NCBI RefSeq assembly: GCF_900176645.1
Contig: NZ_FXAN01000013.1
Coordinates: 62,001 to 126,000, forward strand
Origin: Burkholderia singularis
Lineage (GTDB): Bacteria > Pseudomonadota > Gammaproteobacteria > Burkholderiales > Burkholderiaceae
DNA: 64,000 nucleotides
Direction: 5' to 3'
This document shows, one piece after another, positions 1-64,000 of this stretch. Position 1 is the first letter of the stretch. Every line of letters begins with the position of its first letter. The notes beneath the pieces were generated by a model. That model saw only the letters and a list, made by a program, of their open reading frames with translations. It was not told where the DNA came from and made no database searches. A program made the position numbers and the translations under genes.

Positions 1-215
1 ACGCATATCTGGCGGGCGACGGGCGCGAACTCGTCGAAGCGCGTTGCCGCGACGCGCTGCAAGTCCATACTGCGCGGCTCGTCGGCCAGATCGCGGGCGA
101 GGTTTCGCGTGTGCTCGAAACCGAGATCGCAGCGTGGGTGGCGCAAGAAATCGATGCGGCGCTGGCGCATCATCGGCAAGCGGATTCGGGCGGCGGCTCG
201 CAAGGCTCGAAATAG
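1..215 (+). CDS. C-terminal end of an uncharacterised protein (possibly DUF2486 family)
   Basis: An open frame enters from the left edge (first full codon at 3) and ends at TAG 213-215, giving about 70 residues. The tail is charged and alanine-rich, with an amphipathic helical look and motifs such as LAGDGRELVEARCRDAL, and it closes with a glycine/serine-rich tail ending in GSK. It has no membrane segment. The wording resembles the C-terminus of a Burkholderia family of unknown function (DUF2486), but I make that match from memory and it is weak. The start lies outside the window, so neither length nor function can be judged. Confidence 0.6.
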   Translation, partial: AYLAGDGRELVEARCRDALQVHTARLVGQIAGEVSRVLETEIAAWVAQEIDAALAHHRQADSGGGSQGSK

Positions 216-284
216 CGCTGCGAACACGCTGCCGCGCATTCGGTGCGCTCACCGGCACGCGTAGCGGATGCTGGGCGCGGTTTC

Positions 285-638
285 TTATCTGCGCGACAGA
301 ATCCAGTGCGCGAGCGTGCTCGCTTCGGCATTCGTCAATTGCGTGTTGGCAGGCATCGGCACGTTGCCCCAGACGCCGACGCTGCCTTTCACGATGGTTT
401 GCGCGAGATAGCTGACGGCGTCGCCGCGCGCGGCGTACTTGTCGGCGATCGCGCGGAACGACGGGCCCATCAGCGTAGTGTCGGCCGCATGGCATGCCAT
501 GCAGTTCTTGCGTTGCGCGAGCGACAGTCCGTCGGCTGGCTGCGCATGCAAGCTTGTGCTCGCGGCCGTCAACGAAACGATCATCACGCGCAGGCACGCC
601 GTGCGAATACGCACCGCGTACCAGGTCATTCGGTTCAT
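285..638 (-). CDS. Class I c-type cytochrome, periplasmic
   Basis: A 117-residue protein with an N-terminal export signal (hydrophobic stretch about residues 13-31) and one haem-binding site CMACH at residues 46-50. A likely axial methionine is Met95 in the sequence NVPMPAN, as in cytochromes of the c551/c552 type. It should be a small periplasmic electron carrier, with haem attached after export by the cytochrome c maturation system. It lies just downstream of ilvD on the same strand, with about 185 bp between them, so a separate promoter is likely. The electron donor and acceptor cannot be told from the sequence. Confidence 0.88.
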   Translation of the reverse strand: MNRMTWYAVRIRTACLRVMIVSLTAASTSLHAQPADGLSLAQRKNCMACHAADTTLMGPSFRAIADKYAARGDAVSYLAQTIVKGSVGVWGNVPMPANTQLTNAEASTLAHWILSRR

Positions 639-823
639 GCTGGTCTCCGCCGGTGCGGTGCCCGGTTTGGCGTTGCGCGCATTATAAAAGCAAAGGGCGG
701 CCGGACAGGTTGCGCCCGCCGGCGATCTTGTGGTTTTTTGTCGCTACGCGCACATACGCACACATACGCGCGCGGCGGCTGCGCCGGATCGCCACCCGTC
801 GCGGCCGCCGCCGATGCCGGGCG

Positions 824-2497
824 TCAGCCGGTGACCGCGCCCTGGTTCGCGGGGCGGGCGAGCGCCGCGTACTTGGCGAGCACCCCGCGCGTGTAGCGCG
901 GCGCAGGCTGCTTCCATGCGGCGCGGCGGCGCGCAAGCTCGGCGTCGTCGACGTTGAGCTGCAGCAGCAGCTTGTGCGCATCGATCGTGATCGAGTCGCC
1001 TTCCTGCACCAGCGCGATCGTGCCGCCGACGAACGCCTCCGGCGCGACGTGGCCCACCACCATTCCCCATGTGCCGCCCGAGAAGCGGCCATCGGTGATG
1101 AGGCCGACCGATTCCCCCAGCCCCTTGCCGATGATCGCGGACGTCGGCGCGAGCATCTCGGGCATGCCGGGGCCGCCTTGCGGGCCGAGATAACGCAGCA
1201 CGACCACGTCGCCCGCGTGGATCTTGTCGTCGAGGATCGCTTGCAATGCGCTTTGCTCGTCGTCGAACACGCGCGCCGGGCCGGTGATGACGGGGTTCTT
1301 CAGGCCGGTGATTTTCGCGACCGCACCGTTTTCCGCGAGATTGCCCTTCAGGATCGCGAGATGGCCTTCCTTGTACAGCGCCTGATCGATCGGGTAGATC
1401 ACCTTCTGGTCGGCGCGCGGCGTGCTCGGCACGTCCTTCAGCTCGTCGGCGAGCGTGCGGCCGGTGATCGTCATGCAATCGCCGTGCAGGAGGCCCGCGT
1501 CGAGCAGGATCTTCATCACCTGCGGGATGCCGCCCGCCGCGTGCAGATCGGTCGCGACATATTGGCCCGACGGCTTCAGGTCGCAAATCACCGGCACGCG
1601 CTTGCGAATCCGTTCGAAATCGTCGATCGACCAGTCGATCTCGGCCGCGTGCGCGATCGCAAGGTAATGCAGCACCGCGTTCGTCGAGCCGCCCGTGGCC
1701 ATGATGACCGACACCGCATTCTCGATCGATTGTTTCGTGATGATGTCGCGCGGCTTCAGGTCGCGCTTCACGGCTTCGACGAGCACGCGTGCCGATTCGG
1801 CCGCCGAGTCGACCTTCTCCTGATCCGGGTTGGCCATCGTCGACGAATACAGCAGCGACATGCCGAGCGCCTCGAACGACGAACTCATCGTGTTCGCGGT
1901 GTACATGCCGCCGCACGAGCCCGTGGTCGGGCACGCGTTCTTTTCGACCCCTTCGAAATCCTCCTGCGCCATCCGCCCGGCCGTGAATTCGCCGACCGCC
2001 TCGAACGACGACACGATCGTCAGATCGCGACCCTTCCAGCGGCCGGGGCGGATCGTGCCGCCGTACACGTAGATGCCCGGCACGTTCAGGCGCGCGAGCG
2101 CGATCATTCCGCCCGGCATGTTCTTGTCGCAGCCGCCGACGACCACCACGCCGTCCATCCATTGGCCCTGCACGCAGGTTTCGATGCAGTCGGCGATCAC
2201 TTCGCGCGATACGAGCGAATACTTCATCCCTTCGGTGCCCATCGACATGCCGTCCGAAATGGTCGGCGTGCCGAAAATCTGCGGATTCGCGCCGGCGTGC
2301 TTGACGGCCTCGACGGCCGCATCCGACAGGCGCTGCAGGCCCGCGTTGCACGGCGTGATCGTCGAGTGGCCGTTGGCGATGCCGATCATCGGTTTGTCGA
2401 AATCTTCCGGCTGGTAGCCGAGCGCGTAATACATCGAGCGATTCGGCGAGCGGGCCACGCCCTGCGTGATGTTCTTCGAGCGGCGGTTGTACGACAT
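824..2497 (-). CDS. ilvD: Dihydroxy-acid dehydratase
   Basis: IlvD removes water from 2,3-dihydroxy-acids to give the 2-keto acids that precede valine, isoleucine and pantothenate; it is a cytosolic iron-sulfur enzyme. The family signature CDKNMPGG, the iron-sulfur region [16 protein letters not shown] and the C-terminal signature [13 protein letters not shown] are all present. The open frame extends upstream to 2599. I place the start at ATG 2495-2497 because a GGAG ribosome site precedes it and the resulting 557 residues match the family. It is divergent from a LysR gene, with an AT-rich 166-bp gap that should hold both promoters. Confidence 0.97.
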
Positions 2498-2663
2498 GGG
2501 GACTCCATCCATCGGCTGATTGATTGCGGGGCGGCGCGCTGCATGGGCGCAGGCCGGCTCAGGTGGGCAAGAATGCAGTTTCCGTTCAAGAATGTCCAAT
2601 ATATTATTCGTCGTCTATTAGGTCGAAAGACATATCAGTGACGAGTCGAACGAGGAGCCCGAT

Positions 2664-3617
2664 GTGACCCCGGATCTGCGCCAGTGGCGCTATTTCTTGA
2701 CCGTGGCCGACGAGCGGCATTTCGGGCGGGCCGCGGCGCGGCTGGCGATGACGCAGCCGCCGCTGTCGCAGGCGATTCGCGCGCTCGAGGACGCGCTCGG
2801 CGTCGCGCTGTTCGCGCGCACGAAGCGCTCGGTCGAGCTGACCGCGGTGGGCGCCGCGCTGCTGCCCGACGTGCGGCGGCTGCTTGCCGCCGCCGACGCA
2901 CTGCCGCCGCTCGCGCAGCGCCTGGCGCGCGGCGAATCGGGCTCGCTTGCGCTCGCGTTCGTATCGACGGCCGATTACGGGCTGCTGCCGCGGCTGTTGC
3001 GCGAGTTCGGCGCGCGCCATCCGCACGTGCGCCTGCAGTTGACCGAGGCGACGAGCGACGTGCAACTCGACGAACTGGCGGCCGGCCGCATCGACGCGGG
3101 GCTCGTGATTGCGCCCGTGCCGCCGCGTCACGCGGCGTCGCTGTCGTATCTGCCGGTGCTGCGCGAGCCGCTCGTCGTCGCGATGTCGGCCGATGCGGCC
3201 GCTGCGCTTGCCGTGCGCGGCGTCGCCGACGCGCCGGTGCGGATCGCGGACATCGCGTCGTTGCCGCTCGTGATCTTTCCCCGCCGTCTGGCGCCCGGCT
3301 TTTATGACATCATTACGGGCTGCTACGGCGCGGCGGGCGTTGCACCCCGCATCGGCCAGGAAGCGATCCAGATGCAGACGATCGTGAGCCTCGTGTCCGC
3401 GGGTTTGGGCGTCGCGCTCGTGCCGCAATCGCTGCGCAACCTGCGGCGCACGGGCGTCGTCTACCGGCCGCTTGCCGATACGGCGGCGCCCGTCGTCGAG
3501 ACGGGGCTCGTGTGGCGCACGGCCGACGTAAGCCCGGTGCTCTCGGGCTTCATCGACATCGTGCGCGCCCATGCGTGCGGCGCGCACGCCGCGCCGGGCC
3601 GGAGCGCGCGGCCGTGA
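2664..3617 (+). CDS. LysR-family transcriptional regulator, divergent from ilvD
   Basis: A 317-residue regulator. The N-terminal winged helix-turn-helix is clear (residues about 3-62, with RHFGRAAARLAMTQPPLSQAIR), followed by a LysR substrate-binding domain. The start is GTG 2664-2666: a GAGGAG ribosome site at 2652-2657 points to it, while the overlapping ATG at 2662 is followed at once by TGA in its own frame. Placement opposite ilvD suggests, but does not prove, that it controls ilvD. The effector is unknown. A short gap separates it from lgt downstream. Confidence 0.9.
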   Translation: MTPDLRQWRYFLTVADERHFGRAAARLAMTQPPLSQAIRALEDALGVALFARTKRSVELTAVGAALLPDVRRLLAAADALPPLAQRLARGESGSLALAFVSTADYGLLPRLLREFGARHPHVRLQLTEATSDVQLDELAAGRIDAGLVIAPVPPRHAASLSYLPVLREPLVVAMSADAAAALAVRGVADAPVRIADIASLPLVIFPRRLAPGFYDIITGCYGAAGVAPRIGQEAIQMQTIVSLVSAGLGVALVPQSLRNLRRTGVVYRPLADTAAPVVETGLVWRTADVSPVLSGFIDIVRAHACGAHAAPGRSARP

Positions 3618-3694
3618 ACGTTCGCGCGGCGCATCCGTCGAAACGCGTTTCGCGGCGCGAGCGCCGCTTCGATTCAAACCTTCAACGCTAATCC

Positions 3695-4582
3695 ATGATC
3701 ATTCATCCGAATTTCGATCCCGTCGCGATCCACATCGGCCCGCTCGCCGTGCGCTGGTATGGGCTCATGTATCTCGTCGGCTTCATCGCGGCGATCGTCA
3801 TCGGCCGTGTGCGGCTGAAGCTGCCGCACGTCGCCGCGCAAGGCTGGAGCGCGAAGGACATCGACGACATGATGTTCTACGGCGTGCTCGGCGTCGTGCT
3901 GGGCGGCCGGCTCGGCTACGTGCTGTTCTACAAGGCGGGCTTCTACCTGTCGCACCCGCTCGATATCTTCAAAGTGTGGGAAGGGGGCATGTCGTTTCAC
4001 GGCGGCTTTCTCGGCGTGACGCTCGCGATGGCGCTGTTCGCGTGGCAGCGCAAGCGCCACTGGCTGCAGGTGACCGATTTCGTCGCGCCGATGGTGCCGA
4101 CGGGCCTCGCGACCGGGCGGCTCGGCAACTTCATCAACGGCGAGCTGTGGGGGCGCGTGACCAGCCCCGACGCGCCATGGGCGATGCTGTTTCCGGGCGC
4201 GGCGCGCGACGATGCCGCGTGGCTTGCCGCGCATCAGGATATCGCCGCGAAGTGGGATCTCAACGAGGTATTTCTCGCGCATCAGATGCTGCCGCGCCAT
4301 CCGTCGCAGCTTTATGAAATCGCGCTCGAAGGCATTGCGCTTTTTATCGTGCTGTGGTTTTTCTCGCGCAAGCCCCGGCCGATGGGCGCGGTGTCGGCGC
4401 TGTTCCTGATCGGCTACGGGCTCGCGCGTTTCACGGTCGAGTTCGCGCGCGAGCCGGACGACTTTCTTGGGCTGCTGACGTTTGGGCTGTCGATGGGGCA
4501 GTGGCTGTCGCTGCCGATGATCGTCGCCGGCGTGCTGATGATGGTTTGGGCATACCGGCGCGGCGGGGGGAAAGCGGCTTGA
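3695..4582 (+). CDS. lgt: Prolipoprotein diacylglyceryl transferase
   Basis: Lgt moves a diacylglyceryl group from phosphatidylglycerol to the lipobox cysteine of prolipoproteins, the first step of lipoprotein maturation in the inner membrane. The 295-residue product has about seven hydrophobic segments. It carries the essential histidine in MSFHGG (about residue 102) and the signature [14 protein letters not shown] (about residues 140-153), which holds the essential arginine. The length is normal for the family. It serves the lipoproteins in this window, such as those at 37.9 and 40.2 kb, as well as all others in the cell. Confidence 0.97.
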
Positions 4583-4944
4583 GCGGTTCGCGCATCGCGT
4601 TGCGTGGAGGCCGGACATCGATCGAATGAGAACGGCGTCGCGGGCAGGTCGGCTGGATGGATGCCGCGACTCGTGTGGCCGGCGCGGACGATGCGTGCCG
4701 GAGATTGGCATCGCGCGCAGCGCGACGCATGGCGCGATTGGGAGGCCTGCACGGTGGGTGCGCGCGGCACACGGGCTTGGCGTCGCGGCAGGGCGGTGCG
4801 CGCATTGCGCCATTCGGCGCGCGCCGCAACGACGTTGCGTGTGATGCAACAAGCGGGCGCCACTCCCATTCGAGGCCGTTTGCGTATCCCCCATGCATGG
4901 GCCGAAGCAAAACGAGTGCCATGCAACTCGGCGCGGCGCACATC
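4583..4944. other. Intergenic stretch with no gene seen
   Basis: About 360 bp between lgt and the terminator of the SIMPL gene. Several short open frames exist on both strands, but they are arginine/alanine-rich products of high GC without ribosome sites or family resemblance. I see no RNA gene. Confidence 0.5.
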
Positions 4945-4972
4945 AAAAACGCCGGCTCTCGCGGCCGGCGTT
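4945..4972 (-). terminator. Intrinsic terminator of the SIMPL-domain gene
   Basis: A perfect 9-bp stem (4948-4956 with 4964-4972, 7-base loop). Read on the minus strand it is followed by a run of five T residues. It lies about 60 bp past the stop codon of the gene at 5034-5768, so it should end that transcript. Confidence 0.75.
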
Positions 4973-5033
4973 CTGTCTGGCGATTATCGGCGGCGGGCGG
5001 CGCTGCAACACGCCGCTGCCGGCGATGACTTCG

Positions 5034-5768
5034 TCACTTCATCTGCACCGAGCCGTTCACGTTGACGGTCACGGTCGCCTTGCCGCCTTCGACCGCGATC
5101 GGCGCGGCGTCTGCTGCGGAGGGCGCGGCGGCCATCGCCATCATCCTCGGCTGGAACGGCTGCACGTTGCGGCCGCTGCCGACGTTCACGTCACGGATCG
5201 AATAGCTGCTATAGCCGAACGCCTTTGTCGCTTCCTCGGCGCGTGCGCGGAATGCCTTGATCGCTTCGGTCGTGAGTTTCTGCTCGGTCGCGCGCTGCGC
5301 GTCCGGCGACAGCGAGAACGACACGTTGCCGATCTGCATGATCGAACTCAGTTGACCCGCGAGTTTCGACGCGGCGGAGAAATCGCGCGATTCGAGCACG
5401 ACCTCGGTGCGCCCGCGCCATGCCGAGATCTTGCCATCGCGATCGAAGCTCGGTGAGACCGAGAACTGGCCCGTGTGCGCCGTCACGCCCGCGACGCTGC
5501 GCGCCTGCGCGAGCGCCGAATCCGCGCGCTTGTTGAGTTCGCTGGTCAGGTTGCCGGGATCTTTCGCTTGCTGTTCATAGAACAGCGTGATGTCGATGAC
5601 GTCCTGCGGAACGTCGGCGCTTGCTTGCGCGGACAGCGACAGCACGCCCGACGGCGGCGGCATTACGCCGACGCTTTGCGCGCGTGCGGCGGACGGCGCA
5701 AGCGCGATGGCGATGGGCAGCGCCGCCGCGAGGGCGACAGCGGCGGTCAGAGCGGATTTTTTCGTCAT
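5034..5768 (-). CDS. SIMPL-domain (DUF541) periplasmic protein
   Basis: A 244-residue protein with a signal peptide ending at about ARA (residues 28-30), followed by a SIMPL/DUF541 domain. Typical features are the ADV-PQD start of the domain, the alternating strand pattern and the late segment KAFRARAEEATKAFGY. Family members are periplasmic or outer-membrane associated, and their function is mostly unknown; some have been linked to oxidative stress. The frame is open to 5942, but the start at ATG 5766-5768 has an AGGAG ribosome site and begins a clean signal peptide. It has its own downstream terminator and appears to be monocistronic. Confidence 0.88.
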   Translation of the reverse strand: MTKKSALTAAVALAAALPIAIALAPSAARAQSVGVMPPPSGVLSLSAQASADVPQDVIDITLFYEQQAKDPGNLTSELNKRADSALAQARSVAGVTAHTGQFSVSPSFDRDGKISAWRGRTEVVLESRDFSAASKLAGQLSSIMQIGNVSFSLSPDAQRATEQKLTTEAIKAFRARAEEATKAFGYSSYSIRDVNVGSGRNVQPFQPRMMAMAAAPSAADAAPIAVEGGKATVTVNVNGSVQMK

Positions 5769-5963
5769 TATTGACTCCTTGAGCGAGAACACGCATGCAT
5801 CGTTGGCGTGCGGGGCGCGGATGTGAGCCGCGCTGAATGATCGAGCAACGGATACAAGCATAGTGGGCGTCGCATCCGTTGCGCGTCCGTTAGGCAGATG
5901 AAAGCGTCGCGAGGTTCCGGCTGCCGCGCGTGTATCTGACATTGTTTGACGGCCGATGCCGCA

Positions 5964-6425
5964 TTACTTCATCAGCCGCTTCGTGATGAAGCGCCATTCG
6001 TCTGGCGTGACGGGCGTGATCGACAGCCGGTTGCCCTTCGCGAGCACGCGCATGCCGGCGAGCGCGTCATGTTCGCGCAATGTGCCGAGCGCAATGAGCG
6101 GCGTCTTCTTCACGAAGCGCACGTCGACGAGCACCCAGCGCGGCGCATCGGGCGTCGCCTTCGGATCGTGGTACGGACTTTGCGGGTCGAACTGCGTGGG
6201 ATCGGGGTAGGGCGTCGAGCACACCTCGGCGAGCCCCGCGATGCCGGGCTCCGGGCAGCTCGAATGATAGAACAGCACGCCGTCGCCGATCTGCATCGCG
6301 TCGCGCATGAAGTTGCGCGCCTGATAGTTGCGCACGCCGGTCCACGGCAACGCTTGTCCGGGTGCGGCGGCGAGATCGTCGATGCTCGCCTCGTCCGGTT
6401 CGGATTTCATCAGCCAATAGCGCAT
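5964..6425 (-). CDS. EVE-domain protein
   Basis: A 153-residue protein made almost entirely of one EVE domain: it opens with MRYWLMKSEP, then has WTGVRNYQARN, GDGVLFYHSSC and DVRF, all typical of the family. EVE domains share the PUA-like fold and are thought to bind modified bases in nucleic acid. Stand-alone bacterial copies next to zapA are common in betaproteobacteria, but their cellular job is not settled. I chose the ATG at 6423-6425 over one 51 bp upstream because the domain begins exactly there; no clear ribosome site is visible. It lies downstream of the 6S RNA on the same strand. Confidence 0.9.
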   Translation of the reverse strand: MRYWLMKSEPDEASIDDLAAAPGQALPWTGVRNYQARNFMRDAMQIGDGVLFYHSSCPEPGIAGLAEVCSTPYPDPTQFDPQSPYHDPKATPDAPRWVLVDVRFVKKTPLIALGTLREHDALAGMRVLAKGNRLSITPVTPDEWRFITKRLMK

Positions 6426-6480
6426 GGATCGGATCGAATCGACGCAATGAAAAGGCTGCGGATAAGGAAACGGCACCGGG

Positions 6481-6643
6481 ACGAACCCGATGCCGTGGAA
6501 TAGGCCCCCGCCTTGGCCGCTAGGCCGGCATCCTGAACCTGAGGTTCAGAATTGGTCGCAGTTAGCAGCACTTCGGGTACATCAGACAGAGTGACGCGCG
6601 CGCCCGTGCTACAAATTTCCGCAACCGTGCACATGGCATTGGT
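6481..6643 (-). ncRNA. ssrS: 6S RNA
   Basis: The minus-strand transcript directly after zapA has the pattern of 6S RNA. Its ends pair (GAACC..UGCC near 6640 with GGCA..GGUUC near 6485), and the 3' half carries the hallmark ACUGCGACC followed by a UGAACC/GGUUCA hairpin (about 6530-6560). 6S RNA mimics an open promoter and binds sigma70 RNA polymerase in stationary phase. A -10-like TATATT (complement of 6650-6655) sets the 5' end near 6643. Position beside zapA is the standard location in proteobacteria. The ends are estimates, good to perhaps 10 bases. Confidence 0.78.
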
Positions 6644-6777
6644 TCAAGGAATATATGACCTTGGCGAACCAGGCAGGGAAGCTGACTAAACGGTTCGAAT
6701 CACTTTTGGGTTCGGCTGCTTGAGCGGGATAGACCAAGCATGGCTCGAACCGGGTGAAACGAATGGACTGCTTTAAC

Positions 6778-7092
6778 TTACTGCAACTCGTGCTGTGTGA
6801 GCACTGCACCGAGCTGTTCATTCATTTGGCGCATTGTACGCCGGATTTCTTCCGCGGGGAACGCTTCGCCGTGTCGCACGCTTTGTTGCAGCCGCAGCAG
6901 CTCCGATGCGAGCGACAGCGCGGCCATCACCGCGATGCGGTCGGTGCCGCGCACCGAGCTGTTCGTGCGGATGTTGGACATTTCGGTATCGACGCGCGCG
7001 ACCGCTTCGAGCAGCGCCGCTTCCGTTTCCGGCGAGCAGGCGAGCCGATACGTCTGGCCGAGAATCGAGACTTCGATCTGCTTTGTGCTCAT
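6778..7092 (-). CDS. zapA: Cell division protein ZapA
   Basis: ZapA binds FtsZ and bundles its filaments at the division site in the cytoplasm. The 104-residue product begins STKQIEVSILGQTYRLACSP, the usual ZapA opening, and continues with the VDTEM..IR..SSVRGTDRIAVMAALSLASELL helix region that forms the dimer coiled coil. The length is normal. Its ATG overlaps the stop of the preceding coiled-coil gene by four bases (7089-7092), so the two are co-translated. The 6S RNA gene follows. Confidence 0.93.
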   Translation of the reverse strand: MSTKQIEVSILGQTYRLACSPETEAALLEAVARVDTEMSNIRTNSSVRGTDRIAVMAALSLASELLRLQQSVRHGEAFPAEEIRRTMRQMNEQLGAVLTQHELQ

Positions 7093-7454
7093 GCATGTTC
7101 TCCGTGGCTCGCCGTGCCGTCGTCGCCTTCACGCGGGCTTTCGTCGTTTGCCTGCGCAGCAAGCAGATCAAGCTGGTTTTCCGTATCCGGCACGCTTTTC
7201 GTGCGCGGCAATTTTTCGAGGATCGCGTTGAGCTTGACTTGCGCGTCGTCGATTTTCGCCGACAGCGAATCGCGCTCCGCCGCGAGCGCATTGCGCTCGT
7301 CGCGCAACTGCGCGAGATCGGTGCGCAGTGTGTTCATTTCCGTTCGCAATTGTGCGACTTGCTCCTCGAGCGCGAGCCGTTCCGTTTGATAGCGCTGATT
7401 GAGCGCGATCAAACGGCCAATGTTTTGAGATAGGGTTTCGAGTTCGTTGAGCAT
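7089..7454 (-). CDS. ZapB-like coiled-coil protein upstream of zapA
   Basis: A 121-residue protein. Residues about 5-80 are one continuous heptad-repeat coiled coil rich in Leu, Glu, Gln and Arg; residues 85-121 form an acidic, probably disordered tail. It matches the small division-linked coiled-coil proteins found just upstream of zapA in betaproteobacteria (often called ZapB or TIGR02449). The four-base overlap with zapA supports a shared role in FtsZ-ring assembly. Sequence identity to the E. coli ZapB is low, as for most coiled coils, so the name is by context. Confidence 0.75.
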   Translation of the reverse strand: MLNELETLSQNIGRLIALNQRYQTERLALEEQVAQLRTEMNTLRTDLAQLRDERNALAAERDSLSAKIDDAQVKLNAILEKLPRTKSVPDTENQLDLLAAQANDESPREGDDGTASHGEHA

Positions 7455-7675
7455 CTGCTGCGTCCTCTAAAGACCCAGCATTTTAGCGCGGAATACCCGT
7501 TATTCCGATATCTGTAACGTTTCCAGACGTAACACCCGCGCTTCTCGCCGCGAACTATCGCAGACGCATCGACGCCGGCGCATGCTTTCGCGTGCCGCCT
7601 CATGCGCGATGCGCGCGCGTCGCGCGCCGCCGTGTTTCTTGACGCACGGCCGGCCGCGCTCCTAAACTGGCGCCG

Positions 7676-7916
7676 CCTCGGTGCTCGCGCGTTTCACGCG
7701 CGGTTAAACGGGAAGCAGGGTGCGAAGTCCGCCAGGATCGAGCCAACCTGCGCTGCCCCCGCAACGGTAAGCGAAGCGCATCGCATTCGATGCAAGCCGT
7801 CCTCTTCGCGCACTGGCGGCTGGTCGTGATCGGCCGGCCGCCGGTGCGCAGCAAGCCACTGCGCATCGCGCGGGAAGGCGAGGCGGCGATTTCGCAGCCC
7901 GGATACCGGCCGAGGC
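7676..7916 (+). promoter_or_regulatory. Cobalamin (B12) riboswitch
   Basis: The leader of btuB holds the conserved pieces of the cobalamin riboswitch in order. They are an early GGTGC..TTAAACGGGAA segment (about 7680-7713), the B12-box-like GCTGCCCCCGCAACGGTAAG (about 7751-7770), GCCACTGCGC (about 7855), GGGAAGGCGAGGCGG (about 7872-7886) and the closing AGCCCGGATACCGGCC (about 7896-7911). Binding of adenosylcobalamin should repress the uptake genes downstream. A perfect hairpin at 7948-7973 probably acts as the switching element. Confidence 0.92.
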
Positions 7917-7947
7917 GGGGAGGCGGCTTGCGGCCGTCTTCGTGACG

Positions 7948-7973
7948 CGGCGCCTGCGGGGAAGCAGGCGCCG
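7948..7973 (+). promoter_or_regulatory. Hairpin in the expression platform of the B12 riboswitch
   Basis: A perfect 10-bp inverted repeat (7948-7957 with 7964-7973, 6-base loop GGGGAA) lies between the riboswitch aptamer and the btuB start at 7998. A five-T run follows only after a further 13 bases, so it is not a textbook terminator. It may work by hiding the ribosome-binding region or as a weak terminator. Confidence 0.6.
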
Positions 7974-7997
7974 TAGCGCCACTGGATTTTTGTCTCG

Positions 7998-9872
7998 ATG
8001 TCAACCTCATTCGTCCGCGCGGCGCTCGTCGCCTTGTCTGGATTGCCTTGCGCGTCGTTCGCGCAAACCGGCGCGGCGCCGTCGGCGCCTGCCGCCGGCG
8101 ACGCCGGCACGCAACTCGAGCCGATCGTCGTCACCGCGCAGCGCGGTCCGCAGAAGCTTGCCGATACCATTCCTCAAACCAGCCGCTTCGATGCGCAGGA
8201 CATCGCCGACAGCGGCGCGACCGATCTGCCCGGCCTGCTCGCGCTCGCGCCGGGCGCGCAGATCGTGCGCAACGGCGGCCCGGGGGCGAGCGCGAGCCTC
8301 TTTCTGCGCGGTGCGCAGCCGACGCAGTCGCTCGTGCTGATCGACGGCGTGCGAGTCGATTCGGCGAGCCTCGGGCAGGCGCAAATCGGCCGGATTCCGC
8401 TCGATCAGATCGAGCGGGTCGAGGTCGTGAACGGCAACGTGTCGTCGCTGTATGGGTCGGGCGCGATCGGCGGCGTCGTGCAGGTGTTCACGAAGCGCGG
8501 CGGCGATCATCCGCCGCGCTTCGATTTCTCCGCGGGCTACGGCAGCTATCACACGCAGACGCAGAACGCGGGCGTGTCGGGGCGGCTCGATCAGGACGGC
8601 AGCACGACGTTCAGCGTGTCGCTTGCGCGCGCGAAGACCGATGGTTTCTCGGCGATCGATCCCGCGAGCAAGCCGCAGGCGAATCCGAATGCGAACGGCA
8701 ACTTGAGCGAGAGCGTGTCGGCGTCGCTCAAGCATCGGTTCGGCGGCGGCTGGGATGCGGGCGTCACGTACTTCGACACCGCCGGCCGCAACAGCTACGA
8801 CAACGCATACGGCAAGCCCACCGATCTGAACGACCTGTACAGCCGGGTTCAGCAGATCTCGGCATTCGCGAACGGCAAAATCACCGGCTGGTGGACGACG
8901 CACGTCAACGTGTCGAGCGGCAAGGATCGCAACCAGTCGGCGTTGAACGGCGCGTACACCGATCACTTCAACACCGACAACCGTCAGTACACCTGGCAGA
9001 ACGATTTCACGCTCGCGCGCGGCCACACATTGCAGGCCGGCTACGAGCGGCTCGACCAGTCGTTCGATTCGAACAGCTACGCGGCGCCCACGCGCCACGT
9101 GAATTCCGGCTGGCTCGGCTATACCGGCCGCCTGGGCGCGAGCCAGTTCCAGGCGAATCTGCGGCGCGACCAGTATTCCGATTTCGGCGGCGCGAACAGC
9201 TACTATTTCGGTTATGGATTGGACGTCACCGAGCACTGGAAGGTGACGGCGAGCTACTCGGACGCGTTTCGCGCGCCCAGCTTCAACGATCTGTACTTTC
9301 CCAACTCGGGTAACCTGTCGATTCAGCCCGAGCGCAGCCACTCGGTCGACGCGGCCGTGCAGTACGCATCGGAGGCGATCGGCGTGGTGCGCGTCACCGC
9401 GTTTCAGACCCGCTATACGAACTTGATCGACTACCGGCCGGGCGCGAGCGGGTTTTTCTATGTCGCGCAGAACGTCGGCCGCGCCAAGGTGCAGGGCGTC
9501 GAAGGCTCGTGGCAGGGGCGGATCGGCAAGAACGACTTGCGGATTGCGGCGACGGTGCAGAATCCGGTCGACGAAATCGCGCATCAGGATCTGAACCGGC
9601 GCGCGCGGCGCTTCGCGTCGTTCGCCGCGCATCGCACGATGGGCGGCTGGCGGGTCGGCGGCGAGTGGCTGGTCAGCGGGCCGCGCACCGATTACGGCAG
9701 CCGGCTCGGCGGCTATGGAATCGTGAATGTGTCCGCGCGCTACGACATCACGAAATCGTGGTACGTGAGTGCGCGCATCGACAATCTGCTCGATAAGGAC
9801 TATGAGCTTGCGTATGCGTACAACACGCCGCGCCGCGGCGCCTATGTCACGCTCGGCTGGCAGCAGCGCTGA
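7998..9872 (+). CDS. btuB: TonB-dependent vitamin B12 outer-membrane receptor
   Basis: BtuB takes up cobalamins and cobinamides across the outer membrane using TonB energy. The 624-residue product has a signal peptide (to about residue 22), a TonB box (EPIVVTAQR, residues 41-49), a plug domain with LFLRGAQPTQSLVLIDGVR and RVEVVNGNVSSLYGSGAIGG, and a beta-barrel. The match to the BtuB subfamily and the B12 riboswitch in its leader agree. It heads a plus-strand run with the ABC transporter genes and cobT-cobS-cobC. No strong ribosome site precedes the ATG, which fits riboswitch control of translation. Confidence 0.94.
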   Translation: MSTSFVRAALVALSGLPCASFAQTGAAPSAPAAGDAGTQLEPIVVTAQRGPQKLADTIPQTSRFDAQDIADSGATDLPGLLALAPGAQIVRNGGPGASASLFLRGAQPTQSLVLIDGVRVDSASLGQAQIGRIPLDQIERVEVVNGNVSSLYGSGAIGGVVQVFTKRGGDHPPRFDFSAGYGSYHTQTQNAGVSGRLDQDGSTTFSVSLARAKTDGFSAIDPASKPQANPNANGNLSESVSASLKHRFGGGWDAGVTYFDTAGRNSYDNAYGKPTDLNDLYSRVQQISAFANGKITGWWTTHVNVSSGKDRNQSALNGAYTDHFNTDNRQYTWQNDFTLARGHTLQAGYERLDQSFDSNSYAAPTRHVNSGWLGYTGRLGASQFQANLRRDQYSDFGGANSYYFGYGLDVTEHWKVTASYSDAFRAPSFNDLYFPNSGNLSIQPERSHSVDAAVQYASEAIGVVRVTAFQTRYTNLIDYRPGASGFFYVAQNVGRAKVQGVEGSWQGRIGKNDLRIAATVQNPVDEIAHQDLNRRARRFASFAAHRTMGGWRVGGEWLVSGPRTDYGSRLGGYGIVNVSARYDITKSWYVSARIDNLLDKDYELAYAYNTPRRGAYVTLGWQQR

Positions 9873-9899
9873 CGTGGGCGGCACGCGGGAGGCGGCTTG

Positions 9900-10943
9900 A
9901 TGGCAGCGTTTGCCGGAAAGGGCGGCGTGCGCGGCGCCGGCATGCGCGCGGGACGCGCGGCGGCGATCTGGGCGGCGCTCGCGGCTGCCGCCGGCGCGGT
10001 GTTCGTCGCGTCGCTGACGCTCGGTAGCGTGCCGATGACGCCCGCCGATGCGCTCGCGGCCCTCGCGCATCGCACGGGCGAGGCACCGCTCGCGGCCGAC
10101 ATCGTCCGCACGCTGAGGCTGCCGCGCGCACTTGCGGGCTTCGGCTGCGGCGCGCTGCTTGCGCTCGCGGGCGCGCTGCTGCAAGTGCTGTTGCGCAATC
10201 CGCTTGCCGAACCGTATGTGCTCGGCGTGTCGGGCGGCGCGGCGGCGTTCGCGCTCGTCGCGATGATCGCGGGCGGCGCGTGGTGGCTCGTCGATGCGGC
10301 GTCGTTCGCGGGCGCGCTGGTGTCGATCGTGTTCGTGCTCGGGCTCGCGCGCCGGGAGCTGTGGCGCGGCGAGCCGCGCGATGCATCGCCGCGCCTGCTG
10401 CTCACGGGCGTCGTGATTTCCGCCGGATGGTTCGCGCTCATCACGCTGTTGCTGTCGATCGCGCCGCAGGAGCGGCTGCGCGGCATCCTGTTCTGGCTGT
10501 CGGGCGATCTGGGCGGCGCGGCGTCGCCGGGGTTCGCGCTCGCCGCGCTCGCGGTGGCCGCGCTTGCCGCGCTGCCGGCCGCGCCGCAACTGAACGTGCT
10601 GTTGCGCGGCGACGCGGCCGCCGCCGCGCTCGGCGTGCCGGTCGCGCGGCTGCGGCTGCGGGTTTATCTGATCGCTTCGCTCGCGGCCGCCGCGGCCGTC
10701 ACGACGGCGGGCACGATCGGCTTTGTCGGCTTGGTCGTGCCGCATGCGTTGCGGCTTGCGTTCGGCAACGATCAACGGATGCTGTTGCCCGCGGCGATGC
10801 TCGCGGGCGGCGCGGGCGTGATGGCCGCCGATCTGCTCGCGCGCACGGCGATGGCGCCCGCGCAGTTGCCGGTCGGCGTGATGACCGCGCTGATCGGCGT
10901 GCCGCTGTTCCTGTGGATGCTGTTGCGCAGGGCGGGGCGATGA
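9900..10943 (+). CDS. btuC: B12 ABC transporter permease (FecCD family)
   Basis: The inner-membrane permease of the cobalamin importer, 347 residues with about ten hydrophobic helices. Family landmarks are RLPRALAGFGCGALLALAGALLQ, the NPLAEPYVLGVSGGA segment that contacts the ATPase, and GLVVPHALR near the C-terminus. I start at ATG 9900 because GGGAGG at 9887-9892 is correctly spaced; a TTG codon lies just upstream. It lies 28 bp after btuB, and its stop overlaps the ATPase start (ATGA), so the two are translationally coupled. Specificity for B12 comes from the neighbours. Confidence 0.92.
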   Translation: MAAFAGKGGVRGAGMRAGRAAAIWAALAAAAGAVFVASLTLGSVPMTPADALAALAHRTGEAPLAADIVRTLRLPRALAGFGCGALLALAGALLQVLLRNPLAEPYVLGVSGGAAAFALVAMIAGGAWWLVDAASFAGALVSIVFVLGLARRELWRGEPRDASPRLLLTGVVISAGWFALITLLLSIAPQERLRGILFWLSGDLGGAASPGFALAALAVAALAALPAAPQLNVLLRGDAAAAALGVPVARLRLRVYLIASLAAAAAVTTAGTIGFVGLVVPHALRLAFGNDQRMLLPAAMLAGGAGVMAADLLARTAMAPAQLPVGVMTALIGVPLFLWMLLRRAGR

Positions 10944-11779
10944 CGAGCGCTCGGATCGACGCACGGCGGGCGCATGCTGCGCGCTATGGCGTGCAACGCC
11001 TCGTGCTGAAAGCGGGGGCGCGCACGCTGCTCGACGATTTCACGCATACGTTCCGTCCGGGCGAGCTTTGGTGTATCGCCGGGCCGAACGGCGCGGGCAA
11101 GACCACGCTGATGACGACGCTCGCGGGGCTCGCGGCGCCCGCGTCGGGCATTGTCGATGCCGACGGTGTGCCGCTTGCGCAATGGCGGCCGCAGGCGCTC
11201 GCGCAGCGGCGCGCGTGGATGGCGCAGACGCTGCACGACGCCTTTAGCGCCAGCGTGTTCGATACCGTGCTGCTTGGCCGCTTCCCGTATCTGACAGGAT
11301 GGGGATGGGAGCGCGCGGACGATCGCGAGGCGGCATGGGTGGCGCTCGAGCGGCTCGGACTTGCCGCGTTCGCGGCGCGCGACGTGCTGTCGCTGTCGGG
11401 CGGCGAGCGGCAGCGCGTCGCGCTGGCCGCCGCGCTGTGCCAGGATGCGCCGCTGCTGTTGCTCGACGAGCCGCTCGCGCATCTGGACTTGCATCATCAG
11501 ATCGATTGCCTCGCCGCGCTCGCCGATTGGCTGCGCGCCGGCGGGCGCACGGTCATCTTCTCGTGCCACGATCTGAATCTCGCGCGCCGCTTTGCCACTC
11601 ACGCGCTGCTGCTCGACGGCTGCGGCCACGCGCACGCAGGCCCGGCGCGAGACGTGCTGACGCCTGCGCTCGCGAGCCGCGCATTCGGCTATCCGCTCGT
11701 GCTGATCGAGCGCGACGGCCACGAGGCGCTGGTGCCCGCATGGCCCGATGCGCGCCACGGCGGGAGCCGCTCGCGTTGA
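10940..11779 (+). CDS. btuD: B12 ABC transporter ATP-binding protein
   Basis: The ATPase that drives cobalamin import through the permease just upstream. The 279 residues contain Walker A GPNGAGKTT, the Q-loop WMAQ, the signature LSGGERQRVALA, Walker B LLLLDEP with its catalytic glutamate, and the switch histidine in FSCHDLN. All needed motifs are intact. The start ATG at 10940 overlaps the permease stop by four bases. The frame is open far upstream, but that part only shadows the permease. The matching binding protein, BtuF, is encoded on the other strand at 15.2-16.2 kb. Confidence 0.93.
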   Translation: MTSARIDARRAHAARYGVQRLVLKAGARTLLDDFTHTFRPGELWCIAGPNGAGKTTLMTTLAGLAAPASGIVDADGVPLAQWRPQALAQRRAWMAQTLHDAFSASVFDTVLLGRFPYLTGWGWERADDREAAWVALERLGLAAFAARDVLSLSGGERQRVALAAALCQDAPLLLLDEPLAHLDLHHQIDCLAALADWLRAGGRTVIFSCHDLNLARRFATHALLLDGCGHAHAGPARDVLTPALASRAFGYPLVLIERDGHEALVPAWPDARHGGSRSR

Positions 11780-11846
11780 TTTCGATCCTCGGCCGGCGTT
11801 GCGTTGCGCGCCGCATTCCACCATTGAGATTCGACAGAGTAAACCG

Positions 11847-12899
11847 ATGAGTTCCTATTGCGTGCCGTATGTCGCCCCGCTCGACGATGCCGAACTGCGC
11901 GCGACGCTCGCGCGCGTCATCGACCAGAAAACCAAGCCGCCGGGCAGTCTTGGCCGGCTCGAGGCGCTCGCGTTGCAACTCGGCCTCGTTCAGCGCACTG
12001 TCGCGCCGCGCATCGTGCGCCCGGCGATGATCGTGTTCGCGGCCGATCACGGCATCGCCGCCGAAGGCGTGAGCCCGTATCCGCAGGCGGTGACCGCGCA
12101 GATGGTCGCGAATTTCGTCGCGGGCGGCGCGGCGATCAACGCGTTTTCGGGCGTCGCGGGGTGTGTGCTGGAGATCGTCGACGCAGGCGTCGCGTCGCCG
12201 TTGGACGACGCGCTGCCGCTCGTGCGCGCGGCGATCGCGCGCGGCACGCGCAACTTCGCGCGCGAGCGCGCGATGACGCGCGACGAGGTCCGCGCGGCGC
12301 TCGAGGCGGGCGCCGCGCGCGTCGCGCATCATGCGGCGCTCGGCACCAATATGATCGGCTTCGGCGAGATGGGGATCGCGAACACGTCGGCGGCCGCGTG
12401 CCTGATGAGCCGCATGCTGAACGTGCCGCTCGACGCGTGTGTCGGCCGCGGCACGGGGCTCGACGACGCCGGGCTCGCGCACAAGCGCGCGGTGCTCGAA
12501 CGCGCGCTCGCGCGGCATCCGGACGCGCGAGCGCCGCTCGACGTGCTCGCGACGTTCGGCGGCTTCGAAATCGCGATGATGACCGGTGCATTCGTCGAGG
12601 CCGCGCGTGCGCGCATGACGATCCTCGTCGACGGTTTCATCGCCACGTCCGCGCTGCTGATCGCCGATGCGCTCGCGCCCGCGGTGCGCGAATACTGCGT
12701 GTTCTCGCATGTATCGAACGAAGCGGGGCATCGGCGGATGCTCGAGCATTTCGGCGCGCATGCGTTGCTGTCGCTCGATCTGCGCGTCGGCGAAGGCACG
12801 GGCGCCGCGCTCGCGCTGCCGCTGGTGCGCGCGGCGGCCGCGTTCGTCAGTGAGATGGCAAGTTTCGAAGCGGCCGGCGTCGCGAACCGCGATGCGTGA
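11847..12899 (+). CDS. cobT: Nicotinate-nucleotide:dimethylbenzimidazole phosphoribosyltransferase
   Basis: CobT makes alpha-ribazole phosphate from dimethylbenzimidazole and nicotinate mononucleotide, the lower-ligand branch of B12 synthesis. The 350-residue product has the signature KTKPPGSLGRLE near the start (about residues 31-42), FAADHGIAAEG, GEMGIANTSAAAC and the C-terminal DLRVGEGTGAALALPL with its glutamate. I start at ATG 11847 rather than upstream codons because the family begins there. It lies 67 bp after btuD and 6 bp before cobS, so it belongs to the same transcription unit. Confidence 0.96.
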   Translation: MSSYCVPYVAPLDDAELRATLARVIDQKTKPPGSLGRLEALALQLGLVQRTVAPRIVRPAMIVFAADHGIAAEGVSPYPQAVTAQMVANFVAGGAAINAFSGVAGCVLEIVDAGVASPLDDALPLVRAAIARGTRNFARERAMTRDEVRAALEAGAARVAHHAALGTNMIGFGEMGIANTSAAACLMSRMLNVPLDACVGRGTGLDDAGLAHKRAVLERALARHPDARAPLDVLATFGGFEIAMMTGAFVEAARARMTILVDGFIATSALLIADALAPAVREYCVFSHVSNEAGHRRMLEHFGAHALLSLDLRVGEGTGAALALPLVRAAAAFVSEMASFEAAGVANRDA

Positions 12900-12905
12900 C
12901 GCGCG

Positions 12906-13664
12906 ATGAATCCGCTTGCCGAATTTCGCTACTTCGCCGTCGCGCTCGGGTATTTCACGCGCGTGCCGGTGCCGCGTTCGATCAGCGGTGCGAGCGTCGA
13001 GCTTGCGCACGCGGCGCGCTATTTTCCGCTCGTCGGCGTGTGCGTGGGCGCACTCGCGGCGCTCGTGCATCTGGCCGCGTCGCGCGTGTGGCCGCCGGGC
13101 ATCGCGGCACTGCTGTCGATCGCGGCGACGCTTGCGGCAACGGGCGCGCTGCACGAGGACGGGCTGGCCGATAGTTGCGACGCGTTCGGCGGCGGCTACA
13201 CGTGCGACGACGTATTGCGGATCATGCGCGATTCGCGGATCGGCACGTTCGGCGCGGCGGCGCTCGTCGTCGCACTCGCGTTGAAGTGGCAGGCGCTCGC
13301 CGCGATGCCGCCCGCGCGCGCGGCCTGGACGATGATCGCCGCGCACGCGGGCAGCCGCGCGCTCGCCGCGAGCCTGCTCGTGACGCTCGACTACGTGCGC
13401 GCCGAAGGCCGTGCGCGGCCCGTCGCGCAGCGCATGCGCGCGCGCGCGTTCGCATTCGCGGCGGCGTGCGGCCTGCCGTGGCTGTTTTGGCCGGATTGGC
13501 GCGCCGGCGCACTGGCGCTTGCCGTGACGTTCGTGCTGCGTGCCGGCATCGCGCGTTATTTGGTCAAGCGCATCGGCGGCTATACCGGCGATTGTCTCGG
13601 CTTCGCGCAGCAGGTGTTCGAGCTGGCGATCTATCTGACGGTGCTCGGATGGATCTCGTTCTGA
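12906..13664 (+). CDS. cobS: Adenosylcobinamide-GDP ribazoletransferase (cobalamin synthase)
   Basis: CobS joins GDP-cobinamide and alpha-ribazole to complete the nucleotide loop; it is an integral inner-membrane enzyme. The 252 residues begin with the typical FRYFAVALGYFTRVPVP, and contain GALHEDGLADSCDAFGGG with the acidic metal-binding residues, and several membrane helices. The length is normal. It starts 6 bp after cobT and its end overlaps cobC by 16 bases. Its substrate GDP-cobinamide depends on CobU, which is broken in this sequence. Confidence 0.95.
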   Translation: MNPLAEFRYFAVALGYFTRVPVPRSISGASVELAHAARYFPLVGVCVGALAALVHLAASRVWPPGIAALLSIAATLAATGALHEDGLADSCDAFGGGYTCDDVLRIMRDSRIGTFGAAALVVALALKWQALAAMPPARAAWTMIAAHAGSRALAASLLVTLDYVRAEGRARPVAQRMRARAFAFAAACGLPWLFWPDWRAGALALAVTFVLRAGIARYLVKRIGGYTGDCLGFAQQVFELAIYLTVLGWISF

Positions 13665-14260
13665 TCCGCCATCCGGCCGTGGCCGTCGAACCGCATGTTT
13701 GCTACGGCGGCAGCGACGTGCCGCTGGCGGCCGATGCGGCGTCGGGCGCGGCCGATATCCTGCGGCGGCTGCGCTTGCTCGGCGTGGGCGGTGCACGCAT
13801 GGTCTGGACGAGCCCGCTCATGCGGTGCGCGGATGTCGCGCACGCGCTTGCGCGCGACGTGCGCGCGCCGGTCGAAGTCGACCTGCGCTTGCGCGAAATC
13901 GACTTCGGCGCATGGGAAATGCAGAGCTGGGACGCGATCGGACGCGACGCGATCGACCGCTGGAGCGCCGATCCGATGGGCGCGCGCGAGCATGGCGGCG
14001 AAAGCGCCGCGCAGTTCGCCGCGCGCGTGCGGCCGATGCTTGCGGCGCTGTCGGCAGTTTCGGCGTTTGCTTCGCAGAGGCCGACGAACTGGGCGGTGAC
14101 GCACGCGGGGGTGATACGCGTGCTTGCGGCGCTGGCGCTGGATGTGCCGCTCGATACGCTGCTCGCGCGGCCGATCGCGATGGGCGGCATCGTGTGGCTG
14201 CGCCGCGATGAAGGCGGCGAGGGCGCACGCGGCTGGCGGCTCGCGCATTGGGACGTATGA
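13649..14260 (+). CDS. cobC: Alpha-ribazole phosphatase-like histidine phosphatase
   Basis: A 203-residue member of the phosphoglycerate-mutase/histidine phosphatase superfamily. The active-site histidine lies in LIRHPAV (residues 5-11) and the second catalytic histidine in VTHAGVIR; the conserved LREIDFGAWE follows the family. The usual RHG is RHP here, which is also seen in some family members. In this operon the natural role is dephosphorylation of alpha-ribazole phosphate or adenosylcobalamin phosphate, the last step of nucleotide-loop assembly. The ATG at 13649 lies within the end of cobS (16-base overlap). Confidence 0.82.
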   Translation: MDLVLIRHPAVAVEPHVCYGGSDVPLAADAASGAADILRRLRLLGVGGARMVWTSPLMRCADVAHALARDVRAPVEVDLRLREIDFGAWEMQSWDAIGRDAIDRWSADPMGAREHGGESAAQFAARVRPMLAALSAVSAFASQRPTNWAVTHAGVIRVLAALALDVPLDTLLARPIAMGGIVWLRRDEGGEGARGWRLAHWDV

Positions 14261-14284
14261 TGCGAAACCGAAGCGCCCGAGCGG

Positions 14285-15127
14285 CTAATTCCTGCTGTCG
14301 TCCCAATAATGCAGCGATGGCGGAATTTTCTTGTTGAATTGCTCGCAGACGTTGTTACTCATCAGAAACGCCATCCACGAGATCGCGAACACGGCGAAGA
14401 ACAGCCAATAAAGCAGGCTGTGCGTGATGAGCGGCGCTGATCCGGCGATTGGGATGAATTGTCCGGCGACTCCGGCGACGCACGACAGGCCGCTGAGCCT
14501 GCGCATCAGGATCGCACGCGATCGCTGCTTGCCGATTCGCGTGGGGTCGGCGAGATCGATTGCCCACACCGGGCCCGCGTATTCCAAGCCGGCCGAGCCC
14601 AGCACCGGGCCGGAAATCCGCGCGGACGGATCGTGTCCGCTCGCGAATCCGAGCGTGGCGACAAAGCCGTGCCCAGGGTCGAGCCGGTCGAACGTGATGA
14701 TTTTCTTGCTCTTGTCGCGGTTGAAAAGCCGCTCGTCAATCAGTTTCACGCCTATTGCGTGGGCACTCTCGAGGAGCGTGACGCGCGTGATCGCGGTCGG
14801 CGGAATCAATTGCAGCGTGAGCGGTTTTTTCTTGACGAGGTCGTCGCAGAGAATCGGTTCGCAGCCGCTGTTCCAGAAGAATATTTTGATCTGATCGAGC
14901 GGCGCGCCGTGCTCCGGCTTGCGCGCGACGCGCCGCCATGCCGAGCGCAGCCATGCGTGGCCGTTGGCTTTTTGCGGCGGAATGTTCGGTTTCCAGGCGC
15001 TGTATCTGACGCGCTTCAAGCTGCCGCCGTTTTTCCGGTTCGACAGGAAGTGTCTGGACTCCACCAAAATGAACGAGAACGCGGCCGATGCGATGTTCAG
15101 CAGAAGTTTGCTTTCGAAATCGGTCAT
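14285..15127 (-). CDS. Uncharacterised membrane-anchored protein
   Basis: A 280-residue protein that I do not recognise. It has a hydrophobic N-terminal segment (about residues 8-23), a basic soluble stretch, and a central domain with FFWNSGCEPILCDDLV (residues 83-98), predicted to be beta-rich. Two close hydrophobic helices follow near the C-terminus (about 213-230 and 234-257). WNSG..PI patterns of this sort recur in bacterial membrane-anchored proteins of unknown role. It follows btuF on the same strand after 120 bp, yet nothing in it suggests cobalamin chemistry. Its base composition is less GC-rich than the neighbours, which hints at later arrival. Confidence 0.75.
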   Translation of the reverse strand: MTDFESKLLLNIASAAFSFILVESRHFLSNRKNGGSLKRVRYSAWKPNIPPQKANGHAWLRSAWRRVARKPEHGAPLDQIKIFFWNSGCEPILCDDLVKKKPLTLQLIPPTAITRVTLLESAHAIGVKLIDERLFNRDKSKKIITFDRLDPGHGFVATLGFASGHDPSARISGPVLGSAGLEYAGPVWAIDLADPTRIGKQRSRAILMRRLSGLSCVAGVAGQFIPIAGSAPLITHSLLYWLFFAVFAISWMAFLMSNNVCEQFNKKIPPSLHYWDDSRN

Positions 15128-15247
15128 TGTTTTGCTGGGTTGTCCGTTGGATGCCGATGCGTCATTGCCGGGTGCGCCGCAGCGGCAGGTATCCGGGGAA
15201 ATTGACGGGCTCGGGGTTGCTTTTGCGTCGGCGCGATGCCGTGTGCG

Positions 15248-16174
15248 TCACGGCTTCGGCCGTCGCGAGCGCGCGATATCGAGATCCCGGCACAGCTGTT
15301 CGGCGCCTTGCGCGAGACGCGGAGTGGGCCGCGTCAGCAGATCGCCGTCGATCGCGAACAGATTGCCCCGCGCGAGCGCAGTGAGCGCGGGCCATGTGCG
15401 CCAGCGGGCGAAATCGGGCAGCGCGTCGCGCGTCGAGGTCGCGCCGGGCGCGGTCGTCAGGATCGCTTCGGGGTTGGCCGCGAGCACCGCTTCGTCGGTG
15501 ACGGCGGGCGCGATCGGCTGTAGTTGCGCGAATACGTTGCGCCCGCCGCACAGCGCGATCACGTCGCTGGCGATGTGCGCGCCGCTCAACGTCATCAGCG
15601 GCCGATCCCAGATCTGGAAGAACACGGCAACGGGCGGCTTGTCCGCGTAGCGCGCACGTAGCTGGCCGATCTGCCGCCGATAGTCGGCGGCGGCGGCCGA
15701 CGCCGTGTCGCGCGTATCGAGGAGCGTGCCGAGTTTTTCGAGCGACGTCGCGACATCGTCGAGATGATGCGGCTCGCTGAAGAAGAGCGGAATGCCGAGC
15801 GCGCGCAGCCGCTCGGTCTCGCGTTCGGCGTTGCCGTGCCGCCAAACGACGACCAGATCGGGCTTGAGCGCCGCGATGCGTTCGAGGTCGAGCGCTTGAT
15901 TCGAGCCGACGCGCGGCAGCGCTTTCGCGGCGGGCGGATAGTCGCTGTACGACACCGCGCCGACGAGCGCCGCGCCGCCGCCGGCTGCGTAGATCAGCTC
16001 GGTCACGTGCGGCGCAAGGCTCACGACGCGCCGCGCAGGCGCGGCGAGCGTGACGGCGCGGCCGGCGTCGTCGGTGACGGTGACGCTCGCGTGCGCGGCG
16101 GCGATGGCGCCGGCGCACGCGCACGCAGCGGCGATACGCAGCGCGGCGGTGCGGCCGCGCATAGGCATGGTCAT
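15248..16174 (-). CDS. btuF: Periplasmic cobalamin-binding protein of the B12 importer
   Basis: A 308-residue substrate-binding protein of the BtuF type, with an export signal (residues about 7-30, ending near AHA) and two lobes of the periplasmic-binding fold. Landmarks are RVVSLAPHVTELIYAAGGG, GSNQALDLERIAALKPDLVVVW and, late, GGRNVFAQL. It should deliver cobalamin or cobinamide to BtuC/BtuD, encoded on the opposite strand. I take ATG 16172-16174 as the start because it overlaps the stop of cobD (ATGA, 16171-16174); two more in-frame ATGs follow within 14 bases. It is the last clear cobalamin gene of the minus-strand run. Confidence 0.92.
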   Translation of the reverse strand: MTMPMRGRTAALRIAAACACAGAIAAAHASVTVTDDAGRAVTLAAPARRVVSLAPHVTELIYAAGGGAALVGAVSYSDYPPAAKALPRVGSNQALDLERIAALKPDLVVVWRHGNAERETERLRALGIPLFFSEPHHLDDVATSLEKLGTLLDTRDTASAAAADYRRQIGQLRARYADKPPVAVFFQIWDRPLMTLSGAHIASDVIALCGGRNVFAQLQPIAPAVTDEAVLAANPEAILTTAPGATSTRDALPDFARWRTWPALTALARGNLFAIDGDLLTRPTPRLAQGAEQLCRDLDIARSRRPKP

Positions 16175-17205
16175 GTCGAAGTTCCTGCTGTCAACGTGGG
16201 CGCGCAGGCATCCAGTGCCGCTTCGAGCCGCTGCCATTCGGCTTCGTGCGCGGGCAGCCCGATTCTGATGCTGGGCGCGTGCGCGAAGAAGCGCGTCCAG
16301 ATGCCGAGCGCGGCGAGCGCTTGGTGCAGCGCGCGTGCGCGCGGATCGTCGGTCCAACTGAACAGCGGCGTCGCGCGGACCATGAAGCCGTGCGTGCGCA
16401 GCAGCGACGCGAGCCGTGCGCCGTCGGCCGCGAGCCGCTCGCGCGCGGCATGCTGCCACGCGTGGTCGGAGAATGCCGCGAGCACGGCGTGACGGGCGGG
16501 GCCGCCGACTGTCCACGCGCCGAGCGCGTCGTGCAACCTGTGCAGCAGCGTGGGCGCGGCAAGCACGAAGCCCGCGCGCACTCCCGCGAGCCCGAAGAAT
16601 TTGCCGACCGAGCGCAGCACGACGAGGCCGTGTGTATCGGTGTCGGCGGCAAGCGACGCGGGCGTGCCGGCATCGGCGTCCGCGAATGCTTCATCGACGA
16701 TCAGCGCGCCGCCGCGCGCGGCGAGTTGCGCGTGCCAGCGCAGCAGCCGCACGCGTTCGATGCGCTCGGCGCTCGGATTGTTCGGATTCGCGACGATCGC
16801 ATACGTGAGCGATTCGGGCAGCGTGTCACTGCGGCAATCGAGCGGTGCGAGCGCGTGGCCGTGGCGCTCGAATGCCGGCGCGTATTCGCTGTATGTGAGC
16901 GGCGCGACGCCCGCGACACCGCGCGCGAACAGCGCGGGCAGCGCGCGGATCGCGGCCTGACTGCCGGCGACGGGCAGCACGTGCGCGGCGCTCGGCGCGC
17001 CATAGTAGCGCGCGGCGTGCCCGGCAAGCACGCCGTCGTCCTCGGGCAGCCGGTGCCATGCGTCGGCGGGCACGGGCGGCACGGGATAGCCGAGCGGATT
17101 GATGCCGGTCGACAAGTCGAGCCACGCGTCGCGCGCGATGCCGTAGCGCTGCGCGGCCTCGTGCAGATTGCCGCCGTGAACGATCGCGGGCCGGGCGTCA
17201 GACAT
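16171..17205 (-). CDS. cobD: L-threonine-O-3-phosphate decarboxylase
   Basis: A 344-residue PLP enzyme of the aminotransferase class I/II fold. It should decarboxylate threonine phosphate to aminopropanol phosphate, the linker that CbiB joins to cobyric acid (CobD of Salmonella, called CobC in other schemes). Landmarks are HGGNLHEAAQRYG at the start, LDLSTGINPLGYP, VANPNNPS, VDEAF and the PLP-lysine motif LRSVGKFFGLAGVRAG. Its start overlaps the end of cbiB by 8 bases and its stop overlaps the btuF start, so cobU-cbiB-cobD-btuF form a tightly coupled operon. Confidence 0.93.
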   Translation of the reverse strand: MSDARPAIVHGGNLHEAAQRYGIARDAWLDLSTGINPLGYPVPPVPADAWHRLPEDDGVLAGHAARYYGAPSAAHVLPVAGSQAAIRALPALFARGVAGVAPLTYSEYAPAFERHGHALAPLDCRSDTLPESLTYAIVANPNNPSAERIERVRLLRWHAQLAARGGALIVDEAFADADAGTPASLAADTDTHGLVVLRSVGKFFGLAGVRAGFVLAAPTLLHRLHDALGAWTVGGPARHAVLAAFSDHAWQHAARERLAADGARLASLLRTHGFMVRATPLFSWTDDPRARALHQALAALGIWTRFFAHAPSIRIGLPAHEAEWQRLEAALDACAPTLTAGTST

Positions 17206-18136
17206 GGCTGAACGTGTTCGACAGCGCCGCGCCGATAATCAGCAACGCGAGCCAAAGCGCCATCGTGCGCGCGACGAGCGACAGCGCGGCGGCAACGTGC
17301 GCGGGCGCGGCGGGCGCGCCCGCGCCGAGCAGCGGGCGGGTTTCGAGCTGGCCGTGATAGACGGCGGGCCCGCCAATCACGACGTTCAGGCTGCCGGCGC
17401 CGGCTGCCATCACGGGGCCAGCGTTCGGGCTGTCCCAGAGCCGCGCTTGGCGGCGCCAGCAGCGCCACGCGTTCGCGGTGTCGCCGAGCAGCGCGTAGCT
17501 CGCTGCGGTCAGGCGCGCGGGCAGCCAGTTGAGCGCGTCGTCGATGCGCGCCGCGGCCCAGCCGAAACGGGCGAAGCGCGGCGTCCGGTAGCCCCACATC
17601 GCATCGAGCGTGTTCGCGAGCCGGAAGAGGAGCGCGCCGGGGCCGCCCGCGACGGCGAACCAGAACAGCGCGCCGAAGATCGCGTCGTTGCCGTTCTCCA
17701 GCGCCGATTCGACCGCCGCGCGCGACAGCGCCGCTTCGTCGGCGGCGCTGGTATCGCGCGATACGATGCGCGCGGTCAACGCTCGCGCGGCGGCGAGGTC
17801 GCGCCGCGCGAGCGCGGCGGCGATCGGCGCGACGTGCTCGGCAAGGCTGCGCGCGCCGAGCGCGAACCACAGCAGCGCGACATGCAGCGCGGCGGCAAGC
17901 GGCCACGGCAAGATCGCGATGAGCGCGGCGGCGAGCGCGACGGGCGGCGCGACGGCCGCGAGCCACGCGGCGGCGCCGGCGAGCCGGCCGCGCCGCCCGG
18001 TGTTCAGTGCGCGTTCGATGCGCACGGCGAGCCGGCCGAAGCCGACGAGCGGATGCGCGGCGCGCGGCTCGCCGACGAGCCGGTCGACGATGCAGCCGGC
18101 CAGCGCGAACAGCGCGACGGCTATGGGCGACAACAT
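17198..18136 (-). CDS. cbiB: Adenosylcobinamide-phosphate synthase
   Basis: CbiB links aminopropanol phosphate to adenosylcobyric acid to make adenosylcobinamide phosphate; it is an inner-membrane enzyme. The 312 residues have a hydrophobic start, GEPRAAHPLVGFGRL, RDTSAADEAALSRAAVESALENGNDAIFGALFW, and WGYRTPRFARFGWAAARIDD, all family landmarks. Two starts are possible: ATG 18134-18136, which overlaps the cobU stop as TGATG, and ATG six bases earlier (18142). I prefer the first. It overlaps cobD downstream. Confidence 0.93.
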   Translation of the reverse strand: MLSPIAVALFALAGCIVDRLVGEPRAAHPLVGFGRLAVRIERALNTGRRGRLAGAAAWLAAVAPPVALAAALIAILPWPLAAALHVALLWFALGARSLAEHVAPIAAALARRDLAAARALTARIVSRDTSAADEAALSRAAVESALENGNDAIFGALFWFAVAGGPGALLFRLANTLDAMWGYRTPRFARFGWAAARIDDALNWLPARLTAASYALLGDTANAWRCWRRQARLWDSPNAGPVMAAGAGSLNVVIGGPAVYHGQLETRPLLGAGAPAAPAHVAAALSLVARTMALWLALLIIGAALSNTFSHV

Positions 18137-18673
18137 CAGCATTGCGCACCGCCCGCCGGTTTGACGCGAACCGGCAGCCCGGCGACGAGCAGCGTCACGC
18201 GCGTCGCGAGCGCGGCGATGCGCTGGTTGACGCGGCCGAGCGTATCGACGAAGCGCCGCGTTTGCGCGCCGAGCGGCACGACGCCCAGACCGATTTCGTT
18301 GCTGACGACGATCACCTGCGCACGCGTCGCGCGCAGCGCCGTTTCGAGTTCGGCGATGCTTGCGTCGGCGAGCGCGTCGTCGACGCCCGGGCCGTCGGCG
18401 GGGCACAGCAAATTCGTGAGCCAAAGCGTCAGGCAATCGACGAGCACGCACGCATCCGGCGCGTCGAGCCGCGCGATCGCCAGCGCGAGTTCGACAGGCG
18501 CTTCGACGAGCGCCCAGTCGGCCGGCCGGCGCGCGCGATGATGGGCGACGCGCGCGGCGAACTCGTCGTCGCCGATGCGGGCGGTCGCGATATAGGTGAC
18601 GGGCCGGCCGCTTTCGGCGGCGAGCCGTTCGGCATGCGCCGCCGAGAACGAAGGTGAGGTCGAGCGGAGTCAT
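18136..18673 (-). pseudogene. cobU: Broken adenosylcobinamide kinase/guanylyltransferase (P-loop deleted)
   Basis: CobU (CobP) phosphorylates adenosylcobinamide and transfers GMP to it. The start MTPLDLTFVLGGA (ATG at 18671-18673) is normal, but the Walker A motif that should follow (GARSGKS) is missing. The text jumps to the codons for HAERLAAESGRPVTYIATA in another frame, which then continue correctly through VLVDCLTLWLTN, VSNEIGLG and VNQRIA to the stop at 18136. Comparing with the family, about 20 bases (a length of 2 modulo 3) are gone at about 18634-18640. The first ATG in the C-terminal frame is only at 18447. The gene should be inactive unless this is an assembly error. Confidence 0.88.
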
Positions 18674-19202
18674 CGCGTGATTGTAGCGGGCCGCGCGATA
18701 ATGCGGCTTGCGTGATGTGGCGTGCACGAAGGCGGACGGGTTCGAGGGCGCTTTGCGCGGCGCACCGAAGGGGTGTTTCGCGTGCGGTTGCAGCGCGCGT
18801 TTTGATCGAGGCGGGGGCAGACGTCATCGTCGAGCGATGTTGTGACGCAGGCGTCGATCGTTTCGATTCGCGCTTGGTTGGCGCTTGGTTTATGTTCGAA
18901 CCGTGCTCGAAGTCGTGCTTAACCTGGGCCCGATCCGCGCCTAACCGGTGGGCGGATCGCGCCTGGGGCACACTTGGGCCGCTTGGGGCCGCACGCGGGT
19001 TGCTCCCGGACCGCCACCGGATCACGCTCGGACCGCACGCAATCCGCGCCCGGGTACCGCGCATCGAACCGGCATGCCGCTCGGCGGTTCCACGCTCGCG
19101 GCCCGGTTCACCGCGCCGTTTTACCGACCCGTTTCTCAACCCGTTTCGCAACCCGTTTCACCAACCGATTTTGCCGATTCCCATTTCGTCCGCACCGATA
19201 CG
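18674..19202. other. Gene-free stretch between divergent cobU and cobQ
   Basis: About 530 bp with no convincing coding region. It should hold the promoters of the minus-strand cobU operon and of cobQ. The part just before cobQ contains a short tandem repeat (19127-19162). I looked for a second B12 riboswitch and did not see its conserved boxes. Confidence 0.5.
19127..19162. repeat. Three tandem copies of a 12-bp unit
   Basis: Three consecutive copies of ACCCGTTTCnnn (19127-19138, 19139-19150, 19151-19162), followed by a decayed fourth (AACCGATTTT). It lies 40 bp upstream of the cobQ start, where copy-number change could alter expression or the leader length. Confidence 0.8.
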
Positions 19203-20726
19203 ATGACCGCTCACGCTTTTGCTTCGCTTCCACGCCCGCGCGGCACGCTGATGATCCAAGGTACGACGTCCGACGCGGGCAAGAGCACGCTGGTCGCGGG
19301 CCTGTGCCGGCTCGCGCGCCGCGCGGGCGTGCGCGTCGCGCCGTTCAAGCCGCAAAATATGGCGCTCAACAGCGCGGTCACCGCCGACGGCGGCGAGATC
19401 GGCCGCGCGCAGGCATTGCAGGCGCTCGCGGCCGGCATCGACGCGCATACCGACCTGAACCCGGTGCTGCTCAAGCCCACCGGCGATCGCGGCGCGCAGG
19501 TCATCATCCACGGCAAGGCGCGCATGAATCTCGACGCGCGCGCGTATCACGGCTACAAGCCCGTCGCGATGCAAGCCGTGCTCGAATCGTACCGCCGGTT
19601 GCAACGCGGCTATGACGCGTTGATCGTCGAGGGCGCGGGCAGTCCCGCCGAAATCAATCTGCGCGAGGGCGACATCGCGAACATGGGGTTTGCCGAAGCC
19701 GTCGATTGTCCGGTCGTGCTGGTCGCGGACATCGATCGCGGCGGCGTGTTCGCGCATCTCGTCGGCACGCTCGCGTGCTTGTCGGCGAGCGAGCGTGCGC
19801 GCGTGCGCGGCTTCGTGATCAACCGGTTTCGCGGCGATCCCGCGCTGCTCGAACCGGGGCTGCGCTGGCTCGAGCAGCACACGGGCAAGCCCGTGTTCGG
19901 CGTGCTGCCGTATCTGCACGGGCTCATGCTCGACGCGGAGGACATGCTGCCGAAGGCCGCGCGCTCGGCCGCGGCGGGCGGCGACGCCGGCGTGCTGCGC
20001 GTCGTCGTGCCCGCGCTGCCGCGAATCAGCAACCATACCGATTTCGATCCGCTGCGCGCGCATCCGCGCATCGACTTCACGTATTGGAAGAGCGGCCCGG
20101 TGCCGGCCGCCGACCTGCTGATCCTGCCCGGCTCGAAGCACGTGCTCGCCGATCTCGCGTGGCTGCGCGAGGCGGGGTGGGAGGCCGTCGTCAAGCGCCA
20201 TCTGCGCTACGGCGGCAAGCTGATCGGCATCTGCGGCGGCATGCAGATGCTCGGCGCGACGCTCGACGATCCGCACGGCGTCGAGGGCGCGGCGGGTGCG
20301 GCAAGCGCGGGCTTCGGCTTGCTCGATTACGCGACGACGCTCACGCGCGAGAAAACGCTCGTCAACGTGACGGGGCGGCTTGCGGGTCGGCTTGCGTTAG
20401 GCGGCGCGCCCGCGCGCGTCGCGGGCTACGAGATCCACATGGGGCAGACCCGCGGGCCGGCACTCGCGTCGCCCGCGCTCATGCTTGCCGGGCCCGACGG
20501 CGAGCGGCCGGACGGCGCGGTGTCGGCGGACGGACAGATTCTCGCGACCTACGTGCACGGCCTTTTCGACACGCCCGACGCGTGCGCGGCGCTGACCGAA
20601 TGGGCGGGGCTGGATGGCGCGGCGCCGGTCGATTATCCGGCGCTGCGCGAGGCATCGCTGGAGCGGCTGGCGGATACGCTCGCCGAGCATTTGGATATCG
20701 AGCGGGTGTTCGGCGCGTTTGCGTGA
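19203..20726 (+). CDS. cobQ: Cobyric acid synthase
   Basis: CobQ (CbiP) amidates four side chains of adenosylcobyrinic acid diamide using glutamine and ATP. The 507-residue product has the N-terminal nucleotide-binding motif [12 protein letters not shown] (residues 18-29), [21 protein letters not shown], and a C-terminal glutamine amidotransferase domain with the nucleophile in [10 protein letters not shown] and the histidine in YVHGLFD. The frame is open back to 18948, but the family start is ATG 19203. It stands alone on the plus strand, divergent from the cobU operon. Confidence 0.96.
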
Positions 20727-20765
20727 GGGCGGAACTCGGCGAACCGATCGAGCCGGAGGCTGAAT

Positions 20766-20912
20766 TCACTTGAGCACCCGGATGGGCGATCCGACGCGCT
20801 TCGGATTATCGATGATGCCGCTGAACCAACCGGCGGCGGCGAGCGTATTGACGAGCACTGCGCCGGCGAGCGTGAGCCCGCCTGGCCTCCCCCCGTCAAC
20901 GCAATGGCCGGC
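20766..20912 (-). pseudogene. Possible C-terminal remnant of an unknown gene
   Basis: A minus-strand frame of 48 codons between two stops (TAG near 20913, TGA at 20766-20768) reads as a hydrophobic helix followed by a polar tail (GLTLAGAVLVNTLAAAGWF, then IIDNPKRVGSPIRVLK). It has no usable ATG and no ribosome site. It looks like the end of a membrane-associated protein left by decay, but it is short and I cannot name a family. It could be chance. Confidence 0.25.
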
Positions 20913-21019
20913 CTAGTTGCGACCGGCGGCCCTAAATAGAGAAACTGCCGGCGGGCTCGATTCGCCAATTCGCCAACGAGCGGGCGGCCGCCGGGGTTGA
21001 GAGGTCAGGGGGCGCGATT

Positions 21020-22135
21020 TCAGCGTTCGAGCAAAATGCCCAGCATCCGCCGCAGCGGTTCGGCGGCGCCCCACAAAAGCTGATCTCCGACGGTAAACAC
21101 GCTGTACAGATTGTCCGCGAGCCCGAGCTTGCGCAGACGCCCGACGCCGACCTTCAACGTGCCGCTCACGGCCGCGGGCGACAACCGCTGCAACGTATCC
21201 GTCCTGAGATTCGGCACGTACTCGACCCATTCGTGCGCGTTTTGGATGATCGACTCGAGCCGATGAACGGGCAGATCCTCCTTCAGCTTCAGCGTGACGG
21301 CCGCCGCATGGCTTTGCAGCACGGGCACGCGGATGCACAGGCCGTCGACGCCGATCGTGCCAGGCGGCAGGCCGAGGATCTTGTTGGTTTCGACTTCGCC
21401 CTTCCACTCCTCGCGGCTGATGCCGTTGCCGAGATCCGCGTCGATCCACGGAATCAGGCTGCCCGCCAGCGCGACGCCGCCGAACGCATCGCGCGGCAAC
21501 GCGGGATCGGCAAGCGCGTCGCGCGCCTGCGCGACGAGGTCGATGACCGGCGTGCCCGGATCGTCGAGCGCGTTTCGCACCTTGTCCGACAGATGCGCCA
21601 TCTGCGACAGCAATTCGCGCACGTTCGCGGCGCCCGCGCCGGACGCGGCCTGATAGGTCATCGTGCTGAGCCAGTCGACGAGGCCCTCTCGGAACAGACC
21701 GGCCAAGCCGAGCAGCGTCAGCGTGATCGAGCAATTGCCGCCGATGAAGTTCTTGATGCCGGAATCGAGCCCCGCGTGGATTTGCTCGTGATTGAGCGGG
21801 TCGAGCACGATGATCGAATCGGCGTCCATCCGCTTCGCCGATGCGGCGTCGATCCAGTAGCCGCTCCAGCCGCCGCCGCGCAGATCGTTGTAGACCGCCT
21901 TCGTATAATCGCCGCCCTGGCAACTGACGATGACGTCCATGTCGGCGAGTTGCGGAATCGACGTGGCATCGAGCAACGTGCGCCGGGCGCCGAGCGCGTC
22001 GACATGCTCGGCGCCGGCCGACGACGTGCTGAAGTAATAAGGCGAAATGCGCTTGAAATCCCCTTCGTCGAGCATCCGCTTGACGAGCACCGAGCCCACC
22101 ATGCCGCGCCAGCCGATCAAGCCCACTTTTTTCAT
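21020..22135 (-). CDS. asd: Aspartate-semialdehyde dehydrogenase, divergent stand-alone copy
   Basis: A 371-residue enzyme of the E. coli-type Asd family, which reduces aspartyl phosphate to the semialdehyde for lysine, DAP, threonine and methionine synthesis. The NADP-binding GWRGMVGSVL (residues 8-17), the nucleophile in GGNCS (Cys135), Gln162 in TYQAASG and the late RVPVLQSH (Arg269, His276) are in place. The last segment differs from the RIGALRCHSQ usual in this family. It starts with a good AGGAG site, stands alone, and is not beside leuB where Burkholderia normally keep asd, so it is probably a second copy. Confidence 0.9.
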   Translation of the reverse strand: MKKVGLIGWRGMVGSVLVKRMLDEGDFKRISPYYFSTSSAGAEHVDALGARRTLLDATSIPQLADMDVIVSCQGGDYTKAVYNDLRGGGWSGYWIDAASAKRMDADSIIVLDPLNHEQIHAGLDSGIKNFIGGNCSITLTLLGLAGLFREGLVDWLSTMTYQAASGAGAANVRELLSQMAHLSDKVRNALDDPGTPVIDLVAQARDALADPALPRDAFGGVALAGSLIPWIDADLGNGISREEWKGEVETNKILGLPPGTIGVDGLCIRVPVLQSHAAAVTLKLKEDLPVHRLESIIQNAHEWVEYVPNLRTDTLQRLSPAAVSGTLKVGVGRLRKLGLADNLYSVFTVGDQLLWGAAEPLRRMLGILLER

Positions 22136-22655
22136 TTGTTGCTCCTACAGGTAAAGGTTATAGGGCCCGGGTGGGCAATTCGTTGGTTTCGCCGCTGCGC
22201 GCCTGGTTTCGGCGACGCCATCGCCGCGTTGACGCTCTTGTGTCGGCCCGGGGTTGAATCGGTGCGCTATCCGCGTTGATGCGTTTGCCCGGGAGCCGTG
22301 CTTCGCTTTGCGCGGGCCATGCATCGAAGTGGATTTTCAAGTGATGCGATTCGGCGAGAATACTTTGTCGCCAATTGATCGTCTATCGGTTGTTCCCGCG
22401 ATGAAGGGAACCCTACGCGTCGCGTAATGCGGAGCGAGTAAATGATCGCAAGCGGTCAGCCGATCGGCAAGCTGGGGGTACGACGTGCGACATGACGATC
22501 AGATCTGGAAAATCCGCCGATTTTTAAGTGAATTCGTGCATTCATGACGATGATGAATAGAGTGGAATGTGGGCTGACTTTCGACATGATTTTTCCGAAT
22601 TTAAATAATGAATAAAATTGCGGATTGCGCATCACGTTGCTCCGGTATATAAAGC
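22136..22655. other. Gene-free, partly AT-rich region upstream of asd
   Basis: About 520 bp without a convincing gene on either strand. From about 22320 the base composition drops well below the surrounding level, with stretches such as TTTTTCCGAATTTAAATAATG. It should contain the asd promoter (a TATAAC-like -10 lies near 22160 on the minus strand) and otherwise looks like decayed or acquired DNA. Confidence 0.45.
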
Positions 22656-22686
22656 AAAAAAATGGCGCGCCCGTTGTGGGCGCGCC
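22656..22686 (-). terminator. Strong intrinsic terminator with no obvious gene
   Basis: A perfect 9-bp GC stem (22664-22672 with 22678-22686, loop GTTGT) is followed on the minus strand by seven T residues (complement of 22656-22662). This is one of the best terminators in the window, yet no recognisable gene ends here. Confidence 0.8.
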
Positions 22687-22800
22687 CTGGGCATGGCGCA
22701 CCTTCCCAAAAAACGGCGCTTCTCCTTGGGCCGCAAGGAGGTGGCGAGAGAGGCAGGGCCCGCCACAGTAGGCACCGCAAACCGACATCGTCATCGCCTT
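22656..22800 (-). ncRNA. Candidate small structured RNA ending in a strong terminator
   Basis: Read on the minus strand, this interval has three stems in a row. The first pairs 22761-22766 with 22741-22746, the second pairs 22734-22740 with 22722-22728 (7 bp, 5-base loop), and the third is the terminator at 22656-22686. A -10-like CTATAA lies just upstream (complement of about 22809-22814), with only a poor -35. A frame beginning near 22785 runs straight through the terminator, so a leader peptide is unlikely. It could be an independent small RNA or a far-upstream attenuated leader of asd. I do not recognise the family. Confidence 0.4.
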
Positions 22801-23208
22801 TCTAAGGTTTATAGATCGCCCGTGCCGGAGGCGTTTGACGCAGAGGGGCTGGAGCTGAGGCTCGGCATTCGAATTCTTCGCTTTAAGTCGGGTTTTCCAC
22901 TCGCAGAAAATGGTTTGATGCATCTTGGCACGGAAGCGTTGCCGATTAACTTTGAATGCCGTATCGACAAACCGAGGCGCGAGGTCCATGCGGATGCCGG
23001 GAACGGCCCGATGCGTTGCGCATGAAAAGCCGTGCGCTTATTTTCGTGAGGGCGAGTCGTGCGCAGTGAGACTATTTGCATTAGAAGATCTGTTATTCCA
23101 CGGCATCGTTGTGAATTCGAGCAATGTGCCGACGGTTTTTCCCAAGGCGTCGGAAACCCGTGACTCATGCTTTGATCCACTATTTTTGCGCAGCGGCCCA
23201 CTGTTAAG
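22801..23208. other. Gene-poor stretch before the LysR gene
   Basis: Several open frames of 90-150 codons overlap here on both strands (for example 22618-23025 plus and 22809-23267 minus). None has a convincing ribosome site, domain or composition, and I regard them as chance. It lies on the divergent side between asd and the LysR gene. Confidence 0.4.
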
Positions 23209-23227
23209 CTAGCGCATAAATCGCTAG
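23209..23227. promoter_or_regulatory. Palindrome just before the LysR start codon
   Basis: A perfect inverted repeat CTAGCG-7 bases-CGCTAG (23209-23214 and 23222-23227) ends 6 bp before the ATG at 23234. Position and symmetry suit an autoregulatory operator of the LysR protein it precedes. No experiment supports it. Confidence 0.5.
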
Positions 23228-23233
23228 TGAGAT

Positions 23234-24139
23234 ATGAACGTGAAACACAGCTCGACTGCGCGGCCACCGCTTGCGAACCTTGAAACCGTCTGCCTGGTCG
23301 CCCGGGAAGGATCGCTCAGCGCTGCCGCGAGCGTGAGCGGCATCACGCATGGCGCGGTCAGCCGCCGCATCAGCGCCGTGGAAAACTGGCTCGGCATTCC
23401 GCTCTTCGAGCGTCATGGCCGTGGCGTTCGCTTGACTCCCGACGGCCAGCGTTTCGTGGGGCGCATCGAGGAGGCGTTCAGCATCATCGACAACGCAGCG
23501 GTCCAATGGCATGCGCATGGCCGCGCTCGTCAGGTGAAGATGAGCGTTCTGCCCGCGTTTGCCGAGCTTTGGCTTTTCGAACGCCTGGGTGCGCTCGAAG
23601 CTGGCCCTCCGCCGCTGAGAGTCCAGTTGGACATCAGCTCCCGCTTATCGGATGTATCGGGCGGGGAAGTCGATTTGGCGATCCGCTATGGCCGCGGAAC
23701 CTGGCCGAATGTCCATGCGGAGTTATTTTTCGCGGAGACGTTGTATCCCGTCGCTCATCCCGATCTCGCGGCGAAACTGTCAGCCGACGACGGCGTCGAG
23801 TGGCTTAGTTTTGCGCTGCTGCATGATTCCGACCTGACCGGCTGGCGAACCTGGTTGGCCGGGCAAGGGCACGGCGTAAAGCCGAGAGTGCAAGACCGGC
23901 GCTTCGAGGATTACAGCCTGGTGCTCGCCGCCGCCCAGGCCGGCTTGGGCATCGCGTTGGCGCGCATGCCGCTGGCGCAATCGTGGCTGCGTAAAAACAG
24001 GCTGGTTCGATTGAGCCGCCGCGTTGTCGAGAGTCCGCTTGGATACTATTTGGTCACGGCCAAACATGAGCGGCGGCCGGAAATCCTCGCGTTGATGGAG
24101 CGGTTGCGCGCGGAAAGCGGGAAAAAGTCATCTGCGTGA
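23234..24139 (+). CDS. LysR-family transcriptional regulator (GcvA-like)
   Basis: A 301-residue LysR regulator. The DNA-binding helix-turn-helix lies at about residues 12-70 (LANLETVCLVAREGSLSAAA, then VSRRISAVENWLGIPLFER) and a type 2 periplasmic-binding-fold effector domain follows, with the GcvA-like patterns EVDLAIRYGRG and LVLAAAQAGLGIAL. It is less GC-rich than the core genes and stands alone, divergent from asd by 1.1 kb. Its targets are not visible beyond the palindrome at its own start. Confidence 0.9.
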   Translation: MNVKHSSTARPPLANLETVCLVAREGSLSAAASVSGITHGAVSRRISAVENWLGIPLFERHGRGVRLTPDGQRFVGRIEEAFSIIDNAAVQWHAHGRARQVKMSVLPAFAELWLFERLGALEAGPPPLRVQLDISSRLSDVSGGEVDLAIRYGRGTWPNVHAELFFAETLYPVAHPDLAAKLSADDGVEWLSFALLHDSDLTGWRTWLAGQGHGVKPRVQDRRFEDYSLVLAAAQAGLGIALARMPLAQSWLRKNRLVRLSRRVVESPLGYYLVTAKHERRPEILALMERLRAESGKKSSA

Positions 24140-24674
24140 CGGGCCACGCCCGGCGGGTTGGGGCGGGCAATACGTTTTTCGTCCATGCGCCCGGTTCGCG
24201 TTTGCGTCATTCCGTGGGCCGGCGAGACGGACGGTGGATTTGAGTCGCCGGCGCCGCAGCCGTTTGTGCAACAAAGAAAGGGTGTGAGCATGCCTCATGC
24301 CGGTGGGATTCGGCGGCCGGTCGTTCCGGTCATTCAGCGCAGGTAGATAGACGCCGGCGCGACGTCACGCGTCGCGTCGCTTGGCAACGCATCGTGAATG
24401 CGATGCGCGCCGTCTGCGATGCCGGTCGAGCGGTATGGCACCGGCGCGCAGATCGAGTGCGAAGGGTGACACGCGATAGTGGTCAGGCCCCATATAGAAT
24501 GACGCGGGTGCTCGACGCCGGAACGTTCCGGCGGCCGACCGTTCGTCCGATCAACGCGACGGTCGCTTCGGCGCAACGTCATTTGCCGATATCATCGCTC
24601 CCTGTATCCGCTTTTTTTCGCGGCGCGGCGGCGCACGCTCGCCGCCGCGCCGCGCGGCTTCCTCGGGGGAATTC
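24140..24674. other. Gene-free stretch between the LysR gene and parA
   Basis: About 535 bp. Short frames on both strands (up to 94 codons) lack ribosome sites and family features. A GGGGGA ribosome site for the ParA gene lies at its very end. I see no RNA gene or repeat. Confidence 0.45.
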
Positions 24675-25310
24675 ATGACGGTGATCGTGGTGGCGAATCC
24701 GAAGGGCGGCGTTGGCAAGAGCACGCTGTCCACCAATCTGGCTGGGTATTTTGCGGCGCAGGGCGCGTGGACCGCGCTGGCCGATCTCGACCGGCAGCAG
24801 TCCGCGCATACGTGGCTCGACCTGCGCCCGGCGGCGCTGCCCGTGATCGAGACCTGGGCGCTCGATCCCGATACTCCGTCCAAGCCGCCGCGCGGCCTCG
24901 AATACGCGATCGTCGATACGCCGGCCGGCTTGCACGGCAACCGCCTGAACGTCGCGCTCGAGTTTGCCGATAAGGTGATCGTGCCGCTACAGCCGTCGAT
25001 GTTCGATATTCTTGCGACGCAGCAATTCCTTCAGCGGCTCGCCAGCGAGAAGGCGGTAAAAAAGGGGACGATCGAGGTCGGCGTTGTCGGGATGCGGGTC
25101 GATGCGCGCACGCGCTCGGCCGAGCAGCTTCACCGTTTCGTCGAAGGGCTCGATTTGCCCGTGCTCGGCTACCTTCGCGACACGCAGAACTATGTCCAAC
25201 TTGCCGCACATGGGCTGACGCTTTGGGATGTTGCGAAAAGCCGCGTCGACAAGGATCTCGAACAATGGCTGCCGATCGTCGAGTGGGCGGAGCGAAAAAA
25301 GGCGCGATAG
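24675..25310 (+). CDS. Orphan ParA-family ATPase
   Basis: A 211-residue ATPase of the ParA/MinD class. The deviant Walker A is NPKGGVGKST (residues 8-17), switch I lies around DLDRQQSAHTW, and switch II around VDTPAGLHG; DNA-partition ParAs have DTPP or DTPA here. There is no N-terminal DNA-binding domain and no parB next door, so it is a small stand-alone member. Such proteins often position cellular cargos such as chemosensory arrays or carboxysomes. The place beside panD, panC and scpA is a conserved betaproteobacterial order, which says little about its job. Confidence 0.85.
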   Translation: MTVIVVANPKGGVGKSTLSTNLAGYFAAQGAWTALADLDRQQSAHTWLDLRPAALPVIETWALDPDTPSKPPRGLEYAIVDTPAGLHGNRLNVALEFADKVIVPLQPSMFDILATQQFLQRLASEKAVKKGTIEVGVVGMRVDARTRSAEQLHRFVEGLDLPVLGYLRDTQNYVQLAAHGLTLWDVAKSRVDKDLEQWLPIVEWAERKKAR

Positions 25311-25562
25311 CGGCGCATTCGGACGGCGGCATGCCGCCGGGGCAGGATGGGACGATAGATCTGCGACCTGCCTGCCGGGGCGTTTGATCAGCGCACATCA
25401 CAGCGCGATCGCGAATGGCGCTCGCGCAGCGCGGGCGGGTATCGGGAAAAGCGTTTGTCTGCCCGGGAGGCCCGGCGGCGCGCCGCGCGTCGTGAGCCGC
25501 AAAAAGTGCGGCATCCCGAAGCGCGGGTATCGGCCGGCGCCGCGCCGAGCGCGGCAGCATGG

Positions 25563-25949
25563 TTACGTCCAGGTCTGCGTCGGCACGTGATCGCGGCTGC
25601 CCTTGATCTTGTTATGCTCGTCGACGAACACCAGGTCGGGTTTCCAGCCCGCTTTCAATTCCGCGTCGTCGATCATCGCAAACGCCGCGATGATGACGAG
25701 GTCGCCCAGCTGCGCGCGGCGCGCGGCCGAGCCGTTCAGCGAGATCATCCCGCTGCCGCGCTCGCCCTTGATCGCGTAGGTCGAGAAGCGCTCGCCGTTG
25801 TTGATGTTCCAGATGTCGATCCGCTCGTTTTCGACGATGTTCGCGGCTTCGAGCAGATCTTCGTCGATCGCGCATGAGCCTTCGTAATGCAGTTCGCAAT
25901 GCGTGACTGCCGCGCGGTGGATCTTCGATTTCAGCATGTGGCGCTGCAT
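25563..25949 (-). CDS. panD: Aspartate 1-decarboxylase
   Basis: PanD makes beta-alanine from aspartate for pantothenate. The 128-residue proenzyme carries the self-cleavage site YEGSC (Gly24-Ser25), where serine becomes the pyruvoyl cofactor. Lys9 in MLKSKI and the segment [18 protein letters not shown] are also typical. The open frame goes on upstream to 26162, but an AGGAG site points to ATG 25947-25949. panC lies 55 bp upstream on the same strand, so the two pantothenate genes are probably co-transcribed. Confidence 0.96.
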
Positions 25950-26004
25950 GGTGGCTCCTGGGTGCAACTCGCTCAATATAACGTCGGGTTCGCGCAGACG
26001 CGCG

Positions 26005-27421
<1,417 letters not shown>

Positions 27422-28297
27422 TCAGGCGGGCAGATACGCGAGCCGCACGTAGATCGGCGCGAACGGCTCGGCTTGCGTGATTTCGACGAGCGATTCGCGC
27501 GCGAGTTCGAGCATCGCGATGAAGTTGACGACGACGACGGGCACGCCGCGCGACGTATCGAACAGATCGGCGAATTCCATGAAGCGCGCGTTCTGCAGCT
27601 TGCGCAGGATAAGGCTCATATGCTCGCGCACCGACAGCTCCTCGCGCGAAATTTTATGGTGCTGAACGAGCTTCGCGCGTTTGAGCACATCGGCCCATGC
27701 GGCGCGCAGGTCGTCGGCGTTCACGTCGGGAAAGCGCGGCGTGATGCTCTGCTCGATGTACACCTCGGCGCGCAGGAAATCGCGGCCGAGCTGCGGGAGC
27801 TGGTCGAGACGTTGCGCGGCGAGCTTCATCTGCTCGTATTCGAGCAGGCGCCGCACGAGTTCGGCGCGCGGGTCCTCCGCTTCCTCGCCGGTGTCCGCCT
27901 TCTTCACCGGCAGCAGCATGCGCGACTTGATCTCGATCAGCATCGCCGCCATCAGCAGATATTCGGCCGCGAGTTCGAGATTCGATTCGCGGATCTGGTC
28001 GACATAGCCGAGATATTGCGCGGTGACTTCCGCCATCGGGATGTCGAGCACGTTGAAATTCTGCTTGCGGATCAGGTACAGCAGCAGGTCGAGCGGGCCT
28101 TCGAACGTCTCGAGAAAGACTTCGAGCGCGTCGGGCGGGATGTACAGATCCTGCGGCAGCTTGAAGAGCGGCTCGCCGTACAGGCGCGCGAACGCCGCGA
28201 CGCCGTCGACCGTGTCCGGCGTCGAATCGGCGCCCGCGTGCGCGGCGAGCGCGTCTTCGGGCGGCGCGCCCGCGCTGGCCTCGTCGGCGGCGCTCAC
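27422..28297 (-). CDS. scpA: Segregation and condensation protein A
   Basis: ScpA is the kleisin subunit of the SMC-ScpAB condensin that organises the chromosome in the cytoplasm. The 291 residues show the kleisin N-domain FEGPLDLLLYLIRKQNFNVLDIP (about residues 65-87), then LEYEQMKLAAQRLDQLP and a C-terminal winged helix. An acidic alanine-rich lead of about 45 residues precedes the domain. The order scpA-panC-panD is conserved in relatives. The DUF3460 gene precedes it by only 4 bp and is likely co-transcribed. Confidence 0.94.
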   Translation of the reverse strand: MSAADEASAGAPPEDALAAHAGADSTPDTVDGVAAFARLYGEPLFKLPQDLYIPPDALEVFLETFEGPLDLLLYLIRKQNFNVLDIPMAEVTAQYLGYVDQIRESNLELAAEYLLMAAMLIEIKSRMLLPVKKADTGEEAEDPRAELVRRLLEYEQMKLAAQRLDQLPQLGRDFLRAEVYIEQSITPRFPDVNADDLRAAWADVLKRAKLVQHHKISREELSVREHMSLILRKLQNARFMEFADLFDTSRGVPVVVVNFIAMLELARESLVEITQAEPFAPIYVRLAYLPA

Positions 28298-28301
28298 GGC
28301 G

Positions 28302-28490
28302 TCAGAAGTTTTGATAGTAGACGTAAGGGGTCTGTTGCACGCGCGATTGCTGCTGCTCGGCGCGCTCGTCGAGATCGATCGGCTGCTTGTCCCACAGGAG
28401 CGCGCGCCCCTTGCGCTGCTCTTCTTCGAGCGTCGGCTTTTGCTGCTTCAACTGATTCAGGAATTGCGTGATGTCGGACTGGTACGGCAT
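28302..28490 (-). CDS. DUF3460 family small protein
   Basis: A 62-residue protein, MPYQSDITQFLNQLKQQKP at the start and WDKQPIDLDE in the middle, matching the DUF3460 family of betaproteobacteria; its function is unknown. It is hydrophilic, Gln-rich and without membrane segments. I start at ATG 28488-28490; an upstream in-frame ATG (28508) would add six residues not usual for the family. It is 4 bp from scpA, so a functional or merely transcriptional link is likely. Confidence 0.83.
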   Translation of the reverse strand: MPYQSDITQFLNQLKQQKPTLEEEQRKGRALLWDKQPIDLDERAEQQQSRVQQTPYVYYQNF

Positions 28491-28718
28491 GGCTGGCTTT
28501 CCGTTCAAGGCAGGCGTTCAAGGCGGGCAGGTGCCGGCGAATACGTTCGGTCGAATTCTACCGCAACGTGGGGAACGGTCGGCGGCAAAACGGCGTCGAA
28601 AGCGCGGCCGCCGCATTTCGTGATGCGGTGCAACGCGGCCTGTCATACGGTTCGCGGGCGCTGCAGTGTGGTCAAATGGCGGTGGTCCGAAGAAACATTC
28701 TTGTCACGGAGGTCATGT

Positions 28719-30575
28719 TTGGCTGGGCGGGTATCACGGCAGCAAGCGCTCGCGCGCGCCGCACGCGGCGTGCCGGGGTGGGATTTCGCAGAGCCCGCCG
28801 GCGGCGGCCTCGCGCTTCGTTTCGCGCCGCGTCCGCTTGCGCGGCTCGGTTTGCGGGTGTTTTTCGCCGGCTGCGCGAGCGTGTCTTTCGCCATGCCGGC
28901 TTGCGCGAAATACACAGTCGAAATCGATGCGCCGCGCTCGGTCAAAAGTTTGCTCAAGCAGCATCTCGACCTTGCCCGTTTCGCGAAACGCGACGACCTG
29001 AGCGAGGATCAGTTCGAATTCCTCGTGACGGCCGCGCCGCAGCAAGTGCGCGATCTCACGGCGACGGCCGGCTATTTTTCGCCCGTGGTGCGTACCGACG
29101 TGCGCACCACGGACGGCAAGCGCAAGGTGACGGTGGCGGTCGATCCGGGGCCGCAGACGAGCGTGTCGGCGGTCGATCTGACATTTGCCGGGCCCGTCGA
29201 ACAAGAAGACCCGAAGCAGGAGGCGGCGGCGCGCGGGGCGTTTTCGCTGAAACCGGGCGATGCGTTCACGCAATCCGGCTGGGACGACGCGAAGCAGGCA
29301 GCGCTCACGCAGTTGCAGTCGCGCCGTTATCTCGGCGCGAAGATCGCGTCGTCCGAAGCACGGATCGATCCGCGCACGCGCAGCGCGAAGCTCGCGGTGA
29401 CATTCGACAGCGGCCCGACGTTTACGCTTGGCGAGCTGGACGTGTCCGGTGTGCGCCGCTATCCCGAGAAGATCGTGCGCAACGTGAATCCGCTCGCGGC
29501 CGGCGAGATTTACGATGCGAGGCGCATCGCCGAGCTGCAGCGGCAGGTGCAGAACACGCCGTATTACGCGAGCGTGGCGATCGACGTGTCGAGCGACGTG
29601 GAGCATCCGCAGCATTCGCCGGTCCACGTGAAGGTCAGCGAATATCCGTACAACAACGTGCGCGGCGGGATTGGCTACGCGACCGACACGGGCCCGCATG
29701 TTCAAGGCTCGTACACGTACCTGAACACGTTCGGCGCCGCGTGGCCGCTGTCGTTTTCGGGGCGGGTCGACCAGATCCAGCAGTACGGGCAGATCCAGCT
29801 GTCGATGCCGCCGGGCGCGCGCGGATGGACGAACAGCGCACTCGCGTCGTACACGAACACCAACGTGTCGGACACGCGGATCTACAGCGCGCGGGCGGGC
29901 CTGCAACGCACCCGCAACGGCCAGTTCATCGATTATTCGTATTCGCTGATGTTCTACCAGGACCGGCTCGACCGCAACGGCGCCAGCCCGACCACGAGCC
30001 GCGCGCTCGTGCCGCAGTGGGCATGGACGCGGCGCAACGTCGACGATCCGCTGTTTCCGCGCTCGGGCAACCTGTTGCACGCGGAGGCGGGCTTCGCGGT
30101 GAAGGGCGTGCTCACCGACCAGACGTTCATCCGCGGCTACGCGCGCGGCCAGCAATACGTGCCGATCGGCAAGCGCGACCTGTTCGTGTTCCGCGCGGAG
30201 CTGGGCGGCGTGTTTACGAGCGGCAGCTCGTCCGGCGTGCCGGCGTCGCTGCTGTTTCGCGCGGGCGGCTCGAACTCGGTGCGCGGCTATGGCTATCAGA
30301 GCATCGGCAACACCGTCAACGGCTCGACGCTGCCGACCAAATATCTGATGACGGGCACGGCCGAATATCAGCATTGGTTCAACCGCGACTGGGGCGCCGC
30401 GACGTTCTTCGACATCGGCACCGCCACCGACGCATGGGGCGAGAAGGTGTTCTATCCGGGCGCGGGCGTCGGCGTGCGCTGGCGCAGCCCGGTCGGCCCA
30501 GTCAATTTCGATCTCGCATATGGGCTGAAAAACAAGAGCGTGCGTCCGTATTTGACGCTTGGCATCGCATTCTGA
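28719..30575 (+). CDS. tamA: Outer-membrane translocation/assembly module TamA (Omp85 family)
   Basis: TamA is an Omp85-type barrel that with TamB helps insert outer-membrane proteins or move lipids. After a hydrophobic signal ending at about PACA and the mature start KYTVEID come POTRA repeats (LGELDVSGVRRYPEKIV) and a 16-strand barrel with the late RGYGYQSIG motif. The start is uncertain: a well-placed GGAGG precedes TTG 28719 in this frame, an ATG four bases before it is in a wrong frame, and GTG 28770 is another option. From 28719 the length is 618 residues. tamB follows after 14 bp. Confidence 0.9.
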   Translation: MAGRVSRQQALARAARGVPGWDFAEPAGGGLALRFAPRPLARLGLRVFFAGCASVSFAMPACAKYTVEIDAPRSVKSLLKQHLDLARFAKRDDLSEDQFEFLVTAAPQQVRDLTATAGYFSPVVRTDVRTTDGKRKVTVAVDPGPQTSVSAVDLTFAGPVEQEDPKQEAAARGAFSLKPGDAFTQSGWDDAKQAALTQLQSRRYLGAKIASSEARIDPRTRSAKLAVTFDSGPTFTLGELDVSGVRRYPEKIVRNVNPLAAGEIYDARRIAELQRQVQNTPYYASVAIDVSSDVEHPQHSPVHVKVSEYPYNNVRGGIGYATDTGPHVQGSYTYLNTFGAAWPLSFSGRVDQIQQYGQIQLSMPPGARGWTNSALASYTNTNVSDTRIYSARAGLQRTRNGQFIDYSYSLMFYQDRLDRNGASPTTSRALVPQWAWTRRNVDDPLFPRSGNLLHAEAGFAVKGVLTDQTFIRGYARGQQYVPIGKRDLFVFRAELGGVFTSGSSSGVPASLLFRAGGSNSVRGYGYQSIGNTVNGSTLPTKYLMTGTAEYQHWFNRDWGAATFFDIGTATDAWGEKVFYPGAGVGVRWRSPVGPVNFDLAYGLKNKSVRPYLTLGIAF

Positions 30576-30589
30576 TTTTTTGATTTCGC

Positions 30590-33500
30590 ATGACGAAGGA
30601 CGTGTCCGAACCGACCCCCGACCACGCGCCGAGCGGCGCTCCAGCCGGCTCGACGCCCGACGCGCAAACGCCCGACGGCGGCGGCCCGCGCGCGCCGCGG
30701 CCGAAGCGCTCGCGCGCGCGCCGCGCGTGCGCCGCGCTCGGCTGGACGGCACTCGTCGCGCTTGCGCTCGTCGTCGCGGCGGGGGGGGCGCTCGTTGCCG
30801 CCGCGACGACGCAGCGCGGCACGCAGCTTGCGTGGCACGCGGCCGTGAAGCTGCTCGGCGGGCGCCTGTCGGGCACGCTCGACGGCGGCGCGCTTGCCAC
30901 CGGCGTGAGGCTGTCGCATTTCGCGTGGACGAGTCCGGACGGCTCGGGCACCGAAGTGCGGATCGACCGGATCGCGGGCCGCTGGGCGCTCACGCGCGCA
31001 CCGTTGCGGCTCGCGATCGCGTCGCTGCGCGCGGGCACGATCGACGTGCGGATCGCGCCGTCGCCGCCGTCGCCCGCCTCCACGCCGCGCGATCTGCGCC
31101 TGCCGCTGCAACTCGCGATCGACGATCTGCGCTTCGACAAGCTGTTGATCCACGATGCCGGCTCGACGACCGAACTGAATCGGCTGATCCTGCGCGGCAG
31201 GAGCGACGGCCGCATCCACGACGCGACGCTCGAGCGCCTCGATACGCCGTTCGGCGCGCTGAGCGCGCGGGCCCGGCTCGACGGCGTGCGGCCGTTTCCG
31301 ATCGACGGCGATGCAACTTACGCCGGCAAGCTCGCGGGCGAACCGGTGGATGCGCGCGCACGCGTGTCGGGCTCGCTCGAGGCGCTCGTCGCCGAGCTTG
31401 ACGCATCGGGCATGAAGCTCGCGGGGCGCGCGCATGTCGAAGCCGCGCCGTTCGCCGACGTGCCGCTCAAGCGCGCGAGCGCCGTGTTCGATCACGTGAA
31501 CCCGCGCGCGCTGTCGCCGGGCGCGCCCGTTGCCGATCTCGCGGTGCGGGCCCAGCTCGAGCCCGCGACGCCCGATCCGAAGGCGCCGAACGCGTTTGTC
31601 GTCGCCGGGCCGGTGTCAATCGTCAATGCGAAGCCCGGCACGCTCGGCGACGGCCTGCTGCCGCTCGTCGATGCGCACGCGAAGGTGCGGCTCGACGCGA
31701 ATGCGCAGCGCATCGACGCGCTTGCCGTGCGCACGATCCGCGACGGCAGCGTGACAGGCGGCGGCGCGCTCGCGCACGGCCGCGGGCGGTTCGATCTGAA
31801 GGTCGCGAATCTCGATCTGAACGCGTTCGTCGCCGCGCTCAGGCCGATGCGGCTCGCGGGGCCGGTCGGCGTCGCGCTCGAACCCGGCAAGCAGAACGTC
31901 GATTTCGATCTCGCCGACGCGAAGCTCGCGCTCGGCGCCAAGGCGAAGGTCGCGCTCGACGCACGGCAGACCACGATTTCCGATGCGCGCGTGACGGCCG
32001 GCAAGGGGCGCGTCGAACTTGCGGGCGTGCTCAAGCACGATGCGCGCTCCACGTACGATCTGAAGGCGAAGCTCGTCGATTTCGATCCGCTCGCGCTCGC
32101 CGCGGCTGGCTCGGCATCGGGAGCCAAGCGTGGCGGCAGCGGCGGCGCGCACGGGTCGAATCCGGCTGCGGGCGCGCCTGCGCGCGAGGCGGGGCGCGGC
32201 AGCCGGCCCGTACAGGCCGCGGCCGGCCCGCGCGCGGGCCACGCGCGCGTGAACGGCACGCTTGCCGCGACCGGCGCGCTTGCGCCCGGCTTCTCGACGA
32301 AAGCGCAGTTCAAGCTCGGCGATAGCGTCTACGACGGTTTGCCGATGACGGGCGAGGGCACGGTGCAGGTGGCGGGCGAGCGCATCCTGCCGAGCAACGC
32401 GAATCTGTCGATCGCGGGCAACCAGGTCGATCTGCGCGGCAGCTTCGGCGCGCCGGGCGACCGGCTGCGCTTCGACGTCGACGCGCCGCAGCTCGATCGT
32501 CTCGGCTTCGGCCTCGCCGGCCTCGTGCGGGCGCACGGCGATCTCACGGGTTCGTTCGCACACCCGAACGTGAGCGCGGAGTACACGGCAAGCGGCGTCG
32601 TGTTCGGTTCGAACCGGATCGGCGCGGCGCAGGGCCGCGTGGACATCCGCGACGGCGCGCAAGGCGCACTCGTGTTGAGCGCCGACGCAAGCGATCTCGC
32701 ATTCGGCGGCATCGGCCTGAAGACACTGTCCGCGCGCCTCAATGGCACGCGCGCGAAGCACACGTTCGATGCGGCCGCGCTCGGCAATGCGGACGGCCGT
32801 GCGATCAACTTCACCGTCGCGGCCAACGGGGGCCTCGTCGATACGCGCGACGGCGTGCGCTGGGACGGCACCGTCACGCGCTTGTCGAACCGCGGCACGC
32901 CGTCGGTGTCGCTCGACGCGCCGGTCACGGTGTCGGCGGGCGCGCAGCGCGTGATGCTGTCCGCGGCGAAGCTGTCGATCGAGGGCGCGCTGCTCGATCT
33001 GAAGTCGTTCGCGCTCGAGCGCGGCCGGCTGCGCACGGCCGGCTCGATTACCAATCTGTCGGTTGCGCGCGCGCTCGAAATCCGCGCGGAGCTGACGGGC
33101 CAGCGCTCGCCGTTGCGTACCGATTTGATCCTTGACGGCGATTGGGATATCGCGCTCGCCGACGCCGCATCCGGGCATCTGCAGATCAAGCGCAGGAGCG
33201 GCGACGTGACGCTCGAAACCGGCCGGGGGATCGCGGCGCTCGGCATTGCCGATCTATCGGCGCGCGCGGCGTTCGCGCCGGGCAACCGGCTCAACGTGAC
33301 GGCGCATGCGCAGGCCACCCGGATCGGCACGCTCGATGCGAACGCCGCGGTGCCTTTCGCGCTGCGCGACGGCGTGTTCGGCATCGCGCAGGACGCCCCG
33401 CTCGCAGGCCGCATCGATGCCGATATTCCCGCGCTCAAGGTCACGGGTGGACTGTTCGGGCCGAGCTATCTGCTCGACGGGCGCGCGTCGCTCAGGCTCA

Positions 33501-34723
33501 CGCTTGCCGGCACGCCGGCCAAGCCGAATCTGTCGGGCATGCTTACCGGCGACAACCTGTCGGCCACGCTCGTCGATCAGGGCGTGCAGTTGAAGGACGG
33601 GATCGTGCGCGTGAAGCTGACCGAGAATCTCGTCGAGTTCCAGCAGGTGGAGTTTCATGGCGGCAACGGCACGCTGCGCGCGCTCGGCCGCGTGCGGCTC
33701 GACGGCAGCGAACCCGATCTGACGGCGAGCATCGTCGCCGACAAGCTCGAGCTGTTCGCGGCGCCGGACCGCAAGCTGTCGCTGTCGGGCAATGCGACCG
33801 TCGGAAACGACGCGCCGCGCGGCGGCATCGCGATCAACGGCAAGTTCGCCGTCGATCATGCGCTGTTCGACTTGCCGGAGGCCGCCGCGCCCCATCTGTC
33901 CGACGACGTGGTGATCGTGCGGCCGGGCAGCATCGAGCGCGGCGACGTGAAGTCCGGCACCGCGGCGGCGAAGTCCGTAGCGGCGTCCGACAAGCGCGCG
34001 CCGTCGCTCGCGCCGCGCGCGAACATCGACATTTCGCTCGGCGACGATTTCCGCTTCAAGGGGCACGGCGCGGACTTGAGGCTGCGCGGCACGGTCACGG
34101 TGATGAGCGCGCCCGGCGCGCCGCTGCGCGCGGTCGGCAACGTGCGCGTGACCGAGGGCTCGACCTATACGTCGTTCGGCCGCAAGCTCGCGATCGAGAA
34201 CGGTTTTTTCACGTTCAACGGGCCGGTGTCGAACCCGGGCATCAACATTCTCGCGATGCGCCGCAATCAGGAGGTCGAGGCGGGCGTGCAGGTGACGGGC
34301 ACGGTGCAGTCGCCGAGCGTGAAACTCGTGTCGGAGCCGAACGTGACGGACAACGAGAAGTTGTCATGGTTGTTGTTCGGCCACGGCACCGATCAGGGCA
34401 ACAACCTCGGCCAGCAAAACGCGATGACGACGGCGCTCGCGCTGCTCGGCAGCGCGACTGGCAAGCGCGTCGCGCAGAGCGTCGGGCTCGACGAAATCTC
34501 GATCGGGCGCAGCGACGTCGGTCTGACCGATCCTCAAGTGGTGCAGATCTCGAAGGCGATCAACGAACGCTTCGTGCTCGGTTACGAGCAGGGGCTCCAG
34601 TCGGCGAGCAATGCGTTCAAGGTGACGATCAACCTGACGCGTTTCTGGGCGGTGTCCGCTTACGGCGGCACGTTCCAGGGTGTCGATCTGAACTACACGC
34701 GGCGTTTTGATCGATGGTGGTGA
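30590..34723 (+). CDS. tamB: Translocation/assembly module protein TamB
   Basis: A 1377-residue AsmA-like envelope protein. It has one N-terminal membrane anchor (about residues 49-71), preceded by a Pro/Ala-rich cytoplasmic lead, then a very long periplasmic beta-taco of repeated strands, and the C-terminal TamB (DUF490) domain with ENGFFTFNGPVSNPGINILA and WLLFGHGTD. It bridges the inner membrane and TamA. A low-complexity Gly/Ala/Arg insert lies near residues 505-545. It follows tamA by 14 bp and ends at a clear terminator. Confidence 0.94.
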   Translation: MTKDVSEPTPDHAPSGAPAGSTPDAQTPDGGGPRAPRPKRSRARRACAALGWTALVALALVVAAGGALVAAATTQRGTQLAWHAAVKLLGGRLSGTLDGGALATGVRLSHFAWTSPDGSGTEVRIDRIAGRWALTRAPLRLAIASLRAGTIDVRIAPSPPSPASTPRDLRLPLQLAIDDLRFDKLLIHDAGSTTELNRLILRGRSDGRIHDATLERLDTPFGALSARARLDGVRPFPIDGDATYAGKLAGEPVDARARVSGSLEALVAELDASGMKLAGRAHVEAAPFADVPLKRASAVFDHVNPRALSPGAPVADLAVRAQLEPATPDPKAPNAFVVAGPVSIVNAKPGTLGDGLLPLVDAHAKVRLDANAQRIDALAVRTIRDGSVTGGGALAHGRGRFDLKVANLDLNAFVAALRPMRLAGPVGVALEPGKQNVDFDLADAKLALGAKAKVALDARQTTISDARVTAGKGRVELAGVLKHDARSTYDLKAKLVDFDPLALAAAGSASGAKRGGSGGAHGSNPAAGAPAREAGRGSRPVQAAAGPRAGHARVNGTLAATGALAPGFSTKAQFKLGDSVYDGLPMTGEGTVQVAGERILPSNANLSIAGNQVDLRGSFGAPGDRLRFDVDAPQLDRLGFGLAGLVRAHGDLTGSFAHPNVSAEYTASGVVFGSNRIGAAQGRVDIRDGAQGALVLSADASDLAFGGIGLKTLSARLNGTRAKHTFDAAALGNADGRAINFTVAANGGLVDTRDGVRWDGTVTRLSNRGTPSVSLDAPVTVSAGAQRVMLSAAKLSIEGALLDLKSFALERGRLRTAGSITNLSVARALEIRAELTGQRSPLRTDLILDGDWDIALADAASGHLQIKRRSGDVTLETGRGIAALGIADLSARAAFAPGNRLNVTAHAQATRIGTLDANAAVPFALRDGVFGIAQDAPLAGRIDADIPALKVTGGLFGPSYLLDGRASLRLTLAGTPAKPNLSGMLTGDNLSATLVDQGVQLKDGIVRVKLTENLVEFQQVEFHGGNGTLRALGRVRLDGSEPDLTASIVADKLELFAAPDRKLSLSGNATVGNDAPRGGIAINGKFAVDHALFDLPEAAAPHLSDDVVIVRPGSIERGDVKSGTAAAKSVAASDKRAPSLAPRANIDISLGDDFRFKGHGADLRLRGTVTVMSAPGAPLRAVGNVRVTEGSTYTSFGRKLAIENGFFTFNGPVSNPGINILAMRRNQEVEAGVQVTGTVQSPSVKLVSEPNVTDNEKLSWLLFGHGTDQGNNLGQQNAMTTALALLGSATGKRVAQSVGLDEISIGRSDVGLTDPQVVQISKAINERFVLGYEQGLQSASNAFKVTINLTRFWAVSAYGGTFQGVDLNYTRRFDRWW

Positions 34724-34803
34724 TGGCGCGCTTAGGTAATCGAGCCGCGTCGATCCATGACGAAGACGCAACGTTGCGCGCCGACGCGTAAGAGAAAAGC
34801 GCG

Positions 34804-34834
34804 AAGGGCCGCGCAAACGCGGCCCTTCTTTTTC
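34804..34834 (+). terminator. Terminator between tamB and metG
   Basis: A perfect 10-bp stem (34804-34813 with 34818-34827, loop CAAA) followed by CTTTTTC on the plus strand. Upstream A residues give a weaker T tract on the minus strand, so it may serve the converging metG transcript as well. Confidence 0.85.
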
Positions 34835-34868
34835 GTTTCCGACGCGGCGGCGCGGCCGCCGCCGACGC

Positions 34869-37016
34869 TCAACTCACGCGCATGCCAGGCTTCGCGCCGC
34901 TATGCGGCTCGAGGATATAGAGGCCCGGCTCGGCCTTCTCGTCGGCCGCCGACGCGGCGAGCACCATCCCTTCGGACACGCCGAACTTCATCTTGCGCGG
35001 CGCGAGATTCGCGACCATCACCGTCAGCTTGCCGACGAGATCCTCCGGCCGGTACGCGGACTTGATCCCGGAGAACACGTTGCGGGTTTTTTCCTCGCCG
35101 ACGTCGAGCGTGAGGCGCAGCAGCTTGTCCGAGCCGTCGACCGCCTCGCACGCGACGATCTTCGCGATCCGCAGATCGATTTTCGCGAAATCGTCGATCG
35201 CGATGAACGGCGATGCGTCGCCGGCGGACGCGGTTTTGGCGTCCGTCGCGTCTTTTCCGCCCTTCGCGCCCTTCGCGCCTGCAGCGCTCGCTGCCGCGTT
35301 GGCGCCGTCCAGCGATCCGCGGTTCGCGGCGAGCAGCGCATCGATCTGCTTCGGATCGACGCGCGTCATCAGGTGCTGATACGCGCGGATCGGCTGCGCC
35401 GACGACAGCGGCTTGTCCGCGTCGGCCCACGCAAGCGGTGCGATGCCGAAGAACGCCTCGACATTTTCCGCGACGCGCGGCAGCACCGGCTTGAGCGCAA
35501 GCGACAACAGCCGGAACGCTTCGAGGCTCACGCTGCAAGTCTCGTGCAGTGCGACGGCGTTCGCCGGGTCCTTCGCGAGATCCCACGGTTTCGCGGTATC
35601 GACATAGCTGTTGACCGCGTCGGCAAGCTCCATCGTCTGGCGCAGCGCACGGCCGTACTCGCGTGCCTCGTAGTGCGCGGCGATGTGAGGAATCGCCGCG
35701 CGCAGCGTTGCGACGAGCGGATGATTCATCGCGCTGTCCTGCACGCGCCCATCGAAGCGCTTGATCAGGAAGCCCGCCGCGCGGCTCGCGATGTTCACGT
35801 ATTTGCCGACGAGATCGCTGTTCACGCGCGCCTGGAAATCCTCGAGGTTCAGGTCGAGATCTTCCATCGTCGCGTTGAGTTTCGCCGCGAAGTAGTAGCG
35901 CAGCCATTCGGGGTTCAGGCCCGTGTCGATGTAGCTTTGCGCGGTGATGAACGTGCCGCGCGACTTCGACATCTTCGCGCCGTCGACCGTCAGGAAGCCG
36001 TGCGCGAACACGTTGGTCGGCGTGCGGTAGCCGGAGAATTCGAGCATCGCGGGCCAGAACAGCGTGTGGAAATACAGGATGTCCTTGCCGATGAAATGGT
36101 ACTGCTCGGCCGTCGCGCCCTTGCTCACCCACGCGTCGAAATCGATGCCGCGCTGCGCGCACAGATGCTTGAAGCTCGCGTAGTAGCCGACGGGCGCGTC
36201 GAGCCACACGTAGAAGTACTTGCCGGGCGCGCCGGGAATCTCGAAGCCGAAGTACGGCGCGTCGCGCGAGATGTCCCAGTCGGCGAGCTTCGCGTCGCCC
36301 GCCTCGCCGAGCCATTCGCGCATCTTGTTGATCGCCTCGGGTTGCGCGAGCCCGCTTACCCATTTGCGCAGGAACGCCTCGCAGCGCGGATCGGACAGGC
36401 TGAAGAAGTGATGAGTGGAACGCTTGCGCACGGGCGTCGCGCCCGAGACGACCGAGTACGGATTCAGCAGTTCCGTCGGCTGATAGGTGCTGCCGCATAC
36501 TTCGCAGCTATCGCCGTATTGATCCTTCGCGTGGCACTTCGGGCATTCGCCCTTGATGAAGCGATCCGGCAGGAACATTTCCTTGACGGGATCGTATGCC
36601 TGCTCGATTTCGCGCTCGGCGATCAGGCCCGCGTCTTTCAATGCAAGATAAATCTTCTCGCTGAGTTCGCGGTTTTCTTGCGAATCGGTCGTGTAGAAAT
36701 TGTCGAACGAGATCGCGAAGCTGTCGAGATCGCGCTTGTGCTCTTGCCACGCGCGTTCGATCAGTTGCTTCGGCGTGACGCCCGCCTTCTCCGCGCTCAG
36801 CATGATGGGCGTGCCGTGCGTGTCGTCCGCGCCGATGTAGTACACCTCGTGGCCGTGCATTCGCAGCGCCCGCACCCAGATGTCGGTCTGGATGTACTCG
36901 ACGAAATGGCCGAGGTGGAGTTGCCCGTTCGCATAGGGCAGCGCGGACGTGACGAGGATCTGGCGGCGGCGTTGCGGCGCGCCGGCCTGCACGGAAGTGA
37001 GATCGGATGCGGACAT
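34869..37016 (-). CDS. metG: Methionyl-tRNA synthetase
   Basis: MetG charges tRNA-Met in the cytosol. The 715-residue protein has the class I HIGH motif as HLGH (residues 34-37), a zinc knuckle with CPKC and CEVC pairs (about residues 155-170), KMSKS at about residue 349, and a C-terminal EMAP/tRNA-binding OB-fold domain (last 110 residues, DLRIAKIV and [11 protein letters not shown]). An Ala/Gly/Lys-rich linker precedes that domain. I start at ATG 37014-37016; the open frame continues to 37289 only as a GC artefact. Confidence 0.97.
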
Positions 37017-37736
37017 AGGGGGCTGTAAAAGGACTGCGAGGAAAACGTCGGGAAGCAGCGATTCTAGCAGGGTGGCGGCCGGTGTATCGCGGGCTGCGCG
37101 CGGCGTGGCGGCGGCGGAGGAGGGCGCGCGGGCCGACTTTGGCGCGCAGTCTCGGCTTGGTGGCCTGGCAGGGCGGTTGGCGGGAGCCGGGAGCGGATAC
37201 CGGCGCGCCGCATCCGGCGGCCGGCGTGCGAGCCCGTTGCGGATACGGGCGATGCCATGTCCTGGCGTTCTGACGAGATCGAATGGCATATCGGCTGCGA
37301 TCGGATTCTAATCGGAAGACGATCCGAAACACGCCCGTGTTCGGCGTTTGGTTCAGGTGCCGGCGTTCAATGCCCGGGCCGGTGCCGATTTCATTCAGAG
37401 GCGACGCATAAGCGACGGGGCGCGGTAGATCGCAATCGATCGATAGAAAGGGTTGAAAGAGACGCAATAGTCGGTTGGAACGAACCGCCCGGAGCGAACC
37501 GCCATTGAGCAGCGCAGGGCTGACCGCACACCGCCATGCGCTTACGAAACGTAATGAAGCGCGTAATAAAGCGGGGCGACGTCGGCGCCGGACAGCCGAT
37601 GTGTGATGGAAGCGGAAAAGCGGGACGAATGCTGGAAGGCAGCGCCGGTTCGGCGGTACCCGCACGGCTGCGCCGGCTCTCCGGCACCGCGCGGGCCGAG
37701 CGGCGGACCGCCGTAGGCACGGCGAAAACGGCAGAC
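37017..37736. other. Long intergenic region upstream of metG
   Basis: About 720 bp with no convincing gene on either strand; all frames are arginine-rich and lack ribosome sites. It should hold the metG promoter on the minus strand. The far end meets the terminator of the OmpA-like lipoprotein gene, which is read toward metG. Confidence 0.45.
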
Positions 37737-37765
37737 AAAAAAAACCGGGGCGAATGCGGCCCCGG
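37737..37765 (-). terminator. Intrinsic terminator of the OmpA-like gene
   Basis: A 7-bp GC stem (37745-37751 with 37759-37765) followed on the minus strand by eight T residues (complement of 37737-37744). It lies about 170 bp past the lipoprotein stop codon, so the transcript has an unusually long 3' leader or carries a small RNA. Confidence 0.8.
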
Positions 37766-37833
37766 AGCAACAACGACAAGAGGAGAATGGTGACGCGCCG
37801 GCAGCACCAGCCGCGTACCGTAAAGACAGACTG

Positions 37834-37885
37834 CGCGGCGCCCGGGAAGTTCGAAAAATTTTTCGATTTGTTACCGGGCGCCGCG
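37834..37885. repeat. Long inverted repeat around an AT palindrome
   Basis: Perfect 12-bp GC arms (37834-37845 and 37874-37885) enclose 28 AT-rich bases, which themselves hold the perfect 16-base palindrome TCGAAAAATTTTTCGA (37851-37866). It lies between the stop of the OmpA-like gene and its terminator. It could be a cruciform, an RNA-stability stem or part of a 3' small RNA. Confidence 0.75.
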
Positions 37886-37932
37886 AGCGCCTTGGCCGGC
37901 GGGCCTCGAGCGCCGTTCTCCAGTGTCCGTGC

Positions 37933-38580
37933 TTACTGCTGGGCTTGCGGTGCGCGCAGATAGATCTCGACGCGACGGTTTTGCGCCCGGCCTGCTTCGG
38001 TCGAGTTATCTGCGATCGGGTTCGATGCGCCCATGCCTTGCGCCGACAGACGGCCCGACGCGACGCCGCGCTGCGCGAGCGCGTTCACGACGCTCTGCGC
38101 ACGATTTTGCGACAGCGTCTGGTTATGCGCGGCCGAGCCGGTGCTGTCGGTGTAGCCGACGACCGACGCGGTGATCTGCGGGTTCTGGTTTAGCGTCGAC
38201 GCGAGGTCGTTCAACAGCGGCGTGAACGCGGGCGTCACGGCGTACTGATTGGTCGCGAACGTGACCGAACTCGGCACGTTCAGCTTGAGCGAGCCGTCCG
38301 GCTGCTCGGTGACCTGCGTGCCCGTCTGCTGCGCGGACGGCGCGAGCTTGTTCTTGATCGCTTGCCAGTTGTAGCCGGTCACGCCGCCGACGAGCGCACC
38401 GACCCCGGCGCCGATCGCCGCGCCCTTGCCGCCGCCCGCCAGTGCGCCGATACCCGCGCCGAGCGCCGCGCCGGTGCCCGTGCCGACTGCCGTGTTGGTA
38501 CCCTGCTGGGATGCGCAGCCCGCCAGCAATGCGCCGGCGAGGGCGAAGACGGACAAGCGCGTCGCGATTTTGGTATTCAT
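37933..38580 (-). CDS. OmpA-type peptidoglycan-binding lipoprotein with glycine zipper
   Basis: A 215-residue lipoprotein: lipobox LAGC (cysteine 22), then a glycine-zipper segment (about residues 30-65, repeated GxGxG-like turns that may span or line a membrane), and a C-terminal OmpA domain (about 100-210) with NQNPQITASVVGYTDSTGS and LSQNRAQSVVNAL, which binds peptidoglycan. It tethers the outer membrane to the wall. The start at ATG 38578-38580 has a GAGAGGAA site. It is divergent from mrp, and has its own terminator. Confidence 0.9.
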   Translation of the reverse strand: MNTKIATRLSVFALAGALLAGCASQQGTNTAVGTGTGAALGAGIGALAGGGKGAAIGAGVGALVGGVTGYNWQAIKNKLAPSAQQTGTQVTEQPDGSLKLNVPSSVTFATNQYAVTPAFTPLLNDLASTLNQNPQITASVVGYTDSTGSAAHNQTLSQNRAQSVVNALAQRGVASGRLSAQGMGASNPIADNSTEAGRAQNRRVEIYLRAPQAQQ

Positions 38581-38949
38581 GTTGATTTCCTCTCTGTATT
38601 GATTCGACAAGAACAAAAAAAGAACTGCTCTTTCGGCGGGGCGATTCCTGCCAACTGCGCAGCATGCGAGTCTCATGGTTGGCCAGGCATCCGGCGCGGC
38701 GGCCGGCCGCTTTCGCGGCATGCCCTGTTCGCCAGGATGGCTGTTCGAACCATGTCCGCCCCAGCCTCTACAATATAGGCGGTATAAAGCCGATGTGGCC
38801 CCGAAGTGTGCTGCCCGCGAAGATTGCGCCGCAAGCCGGCTTTACGCAATGGCAGGCAATAAATTTTTTCACTTTTTCCGCTTTCGTCCCCGTTATTTGA
38901 ATATTCTTTACATTCAAGACACTTCAAGCGTTATTTTCACGGAGTTTTG
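38581..38949. other. Divergent promoter region between the OmpA-like gene and mrp
   Basis: About 370 bp, the part nearest mrp (38860-38940) being AT-rich with many T runs (for example AATAAATTTTTTCACTTTTTCC and TTTGAATATTCTTTAC). Suitable for promoters on both sides; no gene seen. Confidence 0.5.
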
Positions 38950-40038
38950 ATGAGTATCGACAGGGCGCTCGTCGACGCCGCACTCGCGGCAGTCGTCGAC
39001 CCGAACACCGGTCGGCCGTATGCGGCCCACCGCGGTATCCGCAACGTCACGATCGACGGCGACGTGCTCGCCGCCGACGTCGTGCTCGGCTATCCGGCGA
39101 AAAGCCAGTTCGACGATGCGCGCGCGCGCATTGCCGCCGCGCTTGCCGCGGTGCCGGGCGTGCGCGACACGCGCATCGGCGTGTCGCAGGAAATTGTTGC
39201 GCATGCGGTGCAGCGCGGCGTGCAGCTTTTACCGAACGTGAAGAACATCGTGGCTGTGGCGTCCGGCAAGGGCGGCGTCGGCAAGAGCACGACCGCCGTG
39301 AATCTTGCGCTTGCGCTCGCGGCGGAGGGCGCATCGGTGGGCATTCTCGATGCCGACATCTATGGCCCGTCGCTGCCGACGATGCTGGGCGTGCACGAGC
39401 GCCCCGAATCGCCCGACGGCAAATCGATGAATCCGCTCGTCGGCCACGGCCTGCAGGCCAACTCGATCGGTTTTCTGGTCGACGAGGACAATCCGATGGT
39501 CTGGCGCGGCCCGATGGCGACGTCGGCGCTCGAGCAACTGCTGCGCCAGACTGCATGGCGTGATCTCGACTATCTCGTCGTCGACATGCCGCCCGGCACG
39601 GGCGACATCCAGTTGACGCTCGCGCAGCGCGTGCCGGTGACGGGCGCGGTGATCGTCACGACGCCGCAGGACATCGCGCTCGTCGATGCGAAAAAGGGCC
39701 TCAAGATGTTCGAGAAGGTGAACATTCCGATTCTCGGCATCGTCGAGAACATGAGCATTCACGTGTGTTCGAATTGCGGACACGAGGAACACGTGTTCGG
39801 CGCGGGCGGCGCCGAGCGGATGGCGGCGCAATACGGCGTGACCGTGCTCGGCAGCCTGCCGCTCGACATCCGGATTCGCGAGCACGCGGACCGCGGCGCG
39901 CCGACCGTCGCGGCGGACCCGCACGGCAAGCTCGCCGGGCGCTACCGCGCGATCGCGCGGGGCGTGGCGATCGCGATCGCCGACCGGGCGCGCGACATGA
40001 CGTCGAAATTTCCGACGATCGTTGTTCAAAATACGTAA
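38950..40038 (+). CDS. apbC: Mrp/ApbC-type iron-sulfur cluster carrier ATPase
   Basis: A 362-residue P-loop protein of the Mrp/NBP35 class that holds and delivers Fe-S clusters in the cytoplasm. An N-terminal DUF59 (MIP18-like) domain (about residues 5-95) precedes the deviant Walker A SGKGGVGKST (about 107-116), DADIYGPSLP, DMPPGTGD and the cluster-binding CSNC pair (about residues 273-276). I start at ATG 38950, five bases after an ACGGAG site; a TTG lies just upstream in frame. Confidence 0.94.
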   Translation: MSIDRALVDAALAAVVDPNTGRPYAAHRGIRNVTIDGDVLAADVVLGYPAKSQFDDARARIAAALAAVPGVRDTRIGVSQEIVAHAVQRGVQLLPNVKNIVAVASGKGGVGKSTTAVNLALALAAEGASVGILDADIYGPSLPTMLGVHERPESPDGKSMNPLVGHGLQANSIGFLVDEDNPMVWRGPMATSALEQLLRQTAWRDLDYLVVDMPPGTGDIQLTLAQRVPVTGAVIVTTPQDIALVDAKKGLKMFEKVNIPILGIVENMSIHVCSNCGHEEHVFGAGGAERMAAQYGVTVLGSLPLDIRIREHADRGAPTVAADPHGKLAGRYRAIARGVAIAIADRARDMTSKFPTIVVQNT

Positions 40039-40170
40039 AATGCCGGGCTGGTTTGGGGCCGGGGATGTTGGTAGCGTGACGAGTCACGGTATCATGACGG
40101 CTTTCCCGATGGTCCCCTTTTCTGTCCGGCGTCTTGCCAGTCGATGCATGCCGCCCGGCATGAGGAGCGC

Positions 40171-40710
40171 ATGAAACGACGATTCGACGGCGGGCCAGGC
40201 TGGTTTGCGCTGAACGCGCCGCTTGTCCTGGTCGCTTGCGGCCTGCTGGCCGGTTGCACCTCCTTTGGCTCGCCGCGCGACAAGCGCGCCGACGCGCTGC
40301 TTCTGCCGACGGTCGGCAGCCAGGCGCGCGGCACCGTCACGCTCGTCGAGCGGCCGGACGGCGTGCAGGTCACGTACAACTTCTCGGGCCTGCCGCCCAA
40401 TAGCGATCATGCGCTGCAGATCCACGAGCGCGGCGACTGCAACGCCGCCGACGGCTCGAGCGCGGGCCCCGTGTTCGCGCCCGCGGCCGACCGGCTGCGC
40501 GCGGGCGCGCGCGTCGGCGGCGATCTCGGCAATATTCATGCTGATGCGAACGGCGTTGCCGCGGGCTTCATCGTCGCGCCCGACGTCGCGCTCGACGGCG
40601 TGCGCTCGGTGCTCGGCCGCTCGGTGCTCGTGCATCGCGATCCGGGCGATCCAGCGTTCCCGCAGCACGGCACGGGGCCGGGGCTCGCGTGTGGAGTGGT
40701 CAGGCAGTAG
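40171..40710 (+). CDS. SodC-like lipoprotein with a degenerate metal site
   Basis: A 179-residue lipoprotein (lipobox LAGC, cysteine 29) with the Cu,Zn superoxide dismutase fold, recognisable from GLPPNSDHALQIHERGDC, GGDLGN, ADANGVAAGF, LVHRD and ACGVV. Against the family, the first copper histidine of HxH is Gln, the bridging histidine (GGH) is Val, and the two zinc-only histidines are absent; one copper histidine, the last histidine, the aspartate and the disulfide cysteines remain. Superoxide dismutation is unlikely, so a structural or chaperone-like role is possible. A GAGGAG site selects the start. dcd follows. Confidence 0.83.
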   Translation: MKRRFDGGPGWFALNAPLVLVACGLLAGCTSFGSPRDKRADALLLPTVGSQARGTVTLVERPDGVQVTYNFSGLPPNSDHALQIHERGDCNAADGSSAGPVFAPAADRLRAGARVGGDLGNIHADANGVAAGFIVAPDVALDGVRSVLGRSVLVHRDPGDPAFPQHGTGPGLACGVVRQ

Positions 40711-40844
40711 GCGCGCGGCCGGTCGCGATCGCGTAAAATGTGCGCCTTTCGTGGCGTCGTGCGGGTTCGACGGCGTTTGTTTCGCGCACTCCCCGTGCTT
40801 TTTCCACGCTTTTTCCTGTTACGCAGCGTTTCCGGCGCCTTTTT

Positions 40845-41414
40845 ATGAGCATCAAGTCCGACAAGTGGATTCGGCGCATGGCCGAAGAGCACAAGATGAT
40901 CGAGCCGTTCGTGCCCGATCAGGTTCGCGCGTCCGAGGACGGCCGCAGGATCGTCAGCTACGGGACGTCGAGCTACGGCTACGACATCCGTTGCGCCGAC
41001 GAATTCAAGATCTTCACGAACATCAATTCGACGATCGTCGATCCGAAGAACTTCGACGAAGGCTCGTTCGTCGATTTCAAGGGCGACGTCTGCATCATTC
41101 CGCCGAATTCGTTCGCGCTCGCGCGCACCGTCGAGTATTTCCGCATTCCGCGCACCGTGCTGACCGTCTGCCTCGGCAAGTCCACCTATGCGCGCTGCGG
41201 AATCATCGTCAACGTAACGCCGTTCGAACCCGAATGGGAAGGCTACGTGACGCTCGAGTTCTCGAACACGACGCCGCTGCCCGCGAAGATCTATGCGAAC
41301 GAGGGTGTCGCGCAAGTGCTGTTCTTCGAGAGCGACGAGGTCTGCGACGTGTCGTATGCCGATCGCGGCGGCAAGTATCAAGGGCAGCGCGGTGTCACGC
41401 TGCCGAAAACCTGA
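40845..41414 (+). CDS. dcd: dCTP deaminase
   Basis: Dcd turns dCTP into dUTP, the main route to dTTP in proteobacteria. The 189 residues match the family over the whole length: [21 protein letters not shown] at the start, SYGYDIRC, the active-site region SSYARCG-like KSTYARCG, and [10 protein letters not shown] with its catalytic glutamate. The open frame goes on to 40740, but the family begins at ATG 40845. No good ribosome site is visible before it; a T-rich leader precedes the start. Confidence 0.96.
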
Positions 41415-41504
41415 TCTGTTTCGATACCGCCTACCTACTGTCAGTCAGTGACCGGGTGACCGCTGCGCAATCGCGCCGCGGTCGTTCTTTTTGGAGATTC
41501 GCCG

Positions 41505-43784
41505 ATGAAGTTTCGTTTTCCCGTCGTCATCATTGACGAAGATTTCCGCTCCGAGAACATTTCGGGCTCCGGCATCCGGGCGCTGGCCGAGGCGATCGAG
41601 AAAGAAGGCGTCGAGGTGTTGGGCCTCACGAGCTATGGCGATCTGACGTCGTTTGCGCAGCAGTCGAGCCGCGCGTCGTGCTTCATCCTGTCGCTCGACG
41701 ACGACGAGCTGATGCTCGGCGAACTCGGCCCGGACGGCGAACTGCCCGAGCTTGCGAGCGCGATCATCGCGCTGCGCGCGTTCGTGACCGAAGTGCGCCG
41801 CCGCAATGCGGACATCCCGATCTTCCTGTACGGCGAGACGCGCACGTCGCGCCATTTGCCGAACGACATCCTGCGCGAGTTGCACGGCTTCATCCACATG
41901 TTCGAGGACACGCCCGAGTTCGTCGCGCGCCACATCATCCGCGAGGCGAAGGTGTATCTCGATTCGCTCGCGCCGCCGTTCTTCAAGGAACTGGTCAAGT
42001 ACGCGGACGAAGGCTCGTATTCGTGGCACTGCCCCGGCCACTCGGGCGGCGTCGCGTTTCTGAAGAACCCGCTCGGCCAGATGTTTCACCAGTTCTTCGG
42101 CGAGAACATGCTGCGCGCGGACGTGTGCAACGCGGTCGACGAGCTTGGCCAACTGCTCGATCACATCGGGCCCGTCGCGGCGTCCGAGCGCAACGCGGCG
42201 CGCATCTTCAGCGCCGATCATCTGTTCTTCGTGACGAACGGCACGTCGACGTCGAACAAGATCGTCTGGCACGCGACGGTAGCGCCGGGCGACATCGTGC
42301 TGGTCGATCGCAATTGCCATAAGTCGATCCTGCATGCGATCACGATGACGCACGCGATTCCCGTGTTCCTCACGCCGACGCGCAATCACTTCGGGATCAT
42401 CGGCCCGATTCCGCGCGACGAGTTCAAGCCCGAGAACATCCGCAAGAAGATCGAGGCGAATCCGTTCGCGCGCGAGGCGCTCAAGCGTAACCCGAACGCC
42501 AAGCCGCGCATCCTGACGATCACGCAGAGCACGTATGACGGCGTGGTCTACAACGTCGAGATGATCAAGGATCTGCTCGGCGATCTCGTCGATACGCTGC
42601 ATTTCGACGAAGCATGGCTGCCGCATGCCGAATTCCATCCGTTCTACCGCGATATGCACGCGATCGGCGCGGACCGGCCGCGCACCGGCGCGCTCGTGTT
42701 CGCGACGCATTCGACGCACAAGCTGCTCGCGGGCATCTCGCAGGCGTCGCAGATCGTCGTGCAGGATTCCGAACACCGCACGTTCGACAAGCATCGCTTC
42801 AACGAGGCGTACCTGATGCACACGTCGACGAGCCCGCAGTACGCGATCATCGCATCGTGCGACGTCGCCGCGGCGATGATGGAGCCGCCCGGCGGCACTG
42901 CGCTCGTCGAGGAATCGATCGCGGAGGCGATCGACTTTCGCCGCGCGATGCGCAAGGTCGACGCGGAATACGGCGACGACTGGTTCTTCCAGGTCTGGGG
43001 TCCGGACGATCTCGCCGAAGAGGGGATCGGCTCGCGCGAGGCGTGGCTGCTGCGCCCGGACGACCATTGGCACGGCTTCGGTCCGCTCGCCGAAGGCTTC
43101 AACATGCTCGACCCGATCAAGGCGACGATCATCACGCCGGGCCTGAACGTCGACGGCGAGTTCGGCGAGACGGGCATTCCGGCCGCGATCGTCACCAAGT
43201 ATCTGGCCGAGCACGGGATCATCGTCGAGAAGACCGGGCTGTACTCGTTCTTCATCATGTTTACGATCGGCATCACGAAGGGCCGCTGGAACTCGATGGT
43301 CACCGAGCTGCAGCAGTTCAAGGACGATTACGACAACAACCAGCCGCTCTGGCGCGTGCTGCCGGAGTTCGTCGCGCAGTATCCGATCTACGAGCGCGTC
43401 GGCCTGCGCGATCTGTGCACGCAGATCCACGACGTCTATCGCGCCAACGACATCGCGCGCCTGACGACCGAGATGTACCTGTCGGACATGGAGCCGGCGA
43501 TGAAGCCGTCCGACGCGTTCGCGAAGCTCGCGCACCGCGAGATCGACCGCGTGCCGCTCGACGAACTCGAAGGCCGCGTGACGAGCATTCTGCTCACGCC
43601 GTATCCGCCCGGCATCCCGCTGCTGATTCCGGGCGAGCGCTTCAACCGGACGATCGTCGACTACCTGCGCTTCGCACGCGATTTCAACGCGCGCTTCCCA
43701 GGGTTCCATACCGACATCCACGGGCTCGTTGCGGAAGAGGTCAACGCGCGCATCGAGTATTACGTCGACTGCGTGCGTCCCTGA
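41505..43784 (+). CDS. Orn/Lys/Arg decarboxylase (biodegradative arginine decarboxylase type)
   Basis: A 759-residue PLP enzyme of the group III (large) amino-acid decarboxylases: an N-terminal receiver-like wing domain (1-150), the PLP domain with HCPGHSGGVAF, VTNGTSTSNKIV, FDEAW and the PLP lysine in THSTHKLLAG, and a C-terminal domain. The best resemblance is to arginine decarboxylases of the AdiA group, but lysine or ornithine cannot be excluded from motifs alone. It would make a polyamine or consume protons in acid. It has a GGAG ribosome site, and the LprI-like gene overlaps its stop. Confidence 0.92.
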   Translation: MKFRFPVVIIDEDFRSENISGSGIRALAEAIEKEGVEVLGLTSYGDLTSFAQQSSRASCFILSLDDDELMLGELGPDGELPELASAIIALRAFVTEVRRRNADIPIFLYGETRTSRHLPNDILRELHGFIHMFEDTPEFVARHIIREAKVYLDSLAPPFFKELVKYADEGSYSWHCPGHSGGVAFLKNPLGQMFHQFFGENMLRADVCNAVDELGQLLDHIGPVAASERNAARIFSADHLFFVTNGTSTSNKIVWHATVAPGDIVLVDRNCHKSILHAITMTHAIPVFLTPTRNHFGIIGPIPRDEFKPENIRKKIEANPFAREALKRNPNAKPRILTITQSTYDGVVYNVEMIKDLLGDLVDTLHFDEAWLPHAEFHPFYRDMHAIGADRPRTGALVFATHSTHKLLAGISQASQIVVQDSEHRTFDKHRFNEAYLMHTSTSPQYAIIASCDVAAAMMEPPGGTALVEESIAEAIDFRRAMRKVDAEYGDDWFFQVWGPDDLAEEGIGSREAWLLRPDDHWHGFGPLAEGFNMLDPIKATIITPGLNVDGEFGETGIPAAIVTKYLAEHGIIVEKTGLYSFFIMFTIGITKGRWNSMVTELQQFKDDYDNNQPLWRVLPEFVAQYPIYERVGLRDLCTQIHDVYRANDIARLTTEMYLSDMEPAMKPSDAFAKLAHREIDRVPLDELEGRVTSILLTPYPPGIPLLIPGERFNRTIVDYLRFARDFNARFPGFHTDIHGLVAEEVNARIEYYVDCVRP

Positions 43785-44562
43785 TGATGGCGCGGCTCGG
43801 CAGAACGTGGGCGCGCTGGGCCGCCGCCGTGCTGGCCGGATGGCTGCTCGCGGGGGCGGCGCGCGCGGAGGTCAGCGCGGCCGATCCGATCGACGTCGCG
43901 ATGCGGCAGTGTCTCGCGCGCCGCGATCGCTCGTCGACCGCCGGTCAAATTCAATGCATGGACGACGCGCAGCAGAAGTGGCTCGTCGAAGTCGATAACG
44001 CCTACGCGCGCGTCGAGAAGATCGCGCCTGCCGACAAGCGGCGCGGCTGGCAGGAGAGCCAGCGCCGCTGGCTCGAATGGCGCAAGGACGAATCGCACCT
44101 GGTGCATGCCGTCTACGAGACGACGCAAGGCACGGCGTACCTGATGGCGAGCGCCGACATGCGGTTGCAGCCGGTGCGCGACCGCGCGCTCGCGCTGCGC
44201 GATGCGGCCGAGCGCTACGTGCAGCAGGCGGCCGGCCGGCATGCGCAAGCGGGCGGCGGCAAGCGTGGCGGGCGGCGCGTGCAGCCGTGTTCGCGCGATG
44301 CGGCGTGCGAGCACGCGCTGTTCGATATGAACCGCTATTACACGAAGCTGCGCACGCGGATGCCCGCCGCGTCGCTGCCGACGCTCGGGCGGCGCAGCGC
44401 GCGTGGGTCGCGTTTCGCGATGCGACGACGCCGCTCGTCGGCGCGGACGAGCGCGTCGATCTGATCGGCGCGCGCGTCGCGACGCTCAAGCGGCTGTCGG
44501 AGACGGTGAACAACCGGGCAGCGCCGGCCAGTGCGGGACCGGGCGGCGCGCCCGGCGCTTAA
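43784..44562 (+). pseudogene. LprI-like (DUF1311) secreted protein with a frameshift
   Basis: A signal peptide (about residues 10-28, ending ARA) is followed by two DUF1311-type segments. The first holds CLARRDRSSTAGQIQCMDDAQ and the second CSRDAACEHALFDMNRYYTKL. The family members inhibit lysozymes or are of unknown function. After RMPAASLPTL the expected continuation AQRAWVAFRDATTPLVGADE is found one base out of frame and runs to TAA 44560-44562. Adding one G to the GGG near 44391 restores a 259-residue frame. As given, the first frame ends at 44464. ATG 43784 overlaps the decarboxylase stop; the two may be co-expressed. Confidence 0.8.
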
Positions 44563-44963
44563 AGCCCCTTTTTGATGATCCCGCCGGCGCCGAACTCCAT
44601 CAATCCGGCGCCGATGAATACGCCGGCGCCGTAGGCCACGCCGGTCGTGCCCTCCCACGCGGCAACCCAGGTGATGGCGCCCAGCAACGCGATGATCACG
44701 TAAAGCACGATCGAGAACAGCCGCAACCATAGATTGTCTTCGATCGCCGCGAGCCCGCCTTGCTTGACCTTGGAGTAGAGGCTTTGCAACGTCGCCCATG
44801 AGAACGCGCCGACGGTGCCGAGCAGGAATCCCGCGACGGCCCGGTAGACCCAGACCGGTGCGTGAATGCGGATCGTTTCGGCCAGTGGGAAGAGGATGAG
44901 AATCAGAAGCAGGCTGATGAACGCGCAGGCGAGTTCTTGCGGCGCGGGTTGTGGTTTGGCCAT
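44559..44963 (-). CDS. Small polytopic membrane protein, unknown function
   Basis: A 134-residue protein with about four hydrophobic helices (residues 10-27, 38-57, 82-101 and 108-127), a short Pro/Gln-rich start and a C-terminus ending in KKGL. It resembles no family that I know. It converges with the LprI-like gene: the two stop codons overlap by four bases, which is tight. It begins with ATG 44961-44963. Neither neighbour gives a clue to its function. Confidence 0.75.
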   Translation of the reverse strand: MAKPQPAPQELACAFISLLLILILFPLAETIRIHAPVWVYRAVAGFLLGTVGAFSWATLQSLYSKVKQGGLAAIEDNLWLRLFSIVLYVIIALLGAITWVAAWEGTTGVAYGAGVFIGAGLMEFGAGGIIKKGL

Positions 44964-45198
44964 TGGCGCCCCCGTATGGTCTTTGATGTGGTTGGATGTC
45001 GGACGCTCGATGCGAACAGCGTCTCTGTGCTGGATGATGCGGCGTCAATTATGTCGGGGCGGCCGGGGGCGGGCAAGATGATCTTGGCGACGCACGCCGG
45101 AGGTTCCGCGGCGCGCGATGCGCGTTTGTCGCGCGGCGCGGTGGGCGCGGTATCGGCAGGCGGCAACCGAGACAAAATAAGCGCGCCAATAAACGACA

Positions 45199-45222
45199 AA
45201 GGCGGGCGTCTTGCGACGTCCG
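45199..45222 (-). terminator. Probable argH terminator
   Basis: A 10-bp stem with one mismatch (45199-45208 with 45213-45222, loop TTGC), followed on the minus strand by TTTGTCGTTT. It lies 44 bp after the argH stop. On the other side it has ATTGTTTT, so it might also act on plus-strand transcripts. Confidence 0.65.
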
Positions 45223-45265
45223 CCATTGTTTTGGTGGGGGCGATCCGCGACGGTGGCCGCGCGGG

Positions 45266-46702
45266 TTACTCGCCGACTGCGCTGGTTGCGCTGGCTACGC
45301 CGAGTGCCGCGCGCGCCGCCTTCGCCGCCGCACGCACCTGATCCGGCGCGGTGCCGCCCGGATGATTGCGGCTCGCGACCGAGCCTTCGAGCGTCAAATA
45401 GCCGAATACGTCGTCGCCGATCAGATGTGCGACGTTCGGCAACTCGCGCTTCATCTCGTCGATCGACAGATCGGCGAGATCGCAACCGCGCGCTTCGCAC
45501 ACCTTCACCGCGTGCGCGACCGCCTCGTGCGCATCGCGGAACGGCAGCCCGCGCTTGACGAGGTAGTCGGCCAGATCGGTTGCGGTCGCGAAGCCTTGCA
45601 GCGCGGCCGCACGCATCGCGTCCGGCTTCACTTTGATGCCGGGCACCATTTCCGCGAAAATCCGCAGCGTGTCCGCGATGGTGTCGACCGTGTCGAACAG
45701 CGGCTCCTTGTCTTCCTGATTGTCCTTGTTGTACGTGAGCGGCTGGCCCTTCATCAACGTGAGCAGCGCGACCAGATGGCCGTTCACGCGGCCGGTCTTG
45801 CCGCGCGCGAGTTCGGCGACGTCCGGATTCTTCTTCTGCGGCATGATCGAGCTGCCGGTGCAGAAGCGGTCGGCGAGATCGATGAAGCCCACGCGCGGGC
45901 TCATCCACAGCACGAGTTCTTCGGAAAAGCGCGACACGTGCGTCATCACGAGTGAGGCCGCGGCCGTGAATTCGATCGCGAAATCGCGGTCGGACACGGC
46001 GTCGAGCGAGTTCGCGCAAATGCCGTCGAAGCCGAGCGCTTTTGCGACTGCGTGGCGGTCGATCGGGTAGCTGGTGCCCGCGAGCGCGGCCGCGCCGAGC
46101 GGCAGGCGGTTCACGCGCGCGCGGCAGTCGCGCATGCGTTCGGCGTCGCGCGAGAACATCTCGACATACGCGAGCAGGTGATGGCCGAACGTGACGGGCT
46201 GCGCGACCTGCAAGTGCGTGAAGCCGGGCAGGGTCGTGTCCGCGTGCTGCTCGGCGAGATCGATCAGCGCGCGGCGCAGATCGGTCAGCAACGTGCCGAT
46301 CCGGTCGATCTCGCCGCGCAGCCACAGGCGGATGTCGGTCGCGACCTGGTCGTTGCGCGAGCGGCCGGTGTGCAGCCGCTTGCCGGCATCGCCGATCAAC
46401 GCGGTCAAGCGCGCCTCGATGTTCAGATGGACGTCCTCGAGATCGAGCTGCCATTCGAATTCGCCGCGCTCGATTTCACCGCGGATCTGCGCCATGCCGC
46501 GTTCGATCGCGGCGAGATCGTCGGCGCTGATGATCTTCTGCGCGGCGAGCATGCCGGCGTGTGCGAGCGAGCCGGCGATATCGACGAGCGCGAGGCGCTT
46601 GTCGAAAAATACCGACGACGTGTAGCGCTTGACAAGCTCGGACATCGGTTCCGAGAAGCGAGCCGACCAGGCCTCGCCCTTTTTATGCAGTTGGGACGTC
46701 AT
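45266..46702 (-). CDS. argH: Argininosuccinate lyase
   Basis: ArgH splits argininosuccinate into arginine and fumarate in the last step of arginine synthesis. The 478 residues contain [13 protein letters not shown] (about 108-120), TSYPIDR, and the superfamily signature [12 protein letters not shown] (about residues 282-293) with its catalytic serine. I start at ATG 46700-46702, where the family begins ([20 protein letters not shown]); the open frame upstream is a GC artefact. It has its own terminator and no arginine genes nearby. Confidence 0.97.
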
Positions 46703-46996
46703 GGCGAATCGTGAGAGAGCGGAATGAGACGGCGCGTGCCGCGGGGATTGGATAGACAAAACGATAGACCATTCTAGCATTCGCGCGGCGGCGCAGCGGC
46801 CGCGGGCGGTGGCTTGGCGGCGCGGCGGCCGTTCGCGGTGGCGCGGTGCGGGGGGTGTGGTGTGCGAGGCGTGCATGGAGTGCGCAGCGTGCGCGTCGCC
46901 GCTGGCATGCGCGACGCGGCGCGACCGAGGTTTGAGCGCGCGGCCCGCGTGCAGCCGGTACGGATCGCGCGTTTGGTCGCGCGTGCGGCCGCGCCG

Positions 46997-49543
46997 CTAC
47001 TTCAGATCGCAGGTGAGCGGCCCGATCGTCGGTGGCGCGCCGTCGGCGGGGCGCGTGTAATCGAACGAGACCGTGCAACGCTTGCCGCCCGCCTCGATGT
47101 CCAAATGATTGACGGGCGCAAGCGCGCTGACGAACGTGAGCCCGTCATAGCCGACGATCGTGTGCGTTGCGCTTTCCCGATGCGTGACCGTGAGCCCCGG
47201 CGGCAGCGGTGCGCCGGCCGCATCGCGCAGCGCGATCGACGCCGATTGCTCGCGCGCGATCGCGAAACGCGCGAGCACGCCGGAGCGCGATTGCGGCACG
47301 ATGGTTTGCGTCGTGGCGGATACGCGCGCATCGAGCGGCAGCTTGAGCGCATCGATGCCGATCCGGTTGTTCTGGTACGCGTTCAGATCCGGGATCAGCA
47401 AATGGCCGTTGCGGTCGGTCGCGCCGATCACCCGATTCTCATGCAGCACCGGCACGCCCGCCGACGCGTCGGTCGAAACGAGCGCGAAGCCGTCGTCGAT
47501 ACGGCGCGACAGAAGTGCGTTGCCGTCCATCAGCACGATCGCGCCCGTGACGTCGAGCGCGGCATTGTGCTGGCCCGCGACGGTTTGCGCGAGCGCCGTC
47601 ACTTCGCCGGCCCGGCCGAGGTACTGCGCCTGGGCTTGCGCGTAGCGCGTGCCGCCCGCGTCGCCGGCCTGCGCAGCCCAGCCGAAGCCGCCGCCATAGT
47701 CGGGCGCGCGCGTCGCGCTCACGCTGTAGGTGGCCTTGCCGTTCTGCCGGCCGGCGTTCGCATTGAGCGACGTGCGATTGCCGAGCGACACGTTCAGGCT
47801 GACGAACACGCCGTTCGAGTCGTGCTGACGGAAATCGCGAAATGCGCTGATGCTGATCGACGAGAGGCCGCCGATGCTCGCCGAATACGCCACGGAGCCG
47901 ATGCGCGAGGCCCGTGTGCCGGGATACTTGAAGCCGACGTAGCTGAGCGCGAAAGTTTGCGCATGCGCGAGCGGCAGCGACAGCGTGACGCGATCGGTCG
48001 CGTTCGGCACCGGCGTGCCGTCGCGCGCGGCGAGGTCGCCGTAGCGCGCGAACGCGCGCAGCGTCGCGGCGTCGATGGACCAGTGCGGCTGGATGAGCTG
48101 ATAGCCGAGGCCGACCTGTGTGCCGGCGAGCCGCCCGGTGCTTTGCGCGACCGATGCGCTTGCGACGCCCGCGCCGCCCACGCGCGTGAGCGCGCCTGCG
48201 CCTGCGCTGTAAAGTCCGGGCGTCGCCTGTGCGTAAGCTTCGAGCGTCAGACGGTCGTTCACGCCGTAGCGCAGCGTGGCGCTCGCGGCCGGGCGGCTCG
48301 CGTAGTCGAACGAGCGCAGCCCCCATGCGCGCCGCAGGAAGCCGGCCTCGACCGAGTAGCTGGAGAGGCCGGCGGCGAGCAGCCGCGTATCGACGTAAAG
48401 CGGCAGCGACGTCGCGATGGTGCGTCCGAGCGCGTCGTGCGTGATGACGGTCGCGTTGCCCGCGCCGGTGATGCCGGGCACGCTGTTGATGACGAACGGG
48501 CCGCTCGGCACGTCGCCGCTGAATTGGCGCACGCCGTTCACATACAGATCGACGCTCGACGGCACGACGGCCGTGCCTGCGAGCGCCGGCACCGGAAACG
48601 TCACGAGATCCGGGCGCAGCGCGAAATTGCTGCGCCATTGCCAGCCGCCGATACGCAGCGAGCGGGTCCATGCGAGCGACGACGAGACCGTGTCGCCGAT
48701 TTGCACCGTGCTCAGCGAAGCCGGATTGGACCGGCTCCACGACGTGTCGTAGCGTGTATAGCGCTGCCCGGCGTGCTGGAACGCGGCGACGCCCGTGCTG
48801 CTGAACACGCCCGCGGGATCGAAGTAGCGCGCCTCATGCCAGAGCGCGGCGCTCGCGCCGCCCGCCGTCTGCGTGTAGAGATCGTAGTTCAGCACGACGC
48901 CCCGGCCGGCGCTCGCGGGCGGGCTTGGCGCGAGCGCGCGCGTGTCGAGCGTGTGCGGGATGCGCAGCGCATCGGGGACGACGAGCGCCATTGTCTGCCG
49001 GGTGGCGTCGTAACGGTAGCGCAGGCCGTCCAGCGCATCGAGTGCGACGAGTGCGTTCGCCGGCTGCCGCAAGCGCGACGTGGCGATGCCGAGGTCGTTC
49101 AGGTCGTCCTCGCTCGCGAAGGCGCGGCCGTCGACGATCGCGAAATGGACGATCAGATGCGTCGGTTCGCCGTTCAGCGATACGTCGAGATACAGGTCGT
49201 TCGCGGGCGCGGGACCGGCTGCGGGCGCGGGATCGTCGGCGCGGCGGGGGAGCGCCGAGGTGCTCGGCTGCGCCGGGGATCGCGTATCGGCCGCGGCTGG
49301 CGGCGCCCATTCGCCCGACGTGTACGCAGAGGCGGCGCGCGCGGCGGCTGCATCCGGTGCGCGCGCTTGCGGCGGCGCGTTGCGGCTCTGCGCGCGTGCC
49401 GCCTGGTCCGGCGCCATCGCGCAGAGCGCGATGGCCAATTCGACGAGCCGTCGATGCCGTGCGGATTGCGTCGAACGGTGCGTGGGGCGGTCAGTCGGCA
49501 CGTTCGGGCGATAGGTGAGTGCGCGTGGCCCGGCCGGCGTCAA
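46997..49543 (-). CDS. Outer-membrane fimbrial usher (Csu/archaic chaperone-usher type)
   Basis: An 848-residue usher that should secrete and assemble the spore-coat-U-type pilins encoded next door. After a poorly defined lead come the N-domain (LYLDVSLNGEPTHLIV), the 24-strand barrel with the plug region, GPFVINSVPGITGAGNATVI, and two C-terminal domains ending in GPLTCDLK. The start is uncertain: TTG 49543 directly follows the chaperone stop (TGATTG), and GTG 49501 is another option; neither has a clear ribosome site. The lead before the N-domain is unusually long and Ala/Pro-rich (about residues 45-110). Confidence 0.88.
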   Translation of the reverse strand: MTPAGPRALTYRPNVPTDRPTHRSTQSARHRRLVELAIALCAMAPDQAARAQSRNAPPQARAPDAAAARAASAYTSGEWAPPAAADTRSPAQPSTSALPRRADDPAPAAGPAPANDLYLDVSLNGEPTHLIVHFAIVDGRAFASEDDLNDLGIATSRLRQPANALVALDALDGLRYRYDATRQTMALVVPDALRIPHTLDTRALAPSPPASAGRGVVLNYDLYTQTAGGASAALWHEARYFDPAGVFSSTGVAAFQHAGQRYTRYDTSWSRSNPASLSTVQIGDTVSSSLAWTRSLRIGGWQWRSNFALRPDLVTFPVPALAGTAVVPSSVDLYVNGVRQFSGDVPSGPFVINSVPGITGAGNATVITHDALGRTIATSLPLYVDTRLLAAGLSSYSVEAGFLRRAWGLRSFDYASRPAASATLRYGVNDRLTLEAYAQATPGLYSAGAGALTRVGGAGVASASVAQSTGRLAGTQVGLGYQLIQPHWSIDAATLRAFARYGDLAARDGTPVPNATDRVTLSLPLAHAQTFALSYVGFKYPGTRASRIGSVAYSASIGGLSSISISAFRDFRQHDSNGVFVSLNVSLGNRTSLNANAGRQNGKATYSVSATRAPDYGGGFGWAAQAGDAGGTRYAQAQAQYLGRAGEVTALAQTVAGQHNAALDVTGAIVLMDGNALLSRRIDDGFALVSTDASAGVPVLHENRVIGATDRNGHLLIPDLNAYQNNRIGIDALKLPLDARVSATTQTIVPQSRSGVLARFAIAREQSASIALRDAAGAPLPPGLTVTHRESATHTIVGYDGLTFVSALAPVNHLDIEAGGKRCTVSFDYTRPADGAPPTIGPLTCDLK

Positions 49544-50287
49544 TCAGCGCGGGTCCACGTCGGCCTGCGTCGGTTGCGTGTTGACCGTGGCCCGCACCTG
49601 GCGAATGCGCGGCGCGGCCTGCGCCGCGTCGACGCTCAACGGCCATTGCCGCATGCTGCCCGCGAGCGCGTAGCCGAGGAGGCCCGGCGCGACGTCGTGG
49701 GTCCGGCCCGCGTCGTCGACGAGCTGCACGGCGGCGATTTGCGCGTGGCGCCCGCCGTCGTTCGCCACGCGCAGCAGCCAGCCGGCCGGTTCGCGCACGA
49801 GGTGCCAGGTCAGCTTGGGCGGCGTGAGCGCGGCGTCGGGCTCGACGAATACCGGAATCGAATAGCGCAGCCGGATCGCGATGCCGTTGACCACCGGCGC
49901 ATCGGGCGTGGGCAGTTCGTCGATCAACACGCGATAGCTCTCTTCGCGCTGCGGCTTGTCGCGGGCGAGCCGCACGAGCCGCACCAGTTGCTCGCCGTGC
50001 GTGCCGATCTGCACGAGCGGCGGGCTCGCGGCGAGCCCGGGGGCGGGCGTGAGCACGTCGTCGCCTTGGTCCTGGCTCCACTGGTAGGTGCGCACTTGGC
50101 CGTAGATCGGCCGTGCGCCGGGATTGCGCAGTGTGATGCCGGTGGCCGGGGTGTCGGCGCTCAGCTCGACGGTGACGGGCGAGATTTGCAGCGTCGCGGC
50201 GCGCGCGCACGCTGCAGCAGCCAGCGCGGCAATGGCGGCGAGCGCGACGAGAGGCGCGCCGACGCGTCGGCGGAGGAGCGTCGTCAC
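49544..50287 (-). CDS. Periplasmic fimbrial chaperone
   Basis: A 247-residue PapD-like chaperone of the Csu (archaic) branch. It has a signal peptide (residues about 10-30), then an N-terminal Ig domain with LQISPVTVELSADTPATGITLRNPG, YQWSQDQGDD, and VRLVRLARDKPQREESYRVLIDELP (strand F/G donor region), and a second Ig domain. It holds pilins in the periplasm and hands them to the usher. The start is GTG 50285-50287, 6 bp after the pilin stop; its stop abuts the usher start, so pilin-chaperone-usher form one operon. Confidence 0.9.
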   Translation of the reverse strand: MTTLLRRRVGAPLVALAAIAALAAAACARAATLQISPVTVELSADTPATGITLRNPGARPIYGQVRTYQWSQDQGDDVLTPAPGLAASPPLVQIGTHGEQLVRLVRLARDKPQREESYRVLIDELPTPDAPVVNGIAIRLRYSIPVFVEPDAALTPPKLTWHLVREPAGWLLRVANDGGRHAQIAAVQLVDDAGRTHDVAPGLLGYALAGSMRQWPLSVDAAQAAPRIRQVRATVNTQPTQADVDPR

Positions 50288-50293
50288 GGCCGC

Positions 50294-50827
50294 TTAGAAG
50301 TAGACGGTCGCGGTAACGGTGGTTTGATAGAGATCGGGCTTGGGCGTCGCCTGGGACGGCACCTGGCCGTAGACGGTCAGCGTCTGCGCCGAGCCGGTGC
50401 CGGTGCCGCCTACCGTGTTGGTGCCTTGGGTGTTGCCCCAGACCGTCGTGTGGCCGGCGTCCTGATACAGCTGGAAGTCGACGAGCGTGCCGGTATTGCC
50501 GGTCGAGGTGCCGGCGAGCAGCCGGGTGGCGACGGTCGAGCCGCTCACGTTGCCTGCGTCGAGCCCGACGTTGTAAGGCGTCGTATTCGAACACGTGACG
50601 GACAGCGTCGTCGTTTGGTTGACGGCGGACGCGAGTATGCCGTTCGTGCCGAACGACAGCGGGTTCGCGGAAATCGTGCAGTTCGCCTGGATCGTCAGCG
50701 ACACGGTAAACGTCGCCGTGGCGGTGCCGTTCGAATAGACGGCCGCTGCCGCGGGCCGGAACGACGGCGCGGCGGCGAGCAGCAGGGCGGCGGCAACAGA
50801 CGTCGGAATGCGTGGGCGAAAGCGCAT
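50294..50827 (-). CDS. Spore coat U-domain pilin
   Basis: A 177-residue secreted subunit with a signal peptide (to about residue 29) and one spore coat U (SCPU) domain. The domain shows the N-terminal donor-like strand ATFTVSLTIQANCTI, the Cys-bearing VTCSNTTPYNVGLDAG, YQLYQDAGHTTVWGN-like FQLYQDAGHTTVWG and the closing YGQVPSQATPKPDLYQTTVT. It is probably the major shaft subunit. I start at ATG 50825-50827 with GGGAG upstream; a GTG 45 bp earlier is in frame but gives no good signal peptide. Confidence 0.9.
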   Translation of the reverse strand: MRFRPRIPTSVAAALLLAAAPSFRPAAAAVYSNGTATATFTVSLTIQANCTISANPLSFGTNGILASAVNQTTTLSVTCSNTTPYNVGLDAGNVSGSTVATRLLAGTSTGNTGTLVDFQLYQDAGHTTVWGNTQGTNTVGGTGTGSAQTLTVYGQVPSQATPKPDLYQTTVTATVYF

Positions 50828-51255
50828 GGCGTTGTGACTCCCGTAGACAAGGGTTTTTTTATGCTGTCGCACGATCAGGATACCGAACAGCTTCCGATGA
50901 GCTTACGGCGGCTGGCTCCGTTAGCTTTTAATAATAAAGTTACTCGATAAATTAGCGCGAAACAAAGGGAAAATATCTGAATGCGCTTGGGAAATAAACC
51001 TAAGTATTAATCCTGATCGGAGTAACGGTTCTATCCTTTGTTGCTTGATCGTGCGTCATTCATGCGCCGGTGCACGCGACGATGCGTCGAGGCCGGATTG
51101 GTTTAGGCCGAATCGCGGCCACGGGTCGTCGAGTTGCGTTTATTGGGCGCATCGAATAAAAAGCAGCATGATGCATTTCAATAAGTCATTGGATTGACCT
51201 GCGCCGGCGCGCGAGCAAGCACGTGTGCGAAATCAATCAGGATTTCAAAACCGAT
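50828..51255. other. AT-rich divergent regulatory region of the fimbrial cluster
   Basis: About 430 bp between the divergent fimbrial genes, markedly less GC-rich than the flanks (for example TTAATAATAAAGTTACTCGATAAATTAG near 50928-50956). It should carry promoters on both sides. I see no operator or invertible repeat that would point to phase variation. Confidence 0.55.
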
Positions 51256-52242
51256 ATGACATTCGAAATCAAATGGCGGCGCATCGGGCGATGCGTGCTC
51301 GCGATATGCGCGGCGCTGCTGCTTGCCGGGCCTTGGGCCGCCGCGCGCGCCGAGACGTGTTCGGTGAGCGCCCCCGCGCCGGACTTCGGCTCGGTGAATC
51401 CGATTGCGTTGACGGCAGTGCCGACGAGCGCGACGATGACCATCACCTGCACGTGGTCGGCCGTCACGCTGACGCCGAGCGTGCTCGTCTGCCTGAATCT
51501 CGGCGGTACGACGCCGCGCTATTTGACGAACGGCACGAACCAGATGCTGTACGACTTGTATCAGGATGCCGGCCATACGCAGAGTTGGGGCGCGGTCTCC
51601 GCCGGCACGACGCCGATTTCCGCGACGCTGGTGAAGCCGTTGCTCGGCACGACGGCGAACGCGACCGTTACGGTCTATGGCCAGATCGCCGCGAACCAAC
51701 CCACCGTGCCGACGGTAGGCAATGCGAACACAGTGTATGCGCAGAGCTTCGCCGGCAATCAGACGTCGCTCAGCTACAGCTTCTATACACTTGCGCCGAC
51801 GCCGTGCGCATCGCAGACATCGGCCGGCACGTTTGCGTTTACGGCGACGGCCACGGTCGTCAATGATTGCTTCATCAATGCGACCAATGTTGCGTTCGGC
51901 ACGGCTGGCGTGATCAGCGGCGCGTTGACGGCCACGGGCACGCTCACGGTGCAATGCACGAACGGCGACGCGTTCCGGATCGCACTGAACGGCGGCGCGA
52001 GCGGCAACGTGGCGGCGCGGGCGATGCAGCGCACAGGGGGAGGCGCGCAGATCGGCTATCAGCTTTATCTGGATGCCGGCCATGCGGCGGCGTGGGGCGA
52101 CGGCACGGCCGGCACGTCGATGGCCACCGGAACAGGCAGCGGCGTTGCGCAGACGCTGACCATCTATGGGCAGGTGCCTGCGCAGACAACGCCCGCGCCA
52201 GGCAGCTACAGCGATACGATCACCGCGACGATCGCGTTCTGA
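51256..52242 (+). CDS. Two-domain spore coat U protein, probable fimbrial tip subunit
   Basis: A 328-residue secreted protein with a signal peptide (to about residue 33) and two tandem SCPU domains. The first (about 34-180) has LYQDAGHTQSWGAVSAG and TVYGQIAANQP; the second (about 190-328) has VVNDCFINATNVAFGTAG, YLDAGHAAAWGDG and TIYGQVPAQTT. This two-domain build is that of CsuE-type tip adhesins. It is on the opposite strand to pilin-chaperone-usher, unlike the usual co-directional order. Start ATG 51256 is chosen for its signal peptide; a GTG at 51223 is in frame. Confidence 0.85.
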   Translation: MTFEIKWRRIGRCVLAICAALLLAGPWAAARAETCSVSAPAPDFGSVNPIALTAVPTSATMTITCTWSAVTLTPSVLVCLNLGGTTPRYLTNGTNQMLYDLYQDAGHTQSWGAVSAGTTPISATLVKPLLGTTANATVTVYGQIAANQPTVPTVGNANTVYAQSFAGNQTSLSYSFYTLAPTPCASQTSAGTFAFTATATVVNDCFINATNVAFGTAGVISGALTATGTLTVQCTNGDAFRIALNGGASGNVAARAMQRTGGGAQIGYQLYLDAGHAAAWGDGTAGTSMATGTGSGVAQTLTIYGQVPAQTTPAPGSYSDTITATIAF

Positions 52243-52385
52243 GCCGCGGGGCCGTGGCCCGCCGGCGCATGCTTGGGGCGCCGCGGTGGCCGCGGCGTTG
52301 TGCGTGACGCAGATCGCGGGCGGCGGTGCGCCGGCCCGTGCCGGCCGCGCGTGCCATGCGTGTCATGCGTGCGTTGCGCGTCGCG

Positions 52386-53192
52386 TTACCCGCGCACCAG
52401 CACCACGAGCTTCAGATCGTCGCGCTGCACGGGCTTGAGCGTCATCTGCTGATAGACGACGCGGCCGTCGCGTGGATGATCGAACGCGCGCTCGCCGCCT
52501 TCGCGTTCGCCGACGTCTTGCGACGCCCAGTAATGCGCGAACGCGTCGCTTGCGGCGACGAGCGAGTCGATCAGCGCGCGGGTGGGCGCGTCGTTCAGGT
52601 GGCGGATCGTGTCGGCGCGGAACTCGGCGACGAGCCGGCGCGAGCGCGCCTGCCAGTCGACGATCAGCGCGCGCGCCGCAGGCGACGTGAACGTGAAGCG
52701 CAGCAGGTTGCGCTCGTCGCGTTCGCCGTCGAGCCAGCCGGCGAACAGTGCGCTCGCGGCGTCGTTCCACGTGAGCGCGTTCCACTGGCGATCGAGCACG
52801 TAGGCAGGCGTCGCGAGCAGCTTCACGGTGGCCACGAGCGTCGCGGGCACGTCGCTGGCCGCGAGTTCGGGTTCGGCCGGGTCGCGCTGCGCGGCCAGCT
52901 CGAACAGATACGCGCGCTCGGCGCGCGACAGTTGCAGCGCGACCGCGATGCGCGCGAGCGCATCGGCGGACGCCGACACCTCGCGCCCTTGCTCGATCCA
53001 CGTGTACCAGGTGGCGCTCACGCCGCAGAGTTGCGCGACCTCCTCGCGACGCAGCCCCGGCGTTCTGCGCCGCGGGCCGGGCGGCAGGCCCGCGGCTTGC
53101 GGCGACAGCCGCTCGCGGTGGGCGCGGATGAAATCGCCGAGCGCGCGGGCCGGCGTGGTGTCGAGCAGGGGCGGGGAGGCGGGATGGCTCAT
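52386..53192 (-). CDS. Helix-turn-helix regulator with MmyB-like C-terminal domain
   Basis: A 268-residue cytosolic regulator. The XRE-type helix-turn-helix lies at about residues 40-90 (TPGLRREEVAQLCGVSATWY and WIEQGRE), followed by an MmyB-like ligand-binding domain with PAYVLDRQWNALTWNDAA and a late HPRDGRVVYQQMTL. Members of this family bind fatty-acid-like or other small hydrophobic ligands in some cases. It is divergent from a methyltransferase, with a perfect palindrome between them that is a good candidate operator. Confidence 0.9.
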   Translation of the reverse strand: MSHPASPPLLDTTPARALGDFIRAHRERLSPQAAGLPPGPRRRTPGLRREEVAQLCGVSATWYTWIEQGREVSASADALARIAVALQLSRAERAYLFELAAQRDPAEPELAASDVPATLVATVKLLATPAYVLDRQWNALTWNDAASALFAGWLDGERDERNLLRFTFTSPAARALIVDWQARSRRLVAEFRADTIRHLNDAPTRALIDSLVAASDAFAHYWASQDVGEREGGERAFDHPRDGRVVYQQMTLKPVQRDDLKLVVLVRG

Positions 53193-53274
53193 GTTGCGTC
53201 GGGTGTGGCGGGTAAAGCGCGGGTTCGAATCAGCGGGCTGGCTGGTGGACCCGATACCAGGATAATTGATTGAC

Positions 53275-53288
53275 TTGTACCGGTACAA
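53275..53288. promoter_or_regulatory. Perfect 14-bp palindrome between HTH regulator and methyltransferase
   Basis: TTGTACCGGTACAA is a perfect palindrome midway in the 220-bp divergent gap, 82 bp from the HTH start and 124 bp from the methyltransferase start. A -35-like TTGACT (53270-53275) runs into it, so a protein bound there could block transcription. The likely binder is the HTH regulator. Confidence 0.6.
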
Positions 53289-53412
53289 ATCGGGCTCTAT
53301 TGTAGCGGTTCGCGGCAGCTGCTGCCGCTGTGCGATCGCCGTTGCGGCGGCGGTTTTTTCACGAATTCCTGACTTGGATGCGCCATCTGCTTCACGACAA
53401 GGAGCCCAGCCG

Positions 53413-54168
53413 ATGAAACAGCACGACAAGGTCGCCGACGCGTTTGGCGCGACGGCCGCCGCCTATTTGACGAGCACTGTCCATGCGACGGGCGCCGATC
53501 TCGATACCCTCGCCGCCGAGATCGGCGCGACGCCCAATGCGCACGTGCTGGACCTCGGGTGCGGCGCGGGGCATGCGAGCTTCGCGGCGGCGCGCGGCGG
53601 CGCCGCGCAGGTGATCGCATACGATCTCGCGCCGCAGATGCTCGCCACGGTCGAGGCGGCCGCGCGCGAGCGCGGCTTGTCCAGCGTGCGCGTCGAGCAG
53701 GGTGCGGCGGAGCGTTTGCCGTTCGCCGACGCGTCGTTCGACTGGGTCGTGAGCCGGATGAGCGCGCATCACTGGCGCGACGTGCGGCGCGCGCTCGCGC
53801 AAGTGCGCCGCGTGCTGAAGCCGGGTGGCCAGGTGCTGTTCATCGACGTCGCGGGCGCCGACGATCCACTCATCGACACGCACTTGCAAGCGGCCGAAGT
53901 GCTGCGCGACGCGTCGCACGTGCGCAATTACCGCGCCGATGAATGGCTGCGCATGTTCGACGAAGCGGGCTTGGCGGCCGAGGTGCGCGAGCGTTGGCGC
54001 CTGCCGATCGAATTCGCGAGCTGGATTGCGCGCATGCGCACGCCGCAGGTGCGTGCGGATGCGATTCGCGCGCTGTGGGCCGGCGCGCCCGACGAAGTGC
54101 GCGCGTACTACGACGTGCAGCCGGACGGCTCATTCAAGCTCGATGCGCTGATGATCGGCGCGCATTGA
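53413..54168 (+). CDS. Class I SAM-dependent methyltransferase (UbiE/YcgJ-like)
   Basis: A 251-residue methyltransferase. Motif I is HVLDLGCGAGHAS (residues 44-56), followed by an acidic loop at YDLAPQML, motif post-I region EQGAAERLPFADASFDWVVSR and VLKPGGQVLFIDVAG. The fold is that of small-molecule methyltransferases of the UbiE group; the substrate is not known. An AAGGAG site precedes ATG 53413. It is probably controlled by the divergent HTH regulator. A terminator follows 65 bp after the stop. Confidence 0.88.
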   Translation: MKQHDKVADAFGATAAAYLTSTVHATGADLDTLAAEIGATPNAHVLDLGCGAGHASFAAARGGAAQVIAYDLAPQMLATVEAAARERGLSSVRVEQGAAERLPFADASFDWVVSRMSAHHWRDVRRALAQVRRVLKPGGQVLFIDVAGADDPLIDTHLQAAEVLRDASHVRNYRADEWLRMFDEAGLAAEVRERWRLPIEFASWIARMRTPQVRADAIRALWAGAPDEVRAYYDVQPDGSFKLDALMIGAH

Positions 54169-54232
54169 CGGCCGCGGCCGTCGGCGCGGCGCCGTGCGCG
54201 GGACGGCGGAGCAACTGTCGTTCGGTCAAGGC

Positions 54233-54269
54233 AAAAGGCCGCGGCGGTAAATGCCGCAGCGGCCTTTTT
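54233..54269. terminator. Bidirectional terminator between the methyltransferase gene and ppc
   Basis: An imperfect GC-rich stem (AAAAGGCCGC..GGC with GCC..GCGGCCTTTTT, one bulged pair) with a T tract on both strands: five T on the plus side, four on the minus side. It lies between two converging genes and can end both transcripts. Confidence 0.75.
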
Positions 54270-54418
54270 GTCTCGCGGCCGATTTCCGGCCCGGCCGGGC
54301 GCAGAGCCGGCCGGCGATGCGCGATTGAAACGGCGGCCACGGCAAGCGGCCGCCGCCCGCCGCCCGCCACGCGCCGCTGCGGCACGCGGTTTGACCGCGC
54401 GCACCGCGCCGTGCCGGA

Positions 54419-57394
54419 TCAACCGGTATTGCGCAGCCCGGCCGCGATTCCGTTGATCGTCAGATGAATCCCGCGCCGCAGCCGCGCGTTCGTATCGCCC
54501 GCGCGGTGCCGCTTGATCAACTCGACTTGCAGGTGGTTGAGCGGATCGAGATACGGGAAGCGGTTTTTGATCGACCGCGCGAGAAGCGGGTTCGCCGCAA
54601 GCCGCTCGCCGTGGCCGGTGATCTCGGCAAGCGCGTCCGACGTGCGATGCCACTCGGCGACGATCCGCTCGAACACGTGCTTGCGCAGCTTCTTGTCGGC
54701 GACGAGCTGCGCGTAGCGCGACGCGACCGCGAGATCGGTTTTCGCGAGCACCATGTCCATGTTCGACAGCAGATGCGCGAAGAACGGCCAGGTCTTGTTC
54801 ATCTTCTTGAGCTGCGCGACGCGCCGGGCGCGCTCGGTGGCGTCCGTCGCACCGTCGAGGTACGCGGCGACCGCGCTGCCGAAGCCGTACCAGCCCGTCA
54901 GCAGCAGCCGGCACTGGCCCCACGAGAAGCCCCACGGAATCGCGCGCAGATCCTCGATCTTGCGGTGCTTCGGGTCTTGCAGCTTGCGCGATGCGGGCCG
55001 GCTGCCGATGTTGAGTTCGGCGATCTCGGTGATCGGCGTCGACGAGAAGAAATAGTCGGTGAAGCCGGGCGTTTCGTAGACGAGCGCGCGATACGCGGCC
55101 ATCGCGGCGTCGGACAGCGTCTGCATCACCGCCTCGAATGCCGCAAGCTGCTTCGGCGCATTGGTGTGCGGCAGCAGCGTCGCCTCGAGCGTCGCGGCGA
55201 CCACCGTTTCGAGATTGCGCCGGCCGATCTCCGGGTTCGCGAACTTGCTCGCGATCACTTCGCCCTGCTCGGTGAGCCGGATCTGGCCGTTGACCGTGCC
55301 GGGCGGCTGCGACAGGATCGCCTGATAGGTCGGGCCGCCGCCGCGGCCGACCGTGCCGCCGCGGCCGTGGAACAGCCGCAGCCTGATCCCGCGCTCGCGG
55401 AACAGTTCGACGAGCGCGAGTTCGGCGCGGTAAAGCTCCCAGTTCGACGTGAGGAAGCCGCCGTCCTTGTTGCTGTCGGAATAGCCGAGCATCACTTCCT
55501 GCTCGTCGTCCTGATGCGCGAGCAGATCGCCGACGCCCGGCAACGCGAAGAATTCGCGCATGATGTCGGGCGCGTTGCGCAAGTCGGCAATCGTCTCGAA
55601 GAGCGGAATGACCATCAGGTCATTGCGCGCGTGGCTGCCCGGCGTGCCGAGCGTGCCGTCGAACAGACCGGTTTCCTTCTGCAGCAGCAGGACTTCGACG
55701 AGATCGCTCACCGTCTCGGTGTGCGAAATGATGTAGTTGCGCACCGCGCGCGGGCCGAACTGCGAGCGGATCGCGCGCGCGCGCTCGAGCACGCCGAGTT
55801 CGCTTTTCGCGAGATCCGAATAGTCGAGATACGGCGAGCGCAGCGGCCGCGGATCGGCGAGCGCGGCGAGCAGCACGCGCAGTTTGTCGCGCTCGGCGAG
55901 CGCCGCGTAATCGGGCTCGATGCCCGCGCGCGCGAACAGCTCGGCGATCACCGCCTCGTGGATGTCGGAGCTTTGCCGCAGATCGATGCTCGCGAGGTGA
56001 AAGCCGAATGCCTCGGCCGCGCGCACGAGGGGCGCGAGGCGCGGCGCCGCGAGCGATTCGCCGTGATGCTCGGCGAGCGAATCCATCAGCACGCGCAGAT
56101 CGGCGGCGAACGCTTCGGCGTCCGCATAAGGCGTCGCGCGCACGGGCGCGGCGCCCCGGCCCGCGCTGCGCACCGGCACCGCGCCTTCGCCGAGCCGCAC
56201 GCGCGCGCTTGCCGCCACGCGCGTGTAGACGCCGATCAGCGCGCGGCGGTACGGCTCGTCGACGCGGTGCGGCGACTGGTCGGGCGATGCGGCCGCGAGC
56301 GCCTTCAGCGCGTCGCTTGCGCCGACGAGCAGGTTCGATACCGACAACTCCGCGCCCAGCTTGTGCACCTGCTCGAGGTAATGCTCGAAGATCACCGCGG
56401 CCTGGCGGTTGATCGCTTCGTCGAGCGTCGCGGCGGTGACGTTCGGGTTGCCGTCGCGATCGCCGCCAATCCAGCTTCCCATCTGGAAAAACGCCGGCAC
56501 GCGCGCGGGCAGGCCGTGCTCGGCGAGCGCCTCCTCGATGTCGGCGTAGAGCGCGGGCAGCTCGTCGAGGAACGTCGCGCGGTAGTACGACAGCGCGTTC
56601 TCGATTTCGTCGGCGACCGTCAGCCGCGCATCGCGCAGCATCCGGGTCTGCCAGAGCGTCATCACGCGCGCGCGCAGCAGCGCTTCGTTGTGTGCGCGCT
56701 CGCGCGCGGTGAGCGGCTGATCGCGCTCGGCCAGCAGGCGCGCGATGTCGTGCTGCGCGTCGAGGATGCTCTTTCGCTGCACTTCGGTCGGGTGCGCGGT
56801 CAGCACGGGCACGATCAGCGCGTCGTCGAAGAATTGCCTGATGGCTTTCGACGATGCGCCGCCCGCCTCCTTCAGTTTGGCAAGCGCATACGCGACGGTG
56901 CCCGCCTGTGGCGCGGAGCCCGCGAGCGCGTGGATGCGGCGGCGGCGATTGTGATGGCGGTCCTCGGCGATGTTCGCGAGATGCGAGAAATAGCTGAACG
57001 CGCGCACCACGCTCACGGTTTGCTCGGGCGTGAGCTTCCTCAGCATCTTCTCGAGCGTTTGCGCCGCCGCGTTGTCGTCTTCGCGGCGGAATTTGACGGC
57101 TGTCTGGCGGATCGTCTCGACTACTTCGAACACGGCGTCGCCTTCCTGCTCCCGAACCACGTCGCCGAGCAGGCGGCCGAGATAGCGGATGTCCTCGAAG
57201 AGCGGGCGGTCCTTGTCTTCGCGCGTGCGGCCGTTCGGTTTGGCGGCGGCGTTGGCATGGCCATTCGCGCGCGCCACGCCTTTCGGCTCGCGCGGGGGCG
57301 TCTGGCTGCGGGCGCGGACGGCGGCGGATGCCGGCGCGGGGGAGGGCGAGACTGCGTTGCGGCGCGTCGAGCGCACCGATCCGGAAGACTTCAC
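54419..57394 (-). CDS. ppc: Phosphoenolpyruvate carboxylase
   Basis: Ppc adds bicarbonate to phosphoenolpyruvate to refill oxaloacetate. The protein has the catalytic-histidine region [27 protein letters not shown], the lysine-bearing [11 protein letters not shown], and ends in RNTG as the family requires. I start at GTG 57392-57394 because an AAGGAA site precedes it and homologues begin [14 protein letters not shown] 57433 is in frame but lacks a site. That gives 991 residues, with a disordered, basic N-terminal tail of about 70 residues before the domain. It is divergent from hemC. Confidence 0.96.
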
Positions 57395-57797
57395 GATCGA
57401 TTTCCTTGGGAAAGCACGAGTGAACGGGAACAACGGTCCTGCAACAGCGCGATCGGCGCGCGGCTCGTCTCGTCATGCGCGATCCGGCCGAGCCGCGCGG
57501 ACGCGCAGCGCGGACACGCGCTCCGGCGGGCGGCGCGCCTGGCCTGGCGGTGCGCGTCCGCGCAGCGGATCGGCGCTCCACCAGGCTCGGCCGAGCGAAG
57601 CGCGAGCGCGGTCGTGTGGCGGCCGCGCTCGCGCTTCGGCTGGCACGCCGATCCTCGCGGCGGTGGCGAGCCGCCGGGGCGACCGAGCAGACCGGCCCAG
57701 CAGACCGGCCAAACCGCGCCCGCTTGGCCAAGCGGGCCGGCCAGGCCCGCGTGCTACCATTGCCTGCTTCTGGTCCCACCGGTGATATGCCAGTCAG
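57395..57797. other. Divergent promoter region between ppc and hemC
   Basis: About 400 bp of GC-rich DNA with no gene that I can support; frames on both strands are Arg/Ala-rich artefacts. It should hold the two divergent promoters. Confidence 0.45.
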
Positions 57798-58784
57798 ATG
57801 AATTCCGAGACTTTTTCGGCCGAGCTTCCCGCGACGCTGACGATCGCTTCGCGCGAGAGCCGCCTCGCCATGTGGCAAGCCGAGCACGTGCGTGATGCGC
57901 TGCGCAAATTATATCCAGCTTGTGACGTAAATATCCTCGGGATGACGACACGAGGCGATCAAATTCTCGATCGCGCGCTGTCGAAAGTAGGCGGCAAGGG
58001 GCTGTTCGTCAAAGAGCTCGAGCACGCGCTCGCCGACGGCCGCGCCGATCTCGCCGTGCATTCGCTGAAAGACGTGCCGATGGTGCTGCCCGACGGCTTC
58101 GCGCTCGCGGCCGTGCTGCATCGCGAAGATCCGCGCGACGCGTTCGTCTCGAATGCGTATGCGTCGCTCGCCGAATTGCCGGCCGGCGCGATCGTCGGCA
58201 CGTCGAGCCTGCGCCGCGAGGCGATGCTGCGCGCACGCTATGCGCAGCTCGACGTGCGGCCGCTGCGCGGCAATCTCGATACGCGGCTTGCCAAGCTCGA
58301 TCGCGGCGATTACGCGGCGATCATTCTCGCAGCAGCAGGATTGAAGCGCCTTGGCCTGCAAGCGCGCATCCGCGCGCACCTCGACGTCGGCGACAGCCTG
58401 CCCGCCGCCGGGCAGGGCGCGCTCGGCATCGAGATCGCCGCGCACCGGGCGGACGTCGCCCGCTGGCTCGCCCCGCTGCACGATGCGCGCACCGCGCTCG
58501 CGGTCGAGGCCGAGCGGATGGTGTCGCGCTCGCTCGGCGGCAGTTGCGAAGTGCCGCTCGCCGCGCATGCGGTATGGCACGGCGACGCGCTGCATCTGAC
58601 GGGCAGCGTCTCGACGACGGACGGCCGCCGCGTGCTGCGCGCGAGCGCGAGCGCGCATGCCGCGACGCCCGCCGACGCGCTCGCGCTCGGGCGCACGGTC
58701 TCCGACGCGCTCGAGCAGCAGGGCGCGCGCGAAATCGTCGACGCGCTCGTCGCGGCGAGCGCGCAAAAGGGCGGCGCGCAATGA
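57798..58784 (+). CDS. hemC: Porphobilinogen deaminase (hydroxymethylbilane synthase)
   Basis: HemC joins four porphobilinogens into hydroxymethylbilane for haem, sirohaem and the corrin ring. The 328 residues contain [59 protein letters not shown] and the cofactor-attaching cysteine in [12 protein letters not shown]. The length is normal. Its stop overlaps the hemD-hemX start by four bases (58781-58784). Confidence 0.97.
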
Positions 58785-60757
58785 CGCGCGCGCCGCGCGG
58801 GTTCACCGCGGTGCTCACGCGGCCCGACGGTCAGTCGTCGGGACTTGCCGCTCAGCTCGCGGCGGCGGGCATCGACGTGCTCGACTTCCCGCTGATCGAC
58901 ATCGCGCCGCTCGCCGACGACGCGCCGCTTGCCGGTGCGCTCGCGCGGCTCGATGCATACGCCCTCGTCGTGTTCGTGTCGCCGAACGCGATCGACCATG
59001 CGCTCGCGCGGCTCGACGCGATCTGGCCGCATCCGCTGCCGATCGGCGTCGTCGGGCCGGGCAGCGTCGCCGCGCTCGCGCGGCACGGGATCGTCGCGGG
59101 TACGCACCGGGTGATCGCGCCGCGCGAGTCCGGCAATGGCGGCACGCCGCGCTACGATTCGGAAAGCCTGTTCGTGGAGATCGAGCGCGCGTTCGGCGGC
59201 GCGCTCGCGCTTGCCGGCAAGCGCGTGCTGATCGTGCGCGGCGACGGCGGCCGCGAGTGGCTCGCCGAGCGGTTGCGCGAAGCGGGCGCCGAAGTCGAAC
59301 TGGTCGCCGCGTACCGGCGCATCATGCCCGAGCCGTCGATCCGTGCGTGGGAGCGCGTGCATGGGCTATTGTCGGGCGAGCCGCACGCGTGGCTCGTGAC
59401 GAGTTCGGAGGGCGTGCGCAATCTGCAGGAACTCGCGCACGCGCATTTGACCGAAGCGGAAATCGACGCGCTGACGCGCGCTCGGTTCGTTGCGCCGCAT
59501 CCGCGGATCGCCGAGACCGCGAGGGCGCTCGGTTTTGATAGGATTACGCTGTCCGGCGCGGGCGATGAGCGCATCGTCCACGCGTTTCGTACGTTGGCCG
59601 AAGAGGCCGATCAACCGGCGACCGCCGCACCGATGCCTTCACGCATGACAGACACCAACGATACCAAAGACACTTCCTCCAGGCCGGCCACGGCGGCCAC
59701 GCCGCCGAATCAGCCATTTACGCCGTTTGAAGCGAAGGCGCGGAGCGGCGGCTCGATCGCGGCGCTGTGGCTCGTGACGATCGCGATCGCGGCGGCGGCG
59801 GGCGCGGGAGGCTATGCGCTGAACCGTAAGGTCGACCGCGTCGACCAGCACGCGGCCGAGCGGCAAAAGACGCTTGATGCGCAGACGGCCGAGCTGCGCG
59901 CGAAGGCCGACCAGGCGCTCGCGAGCGTGCACGACACCGGCGCGCAGCTTTCCCAGCTCGACGGCAAGCTCGCCGACGCGCGGGCCGCGCAGCAGGCGCT
60001 GCAAGAGCAATATCAGGATCTGTCGCGCAACCGCGACGCATGGATGATCGAGGAAGTCGGCCAGATGCTGTCGAGCGCGAGCCAGCAGCTTCTGCTGACG
60101 GGCAATACGCAGCTCGCGCTGATCGCGCTGCAGAACGCCGATTCGCGGCTTGCGTCGTCGCAGAGCGCGCAGGCGGTCGTGGTGCGCAAGGCGGTTGCGC
60201 AGGATATCGAACGATTGAAGGCCGCGCCGTCCGTCGATCTGACGGGGCTCGCGATCAAGCTCGACGATGCGATCGCGAAAATCGACGGGTTGCCGCTGTC
60301 GGGCGAGGTGCTCGCGCCGCACGAATCCACCCGCCCCGAAGCCGCGCTCAGTGCGCTGCGCACGGCCGAGGCCGCCGGCGAGCCGCGCTGGAAGGCGTGG
60401 TGGCGTGGTTTTTCGGCGGGTATCGGCGAACAGGTGAAATCGCTCATCGAGGTGCGCCGTATCGATCATGCGGACGCGATGCTGGCGTCGCCGGAGCAGG
60501 GCTACTTCGTGCGCGAGAACGTGAAGCTGCGGCTGTTGAGCGCGCGGCTTTCGCTGCTCGCGCGCAACGACAGCGCGATGAAATCCGATCTGCATGCGGC
60601 ACAGGCGGCGCTTTCCCGCTACTTCGACGGCAGCTCGAAGGACACCCAGACCGTTCAGGATCTCGTCAAGCAGGTGGATGCCGCGTCGCTGGCGGTCGCG
60701 ACGCCGAACCTGAACGCGAGCCTGAACGCGGTTCAACAGTTCAAGAGCCGGGGTTGA
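58781..60757 (+). CDS. hemDX: Fused uroporphyrinogen-III synthase HemD / membrane protein HemX
   Basis: One 658-residue frame joins two proteins separate in E. coli. Residues 1-260 form HemD, which closes hydroxymethylbilane into uroporphyrinogen III ([49 protein letters not shown]). After a Thr/Pro-rich linker (about 275-320) comes HemX: one membrane helix (about 324-346), a coiled coil (350-420) and a periplasmic domain. HemX is an accessory of unknown detail, often with HemY. No stop or frame change lies between. The fusion anchors the enzyme at the membrane and is known in Burkholderia. Confidence 0.95.
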
Positions 60758-60761
60758 CGAC

Positions 60762-61952
60762 ATGACGCTGCGTGGAATCATCTGGCTTGCCGTGCTGTTC
60801 GCGATCGCAGCGGCGCTCGCGACGCTCGGCCGCTTCGACACCGGGCAGGTGCTGATCGTCTATCCGCCTTACCGGATCGACCTGTCGTTGAACTTCTTCG
60901 TGCTGGCGATCATCGTCGTCTTCATCGCGCTGTATGCGTTGACGCGAATCGTGCGCAATATCTGGCGCATGCCGCGGCGTGTTGCCGCGTATCGCGCGAA
61001 AATGCGCGCGGAGCGGGCGCAGGCGTCGCTGCGCGACGCGCTCGCGAATCTGTACGCGGGCCGCTTCTCGCGTGCCGAGAAGGCCGCGCGCGATGCGCTC
61101 GCTGTGGATGCGAACCAGAGCGCGGCGAGCCTCATCGCCGCCTCGGCCGCGCACCGGATGCACGAGTACGCGCGGCGCGACGAATGGCTCGCGAAGATCG
61201 ACGGGCAGGACTGGCAGGATGCGCGGCTCCTCGCCACCGCCGATATGCGCGCGGACGGCCGCGACGCGCAAGGCGCGCTCGCCGCGCTTGCCGAAATGCA
61301 GGCGTCGGGCGGCAAGCGGATTCATGCGCAGCAGATCGCGCTGCGCGCGCAGCAGCAGTTGAAGAACTGGCCCGAGGTGCTCAAGCTGGCGAAGGCGCTC
61401 GAAAAGCGTGAAGCGCTGCATCCGGCCGCGGCCGTGCGCCTGCGTCAGCAGGCGGCCGAGCATCTGTTGCGCGAGCGCCGGCACGATGCCGATGCGTTGC
61501 TTGAAGTGTGGCAGTCGTTGTCGGCGGCCGAGCGGCAGTCGCCGCGGCTTGCCGATCTCGCCGCGGAGCTGCTGATCGCGCTCGAGCGCAGGCAGGAGGC
61601 GCGGCGGATCGTCGAAGAGGCGCTTGCGCACAATTGGAACGCGCGTCTGTTGCGCCGCTATCCCGATACCGCGGATGCCGACGCGCTGCCGCTGATCCAG
61701 AAAGCCGAAGCGTGGCGCAAGGATCGGCTGGAGGACGCGGACTTGCTGTTCGCACTCGGCCGCCTGTGTCAGCGCCAGCAGCTGTGGGGCAAGGCGCAGT
61801 CGTTCCTCGAGGCGGCGCTCAAGCTCGCCGACGAGGAATCGCTGAAGATTCGCGCGCACCGCGCGCTCGCGCGCCTGTTCGAACAGTTGGGTGAAACCGA
61901 CAAGGCCGCGCAGCACTATCGGGAAAGCGCGCTCGCGATCACGGTGGTGTGA
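60762..61952 (+). CDS. hemY: Haem biosynthesis-associated TPR membrane protein HemY
   Basis: A 396-residue inner-membrane protein with two N-terminal helices (about 4-22 and 42-62) and a HemY_N domain, followed by TPR-like helical repeats facing the cytoplasm or periplasm (AGRFSRAEKAARDAL, LFALGRLCQRQQLWGKAQSFLEAAL). This is the proteobacterial HemY, not the protoporphyrinogen oxidase of the same name. It starts 4 bp after hemDX and ends the hemC-hemDX-hemY operon. Its role in haem traffic is inferred from this context. Confidence 0.92.
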   Translation: MTLRGIIWLAVLFAIAAALATLGRFDTGQVLIVYPPYRIDLSLNFFVLAIIVVFIALYALTRIVRNIWRMPRRVAAYRAKMRAERAQASLRDALANLYAGRFSRAEKAARDALAVDANQSAASLIAASAAHRMHEYARRDEWLAKIDGQDWQDARLLATADMRADGRDAQGALAALAEMQASGGKRIHAQQIALRAQQQLKNWPEVLKLAKALEKREALHPAAAVRLRQQAAEHLLRERRHDADALLEVWQSLSAAERQSPRLADLAAELLIALERRQEARRIVEEALAHNWNARLLRRYPDTADADALPLIQKAEAWRKDRLEDADLLFALGRLCQRQQLWGKAQSFLEAALKLADEESLKIRAHRALARLFEQLGETDKAAQHYRESALAITVV

Positions 61953-62016
61953 ATCGCCGCGATGCGCGGCGCTCGATGCGCGTGTTTATGCGATGCGCTT
62001 GCTACTCAGGCGCGGC

Positions 62017-62045
62017 AAACGGCGGCCCTTGCGGCCGCCGTTTTA
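62017..62045. terminator. Terminator after hemY
   Basis: A perfect 10-bp stem (62017-62026 with 62034-62043, 7-base loop) flanked by TTTT on the plus side. It lies 65 bp after the hemY stop and 19 bp before the stop of the converging transporter gene, so it may serve both. Confidence 0.75.
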
Positions 62046-62063
62046 CATTGAGCGGCCGCCGGT

Positions 62064-63371
62064 TCAGCGATCGACGAGCGCCTTCGGCACCGATAGCACC
62101 AGCAGGCCGCCCAGCACCATGAACGCGGCGAGCATGATCATCCCCGCATCGTTCGTTCCGGTTGCCTGCTTGAGCCAGCCGATCGCATAAGGGCTCAGGA
62201 AGCCGGCGAGGTTGCCGATCGAATTGATTATCGCAATGCCCGCTGCCGCCGCGCCGCCGCCGAGGAACGCGGTCGGCAGGCTCCAGAAGAGCGGCAGCGC
62301 GCTCAGGATGCCGATCGTCGCAAGCGTGAGGCCGAGCATGGCGAGCGGCGTATCGTGCGCCCAGACGACCGACAGCGCGAGCCCGATCGCGCCTGCGGCG
62401 GCCGGCAGCGCGATGTGCCAGCGCCGTTCGCGACGGCGGTCGGCGCTCGATGCGATCGCCAGCATCGCGACGACGGCCGCTGCGTAGGGAATCGCCGATA
62501 GAAGCCCGATCGTGAACGCGTCGGTCACGCCCGTCGACTTGATCAGCGTAGGCAGCCAGAAGCCGACGCCGTACAGCCCCGTCACGAACGAGAAATAGAT
62601 CGCGCCCATCAGCCATACGCGCGGGCTGGCGAACACGGCGGCAAGCGGCGGGTCGTCCTTGCGCGCGGCTTCGAGCGCGACGTTGCGCGCAAGCAGCGCT
62701 TTTTCGTCGCCGTCGAGCCAGCTCGCGTCGTCGATGCGATCGTCGAGCACGACGAGCAGCAGCATGCCGACGGCGATCGACGGGATGCCTTCGAGCAGGA
62801 ACAGCCATTGCCAGCCATGCCAGCCGTTCGCGCCGTCGAACGCTTTCAGGATGTAGCCGGAGATCGGCCCGCCGACAATACCCGACAGCGCGACGGCCGT
62901 CATGAACAGTGTCGTCATCCGGCCCCGTCGATGCGCGGGATACCAATAGGTCAGATAGAGGATTACGCCGGGGAAGAAACCCGCCTCGGCCGCGCCCAGC
63001 AGAAAACGCATCGCGTAGAACGCGCTCGGCGTGGTCACGAACATCGTGAGCGCCGAGAGGATGCCCCACGTGATCATGATCCGTGCGATCCAGAGCCGTG
63101 CGCCGACCCGGTGCAGGATCATGTTGCTCGGGACTTCGAACAGAAAATAGCCGATGAAGAAAATTCCGGCGCCGAGCCCGTAGACGGCGTCTGACAGATG
63201 CAGGTCGGCCGCCATTTGCAGTTTCGCGAACCCGACGTTGACGCGGTCGAGATACGCGACCACGTAGCAGAGCAGCAACATCGGCGCGAGCCGCCACGAG
63301 ACCTTGCGGTAGGTGGCCGCTTCGAACGCGGACGGCGTGTTCGGCGTGATCGCCGGCATTGGACTGGCCAT
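62064..63371 (-). CDS. MFS transporter, anion:cation symporter (ACS) family
   Basis: A 435-residue permease with about 12 membrane helices. ACS-family landmarks are LLLCYVVAYLDRVNVGFAKLQM in the first helix, GYFLFEVPSNMILHRVGAR, MRFLLGAAEAGFFPGVILYLTYWYP and the midway charged loop. Members move organic anions such as phthalate, tartrate, glucarate or hydroxyphenylacetate by proton symport; the substrate is not clear here. A GAGGAG site precedes ATG 63369-63371. The short-chain dehydrogenase gene upstream on the same strand may act on the imported compound. Confidence 0.92.
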   Translation of the reverse strand: MASPMPAITPNTPSAFEAATYRKVSWRLAPMLLLCYVVAYLDRVNVGFAKLQMAADLHLSDAVYGLGAGIFFIGYFLFEVPSNMILHRVGARLWIARIMITWGILSALTMFVTTPSAFYAMRFLLGAAEAGFFPGVILYLTYWYPAHRRGRMTTLFMTAVALSGIVGGPISGYILKAFDGANGWHGWQWLFLLEGIPSIAVGMLLLVVLDDRIDDASWLDGDEKALLARNVALEAARKDDPPLAAVFASPRVWLMGAIYFSFVTGLYGVGFWLPTLIKSTGVTDAFTIGLLSAIPYAAAVVAMLAIASSADRRRERRWHIALPAAAGAIGLALSVVWAHDTPLAMLGLTLATIGILSALPLFWSLPTAFLGGGAAAAGIAIINSIGNLAGFLSPYAIGWLKQATGTNDAGMIMLAAFMVLGGLLVLSVPKALVDR

Positions 63372-63537
63372 GATGTCTCCTCTGGTGTTTTATCTGGTGA
63401 CGGTGCTTCGGTCTTCAGCGTGCAGTGCGCAAACGTGTTTGCCGCGGCTTGCGTTGCGCACGCGCCGCGTGCCGTGGGCTGCTGCGCTTGCAGCGTGCCA
63501 CGCAGAGGTCCGCGTGGTGCCGCTGCACCCGCGCCGC

Positions 63538-64000
63538 TCAAACGCAGCGGCCGCCGTCGACTTCGATGCACGCGCCCGTGACGAACGCCGCTTCGTCGGA
63601 TGCCAGGTAAAGCGCGGCATTCGCGACGTCCTGCGGCGTCGATAGCCGCCCGAGCGGGATCGTCGCAATGAAGCGTGCGCGGTTTTCCGGCGTATTGGCC
63701 GCTCCCATGAATTCGGCCGTGAGCCCGGTGTCGCCGAGCACTGGGTTCACGCAGTTCACGCGGATCCGGTCGCCGCCCAGCTCGGCGGCAAGCGCCTTGC
63801 TCGCGGTGATCATCGCGCCTTTCGTGCTGTTGTACCAGACGAGGCCGGGGCGCGGCCGCACGCCCGCCGTCGACGCGATGTTGACGAACGCGCCGCCGCC
63901 CATGCGGCGAAAGTGTGGCACGAAAGTTTGCACGCAGAAGAACAGGCTTTTCATATTGACGGCATACACCCGGTCGTATTCGGCCTCGGTCACGTCGAGC
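63538..64000 (-). CDS. Short-chain dehydrogenase/reductase, C-terminal part
   Basis: The frame is open from the right edge to TGA at 63538 and gives about 153 residues, roughly the last 60 percent of an SDR. Visible are the NMKSLFFC helix, the catalytic serine region NIASTAG, the YNSTK catalytic pair, VNPVLGDTGL, and the closing FVTGACIEVDGG typical of classical SDRs. The cofactor-binding Gly motif lies outside the window. The substrate is unknown; proximity to the ACS transporter suggests catabolism of an organic acid or alcohol. Confidence 0.9.
   Translation of the reverse strand, partial: LDVTEAEYDRVYAVNMKSLFFCVQTFVPHFRRMGGGAFVNIASTAGVRPRPGLVWYNSTKGAMITASKALAAELGGDRIRVNCVNPVLGDTGLTAEFMGAANTPENRARFIATIPLGRLSTPQDVANAALYLASDEAAFVTGACIEVDGGRCV

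What the first reader, a model, noticed from the sequence alone, without database searches (positions are those of the whole stretch)
18136..18673. cobU broken by a ~20-bp deletion that removes its P-loop
Seen: the gene starts normally (ATG 18673, then FVLGGA), lacks the expected GARSGKS motif, and continues in another frame with all later CobU landmarks. Known: CobU carries both the kinase and guanylyltransferase steps, and the Walker A motif is needed. Inference: the strain cannot make GDP-cobinamide, so de novo B12 synthesis and cobinamide salvage would stop, while uptake of complete cobalamin would still work. The rest of the operon is intact, so the lesion looks recent.
Basis: partly seen in the sequence, partly recalled or inferred. 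Interest (0 to 1): 0.8.

Follow-up and report, generated by a model that had tools for sequence, protein, structure and literature searches.

The report
B12 gene broken by small deletion
In this one Burkholderia genome a 20-base deletion has knocked out a single gene near the end of vitamin B12 synthesis; it is an ordinary, probably recent gene loss, interesting mainly because a DNA hairpin at the deleted spot suggests how it happened.

Summary
cobU (18673 down to 18136, minus strand) lacks exactly 20 bases relative to its closest fetched relative, Burkholderia sp. TSV86. The loss removes the Walker A P-loop and shifts the frame; the rest of CobU follows in another frame. No second CobU was found in the assembly. 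The P-loop is intact in 79 of 80 named relatives; the other is an N gap. The genome matches the published assembly of B. singularis LMG 28154T, a cystic-fibrosis isolate (135 contigs, 5.54 Mb). New here: the shifted frame runs in frame into cobD, a predicted 491-aa ORF (177 + 314); and in TSV86 the lost bases form an 8-bp-stem hairpin with a 4-bp direct repeat at the ends, as in slippage deletions. Of 87 aligned hairpins on this contig 86 are kept, so wholesale assembly collapse is unlikely, but no reads were seen. The remnant evolves like its neighbours (dN/dS 0.205), so the lesion looks recent. MetE, a class I NrdA and B12 uptake genes are present, so the loss is probably tolerated. Ordinary pseudogenisation, low to moderate interest.

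The parts
18136..18673 (-). cobU remnant: original start codon, 20-base deletion, then the rest of CobU in another frame
18636..18640 (-). deletion junction (placement uncertain within the 4-bp repeat)
17198..18673 (-). open frame from the cobU start running in frame into cobD: 491 aa = 177 aa before CobD's own Met (63 Arg in residues 14-177) + 314 aa CobD
17198..18142 (-). cobD/cbiB (adenosylcobinamide-phosphate synthase), own ATG at 18142 overlapping the former cobU stop
16171..17205 (-). cobC-type threonine-phosphate decarboxylase
   Evidence: TIGR01140, 336 bits, cut-off 290.55
15248..16516 (-). ORF with a periplasmic binding domain at residues 164-392 (BtuF-like; true start probably further in)
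18948..20726 (+). cobQ (cobyric acid synthase), divergent from cobU; the match begins near residue 100 of this ORF
7662..7928 (+). cobalamin riboswitch
7998..9872 (+). BtuB-like TonB-dependent receptor (best match TIGR01779, 408.7 bits, below its cut-off 599.7)
9897..10943 (+). FecCD-family permease (BtuC-like)
10280..11779 (+). ORF holding an ABC ATPase domain (BtuD-like) at residues 251-400
11748..12899 (+). cobT (dimethylbenzimidazole phosphoribosyltransferase)
12906..13664 (+). cobS (cobalamin-5-phosphate synthase)
13175..14260 (+). ORF with a histidine phosphatase domain (residues 161-354), likely the late phosphatase

Best explanation
cobU is a recent pseudogene. A 20-base deletion between two 4-bp direct repeats, at the foot of an 8-bp-stem hairpin formed by the Walker A codons, removed the P-loop and shifted the frame (slipped-strand replication is inferred). 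The strain therefore should not make AdoCbi-GDP by CobU: de novo B12 synthesis stops after AdoCbi-phosphate and cobinamide salvage stops too, while imported complete cobalamin stays usable. Ribosomes that start at the old cobU start now read an Arg-rich shifted stretch and enter cobD in frame, so CobD is made as an N-extended form, or from its own ATG, or both. Loss is tolerated because a B12-independent methionine synthase (MetE) and a class I ribonucleotide reductase alpha subunit are present. Shown: the deletion in the assembly, the frames, the gene content. Inferred: deletion mechanism, enzyme loss, phenotype.
For: Exact 20-base gap against TSV86. One CobU match in the genome. P-loop readable in 79 of 80 named loci, the other an N gap. 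CobU matched from profile position 1 in 62 of 64 other genus genomes. Hairpin of stem 8, loop 6 at the lost bases; the 71-base stretch folds as DNA with z -2.0, 6 of 200 shuffles folding as well; 4-bp microhomology. Of 87 aligned sister hairpins, 86 are kept here and only the cobU one is deleted; in reverse 79 of 80 are kept, 0 deleted, 1 at an alignment edge. Remnant dN/dS 0.205 against the sister; cobD 0.109, cobC 0.368, cobQ 0.132, cobS 0.188. dN to G021 is 0.097 for the remnant and 0.095 for the sister's copy. In-frame join to cobD. B12-related gene content. Polymerases slip in vitro on a hairpin with short direct repeats (PMC4134008, abstract seen).
Against: Draft short-read assembly (about 70x, SPAdes; PMC5592201 passages); no reads could be checked. 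The same hairpin could make a polymerase slip during library preparation. B. multivorans WS-FJ9 has an assembly gap over this same stretch, so the spot may be awkward to sequence. The remnant shows no decay, which fits an artefact as well as a recent loss. An unrelated guanylyltransferase replacing CobU was not searched for.
Confidence: 0.8

Rival explanations
1. Sequencing or assembly artefact: the hairpin caused template slippage or collapse and the strain's cobU is whole.
For: Hairpin with direct repeat at the exact spot; draft assembly; N gap over the same stretch in B. multivorans WS-FJ9; remnant shows no sign of relaxed selection.
Against: 86 of 87 aligned hairpins of this kind are kept on this contig. 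About 70x coverage makes it unlikely that a minority slippage product would win (inference). Of 196 indels against the sister 83 are single bases and one is of 20 bases.
Confidence: 0.15
2. Mixed population: the deletion is a variant that rose in the stock or in the patient lineage and the assembler chose it.
For: Slippage sites of this kind are known to be mutable (general knowledge); serial isolates of the same patient exist (PMC5592201 section 5).
Against: No second cobU in the assembly, although assemblers often discard the minor path.
Confidence: 0.04
3. CobU is still made, by internal initiation or recoding, and works without its P-loop.
For: The remnant frame is open and conserved.
Against: No ATG, GTG or TTG in the remnant frame between the stop at 18672 and GTG 18447, which would give only 103 aa; only rarer start codons (ATC, CTG) lie between. 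The P-loop is present in 79 of 80 relatives.
Confidence: 0.01

Closest known systems
CobU (also called CobP, name recalled), adenosylcobinamide kinase / adenosylcobinamide-phosphate guanylyltransferase (PF02283; PDB 1c9k/1cbu, 7tm8)
   Same: The remnant matches profile positions 14-167 and, over residues 2-160, the solved chains 7tm8_A and 1c9k_A.
   Different: Lacks the Walker A P-loop and a continuous frame.
Near-complete B12 pathways that do not work, e.g. Mycobacterium tuberculosis (PMC12713380, start of abstract in a listing only)
   Same: Nearly all pathway genes kept, synthesis thought lost.
   Different: Different organism; here no phenotype has been measured and the loss is seen in one assembly.
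Hairpin-plus-direct-repeat slippage deletions (PMC4134008, abstract)
   Same: Short direct repeats flanking a hairpin that is lost.
   Different: That work is in vitro with archaeal polymerases; here the event is only inferred from its product.

Membership tests
Functional CobU (PF02283 / PRK05800) | Continuous open frame over the whole domain from a start codon | tested here: not met
   Frame shifts at 18640-18636
Functional CobU (PF02283 / PRK05800) | Walker A P-loop near the N terminus | tested here: not met
   Absent here, present in 79 of 80 named relatives
Functional CobU (PF02283 / PRK05800) | Downstream CobU domain | tested here: met
   Profile 14-167 of 168, E 1.9e-50
Functional CobU (PF02283 / PRK05800) | Kinase and guanylyltransferase activity | not testable with these tools
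   Needs a bench assay
Recent pseudogene by microdeletion | Disabling change relative to intact orthologues at the same place | tested here: met
   20-base deletion against TSV86 inside one long collinear alignment
Recent pseudogene by microdeletion | No excess of amino-acid changes in the remnant (recent) | tested here: met
   dN/dS 0.205, within the 0.109-0.368 of four neighbouring cob genes. An artefact would look the same.
Recent pseudogene by microdeletion | Present in the organism, not only in the assembly | not testable with these tools
   Reads and other strains of the species were not available
Hairpin/direct-repeat slippage deletion | Direct repeats at the ends and inverted repeat between them in the intact relative | tested here: met
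   4-bp microhomology, 8-bp stem, 6-base loop

The most novel reading that the evidence does not exclude
The Walker A codons of cobU in GC-rich Burkholderia are themselves a palindromic deletion hot spot, so that B12 synthesis is repeatedly and locally lost by the same kind of P-loop excision, with the frame landing in cobD so that downstream translation survives. A stem of 8 or more occurs at the cobU Walker A in 20 of 75 relatives against 63 of 3000 random 42-base pieces of the window. Against it: no second case was seen among 64 other genus genomes or 80 named loci, apart from one N gap.
Probability: 0.06. Interest if true: 0.5.

Novelty: new member of a known kind. Interest (0 to 1): 0.27.

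Why it matters
If real, the type strain of B. singularis would be unable to complete B12 although it keeps much of the pathway: it would depend on imported cobalamin for ethanolamine use and for its other B12-dependent enzymes. It would also be a clean example of a P-loop lost by hairpin slippage. Annotation that sees only a long CobD there, or assumes a complete pathway, would be misled.

Tried and rejected
Second CobU elsewhere: not found; one match in the whole assembly.

Systematic hairpin collapse in the assembly: not supported; 86 of 87 aligned hairpins kept.

Recurrent P-loop loss in the genus: none found; of 64 other genomes 62 match from profile position 1, one is an N gap and one, 82% complete, has no match. 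In the wider family 311 of 398 genomes match, this one included. The rows of that call were capped, and some genomes have weak or double matches (for example G115, G127, G339 with two matches; G102, G391, G393 weak); these were not followed up.

Crude gene calling on the contig to count frame breaks was of limited use: it includes wrong-frame ORFs and did not call the sister's cobU. One search listed 10 of 133 sister ORFs and 8 of 96 own ORFs covered under 80% by the other genome, start and frame errors included. One search listed five sister ORFs split over two frames here (two only at their 5' ends, two by 1-base insertions outside the window, one by a 7-base deletion at window 40780; indels) and four own ORFs split in the sister. 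The contig-wide dN/dS baseline (80 ORFs, median 0.232, upper quartile 0.845) is contaminated by wrong frames, so only the named neighbouring genes serve as a yardstick.

Plasmid collection search with the region: no match. One search failed by a script fault and was repeated.

Literature: the listings (7 of 7 papers shown; 12 of 25; 3 of 3; 12 of 96), titles and starts of abstracts only, showed no report of cobU loss in Burkholderia; only openly licensed PubMed Central papers are held. The main text of PMC5592201 has no word beginning 'cobalamin', 'vitamin', 'cob' or 'auxotroph'. Its supplements were not seen, so whether cobU is among its 57 pseudogenes is unknown.

Full report
What is there. 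On the minus strand, ATG 18673 starts a frame that reads MTPLDLTFVLGGA and then loses similarity to CobU. The frame from 18639 to the stop at 18138-18136 reads 167 aa that match Pfam CobU positions 14-167 of 168 (E 1.9e-50) and the NCBIfam equivalog for the bifunctional kinase/guanylyltransferase. That frame is closed upstream by a stop at 18672 and has no ATG, GTG or TTG before GTG 18447, only rarer starts such as ATC and CTG. The GTG would give 103 aa.

Which organism. The assembly has 135 contigs and 5,538,112 bases, and its contig C70 aligns at about 92-97% identity with TSV86 in pieces over 400 bases. The type strain of B. singularis, LMG 28154T, was published as 135 contigs and 5.54 Mb, with ANI 94.40 to TSV86 (PMC5592201, passages). 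I take the window to be that strain; this is an inference from those numbers. The paper gives it as one of three serial respiratory isolates of one Canadian cystic-fibrosis patient, collected in 2003 (section 5), and counts 57 potential pseudogenes (passage). Its supplements were not seen, so whether cobU is among them is unknown.

The deletion. Against TSV86 there is a single gap of exactly 20 bases with near identity on both sides. The junction can be placed anywhere in 18640-18636 because 4 bases are repeated. Intact copies exist in relatives. The best 80 of 106 confirmed loci of a capped collection scan were kept. The P-loop is readable in 75 of these 80 in the first test, and in 4 of the remaining 5 when their own match positions and a slightly wider pattern were used. 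The last, B. multivorans WS-FJ9, has a run of N there. Of 65 genus genomes searched including this one, 64 match CobU: 62 from profile position 1, this one from 13, G025 (contig of the same length as the WS-FJ9 one) from 43; G057, 82% complete, has no match.

Mechanism of the lesion. In TSV86 the lost stretch is a perfect 8-bp inverted repeat with a 6-base loop. The 71 bases around it fold as DNA with z -2.0, 6 of 200 shuffles folding at least as well. The ends carry the 4-bp direct repeat. Hairpin plus short direct repeats is a template on which polymerases slip in vitro (PMC4134008, abstract). The hairpin arises from the Walker A codons: 20 of 75 relatives measured have a stem of 8 or more, against 63 of 3000 random 42-base pieces of the window. 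The relatives are not independent of one another.

Artefact or real. The same geometry could mislead library amplification or assembly, so I looked for other losses. Of 117 such hairpins in 180 kb of the sister, 87 align; 86 are kept and 1, cobU, is deleted. In the reverse direction 80 of 81 align; 79 are kept, none is deleted and 1 lies at an alignment edge. Among 196 indels over 126,028 summed aligned bases, 83 are single bases and one is of 20 bases, the cobU deletion; a few are larger, up to 48. This argues against wholesale collapse but cannot replace reads. The N gap at the same place in WS-FJ9 is a warning in the other direction. I put the chance that the deletion is real in the strain near 0.8.

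Age. The remnant, read in its own frame, differs from the sister by 16 synonymous and 9 non-synonymous changes (dN/dS 0.205). cobD gives 0.109, cobC 0.368, cobQ 0.132 and cobS 0.188. Distances to G021, a more distant genus member taken as outgroup without a tree, are dN 0.097 and dS 0.382 for the remnant, and dN 0.095 and dS 0.316 for the sister's copy. There is no excess of amino-acid change since the break, so it is recent, or an artefact.

The frame after the break. The ORF from ATG 18673 is 491 aa: 177 aa before CobD's own Met and 314 aa of CobD, with 63 Arg in residues 14-177. It matches TIGR00380 (CbiB) over residues 191-477, 179 bits against a cut-off of 165.9; four related models match below their cut-offs. 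In TSV86 the cobD start overlaps the cobU stop, and the same seven-base overlap was printed for 28 of the fetched loci, the commonest form. This suggests coupled translation (inference). Here ribosomes starting at 18673 would not stop there. With a deletion that is not a multiple of three, one of the two possible shifted frames is cobD's, so the join needs no special cause.

Consequence. CobU phosphorylates adenosylcobinamide and guanylylates adenosylcobinamide-phosphate, and CobU, CobS and CobT serve cobinamide salvage in another bacterium (PMC9426561, passages). That the P-loop serves both reactions is recalled, not from a call. Much of the pathway is present: cobQ, cobD, cobC, cobT, cobS and a phosphatase domain in the window; cobN, cobW, a cobB-type gene, adenosyltransferase and a CbiG_C gene on contig C104; seven tetrapyrrole methylase matches, four of them on C104, not told apart further. 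Not every ring gene was checked. Genes for import and use of whole cobalamin are present: riboswitch, BtuB-like receptor, permease, ATPase, binding protein, adenosyltransferase. The receptor scores below its NCBIfam cut-off (408.7 against 599.7). B12 users: the B12-binding part of MetH (1557 bits, cut-off 1497; its N-terminal part was not looked for), an NrdJ-type reductase (TIGR02504, 579.9 bits, cut-off 399.95; its best model, a 'ribonucleotide reductase-like protein', is below cut-off) and EutB. Methylmalonyl-CoA mutase was not found. B12-independent MetE and a class I NrdA-type alpha subunit are present. So loss of synthesis is probably silent except where ethanolamine ammonia-lyase is needed or B12-dependent enzymes are limiting. 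This is inference.

Verdict. A real feature of the assembly, most likely a recent pseudogene made by hairpin slippage: an ordinary kind of event in an informative place. The phenotype, the presence of the deletion in the strain, and its spread in the species remain untested.

Noticed in passing
window 40780 (sister ORF L151:1317-2621): A 7-base deletion relative to TSV86 splits a 434-aa sister ORF over two frames; the sister ORF has no Pfam match at E 1e-5, so it may not be a gene.
   Followed up: partly
L097:4258-4310: B. multivorans WS-FJ9 has an assembly gap (run of N) over the cobU P-loop region, the same place as the deletion here.
   Followed up: yes
window 18983: A 10-base insertion relative to TSV86 with 7 bases of repeat at its ends, between cobU and the cobQ match.
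   Followed up: no
window 5805: A 1-base deletion relative to TSV86 near the 5' end of a conserved ORF; it may lie before the true start.
   Followed up: no
window 37736-37818 (-) and 6501-6682 (-): Rfam matches to the Burkholderia sRNA ncS16 and to 6S RNA.
   Followed up: no
G115, G127, G339: Family members with two CobU matches and weaker scores, possibly split or broken cobU genes.
   Followed up: no
G000:C70 near 54706 (outside the window): A 1-base insertion relative to TSV86 splits an 1113-aa sister ORF that has no Pfam match at E 1e-5.
   Followed up: partly
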